From: Actinomycetota bacterium
Lineage (GTDB): Bacteria; Actinomycetota; Actinomycetes; Actinomycetales; Microbacteriaceae
Assembly (NCBI GenBank): GCA_009702455.1
Contig: WLIA01000004.1
Location: 1-63,759 of the forward strand
DNA length: 63,759 nt
Reading direction: 5' to 3'
The notes beneath the pieces were generated by a model. It was not told the DNA's origin and ran no database searches. It was given only the letters and a program-made list of their open reading frames with translations. The translations under genes were made by a program, and so were the position numbers. Shown in pieces: positions 1-63,759 of this stretch (position 1 is its first letter; each line of letters begins with the position of its first letter).

Positions 1-120
1 GGGCAAATGGCGAGTGAATACCTCGAATACGCAGCGGCGATCTGCTGTGCCAGCGTGACGAGCGGCCTGGAGCATCGTCAACTCATAGCGGTCGGTAAGC
101 AGGGCTGTTGTGTTTAGCAC
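1..120 (-). CDS. pncB: Nicotinate phosphoribosyltransferase, N-terminal part only
   Basis: Only the first 40 codons are in the window; the gene runs off the left edge. The protein begins [20 protein letters not shown] and continues with [13 protein letters not shown], the characteristic N-terminus of nicotinate phosphoribosyltransferase, which makes nicotinate mononucleotide from nicotinate and PRPP in NAD salvage. It starts with GTG and is divergent from murI, an arrangement common in actinobacteria. There is no clear Shine-Dalgarno sequence; a TAGGCT hexamer ends 6 nt before the GTG, suggesting a leaderless message. The identification rests on a short but distinctive segment. Confidence 0.85.
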
Positions 121-126
121 GCTTCC

Positions 127-132
127 AGCCTA
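127..132 (-). promoter_or_regulatory. Candidate -10 element of pncB (leaderless type)
   Basis: TAGGCT on the minus strand lies 6 nt before the GTG of pncB. At this distance the transcript would begin at or next to the start codon. No convincing -35 hexamer is visible. Confidence 0.45.
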
Positions 133-155
133 CCTGCGCCTAATCGGCCCGCAGT

Positions 156-161
156 TAGACT
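156..161 (+). promoter_or_regulatory. Candidate -10 element of murI (leaderless type)
   Basis: TAGACT is followed by 7 nt and the GTG of murI, with no Shine-Dalgarno sequence between. It faces the pncB -10, so the 48-bp divergent region would serve both genes. Confidence 0.45.
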
Positions 162-168
162 AATTTTC

Positions 169-975
169 GTGAATGATGCCCCAATCGGAATCTTCGACTC
201 AGGAGTCGGTGGGCTAACTGTTGCTAGGGCAATAATCGATCAGCTGCCAAACGAATCAATCGTTTACCTTGGCGATACGGCTAACTCTCCCTACGGCCCC
301 AAGAGTGTGCAAGAGGTTAGAGACTTAGCCCTCACCGTCATGGATCGTCTGGTCGAAGAGGGCGTCAAGCTTCTAGTTATTGCCTGCAACACTGCTTCGG
401 CGACGGTCTTGCGCGATGCGCGCGAGCGCTACACGGTGGCCCAGGGCATTCCGGTTGTAGAAGTTATTCAACCCGCAGTGCGCAGAGCCGTGGCCTCGAC
501 TCGCAACAAACGGGTTGGAGTGATTGGCACCTCGGTGACCATCGGCTCGAAGGCTTACGACGATGCATTTGCCGCTGCAGTAGACCTGCAGATCACAAGC
601 GTGGCCTGCCCAGATTTTGTTGACTACGTTGAGCGCGGAATCACCTCGGGGCCTGAGTTGTTGAAGGTCGCAGAGGGTTATCTCGGTTCGATTCGCGAGG
701 CTGGGGTAGACACCCTGGTTCTCGGCTGCACTCACTACCCGCTGCTCACCGGAGCTATCAGTTATGTGATGGGTGAAGACGTGACTCTTGTTTCTAGCGC
801 AGAAGAAACTGCCAAGGATGTCTACCGCACACTGGTCGAGCACGATTTGTTGCGCACCGCTACAACCAAGCCGACCCTTCGATTTCTTGCGACCGGTGAC
901 AAAGAATCATTCGGAGCGTTGGCGCGCAGATTCTTGGGCCCAGAGGTCGCAAGTGTTGAACACGTGAAACCTTAG
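169..975 (+). CDS. murI: Glutamate racemase
   Basis: A 268-residue cytoplasmic enzyme that converts L-glutamate to D-glutamate for peptidoglycan. The family motif DSGVGGLT is at residues 10-17, and the two catalytic cysteines are C73 in ACNTAS and C187 in GCTHYP. The length is normal for the family. The GTG start is chosen because the protein then begins a few residues before the first beta strand, as in homologues. It is the first gene of a murI-rph-rdgB run with gaps of 10 and 7 bp, so the three are probably one transcript. A TAGACT hexamer 7 nt upstream suggests leaderless initiation. Confidence 0.96.
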
Positions 976-985
976 AGAGGTAAAA

Positions 986-1711
986 ATGACCATCAGAATT
1001 GACGGCCGTGCGGCAGACCAACTGCGCGAGGTAACGATCGAACGCGGGTGGAGCGAACACGCAGAAGGCTCAGCGCTGATTTCATTTGGGTCAACCAAAG
1101 TTCTTTGCACAGCCTCATTCACACCTGGCGTTCCGCGTTGGAAAGTTGGCAAGGGCGAGGGTTGGGTTACGGCCGAGTATGCGATGCTTCCGCGAGCAAC
1201 TCACGATCGCAACGATCGCGAAGCCGTCAAAGGAAAAGTTGGCGGAAGAACCCACGAAATTTCGCGACTAATTGGCCGTTCGCTGAGAGCTATCATCGAC
1301 GTTCGCGAACTCGGCGAAAACACAATCGTTATCGACTGTGATGTTCTTCAGGCTGACGGCGGCACGCGCACGGCGGCGATTACTGGAGCATATATTGCGC
1401 TTCACGACGCAATTGAGTGGGCGAGAGCCCACAAGCATATTCCGGCAAAGTCAAAGCCCCTTATTGATAGCGTTGCCGCGGTTTCGGTGGGAATCATCGA
1501 CCAGGTTGCCCTGCTCGATCTTGCCTACACCGAAGACGTTCGCGCCGAAACCGACATGAACGTTGTTGTTACCGGTTCTGGAAAGTTTGTTGAAGTTCAA
1601 GGCACTGCAGAAGGTGCACCTTTCGATCGCGATGAGTTGAACATCCTGCTTGATCTAGCGCTCAAGGGCACGGCCTCGCTAACTCAAATTCAGAAAAACG
1701 CACTGGCCTAG
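986..1711 (+). CDS. rph: Ribonuclease PH
   Basis: A 241-residue phosphate-dependent 3'-5' exoribonuclease that trims tRNA 3' ends. It carries the family signatures [15 protein letters not shown] and [15 protein letters not shown] in the first half, and [16 protein letters not shown], which holds active-site acidic residues, near residue 115. Length is typical. An AGAGAGG ribosome-binding site precedes the ATG, and the gap to murI is 10 bp, so it is translated from the murI message. The murI-rph-rdgB order is common in actinobacteria. Confidence 0.97.
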
Positions 1712-1718
1712 CAAGAGC

Positions 1719-2300
1719 ATGAAGCTCGTTCTCGCGTCGCACAACAAGGGCAAATTACAAGAACTTGCCGAAATTCTTGAGCCTGCTGTTGCCGACCTCG
1801 AATTGGTGAGCTACGACGGGCCAGAGCCGGTTGAAGACGGCACGAGTTTTCTCGAGAACGCACTTATCAAGGCCCGCGCAGCTTTTGCACACACGGGCTT
1901 GCCCTCGATTGCAGACGACAGCGGAATCGCGGTCGAGATTCTCGGTGGTTCACCCGGCATTTTCACCGCAATCTGGGCTGGTGGTCGCGACAATGCAGCC
2001 AATCGTCAGTTGTTGCTCGCTCAGTTGCGCGACATCGGAGATGAAAATCGTACCGCGGCATTTATCTGCACAATCGCTATGGTCAGCGAAGCTGGCGAAC
2101 AGAGTTTCACGGGAGTTTGGTCCGGCAGGGTAGCGCGCGAAGAGCGGGGGAGTTTCGGGCACGGCTACGACCCGATATTCATTCCAGACGGTTTCGAAAT
2201 CACGGCGGCCGAAATGCCGCCAGAGGTCAAGAACTCAATGAGTCATCGAGCGATGGCACTGCAACAACTAATTGCCACTCTCGCGACGGGCCTTGATTAG
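1719..2300 (+). CDS. rdgB: XTP/dITP pyrophosphatase (HAM1 family)
   Basis: A 193-residue nucleotide house-cleaning enzyme that hydrolyses dITP, XTP and ITP to monophosphates, keeping deaminated purines out of DNA and RNA. It shows the N-terminal SHNKGKLQEL substrate motif, GTSFLENALIKA, the DDSG motif in IADDSGIAVEILGG, GHGYDPIF and the C-terminal SHR. It is the last gene of the murI-rph-rdgB unit. Its final 33 bp overlap the end of the convergent dedA gene, and I see no terminator there. Confidence 0.95.
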   Translation: MKLVLASHNKGKLQELAEILEPAVADLELVSYDGPEPVEDGTSFLENALIKARAAFAHTGLPSIADDSGIAVEILGGSPGIFTAIWAGGRDNAANRQLLLAQLRDIGDENRTAAFICTIAMVSEAGEQSFTGVWSGRVAREERGSFGHGYDPIFIPDGFEITAAEMPPEVKNSMSHRAMALQQLIATLATGLD

Positions 2301-2903
2301 TTCGGTAATAATCGGAATCGTCGTGATGATCAAAAACGCGGCTGTCACGACCACTGCGTTCTCACGAACGAATGGAATCTGACCCAACCCTGCACCAACA
2401 AGCGTGACGCCGGTTGCCCAGCAGGTAACTCCAATGAAGTTGTACTTCAGGTAGCGGCGGTAAGGCATCTTGCCAACCCCAGCCGCAACCGGAACAAAGG
2501 TTCTCATAACCGGCACGAAGTGGGCGAAAATAATCGCCTTTGGGCCAAAGCGGTCGAAGAACTTTTTGGTGCGCTCAACATTTCGGTGATTGAAGAACTT
2601 GGAGTCTGGGCGCTTGAAAATTGCTGGGCCGGCTTTTCGGCCAATCCAGTATCCGGTTTGGTCGCCCAACCAACCAGACGCTGTGAACGCTAGGCAGGCG
2701 AGCCAAAGTGGAAAGTCGAGAATGCCGGTAGCCATCATGAGGCCCATCGGAAAAAGAATGCTGTCGCCCGGCAAGAAGAAACCGAATAGCAAGCCTGTCT
2801 CGGCAAACAGAATTCCGCAGACAATCAAGACGGAGAGCGGGCCCACATCGGTGACGACCGATGTAATCCATTCTTGGGCGTTGAGTAGTTCGGTTAAGTT
2901 CAC
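2268..2903 (-). CDS. DedA family membrane protein
   Basis: A 211-residue integral membrane protein of the DedA/SNARE-associated (PF09335) family, which is linked to membrane lipid homeostasis and envelope stress. The hallmark FAETGLLFGFFLPGDS stretch starts near residue 34, followed by GYWIGRKAGPAIF and a conserved Arg/Gly region, FVPVMRTFVPVAAGVGKM. Several hydrophobic segments span the protein. The GTG start at 2903 fits the family N-terminus, but it lies one base after the last nucleotide of tRNA-Arg, leaving no room for a promoter or ribosome-binding site. The message probably comes from read-through of the tRNA transcript. The 3' end overlaps rdgB by 33 bp. Confidence 0.93.
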   Translation of the reverse strand: MNLTELLNAQEWITSVVTDVGPLSVLIVCGILFAETGLLFGFFLPGDSILFPMGLMMATGILDFPLWLACLAFTASGWLGDQTGYWIGRKAGPAIFKRPDSKFFNHRNVERTKKFFDRFGPKAIIFAHFVPVMRTFVPVAAGVGKMPYRRYLKYNFIGVTCWATGVTLVGAGLGQIPFVRENAVVVTAAFLIITTIPIITELIKARRESGN

Positions 2904-2904
2904 G

Positions 2905-2976
2905 TGCCCCCAGCAGGAATCGAACCTGCGCTTCCGCCTCCGGAGAGCGGCGCTCTATCCCCTGAGCTATGGGGGC
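2905..2976 (-). tRNA. tRNA-Arg (anticodon CCG)
   Basis: A complete cloverleaf reads on the minus strand. The acceptor stem GCCCCCA pairs with TGGGGGC, and the discriminator base is A. The D arm is GCTC...GAGC, the anticodon loop CTCCGGA contains CCG, and the T arm is GCAGG-TTCGATT-CCTGC. CCA is not encoded; the next bases are C and then the GTG of dedA. A tRNA-Arg just upstream of argS is a conserved actinobacterial arrangement. Boundaries were set by pairing the arms by eye. Confidence 0.95.
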
Positions 2977-2991
2977 CAAGGGTTCACTCAA

Positions 2992-2997
2992 AGTATA
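2992..2997 (-). promoter_or_regulatory. Candidate -10 element for tRNA-Arg (and dedA)
   Basis: TATACT on the minus strand lies 15 nt upstream of the tRNA 5' end, so transcription would start about 9 nt before the mature tRNA. It overlaps TATGCT on the plus strand, which may serve the divergent lipoprotein gene. No strong -35 is seen. Confidence 0.4.
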
Positions 2998-3057
2998 TGC
3001 TGTATGTAGTTGGGGATTGCACTTGTTCAGGTTGAGCCACATGGAATCGAGAGTCTG

Positions 3058-4362
3058 TTGCGTTTACTTCGGTTTATAACTGCTTCAGTTTTTTTGGCTG
3101 TGTCTGTGCAATTACTCACCGCGTGCTCACCTGGATTGGACGCGGGCGACAAGGTAGTTCGAGTGTATGCACCTTTTTTTGATGCTTCGGCTGATGCCTT
3201 CAAGCGCGAACTCAGTTTGGTTTCGGCGAGAACCGGAATACAGGTTGTCTTAGAGACACCCTCGAATCTGAACGATCAGATTGATTCTGACATCAAAGCT
3301 AACTCCTTACCCGACATCGTGATTTGGGATAACCCACGAGATCTGTTGAACCACTCCGACAAACTTGTTGCGCTTGAACAACTCGTGAATGTTGCTTCAA
3401 TAAAAGACACCCTGATCTCAGGTTGGGCAGAAGTCGCCAGCCAAGGCGAGAAGACGTTTGGGTTGCCGGTATCGAGCAATATAAAGACGGGCAATAAGTC
3501 TCTGGTTTTTTACAGCCCAAAGGCCTTTGAAAGAAATGGCTATGCAGTGCCAACCAACGGCCAAGAGCTTCTAGCGCTGACCGAACAAATCAAAAAAGAC
3601 AAATCTGGCTATCCGTGGTGTGCAGGAATTGAGTCTGGTGGCGCAACCGGTTGGCCAGCGACAGACTGGCTCGAACAATACGTTCTCGAGCAGGCAGGCC
3701 AATCGGTCTACAACCAATGGATTTCGGGCAAGGTAAGTTTCGATTCGCAAGAAGTTTCGAGTGCTGCTTCGACAGTAAGCGAATTACTTCTCAGCGAAGG
3801 TTCTGTCTACGGCGGCGGCGTTCAAATGTCAAAAACATCATTTGGCGAAACTACCCCACTGTTTAGCGACGGCGGATTGTCAAGCGGGCAATGTTTTATG
3901 TTCAAGCAGGGTTCGTTCCTCACGGATTTTTTCCCAACCGAAATCCAGGCTGAAGTGTTGAGTGGAAACTTTGAATCTGTCAACGCATTTGCTTTGCCAC
4001 CTCTAAAAGATTCCAAGAGGGTGGTGATTGGTGACGGTTTCATCGCATCTGCGTTTGTCAAAGACTCCGATGTCTCTGAGGTTCTGAGATTTGTTTTGAG
4101 TGACCAATTCGGCATGGAGATGGTCAAGTCAGTACCGTTCCTTTCGCCGCACAAAACCTTCGATGTAGATGCGTATCCTGCAGGGTTTGCCCGACTGGTT
4201 GGCAGGGCTACAGCTGAGGCTGACCTCTTTGGGTTTGATGCTTCAACGGCGATGCCCCGCCAGGTAAACGAACAATTTTGGATTGCTGTTGCTAGTTGGA
4301 TCAGGGGCGAAAGTTCCTGGCCCGACGCTGCACAAGCCATAGATGCTTCTTACCCTCGATAG
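3058..4362 (+). CDS. ABC-type carbohydrate-binding lipoprotein, orphan
   Basis: An extracellular family 1 solute-binding protein of about 434 residues, the kind that delivers oligosaccharides to an ABC importer. From a TTG at 3058 the product begins [19 protein letters not shown] followed by the lipobox LTAC (C23), a good lipoprotein signal. The open frame extends upstream to a TTG at 3010, giving an unusually long N-region, so I prefer 3058, although its ribosome-binding site is weak. The segment with [11 protein letters not shown] and [11 protein letters not shown] is typical of alpha-glucoside/maltose-type binding proteins. No permease or ATPase gene is adjacent, so the partner must lie elsewhere. 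The ligand is unknown. Confidence 0.85.
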
Positions 4363-4380
4363 ATTTCTATCCCTGGTCAG

Positions 4381-4386
4381 TAGAAT
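4381..4386 (+). promoter_or_regulatory. Candidate -10 element of the argS operon
   Basis: TAGAAT matches the -10 consensus at five of six bases and lies 32 bp before the TTG of argS. That gives a short leader containing the AGGA ribosome-binding site. The -35 region is poor. Confidence 0.4.
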
Positions 4387-4418
4387 TGGCTCATCCGAGC
4401 GCGTTTATAGGAATTCTC

Positions 4419-6077
4419 TTGACTCCAGCAGATCTAAGCGATGCGATTGTTCGCATCCTGGCCCGATTAGTGGCCGAAGAGAAGCTCGTTGCCGCCGAGA
4501 TTCCCGATTCTGTCGTCATTGAGCGACCGAAGAGCCGTGAACACGGCGACTGGGCAACCAACGTTGCCATGCAACTATCGGCTCGTTTTGACCTAAAACC
4601 TCGTCAGTTTGCCGAATTGCTTGGGGCAGAACTCGAGAAAGTCGAGGCAATCTCAAAGGTCGACATCGCCGGGCCCGGCTTCATCAACATCACCCTTAGC
4701 GCGGCAGCCGCCGGCGAATTGGCCAAGGCCATCGTCGAGGCTGGGTCGGCCTTTGGCACGTCAAAAGAGTTGGCTGGCGTCAAAATGAACCTCGAGTTCG
4801 TGTCTGCTAACCCAACCGGCCCAATTCACATTGGCGGCACCCGTTGGGCTGCCGTTGGCGATTCGCTTGCCAGGGTTTTTGAGTCGCAGGGCGCAGAAGT
4901 CACTCGCGAGTACTACTTCAACGACCACGGTGCTCAGATCGATCGATTTGCTCGCTCACTCTTGGCCGCGGCTCGCAAGCAAGAAGCGCCAGAGGATGGA
5001 TACTCGGGTGCTTACATAACCGAGATTGCAGAGCGCGTGCTTGCCGAGACGGCAGAAGACATTTTGAGCATGAGCGAAGTAGACGCGCAAGAGAAGTTTC
5101 GCGCGGCTGGCGTCGAGCAAATGTTTCAGGAGATTCGTGAATCACTTCACGATTTCGGCGTCGACTTCGACGTCTACTTTCACGAAAACTCGCTCTATGT
5201 TTCTGGTGCGGTTGAGCGCGCAATCGAAAAGCTCAAAGCGCTGGGTCACATGTTTGAAGAAGACGGAGCGCTTTGGCTTCGCACGACAACCTTCGGCGAC
5301 GACCGTGACCGTGTAGTTCTAAAGAGCGACGGCGAAGCCGCATACATCGCTGGCGACCTTGCCTACTATCTCGACAAGCGCAGCCGCGGCTTTGACCAGT
5401 GCGTCTACATGCTCGGCGCAGATCATCACGGATACGTTCCGCGAATGATGGCAATGTGCGCAGCGTTTGGTGATGAGCCAGGAAAGAACCTTGAGATTCT
5501 CATCGGCCAGATGGTCAACCTGGTGAAAGACGGAGAACCGGTTCGCATGTCTAAGCGTGCCGGAACCGTTGTCACCATGGAAGACCTTGTTGGTTTTGTT
5601 GGTGTCGATGCAGCGCGCTACGCGCTGACGCGTTCGTCAATCAACTCTTCGCTCGATATCGACCTCGAGCAGCTTTCAAAGAAGACCAACGATAATCCGG
5701 TTTTCTACGTGCAGTACGCGCACGCGCGCACTAGGCAGGTCGAAAACAACGCAGCCACTCTGGGTGTTGATTTGAGCAGCTTCGATCCGTCGCTGCTAAA
5801 TTACGAGACCGAGGGCAACCTGCTCGCCAAGCTAAGCGAGATGCCACGAGTTGTTGCCTCGGCCGCAGAGTTTAGAGAGCCGCATCGAGTTGCCCGTTAC
5901 CTCGAAGAAGTCGCCGGCGCTTATCACCGCTGGTATGACAGCTGCCGAGTAACTCCGCTGGCCGGCAACGCCGTTGACGAAGTGCACCGCACTCGTCTCT
6001 GGCTCAACAACGCCGCCGGCGTGGTTCTTCGCAATGGGCTCTACCTGCTCGGTGTTAGCGCACCAGAGAGGATGTAG
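4419..6077 (+). CDS. argS: Arginine--tRNA ligase
   Basis: A class I aminoacyl-tRNA synthetase of 552 residues that charges tRNA-Arg. The HIGH-type motif is the actinobacterial form [14 protein letters not shown] near residue 135, and the KMSKS-type loop is VRMSKRAGT near residue 375. The C-terminal half holds the anticodon-binding helical domain ending in ...[12 protein letters not shown]. The frame is open upstream to 4296, overlapping the lipoprotein gene, but TTG at 4419 has an AGGA ribosome-binding site 6 nt upstream and gives the usual N-terminus ([10 protein letters not shown]). It heads argS-lysA-hom-thrC-thrB, with lysA following after 3 bp. Confidence 0.97.
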
Positions 6078-6080
6078 TCG

Positions 6081-7493
6081 ATGTCTAACTCACTCGCTCC
6101 TGATTGGCTCGAAGAGCCGAACGACCTCAACGCCCTCGATGGGCGCGTTTGGCCTAGCAACTTTGTGCGCCAAGCAAGCGGAGAGTGCGCTGTCGCCGGC
6201 GTCTCGGTTCGAGAGTTGGCAGCGCAATTCGGCACACCTCTTTATGTAATAGACGAGGATGACTTTAGGCAGCGCGCCCTATCGGTTAAGAGCGCCCTAG
6301 AAGATGCAGCCAAGTCAATTGGCACAACCGCAAAGATTTACTACGCGAGTAAGGCGTTCATGTCTGTTGAAATCGCGAGTTGGATCAACGAGTTGCAACT
6401 CAACATCGATGTTGCCAGCGGGGGAGAGCTCGCCGCCGCACTTGCCAGTGGAATTTCTGCAGACCGAATCGGTCTTCACGGCAACAACAAGTCAACGCGT
6501 GAGATTGCCAGGGCAATCACCGCGGGGGTTGGCGCAATTGTTCTTGACAGCGAAATCGAAATCGAAAGAGTGGCAGCTGCCGCAGCAGCCCAAGACAAGG
6601 TTCAGAAGGTTCGCCTGCGCTTGAATACCGGTGTTCACGCAAGCACTCACGACTTCTTGGCAACAGCACGTGAAGATCAAAAGTTTGGCATTTCGCTTGC
6701 AGATGCACCTGGCCTGGTTGCCAAGATTCGCTCAGACCGTCACCTCGAATTCATTGGTCTGCACTCGCACATCGGTTCTCAGATTCACGCTCGCGAAGGT
6801 TTTATCGAATCGGTTCGACGTTTGGTGAAACTGCACGCCGAACTTTCTGAAGTAGCAGAGGTCAGCGAACTAAATCTCGGCGGCGGTTTCGGCATCAACT
6901 ACAAGCCTGCCGACGAAGCGCTTTCGATTCACGAGTTCGCAGAGGCCTTGGCAGTTGCGGTAAAAGTTGAGTGCCGCAAGAACTCCATCCCAGTGCCTAA
7001 ATTGGCCTTCGAGCCGGGTCGTTACATCGCAGGAAACCCGGGAGTCACTATCTATACGGTCGGCACCATCAAAGATGTGACCGTGTCTGAAGCCGAGGCC
7101 GTGCGAAAGTATGTCTCTGTCGACGGCGGAATGAGCGACAACATGAGAACCGCGCTCTATGAAGCCGAGTACCACACGGTTTTGGCATCGCGCTCATCGA
7201 ATGCGGCACCAGCGCTCTCGCGGGTCGTTGGCAAGCACTGTGAGAGTGGCGACATCGTGGTTCGCAACGATTACCTGCCCGCTGATATCACCGCGAGCGA
7301 TCTCATTGCCGTGGCTGCCACCGGCGCTTACTGCTACTCGATGTCAAATAACTACAACATGCTCACCAAGCCCGCAGTTGTGGCCGTAAGAAACTCTGAA
7401 GCCAGACTCATCATTCGGGCTGAAACAGAGGCAGACTTGTTCACTAGAGACCTTCGCTACCAAGCGATGAAGAACCACGAAGGGAGGGCATAG
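6081..7493 (+). CDS. lysA: Diaminopimelate decarboxylase
   Basis: A 470-residue PLP enzyme of the alanine racemase-like fold III that decarboxylates meso-diaminopimelate to L-lysine, the last lysine step. The PLP lysine is in IYYASKAFM near residue 90. Other family segments are LHSHIGSQ, NLGGGFGINY, AFEPGRYIAGNPG, DGGMSDNMR and the C-terminal GAYCYSMSNNYN. It follows argS by 3 bp, with a GAGAGGA ribosome-binding site inside the end of argS. Pairing argS with lysA is a conserved actinobacterial arrangement. Confidence 0.97.
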   Translation: MSNSLAPDWLEEPNDLNALDGRVWPSNFVRQASGECAVAGVSVRELAAQFGTPLYVIDEDDFRQRALSVKSALEDAAKSIGTTAKIYYASKAFMSVEIASWINELQLNIDVASGGELAAALASGISADRIGLHGNNKSTREIARAITAGVGAIVLDSEIEIERVAAAAAAQDKVQKVRLRLNTGVHASTHDFLATAREDQKFGISLADAPGLVAKIRSDRHLEFIGLHSHIGSQIHAREGFIESVRRLVKLHAELSEVAEVSELNLGGGFGINYKPADEALSIHEFAEALAVAVKVECRKNSIPVPKLAFEPGRYIAGNPGVTIYTVGTIKDVTVSEAEAVRKYVSVDGGMSDNMRTALYEAEYHTVLASRSSNAAPALSRVVGKHCESGDIVVRNDYLPADITASDLIAVAATGAYCYSMSNNYNMLTKPAVVAVRNSEARLIIRAETEADLFTRDLRYQAMKNHEGRA

Positions 7494-7495
7494 CC

Positions 7496-8803
7496 GTGAT
7501 TGAATATCGCCCACTTCGCGTTGCCCTGCTCGGTGCCGGATCTGTCGGCGCGCAGGTCGCCCGATTGCTAACCGAGAACAAGGCAGAACTTGCTGCCAGG
7601 GTTGGCGCAGAGCTCGAGCTAATTGGCATCGCCGTTCGTGACATCAAGGCGTCACGTGCCGAGGGTTTTCCAACCGAGCTGCTCACAACCGACGTTGAGA
7701 AACTTATTCTCGGCGCCGACATTGTCATCGAAGTCATGGGTGGCATCGAGCCTGCCAAGACCTACATTCTTCAGGCGTTGAACTCAGGCAGCGATGTCAT
7801 CACCGCGAACAAGGCATTGCTCGCAACGCACGGAACCGAATTGTTTGACACTGCAGAGCAGGTTGGCGCGCAACTTTACTTTGAGGCTGCCGTTGCTGCC
7901 GCTATTCCAATCATCAGACCGTTGCGCGAATCACTCGCTGGCGACAAGGTTCAGCGCATCATGGGCATCGTCAACGGTTCGACCAACTACATTCTTGACC
8001 GCATGGATACGGCCGGGGTTTCTCTCGAAGAGGCAATGGCCGAGGCAACCGAACTCGGTTATCTTGAGGCCGACCCGACTCTCGACGTTGAGGGTTACGA
8101 CGCCGCTCAGAAAGCCGCCATCCTTGCATACCTCGCTTTTCACACCGAGGTTCCAATCGAACAGGTGCACCGCGAGGGCATCACAAGTGTCACCCCAGAA
8201 CTCATGCGCGCGGCACAGCGCGATGGCAACGTCATCAAGCTTTTGGCAATCGCAGAACGAATCGATGCAGACAAGTCTGGCGTCGAGGGTATCTCGGTTC
8301 GCGTTTACCCAACCCTGATTCCGCGCACCCACCCGCTAGGCGCGGTTCGTGGGGCTTTCAATGCTGTATTCGTTGAGGCGGAGTCTGCCGGTCAACTCAT
8401 GTTTTACGGAGCGGGTGCCGGTGGAGCGCAGACCGCAAGCGCGATTCTTGGCGACTTGGTTAGCGCTGCAAAACGTCACGTGGCCGGTGGCCCTGGTCTC
8501 GCCGATTCGGTGCACGCAAACCTTCCGATTCTTCCAATCGATCGCATCTTCACCAGATACCAGATCACTCTCGAAGCCACAGATCAACCTGGTGTGCTTG
8601 CCGCAATTGCAAATATCTTCGCGAGTCACGAAGTGTCGATCGAATTTGTCGAGCAGACACCAACACCCTCACGCAAAACCGCGAACCTAGAAATTGGCAC
8701 CCACGAGGCAACCGATGCTTCGCTGTCTGCAGTTGTCGCTGCGCTCGCTGCCAGTGATGCGGTTGAGTCAATAACATCTGTCATCCGGTTAGAAGGAATC
8801 TAA
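7496..8803 (+). CDS. hom: Homoserine dehydrogenase
   Basis: A 435-residue NAD(P)-dependent enzyme reducing aspartate semialdehyde to homoserine, the branch-point reaction to threonine and methionine. It has an N-terminal Rossmann motif, [15 protein letters not shown], the catalytic-domain signature [11 protein letters not shown], and a C-terminal ACT domain ([20 protein letters not shown]) expected to mediate threonine feedback. It starts with GTG after a GGGAGGG ribosome-binding site, 2 bp after lysA. It overlaps thrC by one base (TAATG), indicating translational coupling. Confidence 0.97.
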
Positions 8804-9876
8804 TGGCTCACCAGTGGCGCGGCGTTATCCGTGAATACATCGATCGACTAGACATCAGCGCAGACAACCCGATCATCACGCTCGGCGAAGGCGGTACGCC
8901 TCTTGTTGAAGCGCCAGCTCTGGCGAAGTTGGTCGGTGCAGAGCGCGTGATGCTAAAGGTCGAGGGAATGAACCCGACCGGTTCGTTCAAAGATCGCGGC
9001 ATGACAATGGCTGTCTCGAAGGCCATCGGCCACGGAGCCAAGGCCGTCATCTGTGCATCAACCGGAAACACCTCGGCCTCGGCTGCCGCCTATGCCGCAG
9101 CTGCCGGAATTCAGTCTGTAGTGCTAATTCCAGAGGGCAAGATCGCGCTCGGAAAACTCAGCCAAGCCGTCGCGCACAAGTCACAGATTCTTCAGGTTCG
9201 CGGAAACTTTGACGACTGCCTCGATCTAGCCAGAAACCTTTCGGCCAACTATGCGGTTCACCTCGTCAACTCGGTCAACCCCGACCGCATCGAGGGACAG
9301 AAGACTGGCGCGTTCGAGATTGTCGATGCGCTCGGTTTCGCTCCCGACTATCACGTGCTGCCGGTCGGCAACGCCGGCAACTACTCTGCCTACTTCAAGG
9401 GCTACCTCGAAGATTTCAACGAGGGCCGCATCAAGCGTGTTCCAAAGATGTGGGGTTTTCAGGCCGAAGGCTCGGCACCTTTCGTGCAGGGCTCGCCGGT
9501 CAAGAACCCAGAGACCATCGCTACCGCAATTCGAATCGGAAACCCGGCCTCGTGGGATCTCGCATTGAGCGCACAGGAGTGTTCAGACGGCAAGTTCGGC
9601 GCAGTGAGCGACAAAGAGATTTTGTGGATGCACCGCTTCTTGTCAAACGAGGTTGGCGTTTTCGTTGAGCCTTCTTCGGCAACCGGAGCAGCCGGTTTGT
9701 TCAAGTCTGCGCAGCAGGGTGATTCGCTTGCGGGTGCAACCATCGTTGTCACTGTGACCGGTCACGGCCTCAAGGATGCCGGCTGGGCTTTGAAAGACGA
9801 AGACGGTGGCGACATTTTGCCAACTGTGGTGAACAACAACGCCGCCGAAGTTGCAGAGAGCCTCGGGTTGAACTAG
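8803..9876 (+). CDS. thrC: Threonine synthase
   Basis: A 357-residue PLP-dependent enzyme converting O-phosphohomoserine to threonine. The PLP lysine is K63 in [13 protein letters not shown], and the phosphate-binding glycine loop is in [16 protein letters not shown]. It has the short actinobacterial/Bacillus-type length, without the long N-terminal domain of the E. coli type. The ATG overlaps the hom stop codon by one base. thrB follows after 2 bp. hom, thrC and thrB form the complete homoserine-to-threonine branch. Confidence 0.97.
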
Positions 9877-9878
9877 TT

Positions 9879-10796
9879 ATGTCTATCGTCGGCAGAAAAG
9901 TCTCGGTCAAGGTTCCGGCCACATCGGCAAACCTAGGTCCTGGGTTTGACACGCTCGGCATGGCACTTGCGTTTTATGACGAGCTTGAAGTCGAGGCAGT
10001 AGCCGGCGACAAAGTTGTTGTCGAAGTAACCGGCGAGGGCGCTGGTGAAGTTGCCACCGACGAGAGCAATCTGGTGGTTAAGTGCATCAAGTTCACGTTT
10101 GATCGTTACGGGCAGAAAATGCCAGGGCTCAGAATCAAAGCCCACAACGTGATTCCACACGGCAGGGGAATGGGCTCATCGGGTGCAGCTGTGGTCAGCG
10201 GCATCATGGCGGCCAAAGGTCTTCTAGAAGGAATCGTTGAAATCACTTCGACAGAACTTCTCGACATCGCAACCGAGCTCGAGGGTCACCCAGACAACGT
10301 TGCACCTGCGCTTTTCGGCAGCCTCAACATCGCGTGGGAAGACGAGACCGGCGCGCACACCAAAAAGCTCTTCGTTCACCGCGGCGTCTCGCCACTCGAA
10401 CTTGTGCCCGACTTCAAGATGTCTACCGAGAAGGCCAGATCGCTTCAGCCAGAATCGGTGCCGCACGAAGATGCAGTTTTCAACGTCTCTCGCTCGGCCC
10501 TCCTAGTAGCCGCGCTAACCCAGAGCCCAGAGCTGCTGATGGCCGCCACAGAAGATCGACTGCACCAGAGCTACCGGGCCGAGGCCATGCCTGAGACCCA
10601 CGAACTCATCCAGCTGATGCGCAAAAACGGGCACGCGGCGGTGGTTTCGGGCGCAGGCCCATCGGTGCTTGTGCTGGCCAGCGACCCCGCCGAGCGCCTA
10701 GAGGCAGCCAAGCTAGCGGCAAAAAACTATCCACAATGGCGGGCTTTGCTGTTGGCTGTCGACTTCAAGGGTGCTACAGTTACCTTGCACCACTAA
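9879..10796 (+). CDS. thrB: Homoserine kinase
   Basis: A 305-residue GHMP-family kinase that phosphorylates homoserine to the substrate of ThrC. The N-terminal PATSANLGPGFDTLG and the ATP-binding loop PHGRGMGSSGAAVVSG near residue 90 are diagnostic, and the C-terminal GAGPSVLVLA motif is present. It starts 2 bp after thrC. It ends the argS-thrB unit; the 121 bp to rho hold a possible promoter but no obvious terminator, so read-through into rho is possible. Confidence 0.97.
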   Translation: MSIVGRKVSVKVPATSANLGPGFDTLGMALAFYDELEVEAVAGDKVVVEVTGEGAGEVATDESNLVVKCIKFTFDRYGQKMPGLRIKAHNVIPHGRGMGSSGAAVVSGIMAAKGLLEGIVEITSTELLDIATELEGHPDNVAPALFGSLNIAWEDETGAHTKKLFVHRGVSPLELVPDFKMSTEKARSLQPESVPHEDAVFNVSRSALLVAALTQSPELLMAATEDRLHQSYRAEAMPETHELIQLMRKNGHAAVVSGAGPSVLVLASDPAERLEAAKLAAKNYPQWRALLLAVDFKGATVTLHH

Positions 10797-10818
10797 ACAG
10801 CAGTTCATTCAGAACGCT

Positions 10819-10846
10819 TTGGTGAAATCCCTCGCAAATCTAATGC
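10819..10846 (+). promoter_or_regulatory. Possible rho promoter
   Basis: TTGGTG (10819-10824) and TAATGC (10841-10846) are separated by 16 bp in the 121-bp gap before rho. This would give a leader of roughly 65 nt. The match is only moderate, and the gap shows no other clear signal apart from the purine-rich ribosome-binding region just before the ATG. Confidence 0.3.
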
Positions 10847-10917
10847 GAACGCACGCACAGTGCGGGTGATGACTAACAAATACCAGTCATCTGAATCTCA
10901 GAAAGAGAAATAACTAC

Positions 10918-12528
10918 ATGGATGAAATCCAAGACACACCAGCAGTAAAGAAGCCACGTCGCGCAGCGGCAGAAGGCGAAACTGCAAACACCGACTCAGC
11001 CGGCGAGAAGCGACCAACCCGTCGTCGCGGCGCAAGCAAGCCTGAAGGTGCTAGCGAAGCCAGCAGCGCAGGCGACTCGTCGTCGGCAGAAAAGCCAGCT
11101 CGCGAACCACGCGAGCAGCGCCCACCGCGCGAACCGCGTGAAAAGCGTGAGTCAAACAACGATGGCGCTGCACGTGAAGGCGCTTCGAAAGACAACGAGA
11201 CTCGCAGCAACGACTCTCGCAACGATCGTGATTTCAACGACGAGCGCAGAGGCGGAAACCGCAATCGCAATCGCAACCGCGATCGTTACCGTGACCGCGA
11301 TGGTCGCAACCGCAACCGCGGCGGCAACAACCAGGGTCACGACCGTGACGAAATCGAACCAGAGATTTCTCCAGATGACGTTCTAGTTCCGGTTGCCGGA
11401 ATTCTTGACGTTCTCGACAACTACGCTTTCGTTCGCACCAGCGGTTACCTGCCTGGCTCTAACGACGTATACGTTTCACTCGGTCAGGTAAAAAAGTACA
11501 ACCTGCGCAAGGGTGACGCTGTTGTTGGCGCAATTCGTCAGCCAAAAGAGGGCGACAGCCAAGGGCGTCAGAAGTTCAACGCAATCGTGCGCGTCGACAC
11601 AATCAACGGCCAGACCCTCGAAGAGGCGGCAAACCGCGTCGAGTTCGGCAAGCTAACCCCGCTTTACCCGCAGAGTCGCTTGCGTCTCGAGACCGAAGCC
11701 AACCGCCTAAGCACGCGAATCATCGACTTGGTAGCACCAATCGGTAAGGGCCAGCGAGGTCTGATTGTTTCTCCTCCGAAGGCCGGTAAGACCTTGGTCT
11801 TGCAGGCAATCGCAAACGCAATCACAACCAACAACCCTGAGGTTCACATGATGGTTGTTTTGGTTGACGAGCGCCCCGAAGAAGTTACCGACATGCAGCG
11901 CACCGTAAAGGGCGAGGTCATTGCCTCAACTTTCGACCGCCCTGCTGAAGATCACACAACCGTTGCCGAACTGGCAATCGAGCGCGCAAAGCGCTTGGTT
12001 GAGCTTGGTCACGACGTTGTCGTGCTGCTCGACTCGATCACTCGTCTCGGTCGCGCATACAACCTGAGCGCTCCGGCCTCTGGTCGAATCCTGTCTGGTG
12101 GTGTTGACTCTGCAGCTCTTTATCCACCGAAGCGTTTCTTTGGTGCTGCGAGAAACATCGAGGATGGCGGTTCGCTAACCATCCTTGCGACCGCTCTTGT
12201 TGAGACCGGTTCGAAGATGGACGAAATCATTTTCGAAGAGTTCAAGGGAACCGGAAACATGGAGCTTCGTTTGTCTCGCGCACTTGCAGACAAGAGAATC
12301 TTCCCGGCTGTCGACGTCAACGCCTCTGGAACCCGTCGCGAAGAAATTCTGATGGCACCAGACGAGACAAAGATCATTTGGAAGCTTCGTCGCGCACTTG
12401 CCGGACTCGACCAGCAGCAGGCTCTCGAGTTGGTTCTAAACCGACTAAAGGAAACCTCGAGCAACGTTGAGTTCTTAATGCAGGTTCAGAAGTCGATGCC
12501 GATTCCGTCAGGTTCAGACCAGGACTAA
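10918..12528 (+). CDS. rho: Transcription termination factor Rho
   Basis: A 536-residue hexameric RNA helicase that ends transcription at Rho-dependent sites. Residues 1-150 are a low-complexity actinobacterial extension rich in Arg, Asn, Asp and Glu, with repeated NRNRNRDRYRDRDGRNRNRG-like runs, replacing the compact N-terminus of E. coli Rho. The RNA-binding cold-shock-like domain follows (VPVAGILDVLDNYAFVRT), then the ATPase domain with Walker A SPPKAGKTLVLQ, VVLVDERPEEVTDM, and LDSITRLGRAYN. The purine-rich stretch AGAAAGAG before the ATG is a weak ribosome-binding site. prfA starts 3 bp downstream, so the two are coupled. Confidence 0.97.
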   Translation: MDEIQDTPAVKKPRRAAAEGETANTDSAGEKRPTRRRGASKPEGASEASSAGDSSSAEKPAREPREQRPPREPREKRESNNDGAAREGASKDNETRSNDSRNDRDFNDERRGGNRNRNRNRDRYRDRDGRNRNRGGNNQGHDRDEIEPEISPDDVLVPVAGILDVLDNYAFVRTSGYLPGSNDVYVSLGQVKKYNLRKGDAVVGAIRQPKEGDSQGRQKFNAIVRVDTINGQTLEEAANRVEFGKLTPLYPQSRLRLETEANRLSTRIIDLVAPIGKGQRGLIVSPPKAGKTLVLQAIANAITTNNPEVHMMVVLVDERPEEVTDMQRTVKGEVIASTFDRPAEDHTTVAELAIERAKRLVELGHDVVVLLDSITRLGRAYNLSAPASGRILSGGVDSAALYPPKRFFGAARNIEDGGSLTILATALVETGSKMDEIIFEEFKGTGNMELRLSRALADKRIFPAVDVNASGTRREEILMAPDETKIIWKLRRALAGLDQQQALELVLNRLKETSSNVEFLMQVQKSMPIPSGSDQD

Positions 12529-12531
12529 GAA

Positions 12532-13611
12532 TTGCTCGACTCGGTACAGCCTCTTCTAGCGGAGCACCTCGCACTTCAGACCCAGTTGTCTGAGGCGAGC
12601 GTGCACGCGAACCCTGCCTTGGCGAAGAAACTAAATCGTCGCTATGCAGAGCTTGGCGCAATCGTGGCGGCCTACAACTCGGTGGTTACCCTTACCGACG
12701 ACCTAGCCGCAACTCGCGAACTCGCAAAAGAAGATGAGTCATTTGCCGACGAGGTGCCAGCCTCAGAAGAGAAGCTGGTTGCCGCAACCGAGAAACTCCG
12801 CCGCCTACTGATTCCGCGCGACCCAGATGATGGCCGTGACGTAATCATGGAAATCAAGGCCGGCGAAGGTGGTGCTGAATCGGCACTATTCGCTGCCGAC
12901 CTGCTGCGCATGTACATTCAGTACGCCAACTCGAAGGGTTGGAAGACCGAGATTCTCGACAAGAACGAGTCAGACCTCGGCGGTTACAAAGACGTGCAGA
13001 TCGCCATCAAGTCGAACACCACCGACCCTGCTCAGGGGGTCTACGCGCACCTCAAGTACGAGGGTGGCGTTCACCGTGTTCAGCGCGTTCCGGTAACCGA
13101 GACCCAGGGTCGAATTCACACTTCAGCCGCGGGCGTTCTGGTTTTTCCTGAGGTTGATGCGCCAGAAGAAGTTGAGATCAGCCAGAACGACCTTCGCATC
13201 GATGTTTACCGTTCGAGCGGCCCTGGCGGTCAGTCGGTAAACACGACAGACTCTGCCGTTCGAATCACTCACCTTCCTACCGGAATCGTCGTTTCGATGC
13301 AGAACGAGAAGTCGCAGTTGCAAAACCGCGAGGCCGCAATGCGCGTTCTTCGCGCTCGAATTCTCGCTGCGCAGCAAGAGGCAATTGACGCCGAGCAGTC
13401 TGCCGCCAGAAAGTCTCAGGTCAAGTCGGTCGACCGCAGCGAGCGAATTCGCACTTACAACTTTCCAGAGAACCGAATCGCAGATCACCGCACCGGTTAC
13501 AAGTCTTACAACCTAGATCAGGTCATGGATGGCGCTCTCGAGCCTGTCGTTCAATCGGCCATTCAGGTTGACGAAGAAGCGCGACTAGCCGCACTCGGCA
13601 CTGAAAAGTAA
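12532..13611 (+). CDS. prfA: Peptide chain release factor 1
   Basis: A 359-residue factor that reads UAA and UAG stop codons and triggers peptide release. The catalytic GGQ is at residues 232-234 in [15 protein letters not shown], and the RF1-type PxT codon-recognition tripeptide lies in [12 protein letters not shown] near residue 188, which separates it from RF2. It begins with TTG; the ribosome-binding site AGGAC sits just before the rho stop codon with suitable spacing. The methyltransferase that modifies its GGQ glutamine, prmC, follows 12 bp downstream. Confidence 0.96.
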
Positions 13612-13623
13612 AAGACAAACCCG

Positions 13624-14484
13624 ATGGGTGAGGTTTTACTGCGCGACGTTGTTTCTCACGCTGCCGAAAAGTTTGCGAGTGCTGGCATCGAAGCTGCACA
13701 GGTCGACGCAGAACTAATTGCGGCTCACATTTTGAGCTTCAGTCGCGGCGAGGTGCAAGCCGCCATGCAAACCGGTTTCACCCTGAACGAAGACCAGGCC
13801 AAGACTTTTGCTGAGTTCGGTGCTCGCCGATTCACGCGCGAGCCACTGCAGCACATCACAGGGTTTGCCTACTTCAGGCAATTGCAACTCTCGGTTGGCA
13901 GAGGCGTTTTTGTGCCTCGACCAGAAACCGAAACGGTTGTGCAAATCGCTATCGATGAACTTCGCGCGAGCCAACTCGCTAGCCCGATAGCGGTCGACCT
14001 TGGCACTGGCTCGGGAGCAATCGCACTTGCGATGCACACCGAAGTTGCCAAGGCGCAGGTTCACGCGGTCGAGTTATCACCTGATGCTTTCGCCTACACC
14101 TCTGCCAACTTCGAGCGCTATCCGGGTGCAAATTTGGTTCTCGGTGACATGGCCGATGCATTCAATTCGCTGAATGGTTCGGTCTCGGTTGTGATTTCGA
14201 ATCCGCCATACATTCCAGTTGACATGGTGCCAATCGACCCAGAGGTTCACCTGTTCGACCCAAAGCTCGCGCTCTACGGTGGCGACGATGGTCTCGACCT
14301 AATTCGAGTTGTGGCTGCCACCGCCAGTCGCCTGCTCGTCGACGGTGGCCTGTTGGTCATCGAGCATGCCGACACCCAGTCGGCAGCTGTCTGTGAATTA
14401 CTATTGGCAGAGGGTTTTGACCGAGTCGAAGCCCACAAAGATTTGACTGGCAGCGATCGAGCGGTTTCGGCTCGAAAGAGCTAG
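13624..14484 (+). CDS. prmC: Release factor glutamine methyltransferase
   Basis: A 286-residue SAM-dependent methyltransferase (HemK family) that methylates the glutamine of the GGQ motif in release factors. The SAM-binding motif is VDLGTGSGAIALAM near residue 123, and the catalytic NPPY is in VISNPPYIPVDMVP. The N-terminal helical domain has the expected LQHITGFAYFRQL and FVPRPETE segments. Its place directly after prfA matches the shared function. Six bp separate it from tsaC. Confidence 0.96.
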   Translation: MGEVLLRDVVSHAAEKFASAGIEAAQVDAELIAAHILSFSRGEVQAAMQTGFTLNEDQAKTFAEFGARRFTREPLQHITGFAYFRQLQLSVGRGVFVPRPETETVVQIAIDELRASQLASPIAVDLGTGSGAIALAMHTEVAKAQVHAVELSPDAFAYTSANFERYPGANLVLGDMADAFNSLNGSVSVVISNPPYIPVDMVPIDPEVHLFDPKLALYGGDDGLDLIRVVAATASRLLVDGGLLVIEHADTQSAAVCELLLAEGFDRVEAHKDLTGSDRAVSARKS

Positions 14485-14490
14485 CGAAAG

Positions 14491-15189
14491 GTGGCGACGA
14501 TGCAGAGACTTTACGACTGCGCAGTTGATACCGACCTTCTCACCGGCATGCGGCTCGCGAAAATAGCATTGCAGCGTGACGAACTGGTTGTCTTGCCGAC
14601 CGACACGGTTTATGGCCTTGCCGCAAACGCCTTCTCGCACAAGGGAGTCAAGGCTCTGCTCGATGCAAAGGGTCGCACCGCGCAATCACCACCGCCCGTG
14701 CTCATCTCTAACATGAGCCAACTCGATGCTCTAACCGAGTCTGTTCCTCAGATTGCTCGGTCGCTTGCCAACACATTCTGGCCCGGTGCGCTCACCATGA
14801 TTTTGAAGGCACAGCCTTCGCTGCAGTGGGATCTCGGCGAGACCAAAGGCACAGTCGCGTTGCGAATGCCAGATCACAAAATTGCGCTAGCGCTGTTAGA
14901 AGAGACGGGGCCGCTAGCGGTTTCCAGCGCCAACCTAACCGGTGAGTCGGCGGCCACCACCTGCCAGCAGGCCGAGGGTTACCTCGGCGCGAGCGTCTCT
15001 GCCTACCTCGATGGCGGGACATCACCTAAGGGCGAGGCCTCGACAATTCTCGACCTCACTTCAATTACCGAAAGCGTGGTTGACGGTGAAGTCGTAACCG
15101 GCGGCAAGATTCGTATCGTTCGAATCGGTGCGCTAAAGAAGGCCAAACTCAAGACCGTGGTTGGCGACTTATTCGAGGTTCAGAAGTAA
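14491..15189 (+). CDS. tsaC: Threonylcarbamoyl-AMP synthase (Sua5/YciO/YrdC family)
   Basis: Makes threonylcarbamoyl-AMP from threonine, bicarbonate and ATP, the first step of the t6A37 tRNA modification. The YrdC-domain signatures are PTDTVYGLAANAF near residue 32, the segment with FWPGALTMILK, VALRMPDH and the SSANLTGE motif. It has the short YrdC-type length (232 residues) without a C-terminal Sua5 domain. GTG at 14491 is used here, but ATG at 14500 is at least as likely, because AAAGGTGG lies at ribosome-binding distance from it. It overlaps wecA by one base (TAATG). Confidence 0.94.
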   Translation: MATMQRLYDCAVDTDLLTGMRLAKIALQRDELVVLPTDTVYGLAANAFSHKGVKALLDAKGRTAQSPPPVLISNMSQLDALTESVPQIARSLANTFWPGALTMILKAQPSLQWDLGETKGTVALRMPDHKIALALLEETGPLAVSSANLTGESAATTCQQAEGYLGASVSAYLDGGTSPKGEASTILDLTSITESVVDGEVVTGGKIRIVRIGALKKAKLKTVVGDLFEVQK

Positions 15190-16304
15190 TGCGCGCCTAT
15201 CTTCTCGTTGCACTTATCAGCGCTCTGGTGACGTTTGCACTCACCTGGGTGACTCTAAAGATTTCACACCGTTACAAGCTCTACCCGCAGATTCGTGCGC
15301 GAGACGTTCACACCAAACCAACGCCTCGACTCGGGGGAGTAGCAATGTTCGGCGGCTTCGTTGTCGCGCTGGCAGCTGCCGGAGCTCTCGGTTGGTTCAA
15401 AAGCGTTTTTGCCGAACCGGTTCAGATAATTGCAATCGTCGTTGCGGCTTTCATGATCACCCTGATCGGTTTTCTCGATGACCTATACGACCTCGACTGG
15501 ACGCTCAAGTTGGCCGGTCAGTTTGCGGTCGCTGGCATTTTGGCCTGGCAGGGTGTGCAGATAATCTCGTTGCCTATCGCGGGTCTAACCATCGGCAGCT
15601 TCGGCACATCCCTGGTTGTCACCGTCTTTCTCACGGTCTTGGTTATGAACGCGGTCAACTTTATTGACGGCTTGGATGGGCTGGTCAGCGGAGTCGTGCT
15701 CATCGGAACCGTCGTGTTCTTTGCCTACAGCTACCTGCTGGCGCAAGAGACCTCTCCTTCGAACTACTTCAACCTCGCATCGCTGCTCTCTGCGATCGTT
15801 ATTGGAATGTGCGTGGGTTTCTTGCCGCTCAACTGGCGCCCGGCCAAAATTTTCATGGGCGACTCTGGTGCGATGCTTTTGGGTCTGCTCATGGCGACCT
15901 CAGCGCTAACGGTCACCGGTCAGATCGACCCGCACATGGCTGGCAAAGAAGATCTGTTGCCGGCCTTCATTCCACTGATTCTGCCGTTGGCAATTTTGGT
16001 GCTGCCGCTGCTTGATTTCACGCTTGCTGTGCTTCGCAGACTCAGGGCTGGCAAGTCGCCTTTTGCCGCAGATCGCCAGCACATTCACCACCGACTGCAA
16101 GACCTGGGCCACAGCCACGTTGGTTCGGTTTTTGTCTTCTATATCTGGACGGCGCTCATTTCTTTGAGTTGCCTGATGTTTTTCTTTTTGCCGCTCCAGG
16201 GCATCGCGCTGTTTGTTATTTTGGGAACCATTGCAGCGAGCACATTCACTCTCTGGCCAATAGTTCAAAAACGCAGAGGAGCGAAAAATGAGCAGTCCCA
16301 TTGA
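15189..16304 (+). CDS. wecA: Undecaprenyl-phosphate glycosyl-1-phosphate transferase (MraY/WecA family)
   Basis: A 371-residue polytopic membrane enzyme that transfers a sugar-1-phosphate, usually N-acetylglucosamine-1-phosphate, to undecaprenyl phosphate to begin a cell-wall glycan. The Mg-binding and catalytic aspartates are in GFLDDLYDLDW and NAVNFIDGLDGLVSG, and the cytoplasmic loop has AADRQHIHHRLQDLGHS. About ten hydrophobic segments are visible. The ATG overlaps tsaC (TAATG), and the 3' end overlaps the next gene by 17 bp. The same neighbourhood, upstream of atp genes, is found in mycobacteria. The exact sugar is not shown by the sequence. Confidence 0.92.
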   Translation: MRAYLLVALISALVTFALTWVTLKISHRYKLYPQIRARDVHTKPTPRLGGVAMFGGFVVALAAAGALGWFKSVFAEPVQIIAIVVAAFMITLIGFLDDLYDLDWTLKLAGQFAVAGILAWQGVQIISLPIAGLTIGSFGTSLVVTVFLTVLVMNAVNFIDGLDGLVSGVVLIGTVVFFAYSYLLAQETSPSNYFNLASLLSAIVIGMCVGFLPLNWRPAKIFMGDSGAMLLGLLMATSALTVTGQIDPHMAGKEDLLPAFIPLILPLAILVLPLLDFTLAVLRRLRAGKSPFAADRQHIHHRLQDLGHSHVGSVFVFYIWTALISLSCLMFFFLPLQGIALFVILGTIAASTFTLWPIVQKRRGAKNEQSH

Positions 16305-16695
16305 GAAGTTGTTTGCGACCATCCTGAAGCAGGGTGCCTTGCTAATTGCCTTGATTGCCGCTGCCGGGGGACTCATCGGCTACCTAGTCGCCTCAACCAA
16401 CGGACTCGTGAGCGCCCTGATTGGTGCAGCCATGGCCTTCGTCTTCGTTTCGATGACCGCGCTTTCTGTTTTGTTCGGCGGCAAGCTCTCGCTCGGTGGA
16501 TTCTTCGGTGTGGTGCTCGGCGGGTGGATCGTGAAATTGCTCGGCTTTATCGCTTTGGTTGCCACGCTAAGGGGAGCTGACTTCATTGTCGGCCCGGTGC
16601 TCTTCGGAAGCGTTGTGGTCTCGATTTTGGGCAGTCTGGCACTTGATGCGGTGGCTTTCACAAAGGCCCGCATTCCAACCTTTGAGCCAAAGTAA
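16288..16695 (+). CDS. Small membrane protein upstream of the ATP synthase genes (AtpI-like position)
   Basis: A 135-residue protein with four predicted membrane segments, roughly residues 15-35, 42-62, 70-95 and 105-125, and a short charged tail. Sequence alone gives no enzyme motif. Its position between wecA and atpB matches the small membrane protein seen there in other actinobacteria, and resembles AtpI, a helper in assembly of the c-ring. The ATG lies inside the end of wecA (17-bp overlap), with GGAG as ribosome-binding site. Function is inferred from context. Confidence 0.8.
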   Translation: MSSPIEKLFATILKQGALLIALIAAAGGLIGYLVASTNGLVSALIGAAMAFVFVSMTALSVLFGGKLSLGGFFGVVLGGWIVKLLGFIALVATLRGADFIVGPVLFGSVVVSILGSLALDAVAFTKARIPTFEPK

Positions 16696-16757
16696 ACAAA
16701 GGCTGAGAATAAGGCCCAGTGCGCTACAAACCGCAATTTTGCCCGATTTTATGCTGT

Positions 16758-16763
16758 TAGGAT
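16758..16763 (+). promoter_or_regulatory. Candidate extended -10 element of the atp operon
   Basis: TAGGAT preceded by TGT, an extended -10 arrangement, lies in the 128-bp gap before atpB. The transcript would have a leader of about 55 nt containing the AGGAGA ribosome-binding site of atpB. No good -35 is visible. Confidence 0.4.
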
Positions 16764-16823
16764 ATTCGAAACCAGCCTGCCGTAAGCCCAAAAAGCTTGC
16801 CCCGACTCAGGAGAACACCGCCG

Positions 16824-17663
16824 TTGATTAACGCTCTTTCTCTGCTAACCCAGGCAGCATATGCCGAGGCTTCAGACGGTGGATTCAGCGCCCCTTCAAT
16901 CGACGAGTTTTATCCGCAGGTAATTGCTTTCCAAGGCACGTGGTTTGAGCTAGACCGAATCATGCTAATCCGCCTGTTGGTGATGACCGCTCTAATCGTG
17001 CTCTTCTGGCTTTGGTCTTCAAAGTTCAAAAAGTCCTACAAGAACAACATTCTCGTTCCCTCGCGCTTTCAATTGATGGGTGAGATTTCTCTCAACTTCG
17101 TTCGCAAGAACATCGCTCACGAGCAACTCGGCGAAAAAGACGGCGAACGCTTTTTGCCGCTGCTAACCACAATTTTCTTCTTGATTCTGGGCATGAACAT
17201 AACCGGAATCATCCCGTTCTTGAATATTGCTGGAACCTCGCGAATTGGATTGCCGGTTGTGCTGGCAGCCGTAGCATACGTGACCTTCATTTACGCAGGT
17301 GTTAGAAAGCACCGCATGAAGTTCTTCACCGCGAACCTGTTTCCGGCTGGAGTTCCTAAGGCGTTCTATGTTTTGGTTACCCCGATCGAGTTCTTGTCGA
17401 CCTTCATTCTGCGCCCGGTAACCCTTGCTCTTCGTCTCACGATGAACATGATTGCCGGCCACCTTCTGCTCGTGCTCTGTTTCTCGGCGACCCAGTTCTT
17501 CTTCTTCAACGCCGAAGGTTTCTTCAAGCTCTTCGGTGCTGGAACATTTGTGTTCGGATTTGCCTTTACTGTGTTCGAGATCTTGGTCTCGTTCTTGCAG
17601 GCATACGTTTTTACTCTTCTAACCACGGTCTACATTCAGTTGGCCTTGGCAGATGAGCACTAA
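16824..17663 (+). CDS. atpB: ATP synthase F0 subunit a
   Basis: A 279-residue membrane subunit that forms the proton half-channels next to the c-ring. The essential arginine is in LALRLTMNMIAGHLLL near residue 210, and the C-terminal helix is LQAYVFTLLTTVYIQLALADEH. The frame is open to 16797, but TTG at 16824 is chosen because AGGAGA lies 8 nt before it and the longer form would place this site inside the gene. It is the first of eight ATP synthase genes in the order atpB-E-F-H-A-G-D-C. Confidence 0.96.
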   Translation: MINALSLLTQAAYAEASDGGFSAPSIDEFYPQVIAFQGTWFELDRIMLIRLLVMTALIVLFWLWSSKFKKSYKNNILVPSRFQLMGEISLNFVRKNIAHEQLGEKDGERFLPLLTTIFFLILGMNITGIIPFLNIAGTSRIGLPVVLAAVAYVTFIYAGVRKHRMKFFTANLFPAGVPKAFYVLVTPIEFLSTFILRPVTLALRLTMNMIAGHLLLVLCFSATQFFFFNAEGFFKLFGAGTFVFGFAFTVFEILVSFLQAYVFTLLTTVYIQLALADEH

Positions 17664-17703
17664 GGGCTAGCAACCGCTAGTTCAAAACCACGGAAGGAAA
17701 TAA

Positions 17704-17937
<234 letters not shown>

Positions 17938-17956
17938 TCGCTAGGAAACCAACAAC

Positions 17957-18499
17957 ATGATTTCAAGCATTATCGTCGCGGCAGCGGAGGGTGAGGCTAA
18001 AAACCCACTCCTTCCGGCTATCTACGACATTGTCTGGTCTTCGGTTGTTTTCGCCATTCTTTTGGTCTTCTTCTGGTTCAAAGTTCTTCCGAACTTCAAG
18101 AAGAACCTCGACGCACGAACCGAAGCGATTGAGGGTCGTCTTGCGGCCGCAGAAAAGGCGCAAGCCGAAGCTGCAGCGAAGACTGCCAACATCGAAGCCG
18201 AGCAGGCAGCTGCTCGCGCGGATGCTTCACAGATTCGTGACGAGGCTCGCGCAGAAGCAGCTGTTATCGGCGTCGAGATCAAAGAGGCAGCTCAGGCAGA
18301 AGCAGCACGCTTGATTGCGTCAGCGAAGGCACAGATCGAAGCAGAAACCCAAGCCGCGCTAGTGTCTTTGCGCGCCGAGGTTGGTTCTCTGGCAGTTGAC
18401 CTCGCATCAAGCGTGGTTGGCGAAAGCCTCAAGAACGACAAGTTGGCGGCCAACGTTGTCGACTCGTTCTTGGCCGAGCTAGAGACAAAGAAGAAGTAA
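17957..18499 (+). CDS. atpF: ATP synthase F0 subunit b
   Basis: A 180-residue subunit of the peripheral stalk that holds F1 against rotation. One membrane helix lies at residues 27-47 (SSVVFAILLVFFWF), followed by a long Ala/Glu/Lys-rich coiled coil with repeated AEAAAKTA and QIRDEARAEA patterns. There is a single b gene here, so the stalk is presumably a homodimer. It begins 19 bp after atpE, and atpH follows 2 bp downstream. Confidence 0.96.
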   Translation: MISSIIVAAAEGEAKNPLLPAIYDIVWSSVVFAILLVFFWFKVLPNFKKNLDARTEAIEGRLAAAEKAQAEAAAKTANIEAEQAAARADASQIRDEARAEAAVIGVEIKEAAQAEAARLIASAKAQIEAETQAALVSLRAEVGSLAVDLASSVVGESLKNDKLAANVVDSFLAELETKKK

Positions 18500-18501
18500 C
18501 C

Positions 18502-19305
18502 ATGGCAAGCGCAACCAGACAGTCGACAGCCAAGGCAATGGTGGCCCTCAAGCCACTGCTCGCCAAGGCAGACATCAAGTTCGCAGAAGAGTTGTTTTCT
18601 CTCGGTGCGGTTCTCGCATCTAGCGCACAACTTCGCGGCATCCTTTCAGATCCTTCCGCTGACAAAGATGCGAAGGCAGGTGTGGTCAAAGCCGTTTTCG
18701 GCAAGGTCGCTTCTAAGCCTTCACTCGATTTCTTGAACTCTCTGGTTGTTTTGCGCTGGTCACGTCCGAGAGATTTGGCAATGGCACTCGAGACTCTAGC
18801 CGTTCACGCGGTTGCATCAATTGCAGCCGCAAAGAAGAATCTAGACGAACTCGAGTCATCGCTTTTCGGCTTTCAGCAGGCAATCGAGACCGACTCTGAG
18901 CTTCAGTTTGCGCTTGCAGACAAGAGCGCGAGCGAGCAGGCAAAGACCAAGCTGGTCGAAACCCTCATCAAGGGCAAGGCTTCAGCCGAGGCCGCACTCT
19001 TGATTCGCCGCGCTGTTCTCGGCAGTGGCAACCGTCGTGCGTCTTTGGTTCTCGAGACCTTCGGTAAGCAGGTATCGGCATTCGCTGATCGCCTGGTTGC
19101 AGTGGTTACGGTTGCCGCGCCAATCGATGCCAAGCAACTTGCTCGTCTAGAGAAGAGCCTCGCGGCTAGCTACGGACAGAGTTTGAAACTAAATCTAGAG
19201 ATTGACCCGGCGATACTCGGAGGCATCCGTGTTCAAATCGCTGGAGATGTAATTGACGGCACACTAGTGAGCCGTCTAAATGAGGCAAAACTTCAGCTCG
19301 CATAA
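18502..19305 (+). CDS. atpH: ATP synthase F1 subunit delta
   Basis: A 267-residue delta subunit that joins the top of F1 to the b stalk. The C-terminal part has the family segment VAAPIDAKQLARLEKSLAAS followed by NLEIDPAILGGIRVQIAGDV. It is longer than the E. coli protein (177 residues), as is usual in actinobacteria. It follows atpF by 2 bp. A 73-bp gap with a small hairpin separates it from atpA, the longest gap in the operon. Confidence 0.95.
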   Translation: MASATRQSTAKAMVALKPLLAKADIKFAEELFSLGAVLASSAQLRGILSDPSADKDAKAGVVKAVFGKVASKPSLDFLNSLVVLRWSRPRDLAMALETLAVHAVASIAAAKKNLDELESSLFGFQQAIETDSELQFALADKSASEQAKTKLVETLIKGKASAEAALLIRRAVLGSGNRRASLVLETFGKQVSAFADRLVAVVTVAAPIDAKQLARLEKSLAASYGQSLKLNLEIDPAILGGIRVQIAGDVIDGTLVSRLNEAKLQLA

Positions 19306-19324
19306 GCGAACTGATAAGAACTTC

Positions 19325-19340
19325 GGTTGATAAATCAACC
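19325..19340 (+). other. Small hairpin between atpH and atpA
   Basis: GGTTGA at 19325-19330 and TCAACC at 19335-19340 form a six-base stem, extendable by one pair, with an A/T loop. It is followed by AAGC rather than a T run, so it is not a terminator. It could be an mRNA processing or stability element that helps set the alpha/delta ratio. Confidence 0.4.
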
Positions 19341-19378
19341 AAGCAAAAACGGGTAACACCGAGAAGTAGAGGAACGAG

Positions 19379-21016
19379 ATGGCAGATCTGAAAATCAGCC
19401 CGAACGAGATTCGCGACGCGCTCAAGGACTTCGTAAAGTCTTATGAGCCAGCCAAGGCTTCGCGCACCGAAGTAGGTCACGTGATTGACGCCGGTGACGG
19501 CATCGCCCACGTTGAAGGCCTGCCCAGTGCGATGGCCAACGAGTTGCTCAAGTTTGCCGATGGCACGCTTGGTCTAGCTCTGAACTTGGATGAGCGCGAA
19601 ATCGGAACCGTTGTGCTCGGTAACTTCGAGGGCATCGTCGAGGGAATGGAAGTTCACCGCACAGGTGAGGTTCTTTCGGTTCCCGTTGGCGACAAGTTCC
19701 TCGGTCGTGTTGTCGACCCGCTTGGCAACCCAATCGACGGACTCGGTGACATCAAGGCAGAGGGTCGCCGCGCGCTAGAGCTTCAGGCTCCTGGCGTTAT
19801 GGCCCGCAAGTCTGTTCACGAGCCACTGCAGACCGGCATCAAGGCCATCGACGCCATGATTCCAGTTGGCCGTGGCCAGCGTCAGCTCATCATTGGTGAC
19901 CGCCAGACCGGCAAGACCGCGATTGCGATCGACACCATCATCAACCAGAAAGCAAACTGGGAGTCAGGCGATGCAAAGAAGCAGGTTCGCTGCATCTATG
20001 TTGCCGTTGGTCAGAAGGGTTCGACCATCGCTTCGGTTAAGGCTTCGCTAGAGGCTGCCGGCGCAATGGAGTACACCACAATCGTTGCTTCACCAGCATC
20101 AGACCCAGCGGGCTTCAAGTACCTTGCTCCTTACACCGGTTCGGCAATTGGTCAGCACTGGATGTATGGCGGCAAGCACGTTCTCATCATTTTCGATGAC
20201 CTGTCAAAGCAGGCAGAGGCCTACCGTGCAGTTTCGCTTCTTCTTCGGCGTCCACCAGGCCGCGAGGCTTACCCAGGTGACGTTTTCTACTTGCACTCAC
20301 GCCTGCTTGAGCGTTGTGCAAAGTTGAACGACGAGCTTGGTGCGGGTTCGATGACTGGTCTCCCAATCATCGAGACCAAGGCAAACGATGTTTCTGCATA
20401 CATTCCGACCAACGTGATCTCGATCACCGACGGCCAGATCTTCTTGCAGTCAGACCTCTTCAACTCGAACCAGCGCCCAGCTATCGACGTGGGTATCTCG
20501 GTTTCTCGTGTTGGTGGAGCGGCTCAGGTAAAGGGCATCAAGAAGGTTTCAGGAACCCTGAAGCTTGAACTTGCTCAGTACCGTTCGCTCGAGGCATTTG
20601 CGATGTTTGCATCTGATCTAGATGCCGCGTCGCGTCAGCAGCTTGCTCGCGGAGCTCGCCTAACCGAGCTCTTGAAGCAGCCACAGTATTCGCCTTACCC
20701 GGTCGAAGAGCAGACTGTTTCAATCTGGGCCGGCACCACCGGTTTGCTAGACGAGGTTCCGGTTGAAGACGTCTTGCGTTTCGAGGGTGAACTACTTGAG
20801 CACCTTCGCCGCAACTCGAAGGCGCTAACCACCATCCGTGAGACCAACAACCTCGACGACGACACCATCGCTGAGCTAACCAAGCAGGTCGCAAAGTTCA
20901 AGAAGAGCTTCGCAACCCGCTCGGGTGCATCACTTGCTTCATCAGCTAGCGCTGAAGCGCTAGACGAAGAAGAAGTTCAGCAAGAAAAGATCGTCAAGCA
21001 GAAGCGCAAGAAGTAA
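19379..21016 (+). CDS. atpA: ATP synthase F1 subunit alpha
   Basis: A 545-residue regulatory nucleotide-binding subunit of the F1 hexamer. The Walker A motif is [11 protein letters not shown] near residue 172, the alpha-specific segment [16 protein letters not shown] lies near residue 300, and the catalytic arginine region is in [12 protein letters not shown] and beyond ([10 protein letters not shown]). The C-terminus carries an acidic then lysine-rich tail ([19 protein letters not shown]) typical of actinobacterial alpha subunits. The start is preceded by GAGGAACGAG as ribosome-binding region. Confidence 0.97.
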
Positions 21017-21054
21017 TTCGAGCGAATCACTAACGACAGAAGAGAGGAATAGGC

Positions 21055-23500
<2,446 letters not shown>

Positions 23501-23501
<1 letters not shown>

Positions 23502-23767
23502 TGTCTGACAAGACCCTTCACGTAGAACTAGTTGCCGCCGATCAGGCGGTCTGGGCCGGTGCCGCCAAAATGGTAATCGCCAAGACTGTTGAGGGTGAAA
23601 TTGGTTTGCTGCCAGGTCACGAGCCGATGCTCGCGATTTTGGCTGCCGGTGAGGTTCGCATCACGCTGCCAACCGGCGAAAAGCTAGTTGCTTCAGCTGA
23701 AGACGGCTTTTTGTCGATTGAGCACGATGTGTTGACAATCTTCGCAAGGCACGCGGCACTCGTTTAG
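23501..23767 (+). CDS. atpC: ATP synthase F1 subunit epsilon
   Basis: An 88-residue epsilon subunit consisting only of the N-terminal beta-sandwich domain (LHVELVAADQAVWAGAAKMV, then GEIGLLPGHEPMLAIL). The C-terminal two-helix domain that inhibits the enzyme in E. coli (about 130 residues in total) is missing, as in several actinobacteria. It overlaps atpD by one base, and a strong terminator follows 25 bp downstream, closing the operon. Confidence 0.95.
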
Positions 23768-23791
23768 AGGTTCGATTTTAAAAACTAAAAG

Positions 23792-23827
23792 AGAACACCC
23801 CACCTAGTTGGTGGGGTGTTCTTTTTT
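23792..23827 (+). terminator. Bidirectional intrinsic terminator after atpC
   Basis: GAACACCCCACC pairs perfectly with GGTGGGGTGTTC around a five-base loop, followed by TTTTTT on the plus strand. An A-rich stretch on the left gives a T run on the minus strand, so it can also end the convergent cobO unit. The left arm contains the last codons and stop of the small minus-strand gene. Confidence 0.9.
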
Positions 23828-24007
23828 GCCGTCTAGGTCTTTGTCTGTTGGCGATGGCTTAGCAACCACTGCGCGTCGCTGTTCTTCAACGATTATCTGT
23901 GCAGAGTGTGCGCTCGGGTTGTAAAGCTCATTGAATATGCCGAGAGCACCACCGGCGCCGCCCGAGCGCTTGCGCATGCTCCTTCGCAGGTATTCGAGAA
24001 AGCCCAC
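23804..24007 (-). CDS. Small hypothetical protein downstream of cobO
   Basis: A 67-residue open frame starting with GTG 8 bp after the cobO stop on the same strand. The product begins MGFLEYLRRSMRKRSG, continues through a glycine-rich turn to IFNELYNPSAHSAQIIVEEQRR, and ends in a charged tail. The FNELYNPSAHS...EEQRR pattern resembles short uncharacterised actinobacterial proteins, so I think it is a real gene, but I cannot name a family with certainty. It has no membrane segment. Its stop codon lies inside the shared terminator stem. It would be co-transcribed with cobO. Confidence 0.55.
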   Translation of the reverse strand: MGFLEYLRRSMRKRSGGAGGALGIFNELYNPSAHSAQIIVEEQRRAVVAKPSPTDKDLDGKKEHPTN

Positions 24008-24015
24008 CGAGTTGC

Positions 24016-24660
24016 CTACTCTGTACGAGTTGGGTGCTCTGGTCGCTCGCGACGGTTAGCCGCCGGAACCCACTTCACGTCGCCGCCGTGCTTGATGTTT
24101 GCGTAACGCGCCAAAACGAACAACAGGTCGCTGAGGCGGTTTAGGTATTTTGCAGCAACCGGGCTAACTCCGCCGTCGTTGTGCCCCTTCTTTGCAGGTT
24201 CGGTGCCATAGGTTTCGATTGCGTGCCAGGTAGCGCGTTCTGCGCGTCGAACGACAGTGCGCGCTAGGTGCAAGCCGGCAGCCAGCCCAGAACCGCCAGG
24301 AAGTATGAATGAGTCGAGCTTTTCTAGTTGCGAGTTGTACTTGTCGATGGCGGTTTCAAGTGCATCAACCCAAACGGCGTCAACGCGCAGTGGCTCATAC
24401 TCGTAGTGTTCGTTTAGCGGGTTAGATAGGTCTGCGCCCAGGTCAAAGAGGTCGTTCTGAATCTGCGAGAGCAACTGAAGTGTGTCGTGGTCGAACTCGT
24501 TACGAGCGAGTGAGACTGCCACTCCAATTGCCGAGTTTGCTTCGTCAACATCGGCGTAGGCTTCGATTCGCGGATCTGTCTTTCGGGTGCGCGAAAAGTC
24601 GCTCAATCCCGTCATTCCCTCGTCGCCGGTTCGGGTGTAAATCTTCGTTAGTTTGACCAT
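24016..24660 (-). CDS. Cob(I)alamin adenosyltransferase, PduO type
   Basis: A 214-residue enzyme that transfers the adenosyl group of ATP to cobalamin, giving coenzyme B12. PduO-type signatures are the N-terminal KIYTRTGDEGMTGLSDFSRTRKTDPRIEAYADVDEAN region, which binds ATP, and the C-terminal LARTVVRRAERATWH with its paired arginines, then NRLSDLLFVLARYAN. It is not the CobA/CobO P-loop type. It is divergent from yaaA with a 58-bp gap; both genes have a -10-like hexamer 6 nt before ATG. No B12-dependent enzyme is in the window, so its client is unknown. Confidence 0.93.
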   Translation of the reverse strand: MVKLTKIYTRTGDEGMTGLSDFSRTRKTDPRIEAYADVDEANSAIGVAVSLARNEFDHDTLQLLSQIQNDLFDLGADLSNPLNEHYEYEPLRVDAVWVDALETAIDKYNSQLEKLDSFILPGGSGLAAGLHLARTVVRRAERATWHAIETYGTEPAKKGHNDGGVSPVAAKYLNRLSDLLFVLARYANIKHGGDVKWVPAANRRERPEHPTRTE

Positions 24661-24666
24661 GGCTCA

Positions 24667-24672
24667 AGTGTA
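24667..24672 (-). promoter_or_regulatory. Candidate -10 element of the cobalamin adenosyltransferase gene
   Basis: TACACT on the minus strand is followed by 6 nt and ATG. There is no Shine-Dalgarno sequence, so the message would be leaderless. Confidence 0.45.
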
Positions 24673-24706
24673 AGCCGACCAAGACCTGCTCTTTTGCCCA
24701 GCAACT

Positions 24707-24712
24707 TAGACT
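24707..24712 (+). promoter_or_regulatory. Candidate -10 element of yaaA
   Basis: TAGACT is followed by 6 nt and ATG, a mirror image of the element on the other side of this 58-bp divergent gap. No clear -35. Confidence 0.45.
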
Positions 24713-24718
24713 TAGCCA

Positions 24719-25441
24719 ATGCTCTTTCTCTTGCCGCCTTCTGAGACCAAAGCGTCTTCGGCCTATTCCGGAGCAACCGAGTCAAGTCTCAGCGTTCGCG
24801 ATGTCGCGCTGTCTTTTGGCACTCTCGAACCAGCGCGCATGCAAGCTGCCGAACTTTTAAACCAACTGAGTGTGCTAGATGCTCCGACCATGATGGCGAT
24901 TGATCGATACACGGGCACGCTCTACTCGGCAATTCACGGCCGCGGGCTAAAGGGCACGCCTACCGAATTTGCTCACCTGAACGACGCTGCCATAAAGCGA
25001 GCCAAGGATGTGGTCTTGATTCAGTCGGCCCTTTTCGGCCTGATTCCGGCAACCGGCCTGATTCCGAGCTACAAAGGTTCGGCGAGCACAAAGCTGAAGG
25101 CCATCTGGGCAGAGCCGCATCAGGTGGTCTTTCGCCGGCTCGAGGGTCTGATCATCGACATGCGCTCTAAGCAATACGTTGCCCTCGCTCCGATTCCGAG
25201 CGAAATTGAGACCTACTGGCTTGATGTGGTGCTCGAAGCCGCAGACGGTTCTCGCACTGCCATGAACCACTTCAACAAGAAGTCAAAGGGCGAGCTAATT
25301 CACGCGGTGCTCAACGCCAATCAGTTGCCAAAGACTATTGCTGACCTAAGGAGCATCGCAAAGAAGGCTGGGTTCGCTCTCGAGCAGGCTGGTCGCGAGC
25401 TCACGCTCGTTGTAAGTTATTCGCCACCAAAAGCCAACTAG
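24719..25441 (+). CDS. yaaA: YaaA family peroxide-stress protein (DUF328)
   Basis: A 240-residue protein of the YaaA/DUF328 family. In E. coli, YaaA limits intracellular free iron and protects DNA and proteins during hydrogen peroxide stress. The N-terminus LFLLPPSETK and the segment AIDRYTGTLYSAI are characteristic, as are PSYKGSASTKLKAIWAE and the Lys/Phe/Asn-rich FNKKSKGELIHAVL region near the end. The family role is known from E. coli; the function here is inferred. It converges on tag with a 4-bp overlap, next to DNA repair genes. Confidence 0.9.
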   Translation: MLFLLPPSETKASSAYSGATESSLSVRDVALSFGTLEPARMQAAELLNQLSVLDAPTMMAIDRYTGTLYSAIHGRGLKGTPTEFAHLNDAAIKRAKDVVLIQSALFGLIPATGLIPSYKGSASTKLKAIWAEPHQVVFRRLEGLIIDMRSKQYVALAPIPSEIETYWLDVVLEAADGSRTAMNHFNKKSKGELIHAVLNANQLPKTIADLRSIAKKAGFALEQAGRELTLVVSYSPPKAN

Positions 25442-26025
25442 AGCTGATTGCGCCTAAAGCAGCCGGGCGCGTGATCGTTTAGCATTCCGGTTGCCTGCAT
25501 GAGTGCGTGCATTGTTGTTGCTCCGACAAACCCAAATCCGAGTTTTCGCAGGTGTTTGCTTAGCGCTTCAGATTCGGCGGTGGTTGCAAGCCAACCAAAG
25601 TCGGAGGCTGCTCTTTTGCGCTTGCTGACCGGGGGAGCGAACGACCAGACGATTTCGCTGATGCTCTGACCGCCTTTCTGCAATTCAAGCACCAGGTTTG
25701 CGTTTCGAATCGTGGCCTCAATTTTCGCTCGGTTTCGAATTATGCCTTCGTCTTGCATGAGTCTCTCAATGTCTGACTCGCTCATGCGAGACACCTTGCG
25801 AAGATCGAAGTTCTTGAAAGCTTTGCGAAAACCTTCGCGACGTTTCAGAATCGTGATCCAAGAAAGCCCAGCCTGAAAACCCTCTAGTGCAATTCGTTCA
25901 AACATTTCTTGATCACCTCTAACCTCGACACCCCACTCGCTGTCGTGGTATTCGATATAGAGCTGGTCGGTGTTGAGCCAGGAGCAGCGAGTGATGCCAT
26001 CATCGAATTTTCGGGTGTGAGTCAT
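25438..26025 (-). CDS. tag: DNA-3-methyladenine glycosylase I
   Basis: A 195-residue base-excision enzyme that removes 3-methyladenine from alkylated DNA. It shows the family run RCSWLNTDQLYIEYHDSEWG followed by LEGFQAGLSWITILKRREGFRKAF. The zinc-site residues C14 and H27, and the C-terminal H/C pair around ...TMHALMQATGMLNDHAPGC, appear present. It overlaps ogt by four bases (ATGA), so the two alkylation-repair genes are translationally coupled. Confidence 0.95.
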   Translation of the reverse strand: MTHTRKFDDGITRCSWLNTDQLYIEYHDSEWGVEVRGDQEMFERIALEGFQAGLSWITILKRREGFRKAFKNFDLRKVSRMSESDIERLMQDEGIIRNRAKIEATIRNANLVLELQKGGQSISEIVWSFAPPVSKRKRAASDFGWLATTAESEALSKHLRKLGFGFVGATTMHALMQATGMLNDHAPGCFRRNQL

Positions 26026-26498
26026 TGTTTGTAATCAATCGACTCAAGCTCAAGCAGTAGGCGTTTGGTTGGCAAACCTTTGCCACCCGAATAACCGGTT
26101 ATCTTGCCCGAAGCGCCAAGCACCCGATGGCAACCGACAATAAGCGGCACCGGATTAGCCCCGACCGCGCCGCCCACAGCGCGAGAGGCGAGCGGCTTGC
26201 CTAGCTTTTCGGCAATCTGGGCGTAGCTCGTGGTTTTGCCGAAGCCAACTTTTGCAATCTGCTTCCAGACGGCCTTTTGAAAATTTGTGCCTTCGAGTTG
26301 CACCGGTAGATCGAATTCGGTTAGTTTGCCGGCGAAGTATGCGCTCATCTGTCGCTTTGCTTCGCCAAGTATCTTGCTCGACCCGAGGGTCGGCCTGCTC
26401 TCACCAATTGTGAGGCTTGTGATATTGTCGTTCATGGCTTCAATTGTGATTGCGCCGATTGGGCTATCAAAACTAATGCGGGCATCCGGTTGTGTCAT
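26022..26498 (-). CDS. ogt: Methylated-DNA--protein-cysteine methyltransferase
   Basis: A 158-residue suicide repair protein that takes the alkyl group from O6-methylguanine onto its own cysteine. The N-terminal domain leads into FQKAVWKQIAKVGFGKTTSYAQIA, which contains the recognition helix, then RAVGGAVGANPVPLIV and the active site. The usual PCHRV motif reads GCHRV here: acceptor C123 is kept, but the preceding proline is glycine 122. The frame is open to 26531; ATG at 26498 fits homologues (MTQPDARISFDSPIG), and TATTCT lies 7 nt upstream. It is coupled to tag by an ATGA overlap. Confidence 0.94.
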   Translation of the reverse strand: MTQPDARISFDSPIGAITIEAMNDNITSLTIGESRPTLGSSKILGEAKRQMSAYFAGKLTEFDLPVQLEGTNFQKAVWKQIAKVGFGKTTSYAQIAEKLGKPLASRAVGGAVGANPVPLIVGCHRVLGASGKITGYSGGKGLPTKRLLLELESIDYKQ

Positions 26499-26505
26499 GC
26501 ATCCC

Positions 26506-26511
26506 AGAATA
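26506..26511 (-). promoter_or_regulatory. Candidate -10 element of ogt
   Basis: TATTCT on the minus strand is followed by 7 nt and the ATG of ogt. It lies at the 3' tail of the aminotransferase terminator hairpin. Confidence 0.4.
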
Positions 26512-26515
26512 AGAC

Positions 26516-26565
26516 AAAGGCCGGGTCTCAACGATTCTGAGCGAATCTGTTGAAAACCCGGCCTC
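26516..26565 (-). terminator. Probable terminator of the aminotransferase unit
   Basis: On the minus strand AGGCCGGGT(TT)TCAAC pairs with GTTGA(G)ACCCGGCCT across a long loop, followed by TTTGTCTTATT. The stem is strong but has a small mismatch, and the T run is interrupted, so it is a moderate intrinsic terminator. Confidence 0.65.
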
Positions 26566-26588
26566 TGTAAGAGCCTGTTAGAAACTCT

Positions 26589-28094
26589 TTACATTGACTT
26601 GTACGCCTCATCGAGGCAGCTGCGAAGAATCTGCTCCATCTCGACAAACTCGTCGCGACCGATGGTCAACGGCGGTGCAAGTTGAACCACCGGATCTCCT
26701 CGGTCGTCAGAGCGACAGTAGAGACCCTCTTCGAACAGACGACCAGAGAGAATTCCACGAAGCAGTTTCTCGCTCTCTTTGTCGTTGAAGGTTTCGCGAG
26801 TCTCTTTGTTCTTTACAAGCTCGATGGCCCAGAAGTAACCTGCGCCACGAATGTCGCCAACAATCGGCAGGTCTCGCAACTTGTCGAGCGTTGCCTTGAA
26901 CTCGGCTTCGTTGCGAGCAACGTTGCCAACGAGATCTTCTTCATCAAAGATGTCGAGGTTCTCAAGTGCAACGGCACACGAAACCGGGTGGCCGCCGTAG
27001 GTGTATCCGTGCGGGAAGATGTTGGTGCCGGTCTTGAATGGCTCAAACAACTTCTCTGCAATCAGCAATGCACCAATCGGAGCGTAGGCCGAGGTCATTC
27101 CCTTGGCCAACACCATCATGTCTGGTTCGAAACCGTACTTCTCCGAAGCAAACATTGTTCCAATTCGCCCGAATCCGTCGATAGTTTCATCGGCAACAAT
27201 CAGAACGTCGTACTTGTCGCAGATCTCACGAACGCGGTCGAAGTAAACCTTCGGCGCGGTGAAACAGCCACCCGAGTTCTGAACCGGCTCGAAGATAAAC
27301 GCCGCAACGGTGTCTGGGTCTTCGAAAAGAATCATCTCTTCGACGCGGTTTGCGGCCCAAAGAGCGAACTCTTCTTCGGTCGCAAAGTTGTCTTGAGCTC
27401 GGTACCAGTTAGTGTTTGGCACTCTGAAGGTGCTTGGAACCAGAGGTTCGAACATCTTCTTCATTGACGGGATGCCGGTTAGCGACAGGGCTCCGTGCGA
27501 TGTGCCGTGGTAGGCCACTGCGCGGGTGAGCACCTTGTGCTTGGTCGGCTTGCCGATCATCTTGAAATACTGCTTGGCCAACTTCCAGGCGGTCTCGTTT
27601 GCTTCGCCACCACCGGTGGTGAAGAAAACGCGGCTCAGGTTCTTCGGCGCATAAGAAAGCAAGCGCTCAGAGAGCTCGATGCCTGGCTTGTGGGCGTGTG
27701 ACCAGAGTGGAAAGTAGTCAAGCTCTTTCATCTGCTTTGCGGCAGCCTCGGCTAGACGAGTGCGTCCGTGGCCAATGTTGACCGAGAACAGACTCGAGAT
27801 GCCGTCGAAGTACTTCTTTCCGTTTTGGTCCCAGAAGTGGTGACCAGACGCCTTGGTGATGATTGGAATCTCACCCTTGGCGGTGTAGTAAGGGCTGTGG
27901 CGGGTGAAGTGAAGGAACATGTTGTCCTTCGCTGCCTGCTGCAGCATCTTAGGTGTTGCCTCAACGCCGCTCTTGCGAGCGTCTAGAAGCGGGGTGGCGC
28001 GGTCGGCTTTAGCATTGGTCGTCCCATTCGACGGCTTGAACACGGTTTTTACACCGCGAGCAAGTTTGCTCACCAGGCTCTCCTTGGTTGCCAT
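26589..28094 (-). CDS. Class III aminotransferase, probable putrescine/diamine--pyruvate aminotransferase
   Basis: A 501-residue PLP enzyme of the omega-aminotransferase group. The cofactor lysine is K331 in LAKGMTSAYAP, and D302 in VADETIDGFGR is the pyridine-binding aspartate. TTGGGEANETAWKLAKQY (near residue 160) and ISRAIAYHGT-type segments are those of the polyamine/omega-amino-acid:pyruvate subgroup. An N-terminal Lys-rich stretch of about 50 residues precedes the fold. Its neighbours (Lrp regulator, aminobutyraldehyde dehydrogenase, Pot importer, GabT, alanine dehydrogenase) point to transamination of putrescine to 4-aminobutanal. Substrate and acceptor are inferred; a taurine or beta-alanine role is possible. 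Confidence 0.85.
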   Translation of the reverse strand: MATKESLVSKLARGVKTVFKPSNGTTNAKADRATPLLDARKSGVEATPKMLQQAAKDNMFLHFTRHSPYYTAKGEIPIITKASGHHFWDQNGKKYFDGISSLFSVNIGHGRTRLAEAAAKQMKELDYFPLWSHAHKPGIELSERLLSYAPKNLSRVFFTTGGGEANETAWKLAKQYFKMIGKPTKHKVLTRAVAYHGTSHGALSLTGIPSMKKMFEPLVPSTFRVPNTNWYRAQDNFATEEEFALWAANRVEEMILFEDPDTVAAFIFEPVQNSGGCFTAPKVYFDRVREICDKYDVLIVADETIDGFGRIGTMFASEKYGFEPDMMVLAKGMTSAYAPIGALLIAEKLFEPFKTGTNIFPHGYTYGGHPVSCAVALENLDIFDEEDLVGNVARNEAEFKATLDKLRDLPIVGDIRGAGYFWAIELVKNKETRETFNDKESEKLLRGILSGRLFEEGLYCRSDDRGDPVVQLAPPLTIGRDEFVEMEQILRSCLDEAYKSM

Positions 28095-28139
28095 GAAATA
28101 TCACTCTTTACATTGTTTGTTGTTCATTGTGGAGACGCA

Positions 28140-28610
28140 TCATCGCGTTCCCCAGTTGTAGAACTGCTTGTGCAACTTCAAGTAGACAAATGTCTCGGTT
28201 GAAGTTACTCCGGGCAGCGACCGGATCTTTGAATTGAGTAGCTCTATGAATTCGTCATCGTCTTCACAGATCACCTCAACCAAAATGTCAAAACTTCCTG
28301 CTGTGTGAACTACATAATCGGTCTCGGATAATGCGGCAATTGTCTCTGCAATTGATCGCGTGTCACCCGTGCAGCGAATGCCAATCATCGCTTGACGATA
28401 GAAGCCGAGCTGCATCGGGTCGGTTACCGCAACAATCTGCAGCACGCCCGTCTCTGTAAGTTTTTGCACACGTTGACGCACGGCTGCTTCGCTGAGGCCA
28501 ACGACCTTGCCAATCTCGGCATACGAGCGACGGCCGTCAAACTGCAACTGCTCGATGATGGCTTTTGAGACATCATCCAGGGTCGTAGTTCTGGCTGCCG
28601 TGCGGTTCAT
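28140..28610 (-). CDS. Lrp/AsnC family transcriptional regulator
   Basis: A 156-residue regulator with an N-terminal helix-turn-helix (DVSKAIIEQLQFDGRRSYAEIGKVVGLSEAAVRQRVQKL, residues 13-50) and a C-terminal RAM/ligand-sensing domain (GSFDILVEVICEDDDEFIELLNSKIRSLPGV). The aminotransferase gene lies 45 bp downstream on the same strand, and the dehydrogenase gene is divergent across a 162-bp gap. It probably controls both, in the manner of Lrp regulators of amine catabolism. Its own promoter is predicted to overlap an inverted repeat, suggesting autoregulation. Confidence 0.93.
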   Translation of the reverse strand: MNRTAARTTTLDDVSKAIIEQLQFDGRRSYAEIGKVVGLSEAAVRQRVQKLTETGVLQIVAVTDPMQLGFYRQAMIGIRCTGDTRSIAETIAALSETDYVVHTAGSFDILVEVICEDDDEFIELLNSKIRSLPGVTSTETFVYLKLHKQFYNWGTR

Positions 28611-28616
28611 GGTCCG

Positions 28617-28645
28617 ATTTTGGCACTCATTTGGGCATTTCGCAA
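28617..28645 (-). promoter_or_regulatory. Predicted promoter of the lrp-type gene
   Basis: On the minus strand TTGCGA (28640-28645) and CAAAAT (28617-28622) are separated by exactly 17 bp, and CAAAAT lies 6 nt before the ATG. This is one of the few leaderless-type starts in the window with a recognisable -35. Confidence 0.5.
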
Positions 28646-28668
28646 ATGAATCAGTGGCGTTTTGCCAA
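28620..28668. promoter_or_regulatory. Candidate Lrp-type operator (nested inverted repeats)
   Basis: CATTTG (28628-28633) and CAAATG (28643-28648) form an inverted repeat with a 9-bp spacer. They are flanked by TTGGCA (28620-28625) and TGCCAA (28663-28668). The inner repeat overlaps the predicted -35 and spacer of the lrp promoter. Lrp proteins bind such A/T-rich partial palindromes, so this is a likely operator, unproven. Confidence 0.5.
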
Positions 28669-28734
28669 TTTTGGTAACGAAAAGGTCACTCTAGGGGCAG
28701 TTTTGCTTCGTTTTCGAGATTACGCTCTCGTGGT

Positions 28735-28740
28735 TATAGA
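28735..28740 (+). promoter_or_regulatory. Candidate -10 element of the aldehyde dehydrogenase gene
   Basis: TATAGA lies 32 bp before the ATG at 28773, leaving a short leader with an AAGGAG ribosome-binding site. TTTCGA at 28712-28717 with a 17-bp spacer is a weak -35. A five-base inverted repeat (CGAGA/TCTCG, 28715-28730) fills the spacer. Confidence 0.4.
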
Positions 28741-28772
28741 GTTTTTATATCAACTTCAAAGGAGAGTGAGCG

Positions 28773-30212
28773 ATGGCGCTCAAGCAGCTAAAGAACTTCG
28801 TCAATGGCGAGTATGTAGAGGCCAAGTCTGGCCAGACCAGCGAGATCTTCGACCCGGCAACCGGCAAGCCTTATGCCACGGCTCAACTGAGCAACGCTGC
28901 CGATATCGATGCCGCTTACAAAGTTGCCGACAAAGCCTTCGAGACCTGGTCGCAGACCACTCCTGGCGAACGCCAACTCGCTCTATTCAGAATCGCCGAC
29001 GCTCTTGAAGCGCGCGCCGAAGAAATGGCAGATGTCGAATCTCAGAACACCGGAAAGCCTCGACCAAGTTTGATCGAGAACGAGGTTCTCGTTTCGGTAG
29101 ATCAGATTCGTTTCTTTGCGGGTGCGGCTCGAAACCTTCAGGGCATTGCAACCGGCGAGTATGCGAAAGACCACACGTCTTCTATTCGTCGCGAACCAAT
29201 CGGTGTCATCGGTCAGGTGACTCCGTGGAACTACCCGTTGAACATGGCCACCTGGAAATTCGCCCCGGCACTTGCAGCGGGTAACACGATCGTCATCAAG
29301 CCTTCAGACACCACTCCCGCATCTACCTTGTTGCTCGCAGAGATCGCTTCTGAGTTCTTACCAGCCGGTGTTTTCAACGTTGTAACCGGAGACCGCGACA
29401 CAGGCCGTGCCCTTGTAGAACACAAAATTCCACAGATGGTTGCCATCACCGGTTCTGTGCGTGCCGGTATGGAAGTTGCCAAGTCGGCCGCTCTCGATCT
29501 AAAGCGCGTGCACCTAGAGCTCGGTGGCAAGGCGCCGGTCATCATCTTTGCTGATGCCGACCTCGACGCAGCCGTTGCGCAACTCACCATCGCCGGCTTC
29601 TTCAACGCTGGCCAAGACTGCACAGCTGCAACTCGCATGCTCGTTCACGAGTCAGTGCACGACGAGTTTGTTGCCAAGTTGGCAGCGAGCGTCAAGGTCA
29701 ACGCCACCACCGGCCAGCCTTCTCGCGACGACGTCTTGTTTGGCCCGGTAAACAACGTCAACCAGCTCGAGCGCGTTCAGGGCTTCATCGACCGCCTTCC
29801 AGACCACGCCAAGATCGAGATCGGCGGCAACGCCATCGAAGACAACGGCGGCTACTTCTTCGAAGCGACCGTCTTGTCTGGTCTAAAGCAGCAGGATGAG
29901 CACATCCAGTCTGAGATTTTCGGACCAGTAGTTACCGTGCAGAAGTTCAGCAACGATGAAGAGGCTTTGCGCTGGGCCAATGACGTTGACTACGGTTTGG
30001 CTTCTTCTGTCTGGACAAAAGACCACGGTCGCGCAATGCGATTCTCTAAGGGTCTTAACTTCGGCTGCGTCTGGATCAACACCCACATTCCGCTGGTTGC
30101 AGAGATGCCGCACGGTGGTTTCAGACACTCGGGTTACGGCAAGGACTTGTCGAACTACGGCTTCGAGGACTACACGCGCGTCAAGCACGTGATGTCATAC
30201 ATTGGCGAATAG
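28773..30212 (+). CDS. Gamma-aminobutyraldehyde dehydrogenase
   Basis: A 479-residue NAD(P)-dependent aldehyde dehydrogenase. The catalytic cysteine is C283 in [12 protein letters not shown], the general-base glutamate is E249 in LELGGKAP, and N153 is in TPWNYP. The GQDCTA form and the overall N-terminus fit the aminobutyraldehyde (PatD/PuuC-like) group, which oxidises 4-aminobutanal to GABA. It has an AAGGAG ribosome-binding site and is divergent from the Lrp regulator. Next to a diamine aminotransferase and near gabT, it would be the second step of putrescine breakdown. The substrate is inferred from similarity and context. Confidence 0.9.
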
Positions 30213-30314
30213 TCGAATCTAGAGGTTTGCCAAGGTCAGCTGCTTGTTGACCGAGTTGTTCACAGATTCGAGTAGGGCTCACTAGACGCCGTTCGCATTT
30301 GCGATTCTTGAGCG

Positions 30315-31478
30315 ATGCAGTTGCTCTGGTTCTTGCCTTCGCTTGCCTACGGGGTGATGCTCGGCGTTACTTCGAACAACTATTTTCTGGCGGCTTCAAC
30401 CGTGTTCACAATTCTGATTGCGCTGCTGGTTCGCTACCGCCTTTCGAAACGCCCAAAGCTCTCTGCGAACACAAAGCTTCGCGTTATCAATCGCGACATT
30501 TGGCTCGATGATTTTCGAATGCCAAGGGGAGAGATTTTCTGGTCGGCCGAGCAAGCAGATTTCATCTTTGAGAGGCTCGGCGCTACTTCGAGCACTTCGA
30601 GTGCGATGCAAGATTTCTTCTCAAAGAATTTTGAGCGTTCGAAAACGAACTTGAACATGGCGTTTGGCTTCAACGAGACCGAAGTGGTGCAGAGGTCACT
30701 TGTTGACGACGGGCCGCACGCAATTCTGATTGGCAGCACCGGCAGCGGAAAGACCGAATTGCTGCGACAGATGCTGCGAGAACTTAATAACGCTGAGACC
30801 AAACCAGGCCTTGTCTGCGTTGACTTCAAAGGTGGCTTGGGTCTCGAGGAATTCAGATTGCAGAGCCTGCGATTCGCGAGCGATCACGACATGGGAGCAA
30901 CCGAAAAAGTTTTCGATTGGCTCGAGCTTGAGCTCAGTCAACGTGAACTTTCGCCAGAGCCTAGAAACGCCCTGGTTATTGCAATCGACGAACTCACGCA
31001 TCTTCTCGGCACGGTGAAACGCAGTTCAGAGGTGCTAGCCGCGATTGCTGCCAGGGGTCGTTCGGCAAGAATGCACCTGATCTTGACCAATCAAAACCTG
31101 GTTGGCGTTCATAGGGCTTTGCTGAGCAACATCAAACTGCGCGTGTTGATTGGCAACCCAGATCCGGTTGATGCTGCCATGCTCGGCCAACTAAGCCGAG
31201 CACCTTTGAAACACGCAGTGCAATCGCTGGCAAGCGCTCAGATTGTTGCGCACGCCAGCGCAGCCGAACCCTTTTATTTCGCGCTACCGGGCTTTCGCCC
31301 AGAGGTTATAGAACAGAGTCGGGTTCAGCCGCGGGTAGCGAGTGAGCCTCGGCAACGCCAGCGTTCAAAAGAATTCCATCGTGAGTATTCAAACCAAGCG
31401 AAAGCGCGGCATCGGCGGCGCAGGCAGACTTCCATCCTCGGTTTGCGATTGCTCGCACATAGGGGAGGGTCGCGTTAG
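30315..31478 (+). CDS. FtsK/SpoIIIE-like ATPase with two membrane segments
   Basis: A 387-residue protein with two hydrophobic helices at residues 3-19 and 23-40, a linker, and a single FtsK/SpoIIIE-type ATPase domain at about residues 115-320. Walker A is IGSTGSGKTELLR (140-151), CVDFKGGLG follows at 168-176, and Walker B is LVIAIDELTHLLG (220-232). It lacks the large translocation and gamma domains of FtsK and resembles one ATPase module of EccC-type secretion motors. Residues 331-387 lie antisense to the end of ald and are Arg-rich, so the original stop may have been lost. It has no functional link to its polyamine-gene neighbours. Partner and substrate are unknown. Confidence 0.8.
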   Translation: MQLLWFLPSLAYGVMLGVTSNNYFLAASTVFTILIALLVRYRLSKRPKLSANTKLRVINRDIWLDDFRMPRGEIFWSAEQADFIFERLGATSSTSSAMQDFFSKNFERSKTNLNMAFGFNETEVVQRSLVDDGPHAILIGSTGSGKTELLRQMLRELNNAETKPGLVCVDFKGGLGLEEFRLQSLRFASDHDMGATEKVFDWLELELSQRELSPEPRNALVIAIDELTHLLGTVKRSSEVLAAIAARGRSARMHLILTNQNLVGVHRALLSNIKLRVLIGNPDPVDAAMLGQLSRAPLKHAVQSLASAQIVAHASAAEPFYFALPGFRPEVIEQSRVQPRVASEPRQRQRSKEFHREYSNQAKARHRRRRQTSILGLRLLAHRGGSR

Positions 31479-32418
31479 TCAGCGCATAGGTGCTGGTGTG
31501 TGGAACAGCGCCAGGCATGTTTGCTACGCAGTAGAAAGTGGTCTGGTGAACTTTGAAGGTTGGCTCGGCGTGAGTTGTTGGCTTCGAATCTTCGAAGCAG
31601 CCACCCTGGTCGATTGCAATGTCAACCAAGACGCTGCCCGGTTTCATCTTGCTAACCATTTCGTTGGTAACCAGCTTCGGCGCTTTCGCTCCCGGAATTA
31701 GCACCGCACCAATAACTAGATCTGCTTCATTTACAGATCTCTGCAACTCGAAGGTGTTGCTCACGATGGTGCGAAGTCGACCGGCATAGAAATCATCGAG
31801 TTCGCGAAGGCGATACAAGTTGGTGTCTAGCACTGTTACTTCGGCTCCCATGCCGATAGCAATCGCCACCGCGTTGGCTCCGGCAACTCCGGCACCGATT
31901 ACGGTGACTCGAGCCGGGCGAGTGCCAGGCACACCGCTCATTAGCATTCCGTTGCCGCCGTTTTGGCGCATGAGAGTTTGTGCTCCAACCAGTGGCGCAA
32001 GGCGACCGGCGACCTCGCTCATCGGTGCCAAGAGAGGCAGCGAGCGCGATGGCAGTTGAACGGTTTCATAGGCGATCGAGGTCACCTTGCTCGAGAGCAA
32101 AACCTCGGTCAGTGGTCGGTCTGCAGCGAGGTGAAGGTAGGTAAACAAAATGAGTCCTTCGCGCAAGAACCCGTATTCCTTTGCAATTGGTTCTTTTACC
32201 TTCAGCACCATGTCGCCGGCAGCCCAGGTTGACGCTGCGTCTGGGCAGATCTTTGCGCCCTCGGCCTCATACTCGGCGTCTGAGATTGATGAGCCTTCAC
32301 CGGCTCCGGTTTGAATGAATACCTCGTGCCCGGCTGCCACTAATTCGTGAACGCCAGAGGGTGTGATTGCTACGCGAAATTCGTTGTTTTTTACTTCTGC
32401 AGGTACTGAGACCTTCAT
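31306..32418 (-). CDS. ald: Alanine dehydrogenase
   Basis: A 370-residue NAD-dependent enzyme that interconverts L-alanine and pyruvate plus ammonia. The N-terminal catalytic domain starts KVSVPAEVKNNEFRVAITP, the Rossmann motif is VTVIGAGVAGANAVAIA near residue 171, and VLVDIAIDQGGCFEDSKPTTH is diagnostic of the family. The ribosome-binding site is CGGAG. It sits between the dehydrogenase and the Pot importer genes, where it could turn alanine made by a pyruvate-dependent aminotransferase back into pyruvate. Its 3' end overlaps the FtsK-like frame by 173 bp in antisense. Confidence 0.96.
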   Translation of the reverse strand: MKVSVPAEVKNNEFRVAITPSGVHELVAAGHEVFIQTGAGEGSSISDAEYEAEGAKICPDAASTWAAGDMVLKVKEPIAKEYGFLREGLILFTYLHLAADRPLTEVLLSSKVTSIAYETVQLPSRSLPLLAPMSEVAGRLAPLVGAQTLMRQNGGNGMLMSGVPGTRPARVTVIGAGVAGANAVAIAIGMGAEVTVLDTNLYRLRELDDFYAGRLRTIVSNTFELQRSVNEADLVIGAVLIPGAKAPKLVTNEMVSKMKPGSVLVDIAIDQGGCFEDSKPTTHAEPTFKVHQTTFYCVANMPGAVPHTSTYALTNATLPYVRAIANRGWKSACAADAALSLGLNTHDGILLNAGVAEAHSLPAAEPDSVL

Positions 32419-32459
32419 GATTCTCCGTTTCGGACGGCCACATTGCCGCCACCGAACCC

Positions 32460-32465
32460 AGCCTA
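32460..32465 (-). promoter_or_regulatory. Candidate -10 element of ald
   Basis: TAGGCT on the minus strand gives a leader of about 35 nt that contains the CGGAG ribosome-binding site. A TTGAAC hexamer lies 15 bp further upstream, slightly close for a -35. Confidence 0.35.
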
Positions 32466-32611
32466 TCGGTCAAAACTCGGGTTCAAAAAACCGTGTCTTG
32501 TGAGCCTTTTTGCAGTTTCGATGGCCTATTTCTGTGGCACAATTAGCCCAAGCGCATTCGCGTCTTTGTTGTTGGCTGGGCACTGGTGCCCTTTCGATTG
32601 AAGGAGCTTCT

Positions 32612-33847
32612 TTGAAGAACTCGATTAACCAAGACCCCATGTTCAAGCAGTTGTTATCTGCAATCAAGACCTCGCAAATGACGCGCCGAACCGCGCTCGC
32701 GGGCATGGGTGCTTCTGCAGCAGCTCTTTCGCTTGCAGCTTGTGCCCCAGCGAGCGGACCGCAGGCACTAACCGCCGCAACCGATCTTTCTGACACAGAA
32801 AAACTTCTTATCTGGCACAACTGGTCGCTTTACATGGACGAAGACGACGACGGAAACTACCCGACTCTTCAGAAGTTCGAAGCGCAGACCGGAATCAAGG
32901 TCGAGTACAAGATTGAGATCGACGACAACGACACTTACTTCAGCAAAGTTCAGAAGCAGTTGGCACAGGGTCAAGACATTGGTGCCGACGTTGCTTGCCC
33001 AACCGAGTGGATGGCAGCAAAGTGGATTCAGTCTGGCTACGTGCAGAAGTATGACGCAGCAAACATTCCAAACAAGTCAAACCTCGCACCTGCTTACCTC
33101 GGTGCAGCGCACGACCCAAACCGAGACTTCTCAATGCCATACCAGGGCATCTTGGCCGGCATCACCTACAACAAGGCCGAGTACAAGAAGGCAACCGGAC
33201 AGGATGCACCAACCAGTCTTGAAGACCTATGGCAGCCGTCACTGAAGGGCCGCGTCGGCGTTCTTTCAGAAATGCGCGACACAATCGGTCTCATCTTGTT
33301 GGCTCAGGGAATCGACATCACTAGCGAGTCGAGCCTGACCGAAGACGCATTCATGAACGCAATCGACTTCTTCGCTGGCAAGGTTGCCGACGGCCAGATT
33401 GCTCGCATCAAGGGAAACAGCTACTCAGAAGACCTAGAGAACGGCGACACCATCGCCGCTATTGCCTGGTCTGGCGACACCGTGCAGCTGAACCTAAGCG
33501 CAGAGACCGACAAGTACGGCTTCTTCATTCCTGAGAGTGGAACCACCATCTCGGCAGACAGCTTCGTTGTTCCGATGGGTGCGACCCACAAGAAGAACGT
33601 TGAAACTCTTATCAACTACTACTACGACCCAGCGGTCGCGGCAGAGTTGGCAGCTTGGGTGAACTACGTGACCCCAGTTGTTGGCGCTCAAGAAGAGGCC
33701 ATGAAGATCGACCCGGCTCTAGCAGAGAACCAGTTGATTTTCCCAAGCGAAGAGTTCATGAAGAACGCATATGGATTCCGTGCGCTTTCTGGCGAAGAGT
33801 CAGTGAAGTTCGCACAGGCATTCCAAGACGTATTGCTCGGAGCATAG
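32612..33847 (+). CDS. potD: Polyamine ABC transporter, substrate-binding lipoprotein
   Basis: A 411-residue PotD/PotF-type binding protein anchored outside the membrane. TTG at 32612 is chosen because AAGGAG lies 5 nt upstream. The signal has a twin-arginine-like MTRRTALAGMGASAAALSL and the lipobox LAAC with C44, so export could be by Tat. The mature part begins KLLIWHNWSLYMDED and contains VACPTEWMAAKWIQSGYVQ, SMPYQGILAGITYNK and AAIAWSGDTVQLNL, the layout of spermidine/putrescine binding proteins. It heads potD-A-B-C with gaps of 4, 3 and -4 bp. Which polyamine is bound is not decided by sequence. Confidence 0.92.
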   Translation: MKNSINQDPMFKQLLSAIKTSQMTRRTALAGMGASAAALSLAACAPASGPQALTAATDLSDTEKLLIWHNWSLYMDEDDDGNYPTLQKFEAQTGIKVEYKIEIDDNDTYFSKVQKQLAQGQDIGADVACPTEWMAAKWIQSGYVQKYDAANIPNKSNLAPAYLGAAHDPNRDFSMPYQGILAGITYNKAEYKKATGQDAPTSLEDLWQPSLKGRVGVLSEMRDTIGLILLAQGIDITSESSLTEDAFMNAIDFFAGKVADGQIARIKGNSYSEDLENGDTIAAIAWSGDTVQLNLSAETDKYGFFIPESGTTISADSFVVPMGATHKKNVETLINYYYDPAVAAELAAWVNYVTPVVGAQEEAMKIDPALAENQLIFPSEEFMKNAYGFRALSGEESVKFAQAFQDVLLGA

Positions 33848-33851
33848 GGCG

Positions 33852-34988
33852 TTGGCCACCGAGTTCGTCGCGAGAGGTGCCGATCTTGAACTAGTGGGAA
33901 TTCGAAAAGAATTTCCTGGCTTCACCGCAATTGACCACCTTGATCTAAAGATTCCCGCTGGCGAATTCTTTGCATTGCTCGGCCCCTCGGGCTGTGGCAA
34001 AACCACCACACTTCGACTTGTTGCCGGGCTCGAAGAGCCAACCACCGGTCAGATTTTGATTGGTGGCAAGGATGTCACCGACACCAAGGCATACCAGCGT
34101 CCGGTGAACACCGTGTTTCAGAGTTACGCGTTGTTTCCACACATGTCTGTTCTCGAGAACGTTGCGTTCGGTTTGCGTCAGCGCAAAATCGACGACGTTC
34201 TCGCAAAGGCACAGAAGTCACTCGACCTGGTAGAACTCGGTCACCTCGCCCAGCGCAGACCAGCTCAACTTTCTGGTGGCCAGCAGCAGCGCGTGGCACT
34301 AGCGCGAGCCCTAGTCAACCGACCTTCGCTGCTACTGCTCGACGAGCCACTCGGTGCGCTCGACTTGAAGTTGCGCAGACAGATGCAGATTGAGCTCAAG
34401 GCGATTCAGATGGAAGTCGGACTCACTTTCTTGCACGTAACACACGACCAAGAAGAAGCCATGGACATGGCCGACACCGTTGCGGTCATGAACAAGGGCC
34501 ACATTGAGCAGATGGGTTCACCCGAGAAGCTCTATGACCGACCAAAGACCGTTTTCGTTTCGAAGTTCTTGGGCCAGTCGAACCTCTTTGTTGGCAAGGC
34601 GCAGTCGCACAACGAGTCGACCGTGAGCATTGAAGTCGCCGGCTCGAAGATTTCGGTTCCGAAAACTCGCGCAGAAAAGCACGACGGCACAATAGCCATC
34701 GGTGTTCGACCAGAAAAGGCTTTCTTTCACGAGGAGCAGCCAAAGCTCTCATCAGATCACAACCTGATTGGCCCGGGCGAGATCATCGATATTCGCTTTA
34801 CCGGAGTTAGCAACCAGTACCTGATTGAGATTCCTAACCTCGGCAACGTGACTGTCTTCGCTCAGAACATTGGCAAGAGCCCCGTTATCGAACTCGGCGC
34901 TAAAGTCTGGGTTAGCTGGAAGGTTGAGCACTCCTTTGGGCTATCTGACCTTCCCGAAAGTGTCAGTGAACTTGAGCCGGTAGCCTAA
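33852..34988 (+). CDS. potA: Polyamine ABC transporter, ATP-binding protein
   Basis: A 378-residue ABC ATPase energising polyamine uptake. Walker A is [14 protein letters not shown] near residue 39, the signature is [15 protein letters not shown] near residue 139, and Walker B is [14 protein letters not shown]-terminal TOBE-type regulatory domain (residues 240-370) includes [12 protein letters not shown], as in PotA/CUT1-type subunits. It begins with TTG, with GGAG 9 nt upstream at the end of potD. potB follows after 3 bp. Confidence 0.95.
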
Positions 34989-34991
34989 CCA

Positions 34992-35915
34992 ATGGCAATC
35001 GCAGCATTCGGTCACGCAACAGGTTCGGGCCACAAACCAAGCACCCCTGGCAAGAAGAGCGCCAAGGTTGCGATTTTGTTGCTCGCACCCGGCTTGATGT
35101 ATCTCGTAATCTTCTTCGTTGCCCCGCTTGTTTCGCTCGTCATCACCTCGCTTCAGACTGTCGACTACACAACCGGCTTTGCGGTTTACAGCTACGGTTT
35201 CGAAATTGCCAACTACGTCAACGTCGTAAGTCAGTACGGCGAGCAAATTGGCCGCTCGTTTATCTACGCGTTCTTCGCAACCATCGCGGCACTGCTAATC
35301 AGTTACCCGCTCGCATACTTCATCGGCGTCAAAGCCCGGCGCTATCCGTTGCTTCAGGCTTTGATGCTGACCCTTGTTATCGCGCCGTTCTTCATCTCTT
35401 TCTTGCTTCGCACCTTTGCCTGGAAGCAAATCTTTTCAAACGAATCATGGATAGTCACAACCCTGCAGAGCATTGGCGTTCTCGCCAGCGATCAGTATCT
35501 GGTTGGAACCCCTTTCTTGGTGATCTTCGGTCTCACCTACAACTTCATCCCGTTTATGACCTTGCCGCTCTACACGAGCCTGGAGCGTCTAGACATTCGC
35601 TACCTCGAAGCCGGGGCAGATCTCTACGCGAATCCGCGCAAGGTTTTCCGCAAGGTAACAATTCCGCTATCTATGCCGGGCATCGTCTCTGGAACTCTGC
35701 TCACCTTTATTCCAATCGCGGGTGACTACGTCAACGCCTCTGGGCTCTTTCTAGGCAGCACGCAAACCGCGATGCTCGGCAACGTTGTGGAATCTAAGTT
35801 CTTGAAGAGCTACGACTATCCGACGGCCTCAGCGCTATCGGTGATTCTGATGGGTGCCATCATGCTCTTGGTCACGTTCTATGTGCGGCGTAGCGGAACG
35901 GATGATCTGCTGTGA
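34992..35915 (+). CDS. potB: Polyamine ABC transporter, permease 1
   Basis: A 307-residue permease with six predicted membrane helices. The first spans about residues 28-50 (AILLLAPGLMYLVIFFVAPLVSLVI). The ABC permease EAA loop is LDIRYLEAGADLYANPRKVFRKVTIPLSMPGI, near residue 200. It pairs with PotC in the membrane. The stop overlaps the potC start by four bases (GTGA), the usual coupling of permease pairs. Confidence 0.94.
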   Translation: MAIAAFGHATGSGHKPSTPGKKSAKVAILLLAPGLMYLVIFFVAPLVSLVITSLQTVDYTTGFAVYSYGFEIANYVNVVSQYGEQIGRSFIYAFFATIAALLISYPLAYFIGVKARRYPLLQALMLTLVIAPFFISFLLRTFAWKQIFSNESWIVTTLQSIGVLASDQYLVGTPFLVIFGLTYNFIPFMTLPLYTSLERLDIRYLEAGADLYANPRKVFRKVTIPLSMPGIVSGTLLTFIPIAGDYVNASGLFLGSTQTAMLGNVVESKFLKSYDYPTASALSVILMGAIMLLVTFYVRRSGTDDLL

Positions 35916-36715
35916 GAAAGTTCTCGTTTGGTCGCTATGCCTTGCCGGTCTACTCGGTCTTGGCGTTCGTTTACCTGCTCATTCCGATTGCCTTTACTTT
36001 CTTCTTCTCTTTCAACGACTACCGTCGTAGCAACATAACCTGGCGCGGCTTCACGCTCGATAACTGGACTAGCGTTTGCGAGGCTCAGGGTGTTTGCGCG
36101 GCATTCGCTACCTCGATTTCGATTGGTCTCATCTCGACCCTGATCGCAACCACACTCGGCACAATGATTGCCATCGCATTGGTGCGCTACCGCTTCAAGT
36201 TTCGCTCGACCATCAGCCTGCTCCTGTTCTTGCCAATGGCAACCCCCGAGCTGGTGCTTGGCGCGGGTCTAGCCGCGCAGTTCTTCAACTTTGGCGTCGA
36301 GATGGGTTTCACCACAATCGTTATCGCACACGTCATGTTCTGCCTTAGCTTCGTTGTTGTGACGGTAAAGGCGCGTGTAGCAAGTCTTGACCCGGCCCTC
36401 GAAGAGGCCGGCACTGACCTCTATGGTTCTCCGAGCCAGGTCTTTTGGAAGATCACTTTTCCGCTGCTACTACCTGGCATCATGGCCGCAGCGCTTCTTT
36501 CGTTTGCTTTGAGCTTCGACGATTTCATCATCACCTACTTCAACTCAGGGCCGACCGAGACTTTCCCGAAGTTTGTCTACACCGCAGCTTCAAAGGGTCT
36601 TCCGGGTGAAGCTAACGTCATCGGAATCGGCGTGTTCTTGCTAGCAATTGCGATTGTGCTGACAATTCAGATTCGTTCGTCTATCAAGGCAAAGCGCTTA
36701 GCTGCCATGAAATAG
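35912..36715 (+). CDS. potC: Polyamine ABC transporter, permease 2
   Basis: A 267-residue permease with six predicted membrane helices. The EAA loop is LDPALEEAGTDLYGSPSQVFWKITFPLLLPGI, and the C-terminal FALSFDDFIITYFNSGP segment is very characteristic of PotC/PotI proteins. It starts with GTG inside the end of potB. It is the last gene of the potDABC operon; a perfect hairpin with flanking A and T runs follows 10 bp downstream. Confidence 0.95.
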   Translation: MRKFSFGRYALPVYSVLAFVYLLIPIAFTFFFSFNDYRRSNITWRGFTLDNWTSVCEAQGVCAAFATSISIGLISTLIATTLGTMIAIALVRYRFKFRSTISLLLFLPMATPELVLGAGLAAQFFNFGVEMGFTTIVIAHVMFCLSFVVVTVKARVASLDPALEEAGTDLYGSPSQVFWKITFPLLLPGIMAAALLSFALSFDDFIITYFNSGPTETFPKFVYTAASKGLPGEANVIGIGVFLLAIAIVLTIQIRSSIKAKRLAAMK

Positions 36716-36724
36716 GCAGTAGCC

Positions 36725-36762
36725 AAAAAGAAAACCCCTCACGAATGAGGGGTTTTCTTTTT
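36725..36762 (+). terminator. Bidirectional intrinsic terminator between potC and gabT
   Basis: A perfect 17-bp inverted repeat, AAAAAGAAAACCCCTCA with TGAGGGGTTTTCTTTTT, surrounds a CGAA loop. The flanking A and T tracts give a U run on either strand, so it serves both convergent genes. Confidence 0.95.
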
Positions 36763-36769
36763 GTTGAAA

Positions 36770-38101
36770 CTAGAGTTTCGCAAGCCCTTCGGCAACCACG
36801 TCGAGCGCTTCATTCAACTGAGCGTCTGTGATAGCTAGCGGAGGTAGGAAGCGAATGACGTTACCAAAGGTTCCCGCGTTGAGAACCAAAACGCCGTTCT
36901 GGTGGCAGTGCTTGACCACTGCGTCAGAGGCCGCCGCGTTCGGGTTCAGGGTGCCTGGCTCAACGAACTCGATGGCAATCATTGCGCCACGGCCGCGAAC
37001 CTCGGCAATAACCGGGTACTTGTCTTTCATGTCTGAAAGGCGTGACTGCAAGATGATCTCGATTTCAAGTGCTCGCTCAAGAACGCCACCGGCCTCGATC
37101 TGCTTCAGCACTGCTACTGCGGCAGCTGCGGCAACAGGGTTTCCACCGTATGTGCCACCGATACCACCGGCGTGAGATGAGTCCATGATTTCTGCGCGAC
37201 CGGTAACCGCCGAGATTGGCATTCCGCCAGCGATACCCTTTGCGATTGTGAACATGTCAGGCTCGAAGCCTTCTTCGTAGTGCGATGCAAACCAGCGTCC
37301 GGTGCGGGCGATACCCGACTGAACTTCGTCTGCAACCATAACGATGCCGTTTGCCTTCGCCCAAGCCGAAAGTGCTGGCAAGAATCCTGGGGCAGGCACA
37401 ATGAAGCCACCCTCACCCTGGATTGGCTCGATGACAATCGCCGCGAGGTTAGCCGCGCCGACGCGCTTCTCCATGTAGTTGATGGCGCGCTTGGCAGCGT
37501 CTTCGCCGCTGATGCCACCATCGCGAAGCGGGTACGACATCGGCACGTGGTGCACGCCAGGAGCGAAAGGCCCAAAGCCGCTGTTGTAAGGCATTGCCTT
37601 GAAGTTCATGGCCATGGTCAAGTTGGTGCGCCCGTGGTATCCGTGATCAAAAACGGCAATTTCGCCGCGACCGGTGAACTTGCGAGCAAATTTGACGGCG
37701 TTTTCTACAGCCTCCGCACCCGAGTTGAATAGGGCACTGCGCTTCTCGAAGTTGCCAGGGGTGTATTTGTTGAGCAGTTCGCAGACCTGCACATAAGGAA
37801 CGTATGGGGTGACCGTAAAGAGAGTGTGGGTCAGCTTGGCGACCTGCTCTTGCACGGCCTTGACTACCTCGTCGTTGGTGTGGCCAATTGTGGTCACGCC
37901 GATGCCAGAACCGAGGTCAATAAAGCGGTTGCCGTCAACGTCGGTGACCAGCGCGCCGTGGGCGTGGTCGATGTAGACCGGCAGGGCAGCACCCACACCG
38001 TGAGAGACCTCTTTTAGGCGCTTCGCGTGAAGCTGCTGAGAGATTGGGCCCGGAATTGCAGTAACGATGTTGCGTGCATACATGACTGATTGTTCGCTCA
38101 T
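36770..38101 (-). CDS. gabT: 4-aminobutyrate aminotransferase
   Basis: A 443-residue class III aminotransferase that moves the amino group of GABA to 2-oxoglutarate, giving succinate semialdehyde. The PLP lysine is K288 in [15 protein letters not shown], preceded by [34 protein letters not shown] and [13 protein letters not shown] are typical GabT segments. It converges on potC and lies at the end of the polyamine region, where it would process the GABA made from putrescine. The succinate-semialdehyde dehydrogenase is not in this window. Confidence 0.93.
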
Positions 38102-38107
38102 ATTTCA

Positions 38108-38113
38108 ATCCTA
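38108..38113 (-). promoter_or_regulatory. Candidate -10 element of gabT
   Basis: TAGGAT on the minus strand is followed by 6 nt and the ATG of gabT, with no Shine-Dalgarno sequence. The 49-bp gap is shared with divergent dxr. Confidence 0.45.
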
Positions 38114-38138
38114 CGCCTCGCATTCGCTGGGCTGGTGG

Positions 38139-38144
38139 CAAGAT
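38139..38144 (+). promoter_or_regulatory. Possible -10 element of dxr
   Basis: CAAGAT is followed by 6 nt and the ATG of dxr. The first base departs from TANNNT, but the position matches the other leaderless-type starts. Confidence 0.3.
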
Positions 38145-38150
38145 TGCACT

Positions 38151-39242
38151 ATGCGTCGCGTAATTATTCTCGGATCGACCGGTTCGATTGGAACCCAAGC
38201 GCTCGAGGTTATTCGAGAGAATCGAGACCTATTTGAGGTGGTCGCGCTCGCGGCCGGAACCAACGCCGAACTTCTAGAGGCGCAGGCCGCCGAGTTTTCG
38301 GTGCCCGCAAACCGAGCCGTTTTGGGCGCGTCGGCAGCAACAGAACTCGTCGAGCAAACCGACGCCGATGTCGTGGTCAATGGCATTACCGGTTCTATCG
38401 GTCTAGGCCCAACCTTGGCTGCGCTTCGCAGCGGCAAGACCTTGGCTCTCGCTAATAAAGAGTCACTCATTGTGGGCGGGCGATTGGTCACGGATGCCGC
38501 CGAGCGTGGACAGATCGTTCCGGTGGACAGCGAGCACTCGGCGCTGGCTCAGTGCTTGCTTGCCGGCGAGGCGCGCGAGGTGCGCAAACTTATCTTGACG
38601 GCATCTGGTGGGCCGTTCCGTGGCTTCACTCGCGAGCAACTCACCCTGGTGACTCCGCAGCAAGCGCTCGCTCACCCGACCTGGGTCATGGGCAAAGTTG
38701 TTACGACAAACTCGGCGACCATGGTCAACAAAGGTCTTGAGCTAATCGAAGCGCACCTCTTGTTTGACATCGAGATCGACCGCATCGAAGTTACGGTTCA
38801 CCCGCAATCGGTCGTGCACTCGATGGTCGAGTTCTTCGACGGATCGACAATGGCGCAATGCTCACCTCCAAACATGAAGCTGCCAATTGCGCTCGGAATG
38901 TCGTGGCCGAATCGAATCGAGAACGCGGTTAGCGCCGTCGACTTCGGTCAGGCACATCAGTGGACGTTCGAACCGCTAAACGAAAGCGTCTTCGGCGCTG
39001 TGCGTCTCGCTCGCCAGGTGGGTAAGGCAGCCAGCACCTATCCCGCGGTTTATAACGCGGCAAACGAAGAAGCTGTCGAAGCGTTTCACCGCAACAAAAT
39101 TGGTTTCAATCAAATCGTCGATGTCATTCAGCGCGTGGTTGATGCGCACGAGCCAGCTCGCGAACTTACACTCGAAGCGGTTCTTGAGGCCGAGCGCTGG
39201 GCACGCGACAGGGCAGTGGCTCAGATGGTGACGGCATGTTAA
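38151..39242 (+). CDS. dxr: 1-deoxy-D-xylulose 5-phosphate reductoisomerase
   Basis: A 363-residue NADPH enzyme making 2-C-methyl-D-erythritol 4-phosphate, the first committed step of the non-mevalonate isoprenoid pathway. The N-terminal nucleotide motif is [25 protein letters not shown] is near residue 100, and the metal/substrate region is [12 protein letters not shown], with [12 protein letters not shown] downstream. The frame is open to 38067, but ATG at 38151 gives the family N-terminus ([14 protein letters not shown]). Two genes on is ispG of the same pathway, with the M50 protease gene between them. Confidence 0.96.
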
Positions 39243-39273
39243 CAACTTGCAGGCTTTTGTCAGCGCAACTTCT

Positions 39274-39279
39274 TAGGGT
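39274..39279 (+). promoter_or_regulatory. Candidate -10 element of the M50 protease gene
   Basis: TAGGGT is followed by 6 nt and the ATG at 39286. No ribosome-binding site is seen, so a leaderless message is likely. Confidence 0.45.
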
Positions 39280-39285
39280 CGAATA

Positions 39286-40581
39286 ATGATTGACATTCTT
39301 TGGTACATAGGCGGAATATTTCTTATTCTGGTCGGCATCGGCTTCTCGATTGGCTGGCACGAGCTCGGTCACCTGCTGCCGGCTAAGCGCTTCGGCGTCA
39401 AGGTGCCGAAGTACATGATTGGCTTCGGGCCAACACTTTTCTCGCGCAAACGCGGCGAAACTGAATACGGCATCAAGGCAATTCCGCTTGGCGGCTACAT
39501 CACCATGATAGGAATGTATCCGCCGGCAAAACCTGGTGCCAAGGTTGGCTCCGGTTTCTTCGCAGACTCGATTCAAGCCGCGCGCGATGCTCACAGTGAG
39601 CACGTAACCGAAGCTGACAAGAATCGCATGTTCTACCAACTACCGGTTTACAAACGAATGATCATCATGTTCGGTGGTCCGTTCATGAACCTAATTCTCG
39701 GCTTCGCACTCACCTTCGGGGTGCTAATCGGAATCGGAAGCTACGAGCGCTCGACAACAATCGTTGAAGTCTCGCAGTGCGTGCCGAGCAGTTTCACCGA
39801 AGCGGTTGAGTGCTCGCAGGCCGATCAAGTTGGCCCTGCAAAGCAGGCCGGTTTGTTGGCTGGCGATGTGGTCTTGGCCGTTGATGGCAAGCCCGTAAGA
39901 AACTTCGATGAGATTACCAAGTATGCGATTGCGAACCCGGGAACTCTCTCGTTCGAAGTGCAGCGCGACCAGTCAAAAGTAACCGCGAGCGTAACCCCTG
40001 TTTTGGTTAGTCGACCAAGCGTCACCATCGACGGCAAAACCGTCACCGAGAAGCTGCCTTTCTTCGGAGTTGTGCTCGAACCTGTTCGTCAGTCGCAAAC
40101 AGTAGGCGAGGCGTTTGGTTATTCGGTCAACGTTCTTACCTCGACCTTCGAGCTGATTTTCACCCTTCCGGTTCAGGTGGTTGACCTTCTCAGCAGCACA
40201 CTGAGCGGTGAAGCCCGTGATGCTAGCGGCCCGGTTTCAATAGTCGGAATCGGACAAGCCGCCGGCTCGATTGCTAGCAGCGACAATGTAGATCCGCTCG
40301 ACAAGTGGGCGACCGGGCTGATGATGCTCGCGAGCCTCAACTTTGCTCTCTTTGCCTTCAACATGTTGCCGCTTTTGCCACTAGATGGGGGGCACTTGGC
40401 TGGCGCGGTCTATGAGTCAATCAAGAAGGGCTTCTACCGACTTCGCAAGAAGCCGAATCCCGGCCCGGCCGACACGGCTTTGCTCATGCCGCTCACCTAT
40501 GCCGTGACGGTTTTGCTTATCGTGTTGAGCTTGATTCTCTTGGTAATCGACTTCGTCAACCCGCTATCGCTCGGTTTGTAG
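39286..40581 (+). CDS. rseP: M50 family site-2 zinc metalloprotease
   Basis: A 431-residue intramembrane protease of the RseP/Rip1 type that cuts transmembrane segments of regulatory proteins, such as anti-sigma factors. The zinc motif HELGH is at residues 25-29 in the first helix, with the third ligand in NMLPLLPLDGGHLAG near residue 370. A PDZ domain lies between (about residues 170-250, AGLLAGDVVLAVDGKPVRNF). Its place between dxr and ispG is the standard actinobacterial order. The substrate is not identifiable here. Confidence 0.95.
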   Translation: MIDILWYIGGIFLILVGIGFSIGWHELGHLLPAKRFGVKVPKYMIGFGPTLFSRKRGETEYGIKAIPLGGYITMIGMYPPAKPGAKVGSGFFADSIQAARDAHSEHVTEADKNRMFYQLPVYKRMIIMFGGPFMNLILGFALTFGVLIGIGSYERSTTIVEVSQCVPSSFTEAVECSQADQVGPAKQAGLLAGDVVLAVDGKPVRNFDEITKYAIANPGTLSFEVQRDQSKVTASVTPVLVSRPSVTIDGKTVTEKLPFFGVVLEPVRQSQTVGEAFGYSVNVLTSTFELIFTLPVQVVDLLSSTLSGEARDASGPVSIVGIGQAAGSIASSDNVDPLDKWATGLMMLASLNFALFAFNMLPLLPLDGGHLAGAVYESIKKGFYRLRKKPNPGPADTALLMPLTYAVTVLLIVLSLILLVIDFVNPLSLGL

Positions 40582-40622
40582 GGTTTTTAGCGTTTCGAAA
40601 TAAGTCAGCAGACTTGGCTGTT

Positions 40623-40628
40623 TATGCT
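40623..40628 (+). promoter_or_regulatory. Candidate -10 element of ispG
   Basis: TATGCT lies 24 bp before the ATG of ispG, leaving a short leader with the AAAGGAAAG ribosome-binding site. A -35 is not clear. Confidence 0.35.
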
Positions 40629-40652
40629 TAGGTCAAAGGAAAGCGAATACAA

Positions 40653-41810
40653 ATGGTTGCAATTAACCTCGGAAAGCCAAAACCACCGGTTTTGACTCCA
40701 CGTCGCAAGACTCGCCAGATCATGGTCGGTAAAGTCGGCGTTGGCAGTGATTCGCCAATCTCTGTGCAGTCGATGTGCACAACCCAGACGACCGATGTGA
40801 ACGCAACCCTGCAGCAAATCGCCGAACTCACCGCATCGGGCTGCGACATCGTTCGCGTTGCGGTTCCTACCCAAGACGACGCAGACAAGCTTCAAATCAT
40901 TGCGCGCAAGTCACAACTTCCGGTTATTGCAGACATTCACTTTCAACCAAAGTATGTATTCACGGCCATTGATGCCGGCTGCGGTGCAGTGCGTGTCAAC
41001 CCCGGCAACATTCGTCAATTTGATGACAAAGTTGGCGAAATCTCAAAGGCTGCTAAAGCGGCCGGTGTTTCTATTCGAATCGGAGTCAACGCTGGATCGC
41101 TTGACCCGCGCTTGCTACAAAAATATGGCAAAGCCACAGCAGAGGCTCTCGTCGAGTCTGCCGTTTGGGAAGCCTCACTTTTCGAAGAGCACGACTTTCA
41201 CGACTTCAAGATTTCGGTTAAGCACAACGATCCTGTTGTGATGGTCAAGGCTTACGAGATGCTCGCAGAGCGCGGCGACTGGCCGCTTCACCTCGGGGTC
41301 ACCGAAGCTGGCCCAGCGTTTCAGGGAACCATCAAATCTTCGGTTGCTTTCGGAGCGCTGCTTAGCAAGGGAATCGGAGACACGATTCGCGTTTCACTTT
41401 CTGCGCCACCGGTTGAAGAGATCAAGGTTGGTTCACAAATTCTTGAGAGCCTAAACCTTCGTCCGAGAAAGCTCGAAATTGTAAGTTGCCCTTCATGCGG
41501 TCGCGCACAGGTTGATGTCTACACATTGGCAAACGATGTAACCGCTGGCCTTGAGAAGTTAACCGTTCCGTTGCGCGTTGCAGTTATGGGCTGTGTAGTA
41601 AACGGCCCAGGCGAGGCTCGCGAAGCCGACCTCGGTGTTGCCTCAGGAAACGGTAAAGGACAGATTTTTGTTCGCGGTGAGGTAATCAAGACCGTGCCTG
41701 AGAGCGAAATCGTCGCAACCCTGATCGAAGAGGCAAACCGAATCGCTGCCACAATGGACCCCGCCCTCGTCGGCAGCCCAGAGGTAGTTGTCTCAAACCC
41801 AGACAAGTAA
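40653..41810 (+). CDS. ispG: 4-hydroxy-3-methylbut-2-enyl diphosphate synthase
   Basis: A 385-residue iron-sulfur enzyme (GcpE) converting methylerythritol cyclodiphosphate to HMBPP, the penultimate step of the non-mevalonate pathway. The N-terminal TIM-barrel begins around [19 protein letters not shown]. The [4Fe-4S] ligands are the two cysteines of [10 protein letters not shown] and the cysteine of [11 protein letters not shown], with the conserved glutamate four residues later. A clear AAAGGAAAG ribosome-binding site precedes the ATG. It lies just after the M50 protease gene and close to dxr. Confidence 0.97.
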
Positions 41811-41845
41811 AGCCATTCATTCGAGCGGTCGTTGTGACCGCTTGG

Positions 41846-41851
41846 TAAAGT
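41846..41851 (+). promoter_or_regulatory. Candidate -10 element of proS
   Basis: TAAAGT is followed by 7 nt and the ATG of proS. A seven-base inverted repeat (AGCGGTC/GACCGCT, 41824-41842) lies just upstream and could be the end signal of ispG or an operator. Confidence 0.4.
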
Positions 41852-41858
41852 CTTTGTT

Positions 41859-43622
41859 ATGCCGATTCGCCTATCAACCCTGTTCTTGCGCACCTTGCGA
41901 GAAGACCCTTCTGAAGCTGAAGTAGACAGCCACAAGCTGCTGCTGCGCGCCGGTTACATCAGAAGGGCTGCGCCGGGCGTCTACACCTGGCTGCCGCTCG
42001 GTTTGCTGGTGAAGGCCAAGGTCGAGCAGATCGTGCGCGAAGAGATGAACCGCTCTGGCGCTCAAGAAGTTTTCTTTCCGGCCCTCTTGCCGCGTGAGCC
42101 TTTTGAGGCCACCAACCGCTGGACAGAATATGGCGATAACCTGTTTCGCCTTCAAGACCGCAAGAAGGCCGACTATCTTCTAGCGCCTACCCACGAAGAG
42201 ATGTTCACGCTGCTCGTCAAAGATCTCTACAACTCCTATAAAGACCTGCCGGTTTGCCTCTACCAAATTCAGAACAAGTATCGCGATGAGGCTAGACCTC
42301 GTGCGGGTCTTCTTCGCGGTCGCGAGTTTGTCATGAAAGATGCCTATTCGTTTGACGTAACAGATGAAGGTTTGCGAAATGCATACCAATCGCAGCGCGA
42401 TGCATACGAAAGAATCTTCACTCGTCTCGGTGTTGAATACGTAATCGTGAAGGCAGACGCTGGCGCTATGGGCGGCAGCGCATCCGAGGAATTCTTGTCA
42501 CCGAGCCCAATCGGTGAAGACACTTTTGTGCGCTCGGCTGGCGGCTACGCTGCCAACGTTGAGGCAGTGAAGACAGTTGCGCCAGAGGCTAAGTCGTTTG
42601 ATGGTTTGCCAGCTGCGAAAGTTCATCCATCGCCGAACACTCCGACAATCGCAACGCTTGTTGATCTTGCCAACGCGCAGGTGCCTCGCGAAGACGGTCG
42701 CAAGTGGACCGCCGCAGACACGCTCAAGAACGTTGTGCTCGCGCTTACATCGCCAGAAGGCAAGCGCTCGCTTGTTGTGGTCGGTGTTCCTGGTGATCGC
42801 GATGTCGATGCCAAACGCGCAGAAGCCGCTTTCTCGCCAAACGAGGTTGAGGCTGCCAACGAAGAAGACTTCGAGCGCAACCCTGAATTGGTCAAGGGTT
42901 ACATCGGTCCGGTGAAAAACGCGAAGGCCGTTCTCGGGCTCGAGGGCACTTCGAAGATTCGTTACCTGCTTGACCCGCGAGTGGTCGATGGCACCGCTTG
43001 GATTACCGGTGCGAACGAAAACGAGAAGCACGTTTTCGACCTGGTAAAGGGCCGCGACTTCTCTGCAGACGGCGTAGTCGACATTGCCGATGTTCGCGCC
43101 GGCGACCCTGCGCCAGACGGCAGCGGCCCTCTGGAGTTGGCTCGCGGAATCGAAATCGGTCACGTGTTTCAGCTCGGTCGCAAGTATGCCGAAGCGCTTG
43201 GCCTGCAGGTTCTCGACGAGAACGGCAAGCTCGTTACCGTGACTATGGGTTCTTACGGCATCGGCGTTACTCGCCTGGTGGCAGTGCTGGCCGAGGCCAA
43301 CCGCGACGACAAGGGCCTTATCTGGCCAGGTTCGGTAAGCCCGGCAGACGTTTACATTGTGGCCGCCGGCAAAGACAACCACGTCTACGAAGCCGCCGAG
43401 AAACTAGCCGCAGAGTTTGAAGCCGCTGGCAAGACCGTGATGCTTGACGACCGCCAAAAGGTTAGTCCGGGTGTGAAGTTCAGCGATGCTGAACTCATTG
43501 GTGTGCCGAACGTAATCATTTGCGGCAAAGGTCTCGAGAACGCAGAAGTTGATCTTTGGAACCGTCGCTCTGGTGACCGTCGCTCTGTGCCGCTAAACTC
43601 GGTAGTAGCAGAATTGGTTTAG
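41859..43622 (+). CDS. proS: Proline--tRNA ligase
   Basis: A 587-residue class II synthetase of the long bacterial type. The N-terminal [14 protein letters not shown] and [21 protein letters not shown] segments and motif 2 ([30 protein letters not shown]) are diagnostic. Residues 240-390 form the inserted YbaK-like editing domain that clears Ala-tRNA-Pro. Motif 3 is in [15 protein letters not shown], followed by the anticodon-binding domain. A leaderless-type start is predicted. The hairpin CTCGGC-AAT-GCCGAG directly follows its stop. Confidence 0.97.
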
Positions 43623-43623
43623 C

Positions 43624-43641
43624 CTCGGCAATGCCGAGTTT
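43624..43641 (+). terminator. Weak terminator-like hairpin after proS
   Basis: CTCGGC and GCCGAG form a perfect six-base stem with an AAT loop, followed by only TTT. It lies directly after the proS stop and is probably a weak or partial terminator before nusA. Confidence 0.45.
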
Positions 43642-43688
43642 CAACCAGCACTTAACTACAACTAACTATCGGCCGGGAGGCAGCGCTC

Positions 43689-44705
43689 ATGGATATCGAC
43701 CTTGGAATTCTTAGGACACTCGAGCGCGAGAAAGAAATCCCGTTTGTCGAACTAGTCTCGATTATCGAAGCTGCCATTCTTGCGGCGTACTACAAAAATC
43801 TTTCATTAGATCCGAAAGAGCACAAGGCTCGTGCGGTGCTAGACAAGCAGACCGGTTCGGTTCACATTTTTGAAATTATCTGGAACGAAGAGACTCGCGA
43901 AACATCTGAGAATGATGTCACGCCAGAAAACTTTGGTCGCATCGCAGCGTATTCGGCAAAGCAGGTAATTGCCCAGCGTCTGCGCGAGATCAGCGACGAG
44001 GGTTTGCTCGGGGAGTTCAAGGGTAAAGAAGGCGACATCGTTGCCGGTGTTATTCAGCAGGGTCCTCGCGCATACATGATTCACGTTGATCTCGGCACGA
44101 TCGAAGCACTCTTGCCGCCAGAAGAGCAGGTGGCCGGCGAAGACTATTCACACGGCAAGCGCATCCGTGTTCTCGTCACCAACGTCAACAAGGGCACTCG
44201 AGGCCCGCAGGTAACCGTGTCGCGTTCACACCCAACTCTGGTTCGCAAACTATTTGCACTTGAGGTTCCTGAAATTGCAAACGGCACCGTAGAAATCGTT
44301 CAGGTTGCGAGAGAAGCCGGCCACCGAACCAAGATTGCAGTTCGCGCTCACGAGGCCGGAGTCAACGCAAAGGGTTCTTGCATCGGCGAATTGGGTCAGC
44401 GAGTACGTGCCGTTTCTGCCGAGTTGAACGAAGAGAAAATCGACATCGTCGACTACAGCGAAGACATCTGCGAGTTTGTGAGCCAGGCGCTTTCGCCAGC
44501 CAAGGTTTCGAGCGCTTATGTGATTGGCAAGGCTGACCCTAAGGCCAGTGGCGATGGGCGAGTGACCCACGTTCGCGCTCTCGTGCCTGACTACCAGCTA
44601 TCGCTTGCCATCGGAAAAGAGGGACAGAACGTGAGACTGGCCGCCAAACTGACCGGTGCCAAGATCGATGTTCAGCCCGAAAGCATCCTAGAAGGCGACG
44701 ATTAG
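43689..44705 (+). CDS. nusA: Transcription termination/antitermination factor NusA
   Basis: A 338-residue RNA polymerase-associated factor. It has an N-terminal polymerase-binding domain (MDIDLGILRTLEREKEIPF and on to residue 105), an S1 domain (GDIVAGVIQQGPRAYMIHVDLG), then two KH domains (RSHPTLVRKLFALEVPEI; ELNEEKIDIVDYSEDICEFV; LAIGKEGQNVRLAAKLTGAKIDV). The length is normal for actinobacteria, which lack the E. coli C-terminal repeats. GGGAGG is a strong ribosome-binding site. The rimP gene that usually precedes nusA is absent: only 66 bp separate it from proS. Confidence 0.96.
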   Translation: MDIDLGILRTLEREKEIPFVELVSIIEAAILAAYYKNLSLDPKEHKARAVLDKQTGSVHIFEIIWNEETRETSENDVTPENFGRIAAYSAKQVIAQRLREISDEGLLGEFKGKEGDIVAGVIQQGPRAYMIHVDLGTIEALLPPEEQVAGEDYSHGKRIRVLVTNVNKGTRGPQVTVSRSHPTLVRKLFALEVPEIANGTVEIVQVAREAGHRTKIAVRAHEAGVNAKGSCIGELGQRVRAVSAELNEEKIDIVDYSEDICEFVSQALSPAKVSSAYVIGKADPKASGDGRVTHVRALVPDYQLSLAIGKEGQNVRLAAKLTGAKIDVQPESILEGDD

Positions 44706-44762
44706 GCCGATTCGGCCCTCTGGCGAATTTGCCACTGACTTTTCGGCAACGATGCGGTTAGA

Positions 44763-45020
44763 ATGAGACCCGTTAGAACCTGTGTTGGCTGTCGCCAGCG
44801 CGCCAATCGAACAGATTTGCTCAGGATTGTCGCCGACTCGAACAAGTTGGAAATCGACTTTTTGGGCGTAAAACCTTCAAGAGGCGCCTGGATTCACGCA
44901 AATTCAGGCTGTATTGAAAAAGCCAACGAGCGCGGAGCATTTGCCCGAGCTCTGCGACTTCGAGGATCACTAACCATCACTCAAGAACAGGCAGAAAAGA
45001 TTATGGCAAAAAATGAGTAA
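44763..45020 (+). CDS. ylxR: YlxR family nucleic acid-binding protein
   Basis: An 85-residue protein of the YlxR/DUF448 family. The N-terminal RPVRTCVGCRQRANRTDLLRIV, with CxxC-type RTCVGCR, and GRGAWIH-like SRGAWIHAN are diagnostic. Family members bind RNA and, in Bacillus and clostridia, have been linked to gene regulation and RNase P. It sits between nusA and infB as in most Gram-positive bacteria. No clear ribosome-binding site is seen before the ATG. Confidence 0.9.
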   Translation: MRPVRTCVGCRQRANRTDLLRIVADSNKLEIDFLGVKPSRGAWIHANSGCIEKANERGAFARALRLRGSLTITQEQAEKIMAKNE

Positions 45021-45055
45021 CTCAAAATGAGTTTCCTCAAGCTTTAACGGCCTGC

Positions 45056-45083
45056 CCTGTTTGGGGAAGGCCCCAGACAGGAG
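45056..45083 (+). promoter_or_regulatory. Hairpin overlapping the infB ribosome-binding site
   Basis: CCTGTTTGGGG (45056-45066) pairs with CCCCAGACAGG (45071-45081) around AAGG with one wobble pair. The last three bases of the right arm are part of the Shine-Dalgarno sequence AGGAG (45079-45083), 7 nt before the GTG of infB. A competing five-base pairing, GGCCT (45049-45053) with AGGCC (45068-45072), would exclude it. No T run follows, so a translational switch is more likely than a terminator. Confidence 0.6.
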
Positions 45084-45090
45084 AAATTAA

Positions 45091-47721
45091 GTGGCGCTTC
45101 CACGCGTATACGACATAGCTAAAGAACTTGGAATCGATTCCAAGGATGCAGTAGCAAAACTTGCCGAACTCGGAGAGTTCGTGAAAAGTGGTGCATCTAC
45201 GATCACACCACCGGTAGCCAAGAAACTTCGCGAAGCATTTCCAAATGCCAAGCCGGCACCAGAGGCGCCGAAAAAGACCACAAAGGCCAAGCCCGCTGCC
45301 GAAGTTGAAGCACCAGAAACTCCAGCGACCGAAACACCTAAGCCAGGGCGTGCCACCAAGAAGTCAGACGCACCTGCACCCGAAGCAACAGAGGTTGCTA
45401 CCGACAGCAAAAAGTCTGACGAGACTCCAAGCCTTCCGCCTGCACCAGCTGGCATTCCGCGTCCGGGCAACAATCCTTTCGCAGCCAACCAGGGCATGGG
45501 CATTCCGCGTCCGGTAACTCGTCCGGGCAATAATCCTTTTGCACCATCACAAGGCATGGGCCGACCTGGTCAAGGTCGACCAGCCGGTGGTGCTCCACGC
45601 ACTGGTGCCGGCCCGGGTGGCGCAGGTCGCCCAGGCGCACCTCGTCCGGCAGGTGCCGGTGGTGCTCCGCGCACAGGTTTCTCGAATCCTCGTCCGGCAG
45701 GTGCCGGTGCGGCTCCGGGCGCAGCTCCAGGCTTTGCCCGCCCAGGCTCAGGCCCGGGCGGAGGTCGCGGTCGCGGCGTTGGCGGCGGTACAGCCGGTGC
45801 CTTCGGTAGAGGTGGCGGCAAGGGTAACCGTGCCAGAAAGTCAAAGCGCGCGAAACGCGAAGAGTACGAGCAGAGACAGGCTCCTAGCCTTGGTGGTGCG
45901 GTAGTTCCACGCGGCGACGGCACGACCGTTTTGCGTCTTCGTCGCGGATCAAGCATCCAAGACTTTGCAGACAAGATTGATGCGAGCGCCGGTCAGCTGA
46001 TCACGGTGCTATTTCACCTAGGTCAGATGACAACGGCAACCGCTTCGCTAGACGAAGAGACCTTCCAGATTCTCGGCGCTGAGCTCGGCTACAAGGTCGA
46101 GGTTGTTTCGCCTGAAGACGAAGAAAAAGAATTGTTCGACAGTTTCGGTCTCGACATTTCAACCGACTACGAAGATGACGAAGAAGATCTTGTAATTCGT
46201 CCGCCGGTTGTAACTGTCATGGGTCACGTCGATCACGGAAAGACCCGTTTGCTCGACTCGATTCGTAACGCGAACGTTCAAGCCGGTGAAGCCGGCGGAA
46301 TTACCCAGCACATCGGTGCCTACCAGGTGCAGACCACGCACGATGGCATTGACCGCGCGATTACCTTTATCGATACTCCTGGTCACGAGGCGTTTACCGC
46401 AATGCGTGCCCGTGGTGCTCAGGTAACCGACATCGCAATTCTCGTCGTCGCAGCCGATGACGGTGTTATGCCTCAGACAGTTGAAGCGTTGAACCACGCT
46501 CAGTCTGCCGGCGTGCCAATCGTTGTTGCGGTCAACAAGGTTGATAAAGAAGGCGCTAACCCAGCGAAGATTCGTCAGCAGTTGACCGAGTTCAACCTGG
46601 TTGCCGAAGAATACGGTGGCGATGTCTTGTTCGTCGACGTTTCTGCTCTAACCGGCAAGGGAATTCCAGAGCTACTTGATGCCGTGTTGCTAACCGCAGA
46701 TGCCGCGCTTGACTTGCGAGCTAACCCAGATCGTGACGCCCGAGGCGTCGCAATCGAAGCGAACCTCGACAAGGGTCGCGGCTCGGTTGCAACCGTTCTG
46801 ATTCAGTCTGGAACCCTTGAGGTTGGAGATTCAATCGTTGCCGGTGCTGCTCACGGTCGTGTTCGTGCAATGTTCGACGAGAACGGAACTGCGGTAACTT
46901 CAGCCGGTCCGAGCCGTCCGGTTCAGGTGCTCGGCTTGCAGTCTGTGCCTCGCGCGGGTGACACATTCGTGGTTGCCGAAGATGAGCGTCAGGCCCGTCA
47001 GATTGCCGAGAAGCGAGAAGCCGCAGATCGCAACGCTCTGTTGGCCAAGTCTCGCAAGCGCATCAGTCTCGAAGACTTCACCAAGGCTCTCGAAGATGGC
47101 AAGGTTGAGTCGCTCAACTTGGTCATCAAGGGTGACGTTTCGGGTGCCGTCGAAGCGCTTGAAGACTCGCTACTCAAGATCGAAGTTGATGACAGCGTTC
47201 AGTTGCGCATCATCCACCGCGGTGTTGGTGCGATTACCGAGTCAGACGTTAACCTCGCGACTGTCGACAACGCAATCATCATCGGCTTCAACGTCAAGCC
47301 AGACAACAAGGCTCGCGAGCGTGCCGACCGCGAAGGCGTCGACGTGCGTCAGTACTCGGTTATCTACGCGGTTCTCGATGACATCGAAAAAGCGCTCAAG
47401 GGAATGCTCAAGCCGGAATACGAAGAAGTTCAGACCGGAACCGCAGAGGTTCGCGAACTGTTCAAGTCTTCAAAGGTCGGCACCATCGCCGGTTCGATTG
47501 TTCGATCTGGTTCAATCAAGCGCAACTCTTTGGCTCGTGTTCTTCGCGATGGCAAGGTCATCGCAGACAAGCAGAAGATCGAATCGCTAAAGCGCTTCAA
47601 GGATGACGCAAGCGAAGTCAAGATCGACTTCGAATGTGGTATCGGCCTGAGCGACTTCAACGAACTGCAACTCGAAGACATCATCGAGACCTACGAGATG
47701 CGCGAGAAGCCGAGAGTCTAG
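45091..47721 (+). CDS. infB: Translation initiation factor IF-2
   Basis: An 876-residue GTPase that brings fMet-tRNA to the 30S subunit. Residues 1-50 are an IF2N domain ([22 protein letters not shown]). Residues 60-250 are a low-complexity linker rich in Pro, Gly, Ala and Arg, with near-repeats of [14 protein letters not shown] and RPAGAG. A second IF2N segment and the GTPase domain follow: [14 protein letters not shown] (Walker A), DTPGHEAF and NKVDK. The C-terminal domains end in ...[16 protein letters not shown]. It starts with GTG; its Shine-Dalgarno sequence is partly inside a hairpin. Confidence 0.97.
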
Positions 47722-47722
47722 A

Positions 47723-48160
47723 GTGGTCGATCACGCAAGAGCTAGAAAGCTCGCAGAACGAATTAAGGTATTGGTGGCCGAAGCTCTTGAGCGCGCGGTC
47801 AAAGACCCAGATCTGGGCTTCGTCACCATTACCGATGTGAAGGTCACACCCGATCTGCAGCACGCCAAGATTTTCTACACCGTTTTTGGCACCGAGGCCG
47901 AAAAGCAGCAGTCAACCGAGATCATCGAAAACAACAAGGGCTTGATTCGCCGAGAGGTTGGTCGCGGGCTTTCAATTCGACTAACCCCGACGGTTGAATT
48001 TGTTTCAGACGATATTCCGGTGATTGCGGCACACCTCAATGACCTGCTAACCGAGGCCAAGAATCGCGACGCCGAGGTGAAAGAACTCGCTAAGAATTCG
48101 GAGTTCGCCGGCGAGGCTAACCCCTACAAAGAACCCAAGACTCAGGGCGAAGACGACTAA
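47723..48160 (+). CDS. rbfA: Ribosome-binding factor A
   Basis: A 145-residue 30S maturation factor with a KH-like fold. The family start is VDHARARKLAERIKVLVAEALERAVKDPDLGFVTITDVKVTPDL, and SIRLTPTVEFVSDD is the conserved C-terminal strand. It begins with GTG one base after the infB stop, so it is translationally coupled. The charged C-terminal tail is not conserved. It belongs to the nusA-ylxR-infB-rbfA-truB unit. Confidence 0.96.
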   Translation: MVDHARARKLAERIKVLVAEALERAVKDPDLGFVTITDVKVTPDLQHAKIFYTVFGTEAEKQQSTEIIENNKGLIRREVGRGLSIRLTPTVEFVSDDIPVIAAHLNDLLTEAKNRDAEVKELAKNSEFAGEANPYKEPKTQGEDD

Positions 48161-48162
48161 AC

Positions 48163-49068
48163 ATGGCCTCGGGCTTGGTTCTTATTGACAAACCAAAAGG
48201 CTGGACCAGTCACGACGTAGTTGCAAAACTTCGCGGAATCGCTGGTACCCGGCGAGTTGGGCACGCTGGCACCCTCGACCCCATGGCAACCGGTTTGCTT
48301 TTGATTGGCATCAATTCGGCAACCAAACTGCTTACCTACCTGGTCGGCGCATCGAAGACCTATGAGGCAACCATTCGACTGGGTGCCAACACAATCACCG
48401 ATGATGCCGAGGGCGAAACTCTTGAAGTTGCGAAGGCTGAAGCAGTTCGAGTCATAACGGCCGAACAAATTGAGTCAGCGCTTGAGTCACTTCGTGGCGA
48501 AATCATGCAGGTGCCATCTTCTGTTAGTGCAATCAAGGTTGATGGCGAAAGGGCATACGCCAAGGTTCGCGGCGGCGACGAAGTGAAGTTGGCAGCTCGA
48601 CCGGTTTCGATCTATAGTTTCGAGATAACTTCGCAGCCACAAATCGTTCAGAGCGACGGCGAAGTTTTTCTAGACTTCAACGCGACCATCGAGTGTTCTA
48701 GCGGAACCTACATCCGTGCTCTCGCACGAGACCTTGGCCGGCAGTTATCGGTAGGCGGGTACCTGACTGCACTCAGACGAACCAAAATCAACAACTATGC
48801 GGTCGAAGATGCACAACAAATCGACGGCCTCACTCGAGAGTCGTTGAAGGTAATGCCGATGGTGGCAGCGGCCGAGAGCGCTTTTGTAATTCACCCCGTT
48901 AGCGACCAAGAGGTCATTGATCTTCGGCACGGCAAGCGAATTGATTCACAAGGCCTGACCGGTTCTGAAATAGCAGCGGTAAACAACGGTGAGCTAGTTG
49001 CCATGCTCGAAAGTGTGGGACAGCAACTCAAGTCGACAGTAGTTTTTGTGGGGGAGAGCGATGATTGA
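48163..49068 (+). CDS. truB: tRNA pseudouridine(55) synthase
   Basis: A 301-residue enzyme that makes pseudouridine 55 in the T loop of tRNAs. The catalytic aspartate is D39 in GHAGTLDPMATGLL; LVLIDKPKGWTSHDVV precedes it, and CSSGTYIRALARDLG lies in the middle. The C-terminal part (residues 245-301) is the short actinobacterial extension. It starts 2 bp after rbfA and overlaps the next frame by 8 bp. In many actinobacteria ribF follows closely; here the pst genes intervene. Confidence 0.96.
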   Translation: MASGLVLIDKPKGWTSHDVVAKLRGIAGTRRVGHAGTLDPMATGLLLIGINSATKLLTYLVGASKTYEATIRLGANTITDDAEGETLEVAKAEAVRVITAEQIESALESLRGEIMQVPSSVSAIKVDGERAYAKVRGGDEVKLAARPVSIYSFEITSQPQIVQSDGEVFLDFNATIECSSGTYIRALARDLGRQLSVGGYLTALRRTKINNYAVEDAQQIDGLTRESLKVMPMVAAAESAFVIHPVSDQEVIDLRHGKRIDSQGLTGSEIAAVNNGELVAMLESVGQQLKSTVVFVGESDD

Positions 49069-49423
49069 TTGGCTAATCAACCTGCTGCTTGCGATCTCAT
49101 TCTTGGCGGCGGTGGCTCTTTTTGTGATGAGCATTGCGCGTCGCAAGCCAAGCCTGGTTTCGCTCTCAGTGCTTGGTTTGGTTGAGCTCGGTTTGCTCGT
49201 GCAAACCGTGGTCAGCATCGTCCTTGTTAGTGGCGGGGAGCGGGCCAAGACCGACACCATCGAATTCTTTGGCTATCTGTTTGTGGCCCTGATGATTCCG
49301 ATTGGGGCCGGCTTTTGGGCACTGGTTGAGCGAAATCGCTGGTCCACCATGGTTTTGGCGGTCGCGGCGGGCACCGTTGGCGTGATGCTGGCCAGAATGC
49401 AGCAGATTTGGTTCGGGTTTTAG
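49061..49423 (+). CDS. Hypothetical four-helix membrane protein
   Basis: A 120-residue protein with four predicted membrane helices (about residues 5-27, 35-58, 70-92 and 97-115) joined by short charged loops. No enzyme or transport motif is visible. ATG at 49061 is chosen over the upstream ATG at 49046; it overlaps the truB stop by 8 bp, so it is probably co-translated. Similar small membrane proteins occur after truB in related actinobacteria. I cannot assign a function. Confidence 0.7.
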   Translation: MIDWLINLLLAISFLAAVALFVMSIARRKPSLVSLSVLGLVELGLLVQTVVSIVLVSGGERAKTDTIEFFGYLFVALMIPIGAGFWALVERNRWSTMVLAVAAGTVGVMLARMQQIWFGF

Positions 49424-49426
49424 ACG

Positions 49427-49470
49427 AATTAACCTTGCGTTAACTTTCTGACTAGTTTTTCTTCACTAAC
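49427..49470 (+). promoter_or_regulatory. Candidate PhoP box upstream of pstC
   Basis: TTAAC at 49429, TTAAC at 49440 and TTCAC at 49462 lie on an exact 11-bp register, with a degenerate unit at 49451. Actinobacterial PhoP binds direct 11-bp repeats of a GTTCACC-like core upstream of pst genes, so this is a likely phosphate-starvation operator. Confidence 0.6.
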
Positions 49471-49476
49471 GCTGAG

Positions 49477-49482
49477 CAGTAT
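49477..49482 (+). promoter_or_regulatory. Possible -10 element of pstC
   Basis: CAGTAT is followed by 6 nt and the ATG of pstC, downstream of the Pho-box repeats. It is a weak match but in the same position as other leaderless-type elements. Confidence 0.3.
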
Positions 49483-49488
49483 TTAGGC

Positions 49489-50460
49489 ATGGCCGAAACC
49501 CAACCCGCTCCTATCGAGCGCCGTTCTCTGAGGGCCAAGCCATTCTCAAAGGCAGATCGAGCCTTCTTCAAGTCGGCAACCTGGGCAGCCAACTCTTCAA
49601 TCGTCTTGGTGTCACTAATTTTTATCTTTTTGATGTGGCGTTCTTGGCCTGCTTTCGAATCGCAGGGCGTCGACTACATCTTTGGTTCCACCTGGGATAA
49701 CAACCCTGAGAACCTTGTCATGCAGATTGGCCCGATGCTCTGGGGTTCGATTTTGGTTTCGACTATCGGCGTTGTTCTTGCTGTGCCAATGGCTATTTCT
49801 CTTGCATACTTCATTGTGTTCATGGCCAACGATCGTTTCGGCAAAATTGCAACAGTTATGGTCGACCTGCTTGCGGCTTTGCCTTCGGTTGTGCTCGGTC
49901 TCTGGGGCTTGCTAATTTTCTCGCCGGTTGCAGCCGGTTGGGCAGAAATGATTTACCAGGGGCTTGGTTTCATTCCGATTTTCGACAACAGCTCGGGCAA
50001 CTTCTTGCGTTCGCCATTTATTGCCGGATGGGTTGTTGCCGTAATGATCGTTCCGATCATCGCATCGGTAACTCGCGAAATCTTCAGTCAGCTCGATCGA
50101 GACCTAATCAGCGCGTCGCTCGCACTAGGTGCAGGTCGTTGGTCTACTTTCCGACGCGTTATTCTGCCAACCTCGGGTGGTGGAATTGTCGGAGGTGTTC
50201 TTCTCGGACTCGGTCGTGCTCTCGGTGAGACCGTTGCCATCTTCTTTGTTCTCAACCTGGTGTTCGAAGTCAACTGGTTCAACATTCTCGAAGACCAGGG
50301 CGGTTCGGTAGCTTCAATGATTCTCGCTAAGTTCGGTGAAGCCGGCCAAGATGAGGTTGCCGGCCTTATGGCCGCAGGTGTGGTCCTGTTCGTAGTGACT
50401 TTGTTTGTAAACATGATTGCGTCGTTCATAGTTGCGAAGGCTCAACCATGGAGAAAGTAG
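49489..50460 (+). CDS. pstC: Phosphate ABC transporter, permease PstC
   Basis: A 323-residue permease with six predicted membrane helices that forms half of the phosphate channel. The segment with PAFESQGVDYIFGSTWDNNP is the extracytoplasmic loop typical of PstC. The EAA loop is LDRDLISASLALGAGRWSTFRRVILPTSGGGIVGG. An N-terminal cytoplasmic stretch of about 35 residues precedes the first helix. The gene follows Pho-box-like repeats and overlaps the pstA frame by 13 bp. The operon order is pstC-pstA-pstB-pstS, with the binding protein last. Confidence 0.95.
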   Translation: MAETQPAPIERRSLRAKPFSKADRAFFKSATWAANSSIVLVSLIFIFLMWRSWPAFESQGVDYIFGSTWDNNPENLVMQIGPMLWGSILVSTIGVVLAVPMAISLAYFIVFMANDRFGKIATVMVDLLAALPSVVLGLWGLLIFSPVAAGWAEMIYQGLGFIPIFDNSSGNFLRSPFIAGWVVAVMIVPIIASVTREIFSQLDRDLISASLALGAGRWSTFRRVILPTSGGGIVGGVLLGLGRALGETVAIFFVLNLVFEVNWFNILEDQGGSVASMILAKFGEAGQDEVAGLMAAGVVLFVVTLFVNMIASFIVAKAQPWRK

Positions 50461-51542
50461 CCGCGATGCCTATCGATCCAACGCCGGTTGCTCGACCAAA
50501 AAACGCAGAACCATGGAAGCAAATCAGCCTTTCGGGGATCGTGACAATCGTTCTTGCTTCAACCGTTCCTCTCGCAACCGGGCTTTTGGCCATGGTACTC
50601 GGGCTGCGCTTCGAGCTCGCGCTGCTTTTTGTTTTCTTGCCGGTTCAGCTTTTGCTTGGAGTCCTTGCCGGGCGCCGCTTCTCGGGCAAGCGCGGCCAGG
50701 CAGACGCAATCCTTCAGATATTTGTCATCTTCTTCGCCATGAGCGTTGTCGTTCTTCTGGTTTCTGTGGTCTGGTCTGTGGTCGAGCGAGGCTCTGCGGC
50801 CCTTAGCTGGCAGTTCATAACCCAGAACAACGTGTACATCTCTGGCCAGACTTCGCTCGAGTACGGCGGTCTCGGTCACGCGATTATCGGAACCCTCTTG
50901 ATTGTTCTGCTCAGCACGATTGTCACGGTTCCGCTTGGAATCGCAACGGCCGTTTATCTAACTGAGACCACCGGCAAAACTCGATCGACAGTGCGAACCC
51001 TCATCCAAGCACTCAGTGGTTTGCCATCTGTTGTTGCCGGTCTATTCATTTACGCAATGTTTATTGCCTCTGGCCTAACCCAGTATGTTGGCTGGGCTGG
51101 TTCGCTAGCTTTGATTCCACTGATGCTTCCAACGGTCACACGCGTTGCAGAAGAATCTCTGCTCTTGGTTCCGCAAGAACTTCGCAACGGTGCTCTCGCC
51201 CTAGGGTCTTCGGCCTGGAAGGCGTTTTGGCTAGTAACCATGCCTGCTGCCAAGTCGGGTCTAATTACTGCCGTGCTACTAGGTGTAGCTCGAATCATCG
51301 GTGAGACCGCGCCGCTGCTTGTTACAACCTTTGCGGCCAACAACACCAACCTGAATCTCTTCGACGGGTCAATCGCAACCTTGCCGACCTATCTTTACAC
51401 CTTCATCGCAAGCAACTTCGACACAGCGGTGCAACGCGCGTGGGGAGCAGCGTTTGTGATTCTGATCTTGGTTGCAATTCTCTTCATCGCCGCTCGTGTG
51501 CTTAGTCGCAAAAAGACCGCAAAGAAAGCTGGAAAGAAATGA
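50448..51542 (+). CDS. pstA: Phosphate ABC transporter, permease PstA
   Basis: A 364-residue permease, partner of PstC. Residues 30-110 contain two extra hydrophobic segments before the core, as in other actinobacterial PstA proteins. The core has [41 protein letters not shown] and the EAA-type [35 protein letters not shown] at 50448 overlaps pstC; ATG at 50466 ([11 protein letters not shown]) is an alternative start. It overlaps pstB by four bases (ATGA). Confidence 0.94.
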
Positions 51543-52306
51543 CTCAACTGTCGGCTCAAGACATAAACGTCTGGTTTGGCCAGCGTCACGTTCTAAAAGA
51601 TGTGAACCTACTTTTTCCCGAGCGAGAGGTCACCGCTCTAATCGGCCCTTCTGGTTGTGGCAAGTCGACGTTCATTCGCACGCTCAACCGCATGCACGAG
51701 TTGATTCCTTCTGCTGGCCTCGGTGGAAAAGTTCTTCTCGACGGCGTCGACATTTATGAGCCGTCGGTTGACCCGGTAGGTGTTCGCTTGCGCGTCGGAA
51801 TGGTTTTTCAGAAGCCGAACCCGTTTCCGACCATGTCGATCAAAGACAACGTTCTTTCGGGTCTAAAGCTTGCCAGCCGCAAGCACGCCGACCCGAACGG
51901 GCTAGTCGAGACTTCGTTGCGCCGCGCGTCGATGTGGAACGAAGTGAAAGATCGCCTCGGCGACCCGGCGCTCTCGCTGTCGGGTGGTCAGCAGCAGCGC
52001 CTTTGTATTGCACGTTCGCTTGCGATGGACCCAGATGTGCTTCTTATGGATGAGCCGTGCTCTGCCCTCGACCCGGGTTCAACCAGGCGAATCGAAGAGA
52101 CAATTCTTGAGCTCAAAGAGGAAATGACGATTGTCATCGTGACCCACAACATGCAACAGGCCCAACGTGTTTCTAGCCAAACCGCCTTTTTCTTGGCAGA
52201 GGATGGCAACCCTGGTCAGGTCGTAGAGTTTGGCTCGACAGATCAGGTGTTCAACCAGCCGGTCGATTTGCGCACCAACGACTACGTCAACGGGCACTTC
52301 GGATAA
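51539..52306 (+). CDS. pstB: Phosphate ABC transporter, ATP-binding protein
   Basis: A 255-residue ATPase of the phosphate importer. Walker A is [20 protein letters not shown] near residue 32, which is the PstB form. [20 protein letters not shown] is the Q-loop, [16 protein letters not shown] the signature, and [13 protein letters not shown] Walker B. It begins in the ATGA overlap with pstA. Phosphate-binding protein gene pstS follows 113 bp downstream with its own Pho-box-like region. Confidence 0.96.
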
Positions 52307-52314
52307 CCCCAATT

Positions 52315-52380
52315 GTTAACCTTTGCTTCACATCAATTCAAGAAAACACTCAAAATCCGTTAACCAGGTTGCCATTAACT
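52315..52380 (+). promoter_or_regulatory. Candidate PhoP operator array upstream of pstS
   Basis: Units at 52316 (TTAAC), 52327 (TTCAC), 52338 (TCAAG), 52349 (CTCAA) and 52360 (TTAAC) follow an 11-bp register over four periods; another TTAAC is at 52375, off register. The first pair is the best match to an actinobacterial PHO box. This suggests pstS has its own phosphate-controlled promoter in addition to the operon promoter. Confidence 0.55.
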
Positions 52381-52419
52381 AAACATCGTAAGTAGTTCGA
52401 TTTCAATCAAGGAGAATAA

Positions 52420-53439
52420 ATGCGTCGTTCAGCAAGCGCCATGGTAGCTATTTCAGCTCTCGTGGCCTCAGTCGCCCTAGTTGGCCCTTCGGCCATCGCG
52501 AAAGAGACCATCACAGCCGGTGGATCTTCATACGCAAATAGCATTTTGAGCACCTGTGCTCAGGCCTACAAGACCGACACCATTACCTACGCATCGGTTG
52601 GATCTGGTGCAGGCCGCAACAACTTCACCAGCGGCACCTATGACTTTGGTGCGAGCGACGCCCCATACCCAGCAGCCGACAAGAAGCCAGAAAACTTCAC
52701 CTATGTTCCACTAGTGGGTGGCCCGATCGCGGTTGTGTTCAATGTTGACGGCGTCAAGTCACTTAACCTGACTGCAAAAGTTCTCGGTGGAATGATGAAC
52801 GGTCGCTACAAGACCTGGAACGACGAAGAGATTCAGAAGCTCAACCCAAAGGCTGTTTTGCCTAATGCGCCAATCAACGTTGTGTACCGCTCGGGTTCAT
52901 CTGGCACCACTCAGGCGTTTGCCAACTACCTGCGTGGCAACGGCGCATCTGGTTACAAGGACAACGGAACCTGGAGCACCGCAAGCAGCCAGAGCGCACC
53001 GATCGGCAGTAGCGCTGCCAACTCGCAGCTTTTGGTTGCAAGCGTTCTAGCAACCAAGAACTCAATTAGCTACGCTGACCTTTCAGACGTAGCAGCCAAG
53101 GGATTGCCTTATGCAGCTCTTCGTAACCCTTCGGGTCAGTTCATTCTTCCTTCGGTGAAAGCAGCTTCGGCTTTCTTGGGTACCCAGAAGGTTTTGGCCA
53201 ACGGAATTCTAGACATCGACTACAAGAAGAATGTTCGTGGCGGCTACAACAACTCGCTGGTCACCTACGCGTTGGCACCAACTGCATCAACAAATGCAGC
53301 CAAGGGCACCGCAATCAAGAAGTTCCTAACCTACGTAATCAACAGCTGCTCGCCATCGCAGAGCCCGAAGCTCAACTACTCACCGCTCTCAGCGGCGTTG
53401 AAAGCCAAGGCTCTCGAACTAGTAGCAAAAGTAAAGTAA
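52420..53439 (+). CDS. pstS: Phosphate-binding protein PstS, secreted form
   Basis: A 339-residue phosphate-binding protein. Mature protein starts ETITAGGSSYANSILSTC and has GAGRNNFTSGTYDFGASDAPY and YRSGSSGTTQAFANYL, the phosphate-contact segments; NGRYKTWND is also typical. The signal peptide is MRRSASAMVAISALVASVAL followed by an AIA site after residue 27, and there is no lipobox cysteine. In a single-membrane bacterium the protein would therefore be released or held by another factor. It has an AAGGAG ribosome-binding site and its own Pho-box region, and is followed by a terminator. Confidence 0.95.
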   Translation: MRRSASAMVAISALVASVALVGPSAIAKETITAGGSSYANSILSTCAQAYKTDTITYASVGSGAGRNNFTSGTYDFGASDAPYPAADKKPENFTYVPLVGGPIAVVFNVDGVKSLNLTAKVLGGMMNGRYKTWNDEEIQKLNPKAVLPNAPINVVYRSGSSGTTQAFANYLRGNGASGYKDNGTWSTASSQSAPIGSSAANSQLLVASVLATKNSISYADLSDVAAKGLPYAALRNPSGQFILPSVKAASAFLGTQKVLANGILDIDYKKNVRGGYNNSLVTYALAPTASTNAAKGTAIKKFLTYVINSCSPSQSPKLNYSPLSAALKAKALELVAKVK

Positions 53440-53456
53440 TAGTCTGAGACGAAACA

Positions 53457-53494
53457 CTTGGGGTGCCGGCTAGCCGGTGCCCCAAGGGTTTTTC
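53457..53494 (+). terminator. Intrinsic terminator after pstS
   Basis: CTTGGGGTGCCGGC pairs with GCCGGTGCCCCAAG around a TA loop with a two-base internal mismatch, followed by GGGTTTTT. It lies between pstS and the PstS-like lipoprotein gene and may let only part of the transcription through. Confidence 0.8.
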
Positions 53495-53511
53495 ACCGAG
53501 AGGAATAAAAG

Positions 53512-54534
53512 TTGAAGCGATCGCTTGGCGCAATTGGGTTGGTTCTAATCGGCAGCTTAACCCTCACCGCCTGCGACCCGCCAATGCCCCCAGAGGTGCT
53601 CGCCTCGCTAGCCGAGCAGACCTATACCTGTGTTGAGGGTGACACCCAGGTGCACGCAATTGACACGGTGGCCAGTGTTGCCGCCGACTGGCAATTCTCG
53701 GTTGAAGCCGCTTGCCCTGGAATGACCATCACTCCTAGCATCGAAGCCTCTGCAGGCACCGCTTTGCAAATATTTCGCGCCGATGCAATCGCTGTAGGAA
53801 CCTCGTTCAGTGAGGTGCCATTCGCACTTGACGCCGTTGTGCTTGCCGTCTCGCTTGCCGACATCACCAACGTAAATCTCTCGGCGGATGCAATTGGCAA
53901 AATCTGGTCTGGTGAAATAACGAACTGGGCCGACCCTGAACTTGCCAAGTTGAACCCAAACTTTGAGCTACCTGACGTTGCAATTTCTTTTGGAGTCGAC
54001 AGCGATGTTGGCGAAACCAAGTCATTTCTTGACTGGATGGCAAGACTTGCCGGCAGAGAGATCGCTATAGAAGGCGGCTCGGCAAACCTCGAAGATTTTG
54101 CCGAGGGCAGCCTAGTGCTGACCAAGTATTCGAGGGCAAGTGACTTATTCGCAACCACAGCTGGCATTGTCACCGAAGAAGGTGGCGACGGCGTGATTCC
54201 GACCATGGAGACAGTACTCACCGCAGCAACAATGTTCAAGACCAAGACCGAGAACGGCAAGGTTGCACTAACTTTTGATCCAAAGGCCAAGGCAATCGCG
54301 CCAGAGGGAATCGCAATTGCGCCGATTCCATACCAGGCTGTCACGCTGATCACACTGGCTCTAGTTGGCGAAGATTCGCTCAAGACCCGTGCCGCTGCTC
54401 GTTACCTGTTGAGGCAAGACAGCCAGGGCTCACTCGGCCTCTCATCTGTGATTGCGCTGCCAGAAATGCTGCGAGCAATCTCGCTGGCTACGGTTTCTGT
54501 TGGTCTGCCACAGCCAACGCTTGCCCCGCAGTAG
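53512..54534 (+). CDS. PstS-like lipoprotein with altered phosphate site
   Basis: A 340-residue lipoprotein starting with TTG after GAGAGGAAT. The signal peptide ends in the lipobox LTAC (C21). The middle part is clearly PstS-like: IGKIWSGEITNWADPELAKLNPNFELPDV corresponds to the same region of PstS. However, the phosphate-contact segments are changed: the Gly-Ser-Ser motif near the N-terminus is missing, and the SGSSGTT-type loop is replaced by FGVDSDVGETKSF. It may not bind phosphate in the usual way. Lying right behind a non-lipidated PstS, it could be an anchor, partner or sensor; a binding protein for another anion is also possible. Confidence 0.75.
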   Translation: MKRSLGAIGLVLIGSLTLTACDPPMPPEVLASLAEQTYTCVEGDTQVHAIDTVASVAADWQFSVEAACPGMTITPSIEASAGTALQIFRADAIAVGTSFSEVPFALDAVVLAVSLADITNVNLSADAIGKIWSGEITNWADPELAKLNPNFELPDVAISFGVDSDVGETKSFLDWMARLAGREIAIEGGSANLEDFAEGSLVLTKYSRASDLFATTAGIVTEEGGDGVIPTMETVLTAATMFKTKTENGKVALTFDPKAKAIAPEGIAIAPIPYQAVTLITLALVGEDSLKTRAAARYLLRQDSQGSLGLSSVIALPEMLRAISLATVSVGLPQPTLAPQ

Positions 54535-54550
54535 CCTCACGGCTCTGGCT

Positions 54551-54556
54551 TAGGGT
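54551..54556 (+). promoter_or_regulatory. Candidate -10 element of the membrane protein gene before ribF
   Basis: TAGGGT is followed by 6 nt and GTG at 54563, with no ribosome-binding site. Confidence 0.4.
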
Positions 54557-54562
54557 TGAAGC

Positions 54563-54958
54563 GTGAACCCAACCAAGAGCCGGGGAGTCGGCGCACTGCT
54601 GATTGCCGTCTATGCGGTCTTTGCAATCTCGGCGACCGCTCGGGCCAGCTTTCAGCTGCTGACCAAGTTCCATGAAGCGCCACTCGCTTACTCTCTTTCG
54701 GCTCTCGCCGCACTTGTCTACATAGTTGCCACGGTTGCGCTGGCTCGAACCGATGCTAGGTCGCAGGCGCTGGCTCGCTGGGCTGTGAAATTCGAACTGG
54801 TTGGCGTTCTAGTGGTCGGCACATTTAGTTTGCTTTGGCCAGCGGCGTTCGAGCACCCTTCGGTGTGGTCATGGTTCGGATTGAACTACGCCTGCCTGCC
54901 TTTGGTTTTGCCGATCTTCGGGCTGCTCTGGCTAAACCGACGCACCGCGACAAATTAG
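54563..54958 (+). CDS. Hypothetical four-helix membrane protein upstream of ribF
   Basis: A 131-residue protein with four predicted membrane helices (about residues 10-33, 42-60, 75-95 and 102-122). It starts with GTG and has no recognisable ribosome-binding site; a TAGGGT hexamer 6 nt upstream suggests leaderless initiation. The sequence resembles small actinobacterial integral membrane proteins found near ribF, but there is no motif from which to infer a role. Its TAG stop lies inside the predicted -10 of ribF. Confidence 0.7.
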   Translation: MNPTKSRGVGALLIAVYAVFAISATARASFQLLTKFHEAPLAYSLSALAALVYIVATVALARTDARSQALARWAVKFELVGVLVVGTFSLLWPAAFEHPSVWSWFGLNYACLPLVLPIFGLLWLNRRTATN

Positions 54959-54961
54959 AAT
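54956..54961 (+). promoter_or_regulatory. Candidate -10 element of ribF
   Basis: TAGAAT, five of six consensus bases, is followed by 7 nt and the ATG of ribF. It includes the stop codon of the upstream gene. Confidence 0.45.
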
Positions 54962-54968
54962 TCAAGTC

Positions 54969-55910
54969 ATGTTGCATTTCAAATCGCTTGGCGAGGTTCC
55001 AAAAGAGTTTTCACCCAGCGCTATCACAATCGGCAAGTTTGATGCCCTGCATCTGGGTCACCAGCAACTTCTTTCTGAACTCAAGGCAATTGCCAGCGCG
55101 AAGAAACTCACTTCTGTTGTTGTAACTTTCGACAAGCATCCGCTGAGCGTTTTGCATCCGGGCAGTGCCCCGCAGTCAATAATCGGCCCGGAGCAAAAGA
55201 TTGCACACATTGATGCTTTCGGTGTGGACGCACTTGTCACCCTCGAGTTCGATAACTTGCTCGCCAAGCTGTCGCCAGAAGAATTTGTCAAAAACGTTTT
55301 GGTCGAACGCCTTCACGCGAAGTTCGTTGTTGTCGGTGCCGGATTTCGCTTCGGTGCAAACGGCGAGGGAGACTGCAACTTGCTCGCCGAGCTCGCCCAA
55401 AAGTATGGTTTCGAATTCAAAGAGGTCGAGAAGCTTGAAGTCGATGGTGCCGTCGTTTCGGCAACGAGCGTTCGACAGTTACTCGATCTCGGCGACGTGG
55501 TTGGTGCCGCGAAACTCTTGGGTCGCCCACACGTCACCACGGGCGAGGTTGAGCACGGCCTCAAGATCGGTCGCACAATCGGTTTTCCAACGGCAAACAT
55601 CTCTCGCGATTGCGAGGGCTATCTTCCGCTCGATGGTGTCTATGCCGGCTGGATGCACGTCGACGGCGAAAAGATGCCGACCGCTATCTCGATAGGCATA
55701 AACGAAACCTTCCAGGCGGTGCCTCGATTGGCCGAGGCTTTCGTGCTCGATCGCAAAGACCTCGACCTCTATGGCAAGACCGTCGACCTCGAATACGTTG
55801 GTTTCGTGCGGCCAGCAGCCAAATTCAACGGGGTAGAAGACCTGGTCATCTCAATCAATAACGACATCGCCAAAATTAGAGTGCTTCTTGGCATTGGGGC
55901 TGGCAACTAG
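54969..55910 (+). CDS. ribF: Bifunctional riboflavin kinase/FAD synthetase
   Basis: A 313-residue enzyme that makes FMN and then FAD. The N-terminal FAD synthetase (nucleotidyltransferase) domain has ITIGKFDALHLGHQQLL, where many homologues read FDGVHxGH; here the residues after FD are ALHL. VVVGAGFRFGANGEGD and SATSVRQLL follow. The C-terminal flavokinase domain (from about residue 185) has HGLKIGRTIGFPTANI and GVYAGW. It normally follows truB in actinobacteria; the pst cluster separates them here. No FMN riboswitch is seen. Confidence 0.95.
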   Translation: MLHFKSLGEVPKEFSPSAITIGKFDALHLGHQQLLSELKAIASAKKLTSVVVTFDKHPLSVLHPGSAPQSIIGPEQKIAHIDAFGVDALVTLEFDNLLAKLSPEEFVKNVLVERLHAKFVVVGAGFRFGANGEGDCNLLAELAQKYGFEFKEVEKLEVDGAVVSATSVRQLLDLGDVVGAAKLLGRPHVTTGEVEHGLKIGRTIGFPTANISRDCEGYLPLDGVYAGWMHVDGEKMPTAISIGINETFQAVPRLAEAFVLDRKDLDLYGKTVDLEYVGFVRPAAKFNGVEDLVISINNDIAKIRVLLGIGAGN

Positions 55911-56018
55911 CCAAATCTTGGTCTAGAGTAGACAGGTTGCCGTGTATCGGCCGCGGATTAAGAGAGCCAAAACATCCCGTTTTCGGCGCCGCGCAGCAAG
56001 AACTGAAGGAGCAAAACT

Positions 56019-56288
56019 ATGGCACTAGATGCAGCCGTAAAGACCGCGATTATCAATGAGTACGCAACTCACCCGGGCGACACTGGTTCTCCTGAGGTTC
56101 AGATTGCTGTTCTCAGCAAGCGAATCAAAGACCTAACCGAGCACCTAAAAGACCACAAGCACGACCACCACAGCCGTCGCGGCCTCTTGATCTTGGTTGG
56201 TCAGCGTCGCCGCTTGCTTGGCTACCTGCAGAAGGTAGACATTGAGCGCTACCGTAACCTAATCGAAAGACTAGGTCTGCGTCGCTAA
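56019..56288 (+). CDS. rpsO: 30S ribosomal protein S15
   Basis: An 89-residue primary 16S rRNA-binding protein. [35 protein letters not shown] and [30 protein letters not shown] are textbook S15 segments. GAAGGAG is a strong ribosome-binding site. The 108-bp upstream gap holds a GC-rich leader (with TAGAGTAGACA as a possible -10) that could be an S15 autoregulatory site, but I see no proof. A strong terminator follows, then pnp, the usual rpsO-pnp order. Confidence 0.97.
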
Positions 56289-56305
56289 TCGCGTAAATCT
56301 TTCAA

Positions 56306-56337
56306 AAATCGCCCAGGGCATGCTCTGGGCGATTTTG
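56306..56337 (+). terminator. Intrinsic terminator after rpsO
   Basis: AAAATCGCCCAGGGC pairs with GCTCTGGGCGATTTT across a short AT loop, ending in TTTT. It should stop most rpsO transcripts, leaving pnp to its own promoter. Confidence 0.85.
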
Positions 56338-56351
56338 CTATCTCGATGCCC

Positions 56352-56380
56352 TAGGCAAATGTCGGGCTCGCTGGTAGCCT
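56352..56380 (+). promoter_or_regulatory. Candidate promoter of pnp
   Basis: TAGGCA (56352-56357) and TAGCCT (56375-56380) are separated by exactly 17 bp. A start near 56387 would give a leader of about 213 nt. This lies in the 311-bp gap between rpsO and pnp, the longest in the window. Confidence 0.45.
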
Positions 56381-56426
56381 AGAGCCAGAGCGCTACGGCA
56401 TGTTTTTCTGATCTCCGGTTGAAGCT

Positions 56427-56467
56427 CTTGAGAACCAGCTGGTGCAAACCAAGGCTCAAGGTTTTTT
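56427..56467 (+). terminator. Attenuator-like hairpin in the pnp leader
   Basis: CTTGAG (56427-56432) pairs with CTCAAG (56455-56460), enclosing the palindrome ACCAGCTGGT, and GTTTTTT follows immediately. The form is that of an intrinsic terminator, placed about 40 nt into the predicted leader and 130 nt before the start codon. The rest of the leader to 56585 shows no open frame I would trust and no riboswitch class I recognise. Confidence 0.5.
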
Positions 56468-56599
56468 ACTGCAGATCAGTTACCGAAAATCTTCGGGGCA
56501 TCCCTCAAAGTGTGGGCAAGTTAGCTTGCCATGGCGCTTTCGCACGCAACAAGTCATCCGTGATTTGTGGCGCGCACGAGGATAAAGAGGAGGACCCGA

Positions 56600-58843
56600 G
56601 TGGGTCACGAAATAGAAACAATGAGCGGAACTCAGTATGAGACCGCAGTTATCGACAACGGCAAGTATGGAAAGCGAACCATTCGCTTTGAGACCGGTCG
56701 CCTTGCACAGCAGGCACAGGGTTCAGCTACCGTTTACATCGACGAAGAGACTATGTTGTTCTCGGCTACCACTGCAAGCAAGCAGCCGAAAGACCAGTTT
56801 GACTTCTTTCCACTAACCATCGACGTCGAAGAGCGCATGTATGCGGCCGGAAGAATTCCGGGAAGCTTCTTTCGTCGCGAAGGTCGCCCATCGACCGAGG
56901 CAATTCTTACCTGCCGCCTAATCGACCGCCCGTTGCGCCCGTCATTCGTTGACGGTCTTCGCAACGAGATTCAGATCGTCGTTTCGGTTCTAGCAATCGA
57001 GCCAGACGAGATGTATGACGTAGTCGCAATCAACGCGGCATCGATGTCAACCCAGCTTGCTGGCTTGCCATTCTCTGGCCCAATCGGTGGAGTGCGTGTT
57101 GCGCTTATCGACGGTCAGTGGGTTGCATTCCCGAAGCACTCACAGCTTGAGCGCTCAGTATTCGACATGGTCGTTGCCGGTCGCGTAATCGTTGAGAACG
57201 GCGTCGAAGACGTTGCCATCATGATGGTTGAGGCAGAAGCTTCAGAGAACGCCTGGAACCTAATCAAGAACGAAGGCGCAACCGCACCTTCTGAGTCTGT
57301 GGTTTCTGAAGGTCTCGAAGCATCGAAGCCTTTCATCAAGGAGCTAGTTGCAGCGCAGTCACGTCTAGCAGCCAAGGCCGCTAAGCCGACCGCTGAATAC
57401 CCGGTGTTCTTGCCTTACGGCGACGAGATGTATGACGCCGTCTATGCAGCCGCAGCAGGCGAACTTTCAAAGGTTTACCTGATTGCAGACAAGACCGCTC
57501 GCCAGGATGCCGACAACGAGCTGAAGGAAGCAACCAAGACCAAGTTGGCTGCACAGTTCGACGAAGCCCTGATGGGTCAGTTCTCGGCTGCTTACAAGTC
57601 TGTAACCAAGAAGATCGTTCGCGACCGCGTTCTTAAAGAAGGCGTTCGCATGGATGGCCGCGGTCTTCGCGACATTCGCCCGATCACGGCAGAGATTCAC
57701 GTTGTTCCTCGCGTTCACGGGTCGGCAATCTTCGAGCGTGGCGAGACTCAGATCATGGGTATCACCACTTTGAACATGTTGAAGATGGAGCAGCAGATCG
57801 ATGCGCTTTCACCTGTAACCAGCAAGCGCTACATGCACAACTACAACTTCCCGCCTTACTCAACTGGTGAGACCGGTCGTGTTGGCACTCCAAAGCGTCG
57901 TGAAATTGGTCACGGTGCGTTGGCAGAGCGTGCGCTAGTTCCAGTTCTTCCTGCACGTGACGAATTTCCTTATGCAATTCGTCAGGTTTCAGAAGCTCTA
58001 GGTTCAAACGGTTCGACCTCAATGGGTTCTGTTTGTGCTTCGACTCTTGCCTTGCTGAGCGCGGGTGTGCCACTTCGTGCACCGGTCGCTGGAATCGCGA
58101 TGGGTCTGATCTCAGACGTCATCGACGGCAAGACAGAGTACGCAGCGTTGACCGACATCCTTGGTGCAGAAGATGCGCTGGGCGACATGGACTTCAAGGT
58201 TGCTGGCACAAGCGAATTCATCACAGCGATTCAGCTAGACACCAAGCTCGACGGCATTCCTGCGTCGGTTCTTGCTAGCGCTCTTTTGCAGGCGAAAGAG
58301 GCTCGTTTGAGCATTCTCGCCATCATGGCAGAAGAAATCAGCGAGCCTGACGAGATGGCGCCAACCGCGCCTCGCGTTATCTCGGTGCGAATTCCTCTCG
58401 ACAAGATAGGCGAGGTCATTGGCCCGAAGGGCAAGATTATCAACGAGATTCAGGCCGAGACCGGCGCAGAAATCTCAATCGAAGACGACGGAACCGTTTA
58501 CATCGGTGCAACCGACGGACCTTCGGCAGAAGCTGCCAAGTCACGCATCAACGCCATCGCGAACCCACACGTTCCTGAAATCGGCGAGCGTTTCTTGGGA
58601 ACCGTTGTGAAGCTGGCCACCTTCGGTGCGTTCATTTCACTGGTTCCGGGCAAGGATGGCCTACTGCACATCTCTGAGCTAAAGAAGATGGCTGGCAAGC
58701 GTGTCGAGAACGTCGAAGACGTGCTCGAGGTTGGCCAGAAGATTCAGGTTGAAATCACCAAAATCGATGACCGCGGAAAGCTTTCGCTGAGCCCGGTTGT
58801 TGAGGGTGACGGCGCAGCCGCTTCGTCTGACGACGAAGAATAA
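56600..58843 (+). CDS. pnp: Polyribonucleotide nucleotidyltransferase (PNPase)
   Basis: A 747-residue phosphorolytic 3'-5' exoribonuclease central to mRNA decay. It has two RNase PH-like domains (first with [16 protein letters not shown]; second with [27 protein letters not shown] and [12 protein letters not shown]-type [17 protein letters not shown]), then a KH domain ([22 protein letters not shown]) and an S1 domain ([30 protein letters not shown]). GTG at 56600 is chosen because AGAGGAGGA lies 6 nt upstream; the frame opens at 56567. The long leader suggests autoregulation. Confidence 0.97.
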
Positions 58844-58846
58844 AAC

Positions 58847-58852
58847 TAGGCT
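58847..58852 (+). promoter_or_regulatory. Candidate -10 element of the M16 peptidase gene
   Basis: TAGGCT is followed by 6 nt and GTG, in the 15-bp gap after pnp. There is no ribosome-binding site, so the gene may have its own leaderless start as well as read-through. Confidence 0.45.
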
Positions 58853-58858
58853 CTGGTT

Positions 58859-60193
58859 GTGGCAGAAATTTTCTTTCCTCTAGACCAGAGCGAGCTTTCG
58901 TTCACCGCTTCGGGTGGTAGCACGGTTCACCGTTCTATCCTCCGAAGCGGTGTTCGTGTTTTAACCGAACACGTGCCTGGAGCACAGAGTGCGAGCGTTT
59001 CGTTTTCGGTTGCGGTTGGCTCTCGCGACGAAACCAATGGCCACTTCGGCAGCACTCACTTTCTCGAGCACCTGCTTTTCAAGGGCACAAAGCGTCGCAC
59101 CGCTCTAGACATCGCTATCGCATTCGACAGCGTCGGCGGTTCTTCTAACGCTTCAACCGGCAAAGAGCACACCAGCTACTATGCGCGCGTGCAAGACAAA
59201 GCGCTGCCGCTCGCTGTCGACGTGATTGCCGACATGCTCACCTCGTCGCTTATCGATGCAACCGAATTTGAGAACGAACGCACCGTGATTCTCGAAGAGC
59301 TGGCGATGAACGAAGACGATCCGCAGGATGTCGCCCACGAAGCGTTCTCTGAGGCGGTGCTCGGCGACCACGAACTCGGTCGCCCAATCGGCGGCAACAA
59401 AGAAACCATCGGAGCCGTATCTCGCGATGCCGTGTGGCAGCACTACCAGCAGAACTACCGCCCGCAAGACCTAGTTGTTGCTGCGGCCGGGGGAGTCAAG
59501 CACTCCGAATTCGTCGCTCTGGTCGAAAAGGAACTTTCGGCGGCCGGCTGGGATCTCGGTCAGTCTGCAGCCCCTGTTGCTCGCCGCAGCAACGTGCAGG
59601 CCAAGATCACTCGCGGCAAGCCGCTTCAGGTCATCAAGCGACCAATCGCTCAGGCCAACATCTTGTTAGGCATGCCCGGCATCATCGGCAACGACCCGCG
59701 CCGCTACGCGATGGGAATTCTGAACACGGTTCTCGGTGGCGGAATGTCGTCGCGTCTGTTTCAGGAAATCCGTGAAAAGCGCGGCCTGGCCTACAGCGTC
59801 TACTCGTTCAACCAGGGCTACAGCGATGCCTCGACTTTCGGTTTGTATGCCGGATGCTCGCCGGCTAAAGCCGAACAGGTCACCCGCCTGATGCTCGATG
59901 AGTTCGAGAAGATTGCCCAGAGCTCAATCACCACAGATGAACTTGAACTCGCAATCGGCAACATCTCTGGAGGCCTAGCGCTGAAGTTTGAGAGCAGTCA
60001 GGCTCGCATGAGCAGGCTGGTCGGGTCAGAAATGTCGACCGGCGAGTTCTTCGACCTCGATGAAACCATCGAACGCTTCTCGGCCGTGACAACCGAGCAG
60101 GTGCAGCTGCTGGTTCAAGACTTGCTGCTCGGTGAGCGCACAATTGTTGCCGTCGGCGATGTCGAAGAGAAGACCTTCGAACCATTTCTGTAG
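58859..60193 (+). CDS. M16 family zinc peptidase
   Basis: A 444-residue peptidase of the pitrilysin/processing-peptidase-like M16 family. The inverted zinc motif HFLEH (H67, E70, H71) is in GSTHFLEHLLFKGTKRR, with the downstream glutamate in ENERTVILEELAMNEDDP (near residue 146). The C-terminal half has the RGLAYSVYSF-type segment REKRGLAYSVYSFNQGY. It directly follows pnp, as in most Gram-positive bacteria. The natural substrate is unknown; cytoplasmic location is inferred from the lack of a signal peptide. Confidence 0.94.
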   Translation: MAEIFFPLDQSELSFTASGGSTVHRSILRSGVRVLTEHVPGAQSASVSFSVAVGSRDETNGHFGSTHFLEHLLFKGTKRRTALDIAIAFDSVGGSSNASTGKEHTSYYARVQDKALPLAVDVIADMLTSSLIDATEFENERTVILEELAMNEDDPQDVAHEAFSEAVLGDHELGRPIGGNKETIGAVSRDAVWQHYQQNYRPQDLVVAAAGGVKHSEFVALVEKELSAAGWDLGQSAAPVARRSNVQAKITRGKPLQVIKRPIAQANILLGMPGIIGNDPRRYAMGILNTVLGGGMSSRLFQEIREKRGLAYSVYSFNQGYSDASTFGLYAGCSPAKAEQVTRLMLDEFEKIAQSSITTDELELAIGNISGGLALKFESSQARMSRLVGSEMSTGEFFDLDETIERFSAVTTEQVQLLVQDLLLGERTIVAVGDVEEKTFEPFL

Positions 60194-60227
60194 ACCTATT
60201 TTCTAGCGTTGGCTAGTTGTCGATTGG

Positions 60228-60233
60228 TAGGTT
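60228..60233 (+). promoter_or_regulatory. Possible -10 element of dapB
   Basis: TAGGTT is followed by 7 nt and the ATG of dapB. GGTAGG in the same place could instead serve as a distant ribosome-binding site, so this is uncertain. Confidence 0.3.
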
Positions 60234-60240
60234 TGACTTC

Positions 60241-60963
60241 ATGAGCATCTCAGTGGCAGTGGTTGGCGCAACCGGGCGCATGGGCAAGTTGACCCTAGAC
60301 CTAATCGAAGCGTCGCAAGACCTAGAGCTTTTTGCCGCGCTCGATTCCAAGAGTGACATCACCCAAACCATCGGGGCAGACGTGGTGATTGATCTCACCA
60401 GATTCGACGTCAGCCAATCGGTTGTCGAGCACGCCGTTGCAAACAACCAGAAACTAGTGGTTGGCACCAGTGGTTGGTCGGCAACTCACCTGCAGCAGCT
60501 CGAAAAGAAACTGCAGTCTTCTGAGGCGGCCGTTGTAGTTGTGCCAAATTTCTCTATCGGTTCGATGCTGGCAACAAAGTTTGCGACCGAAGCCGCCAAG
60601 TTTTTCGATTCAATCGAAATCGTTGAGGCTCATCACGCAGGCAAGGTCGACTCTCCATCTGGCACGGCGGTGCGCACCGCCGAACTTATCGCTGGCGCTC
60701 GCGACGGCAAGCCAATTCTTCTACCTGGTGTCGGTCAGCAGGCCCGCGGTGAAATTGTTGCCGGGGTGCCAATTCATAGCCTGCGCATCAATGGTGTTTC
60801 GGCCAAGCAAGACGTTTTTCTTGGGGGCGAAAGCGAGCTGCTCACCCTGAGCCACGAGACCACTTCGGTGCGAGCTTACGTGGCCGGCATTTTGGCCTCG
60901 ATCCGTTTCGCCGCCAAGTCGACCGGCCTCACCGTCGGTCTGCAAAACGTTCTAGGCCTATAG
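60241..60963 (+). CDS. dapB: 4-hydroxy-tetrahydrodipicolinate reductase
   Basis: A 240-residue NAD(P)H enzyme of lysine/diaminopimelate synthesis, acting directly after DapA. The Rossmann motif is VAVVGATGRMGKLTLDLIE, and the catalytic region is IVEAHHAGKVDSPSGTAVRTAELI, where HH and K contact the substrate. The frame is open to 60217, but ATG at 60241 gives the family N-terminus. dapA lies 2.2 kb downstream; between them are a small membrane gene, a thioredoxin pair and thyX, a spread version of the common dapB-thyX-dapA order. Confidence 0.96.
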   Translation: MSISVAVVGATGRMGKLTLDLIEASQDLELFAALDSKSDITQTIGADVVIDLTRFDVSQSVVEHAVANNQKLVVGTSGWSATHLQQLEKKLQSSEAAVVVVPNFSIGSMLATKFATEAAKFFDSIEIVEAHHAGKVDSPSGTAVRTAELIAGARDGKPILLPGVGQQARGEIVAGVPIHSLRINGVSAKQDVFLGGESELLTLSHETTSVRAYVAGILASIRFAAKSTGLTVGLQNVLGL

Positions 60964-60970
60964 ACGCTTC

Positions 60971-61432
60971 ATGAAATACAACGCAAAAATCGGCGCTTTC
61001 CTCATGGCCGCGCTAACCCTGATTTACACCGTGCTACTGGCCAACACCGGCATCATGCTCTTGCTGCTCGATGAGCCCGTCGCCAAAATCATGGGGTTCT
61101 TCATCCTGGTCTTTCCGATTCTGGCAATCTGGCTGATCATCCGTGAATTCAGTTTTGGCATCAAGGTGGAGCGCTACGCAACCAAGGTCGAAACCGAGGG
61201 CAAGTGGCCGCACTTTGCCTTCGAGTTGCGTCCGAGTGGTCGCCCAACCCGCGAGTCTGCCGACCGAGTTTTCGAAAGCTATGCAAAGGCAGTCCAAGCG
61301 AATCCTGAGAGTGCGTTGGCTTGGTTCTCACTTGGATTGGCCTACGACGCAGCCGGCGATCGCGCGAGGGCGCGCAAGGCAATGAGAAAGGCCCTGGCGT
61401 TAGACGCCAAGGCCCATCTCAATTCGAATTAG
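60971..61432 (+). CDS. Membrane protein with C-terminal tetratricopeptide-like repeat
   Basis: A 153-residue protein with two membrane helices at about residues 7-32 and 38-60, followed by a soluble part. Residues 100-150 contain VFESYAKAVQANPESALAWFSLGLAYDAAGDRARARKAMRKALALD, which has the spacing of about one and a half TPR units. It begins 7 bp after dapB and is probably co-transcribed. TPR units mediate protein contacts; the partner is unknown. It converges with the DUF4395 gene with a 4-bp overlap. Confidence 0.8.
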   Translation: MKYNAKIGAFLMAALTLIYTVLLANTGIMLLLLDEPVAKIMGFFILVFPILAIWLIIREFSFGIKVERYATKVETEGKWPHFAFELRPSGRPTRESADRVFESYAKAVQANPESALAWFSLGLAYDAAGDRARARKAMRKALALDAKAHLNSN

Positions 61433-61884
61433 CCGCGAATAATTCCGATGCGTCGAAGGCCCAGGTACATCTGGCAGCCGAGGCAGTAGTTGAACGCAGA
61501 GTTCAAGAACGATGCCATGAAAACGGCAGCAGCGGCAATCGCGATGCCCGATTCAACGCCGGCGAAGGCGAGCGCGAAGCCCACGCTTGCAACGAAGAGA
61601 CCGACTAGCTGAGCGAAGCGTGGTGGTCGTGAGTCTTCTAGTTCTTTGGCCGCTTGCAGTCGTGGTCGCACAAACTTTCTAAACAACCAGCCGTATGGGT
61701 GCTTTGCGTTGCCAAAGAGCACGCCCCATAGAAACGCCACCCAGACATAGGCAAAGAGTGAAAACGCGAGTGCACTTGTGCTGGCATCGAGCGCTAAGAA
61801 GAAAGTGATCAAAACGAGCACTGAGGTGATTGCGGCTCCGAACCTCGGGCCGCGCGGGTCGATTTGGCTATGTGATTTGCTCAT
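61429..61884 (-). CDS. DUF4395 family membrane protein
   Basis: A 151-residue protein with four predicted membrane helices (about residues 15-35, 38-58, 93-113 and 115-132). It begins with the family pattern QIDPRGPRFGAAIT and ends with a conserved CLGC (C134, C137) just after the last helix. DUF4395 proteins are often encoded next to thioredoxin-like proteins, as here, and the CxxC suggests a membrane redox partner. It overlaps the thioredoxin gene by one base (TAATG), so the two are coupled. Confidence 0.88.
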   Translation of the reverse strand: MSKSHSQIDPRGPRFGAAITSVLVLITFFLALDASTSALAFSLFAYVWVAFLWGVLFGNAKHPYGWLFRKFVRPRLQAAKELEDSRPPRFAQLVGLFVASVGFALAFAGVESGIAIAAAAVFMASFLNSAFNYCLGCQMYLGLRRIGIIRG

Positions 61885-62333
61885 TAGATATTGAAGTGTC
61901 CTATCTCATCTTTTATTGTTTGTTCTTTTGCGGTGCCACCGATGCGCGAAGTCACTCGGCCGGAGGCATCCAAGACCAGGGTGGTCGGGGTTTGTAAAAT
62001 GTTGTATTTCTTTGCCAAGTCGAGCCTGTTGGTGATGTCGACCTCGATGTGCAAAATGCCCTCGCTGTGCTGCTCGAGATCCTTATAGACCCGAGCCGTT
62101 TGCACACACTGCGAGCAAAACTCGCTCGAAAACTGCAAGAACGTCAGGCGCTCACCAAAGGCCGTGACCGGCTGTCCGTTCTTGGTTGCGCCGAGCTCGG
62201 CCAAATCGATCTGCCCCCCGTTTGAAACCTTCTTCGAGCGACCGGTGCGTGAACGCCAAACCAAGCCGGCAACCAGGGCGGCCAAAACCACGACTGCTAC
62301 CAGGATGATTCGAATCTCGAAATTGATGTTCAC
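61884..62333 (-). CDS. Membrane-anchored thioredoxin-like protein
   Basis: A 149-residue protein with one N-terminal membrane helix (residues 8-26) and an extracytoplasmic thioredoxin fold. The active site is CSQC (C73-C76) in FSSEFCSQCVQTARVY, and the cis-proline loop is ILQTPTTLVLD. The SQ dipeptide is unlike the GP of thioredoxin or PH of DsbA, so its redox potential cannot be guessed. It starts with GTG, where GAGAAT lies 6 nt upstream as a weak leaderless-type -10. With the downstream CxxC membrane protein it may form an electron-transfer pair across the membrane. Confidence 0.9.
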   Translation of the reverse strand: MNINFEIRIILVAVVVLAALVAGLVWRSRTGRSKKVSNGGQIDLAELGATKNGQPVTAFGERLTFLQFSSEFCSQCVQTARVYKDLEQHSEGILHIEVDITNRLDLAKKYNILQTPTTLVLDASGRVTSRIGGTAKEQTIKDEIGHFNI

Positions 62334-62400
62334 AGGTCAATTCTCTCGCACCGAGGCTGCCAGCTCAGGCTCGTTGCAAATTGTTACCGTGGCTCGCCGC

Positions 62401-62406
62401 TAGGCT
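62401..62406 (+). promoter_or_regulatory. Candidate -10 element of thyX
   Basis: TAGGCT is followed by 7 nt and the GTG of thyX. The only purine-rich stretch, AAGG, is too close to the start to be a ribosome-binding site. Confidence 0.45.
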
Positions 62407-62413
62407 ATAAGGC

Positions 62414-63148
62414 GTGTCAGAGATCAAATTTAGAAGCGATGTAACCGTTGAACTAGTGCGTTCGAGCGCGTCAGACAGCGATGTGCTATTTGCCGCCCGC
62501 GTTTCGACCCAGGGTGAGCAAACCCTCGAGGCCGCCGCTGCCCGCGTCGACGCCAGCGAAGACGAAAAGCGCAGCAAAGGCCTCATCAACTACCTAATGC
62601 GCGACCGTCACGGTTCGCCTTTCGAGCACAATTCGATGACTTTTTATGTGCAGGCACCAATCTTCGTGTTCCGAGAGTTTCAGCGCCACCGCATCGCCAG
62701 CTACAACGAAGAATCGGGCCGATACAAGCAGCTCGACCCTGTTTTCTACGTGCCAGGTCCAGATCGCAACCTGATTCAGATTGGCAAGACCGGCAGCTAC
62801 GACTTCATCCCTGGAACAGCAGAGCAGACCGCCCTGGTTGAGCAGGAATCTCGCACCGCTTCGATTCAGGCCTACGAGGCTTATCAGCGAATGTTAGAAG
62901 CGGGTGTGGCCCGCGAGGTTGCCAGAATCATTCTTCCGCTAAACATCTACTCGAGCATGTATGTCACCATGAATGCGCGCGCACTTATGAACTTCTTGAG
63001 CCTTCGCACCAAGCGCGAGGGAACCCACTTTCCGTCATTCCCTCAGCGCGAAATCGAAATGTGCGCAGAGAAGATGGAAGATTTCTGGGCCGAACTCATG
63101 CCCTACACCTATGCGGCATTTAACGAGAATGGTCGCGTAGCGCCTTAG
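62414..63148 (+). CDS. thyX: Flavin-dependent thymidylate synthase
   Basis: A 244-residue FAD enzyme that methylates dUMP to dTMP using methylenetetrahydrofolate and NADPH. The ThyX signature RHRxxSxNExSxRY is complete at residues 91-104 (RHRIASYNEESGRY). Dependence on ThyX rather than ThyA is common in actinobacteria with small genomes; whether thyA exists elsewhere cannot be seen. The neighbouring dapB, thyX and dapA are a frequent actinobacterial grouping. GTG start, probably leaderless. Confidence 0.97.
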   Translation: MSEIKFRSDVTVELVRSSASDSDVLFAARVSTQGEQTLEAAAARVDASEDEKRSKGLINYLMRDRHGSPFEHNSMTFYVQAPIFVFREFQRHRIASYNEESGRYKQLDPVFYVPGPDRNLIQIGKTGSYDFIPGTAEQTALVEQESRTASIQAYEAYQRMLEAGVAREVARIILPLNIYSSMYVTMNARALMNFLSLRTKREGTHFPSFPQREIEMCAEKMEDFWAELMPYTYAAFNENGRVAP

Positions 63149-63152
63149 CCGC

Positions 63153-63158
63153 TACCCT
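63153..63158 (+). promoter_or_regulatory. Candidate -10 element of dapA
   Basis: TACCCT is followed by 6 nt and the ATG of dapA in the 16-bp gap after thyX. No ribosome-binding site is present. Confidence 0.4.
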
Positions 63159-63164
63159 TTAGTC

Positions 63165-63759
63165 ATGGCGCAGAACAAAAACATCTTCGGACAGGTGCTA
63201 GTTGCACTGGTCACCCCGATGAACTCTGAGGGTGAAGTTGACTGGCCTGCGACCGAAAAACACATCGACTATGTGATCTCAAACGGTGCCGACGGAGTTG
63301 TGGTTACCGGCACTACCGGTGAGACCAGCACTCTAACCGACGCAGAAAAATTGAAGCTCGTCGAAGTTGGCAAGTCTGTTTCTGCCGGTCGCGCCAAGAT
63401 CATCACCGGCGGTGGCTCTAACGAAACCGCGCACGCAATGCAGCTCTACAAGGCAAGCGAAAAAGCCGGAGCCGACGGCGTCATGATCGTCACCCCTTAC
63501 TACAACAAGCCAACTCAGGCGGGTGTACTAACTCACTTCAGGCTTATCGCAGATTCGACAGACCTGCCGGTTATTCTCTATGACATTCCAGGCCGCACGG
63601 GAATTCCTATCGCATACGAAACCATTCTTCGCGCGGCGAAGCACCCAAACATCGTCGCAATCAAAGACGCCAAGGGCGATCTCGCTCAAGCTTCACGCGT
63701 CATGAACGAAACTGAACTGCTCTATTTCTCGGGCGATGACAGCAACGTGTTGCCTCACA
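63165..63759 (+). CDS. dapA: 4-hydroxy-tetrahydrodipicolinate synthase, N-terminal two thirds
   Basis: The gene runs off the right edge; 198 codons are present of an expected 290-300. The product condenses pyruvate with aspartate semialdehyde, the first committed step to diaminopimelate and lysine. The start is AQNKNIFGQVLVALVTPM; GTTGETSTLTDAEK holds the conserved Thr-Thr of the proton relay, VTPYYNKPTQ follows, and the Schiff-base lysine is in IVAIKDAKGD near residue 167, after the LYDIPGRTG loop. It is close to dapB of the same pathway. Confidence 0.95.
   Translation, partial: MAQNKNIFGQVLVALVTPMNSEGEVDWPATEKHIDYVISNGADGVVVTGTTGETSTLTDAEKLKLVEVGKSVSAGRAKIITGGGSNETAHAMQLYKASEKAGADGVMIVTPYYNKPTQAGVLTHFRLIADSTDLPVILYDIPGRTGIPIAYETILRAAKHPNIVAIKDAKGDLAQASRVMNETELLYFSGDDSNVLPH

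Follow-up and report, generated by a model that had tools for sequence, protein, structure and literature searches.

In the tRNA-mRNA operons of E. coli, such as tufB, the mRNA has a leader with a Shine-Dalgarno (SD) sequence. The creation of a leaderless mRNA by a cut at a tRNA is textbook knowledge in mitochondria, where it is known as tRNA punctuation after the Ojala/Montoya model, which is cited in PMC4633059. Leaderless mRNAs have been described in Actinobacteria, and mycobacteria need no more than a 5'-terminal ATG or GTG to translate such an mRNA, TTG and CTG being insufficient (PMC4633059). Propionibacterium (Cutibacterium) acnes was reported to be without tRNase Z, and dRNA-seq placed the cut in CCA-encoding tRNAs "always between the Cs", that is after C74, which the authors ascribed to an endonuclease; this was shown for CCA-encoding tRNAs and the same endonuclease was only suggested for CCA-less tRNAs (PMC3848588). 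Most CCA tRNAs of S. coelicolor were cut likewise, between the Cs (PMC4681348). No case of a leaderless mRNA made by tRNA processing in bacteria was found in the open-access literature searched.

The locus described here lies within a stretch of 63,759 nucleotides that was analysed as a whole and is called the window below. Its genome (G000) fell within Rhodoluna, in a group that includes a Rhodoluna limnophila assembly, and the nearest named contig was from Rhodoluna sp. at 77% identity.

The tRNA-Arg/dedA junction in the window

On the minus strand of the window the body of a tRNA-Arg(CCG) gene (2976-2905) was followed by a single C (2904) and then by the GTG start codon of dedA (2903-2901), the 3' end of the tRNA reading TGGGGGC (2912-2906), A2905 and C2904. 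ARAGORN called the tRNA at 2904-2976 with C2904 counted inside it, A2905 as discriminator and acceptor pairs 7/7, while Rfam (RF00005) placed the tRNA body at 2905-2976 with 67.5 bits. A full CCA was absent from the gene, only one C being encoded after the discriminator, and there was no room for a leader between the tRNA and the dedA start. Direct reading and both programs therefore bore out the initial annotation, which had placed the GTG of dedA one base after the discriminator of a tRNA lacking an encoded CCA.

The dedA gene (2268-2903, minus strand) encodes a membrane protein of 211 aa with a DedA/VTT domain (Pfam PF09335, E 6e-18, 65.9 bits against a cut-off of 33.9), which also matched NCBIfam PRK10847 (E 5e-43) under the curated cut-off of that profile. 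The GTG at 2903-2901 is the first start codon of the frame and the predicted 5' end of the mRNA. A wrong start was ruled out, as relatives with an SD shared both the codon and the N-terminus MFGI(D/E)WL and as variation in codons 2-12 was mostly at third positions; the earlier view that this start had not been mis-called thus stood. Downstream, the convergent rdgB gene (Ham1 family; 1719-2300, plus strand) had 33 nt in common with the 3' end of dedA and served as a spacing control. A gene for RNase PH, a tRNA 3' trimming enzyme, is located two genes off (986-1711, plus strand) and is convergent with the tRNA-dedA unit.

The base at position 74 was tallied in the tRNA genes of the window's genome (loci L266-L295) and of a complete Rhodoluna relative, G154 (loci L142-L208), which was also used for genome-wide counts of leaderless genes and SD sequences. 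A C was present in 31/31 and 40/40 tRNA genes respectively, together 71/71, and in 31/32 tRNAs of another member of the Microbacteriaceae (G001); most tRNA genes of G154 were without the full CCA despite the encoded C74. Since every tRNA checked in the two Rhodoluna genomes carried C74, C2904 belongs to the tRNA, whose encoded end the dedA start directly adjoins, and the possibility that C2904 is a base specific to dedA was ruled out. The tally suggests that the tRNA 3' boundary in Microbacteriaceae is C74.

Conservation, exceptions and recurrence of the register

The dedA neighbourhood was compared in 53 of 67 Rhodoluna genomes, all with this dedA behind tRNA-Arg, where DedA identity to the window copy ranged from 46.7% (about 47) to 100%. 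The exact arrangement of C followed by ATG or GTG (RTG) without a leader was kept in 49/53 genomes, or 46/50 distinct junctions, and position 74 was a C in 50/50. Start codons at the 46 flush junctions were ATG (28) and GTG (18), and TTG was never used (0). On the tree the start codon had changed 7 times and the discriminator N73 12 times, and the N-terminal codons varied, some lineages having gained or lost codons behind the start (VNINDILHP and VNISTLINDILHP) with the start unmoved. The distance from dedA to rdgB took 28 values from -42 to +417, so that with a constant register on the tRNA side and a variable spacing on the other, the conserved thing is the register and not the neighbourhood.

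The initial annotation had proposed comparing the junction in related Microbacteriaceae, and the result, together with the 49 Rhodoluna genomes above, was that a tRNA-Arg/RTG junction occurred in 0/387 sampled genomes of other genera in the family. The C+RTG junction in Rhodoluna is beyond chance. That the tRNA and this type of DedA have been linked since ancient times was rejected, no such linkage being seen in relatives outside Rhodoluna. In four Rhodoluna genomes dedA was missing (G199, G200, G205 and G213) and the tRNA faced rdgB directly, an arrangement also present in related genera (L007).

The four exceptions grouped in a single clade (support 98) surrounded by flush forms, corresponding to one change of state. 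Their spacers between tRNA and dedA were 24 nt (G206), 111 nt (G010), 25 nt (G217) and 43 nt (G256), and in 4/4 an AGGAG preceded an ATG that opened the same N-terminus. The dedA gene was therefore found in two states only in Rhodoluna, flush without an SD or spaced with one, which confirms its start codon. At 3 nt from the ATG, the AGGAG sits closer than the usual 4-8 nt of G154 and may therefore be a weak SD in these genomes. Within the 111-nt spacer of G010 (L057) the 3' end of the tRNA occurs once more (GGTTCGATTCCTGCTAGGGGCGC), which would be a duplication or integration scar separating dedA from the tRNA.

A family-wide pattern search for G73-C74-RTG, followed by reading of matched loci, identified the same register at other genes. 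One case was tRNA-Gln(TTG)|C74|RTG-glmU, with the GlmU start exactly flush at 25 loci, one per genome, in four genera (g2, g33, g79 and g85; L322, L326-L333, L345-L348, L351-L355 and L357-L363). The matched tRNA-Gln string was also present in further genera and in L336, L344 and L350 stood ahead of other ORFs, while in G154 and G000 glmU was located about 26 nt from tRNA-Gln and had an SD. An NAD synthase gene, nadE, followed tRNA-Arg(TCT)|C74 with an ATG (L343:682-1503, minus strand). In three species of genus g5 (L337-L339) tRNA-Ser(TGA)|C74|ATG was followed by different genes, encoding an MSMEG_4193-family phosphomutase (L338) or NIPSNAP-like ORFs. The identities of nadE and glmU were taken from full proteins, Pfam searches of N-terminal fragments of 40-45 aa being mostly uninformative. 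Both glmU and nadE are generally regarded as essential, and the flush arrangement of tRNA and start codon is, by these sequence comparisons, recurrent and includes such genes.

At L341 (1524-2345, plus strand) nadE was preceded by only the 3' half of tRNA-Arg(TCT), where ARAGORN found no tRNA, and this half is perhaps the scar of an integrated element. When the search was extended to the class, the majority of matches outside Microbacteriaceae had no real gene downstream. A tRNA-Asn(GTT)|C74|ATG junction ahead of a short ACT-domain ORF (L374) came from another actinobacterial family, in genomes of small size (1.2 Mb), and the pattern was also matched in G673 and G699.

It is conceivable, if unlikely, that genome compaction pushed the dedA start against the tRNA and trapped it there, with the register playing no role in making the mRNA. 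In its favour, Rhodoluna has small genomes (about 1.3 Mb) with overlaps between neighbours, as in the -33 spacing of dedA and rdgB. Against this, the far side of dedA varied freely, insertions on the tRNA side did survive but only along with an SD, and the same register was present at other tRNAs in genomes of 3-4 Mb. Compaction would also leave dedA to be translated without a leader or an SD, for which there is no known route without a cut.

We consider it improbable that the 3' strand of the acceptor stem (GGGG or GGGGG) acts as an SD, with initiation on the uncut tRNA-dedA RNA. This G-run ends 3 nt before the start, as far as the AGGAG is from the ATG in the four exceptions, and its duplex with the anti-SD (-5.6 to -8.4 kcal/mol), taken on its own, is about as stable as that of the true AGGAG. 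However, the strand is base-paired within the tRNA, the same G-run was present in tRNA-Arg of relatives without dedA (L007), and a 3-nt spacing is rare in G154. The other junctions differ in this respect, as the tRNA-Gln junctions (GGCGGAGC|ATG) had a GGAG just 1 nt from the start and the tRNA-Ser(TGA) junctions (CCCTCCGC|ATG) lacked a G-run, a point against an SD role of the acceptor strand.

Promoters, probable leaderless translation and the probable cutting enzyme

A probable -10 box (TATACT, 2992-2997, minus strand) is located upstream of the tRNA, with the predicted transcription start of the tRNA-Arg/dedA unit near 2985 on the same strand, and a TANNNT box began 18-21 nt before the tRNA in 50/50 distinct Rhodoluna loci. 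A sigma-70 consensus scan of 2100-3200 returned no promoter, as expected where promoters are of the TANNNT type. A gene for a solute-binding, lipoprotein-like protein (SBP_bac_1; 3010-4362, plus strand) is divergent from the tRNA-Arg promoter, and its listed TTG start at 3010 is about 13 nt from the -10 box of the tRNA, the true start being probably later.

In G154 the TANNNT motif was in excess at -12 and -13 of SD-less ATG or GTG codons (163 + 74 against about 21 per position), and by this count Rhodoluna probably has about 190-195 promoter-made leaderless genes. Rhodoluna ribosomes thus appear to translate leaderless mRNAs routinely, and the DNA of the dedA junction fits the leaderless layout with no leader, no SD and an ATG or GTG but never a TTG. 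Common as leaderless genes are by the G154 count, a promoter within the tRNA gene that starts a leaderless dedA transcript at the GTG is very improbable, as 46/46 flush dedA and 25/25 glmU junctions were free of TANNNT at 9-17 nt ahead of the start and as tRNA function constrains the sequence there. A -10 box at the 7-nt distance from the start was present in 0/46 junctions, which indicates that dedA is not of the ordinary promoter-made leaderless type. With no TANNNT at the leaderless position inside the tRNA and a box upstream in every locus, the data point to one promoter and to a dedA 5' end that is processed and not primary.

The initial annotation had named an RNase Z type of cut directly after the discriminator, which would leave dedA with a one-base leader (C). 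This is the standard bacterial route for CCA-less tRNAs, but it is highly improbable here, as RNase Z (TIGR02651) passed the family cut-off, or was matched in full or short form, in 0/67 Rhodoluna genomes while it was detected in 14/14 control genomes. The best Rhodoluna matches (<=27 bits) were partial and fell on longer ORFs of the metallo-beta-lactamase type, RNase J for example. Full or short forms elsewhere in the phylum scored 40-314 bits. Among 90 Microbacteriaceae the full form was present in one and the short form in about ten, most being without either. Curated profiles were used since our own HMMs of actinobacterial RNase Z were contaminated by antisense ORFs from GC-rich genomes. 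In Rhodoluna and most of the 90 Microbacteriaceae tRNA 3' maturation must consequently rely on another enzyme. By analogy, the cutter in Rhodoluna is probably an endonuclease of the type seen in P. acnes, which is likewise without RNase Z (PMC3848588). Since C2904 is C74 of the tRNA and the known actinobacterial cut falls after C74 (PMC3848588, PMC4681348), the expected leader has zero bases and not one, so that neither the enzyme nor the leader length first put forward was upheld.

Proposed maturation route and known systems

We regard it as likely that 3' maturation of the tRNA in a tRNA-Arg-dedA transcript yields a leaderless dedA mRNA, with the start codon kept in register by selection. 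From the sequence comparisons we infer co-transcription, tRNA-Arg(CCG) and dedA forming a single unit driven by the tRNA promoter. The 5' end of the tRNA would be trimmed by RNase P and an endonuclease would cut on the 3' side exactly after C74, leaving N73-C74 on the tRNA, which would be completed by the CCA-adding enzyme. The second product would be a dedA mRNA with a 5' monophosphate and the start codon as its first bases, to be translated as leaderless, and selection would keep a start codon at the very end made by the C74 cut aligned with C74. Expression of dedA would then depend on tRNA maturation.

This is the best-supported reading. The outline of the initial annotation, that maturing the tRNA sets free a dedA mRNA without a leader, probably holds, given the genus-wide register, the SD-bearing exceptions and the recurrence at glmU and nadE, and it is the enzyme and the leader length that required revision. 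Points against the tRNA cut include the one clade without the arrangement and the several species without dedA at the locus. In addition, 3' ends made by exonucleases only, following a cut inside dedA, would yield no leaderless mRNA.

A wider reading, which we put forward tentatively as somewhat short of an even prospect, is that an after-C74 endonuclease replaces RNase Z across Microbacteriaceae and that several genes, glmU and nadE included, evolved flush starts, with tRNA maturation making their leaderless mRNAs and tying their supply to maturation. If true, leaderless mRNAs would have a second origin in tRNA maturation, to which a membrane protein and the essential enzymes GlmU and NadE would be tied. 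This would also give a reason why such starts may be misplaced by gene finders, and would offer a genetic handle on the nuclease that generates tRNA 3' ends in those actinobacteria that have no RNase Z.

Compared with E. coli operons of the tufB type, dedA is alike in having a tRNA and an mRNA on one predicted transcript and unlike in lacking a leader with an SD. Actinobacterial leaderless mRNAs resemble it in their 5'-terminal ATG or GTG and missing SD (PMC4633059; PMC8079986), but those known are primary transcripts with the promoter at the start codon (PMC4633059; PMC8079986), whereas the 5' end of dedA would be processed and carry a monophosphate. The after-C74 cleavage of P. acnes and S. 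coelicolor is also from Actinobacteria, matches the junction in cut position and, in P. acnes, likewise occurs without RNase Z (PMC3848588, PMC4681348); it differs in concerning CCA-encoding tRNAs, and in the available parts of those reports the cut was connected with neither a downstream coding gene nor a leaderless product. With mitochondrial tRNA punctuation Rhodoluna would share tRNA excision that sets mRNA 5' ends and an mRNA that starts at or next to the start codon, and the start codon coincided with the tRNA 3' boundary or lay no more than a few nt from it, as in mitochondria, in 46/50 dedA and 25 glmU junctions. Unlike in mitochondria, the Rhodoluna case involves a bacterial chromosome with single tRNA-CDS pairs under their own promoter, no ELAC2/RNase Z was found in it, the boundary comes after an encoded C74 and most genes are expressed otherwise. 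Given that RNase Z was not found and that the cut is deduced, what we propose is a likeness to mitochondrial punctuation rather than membership in it.
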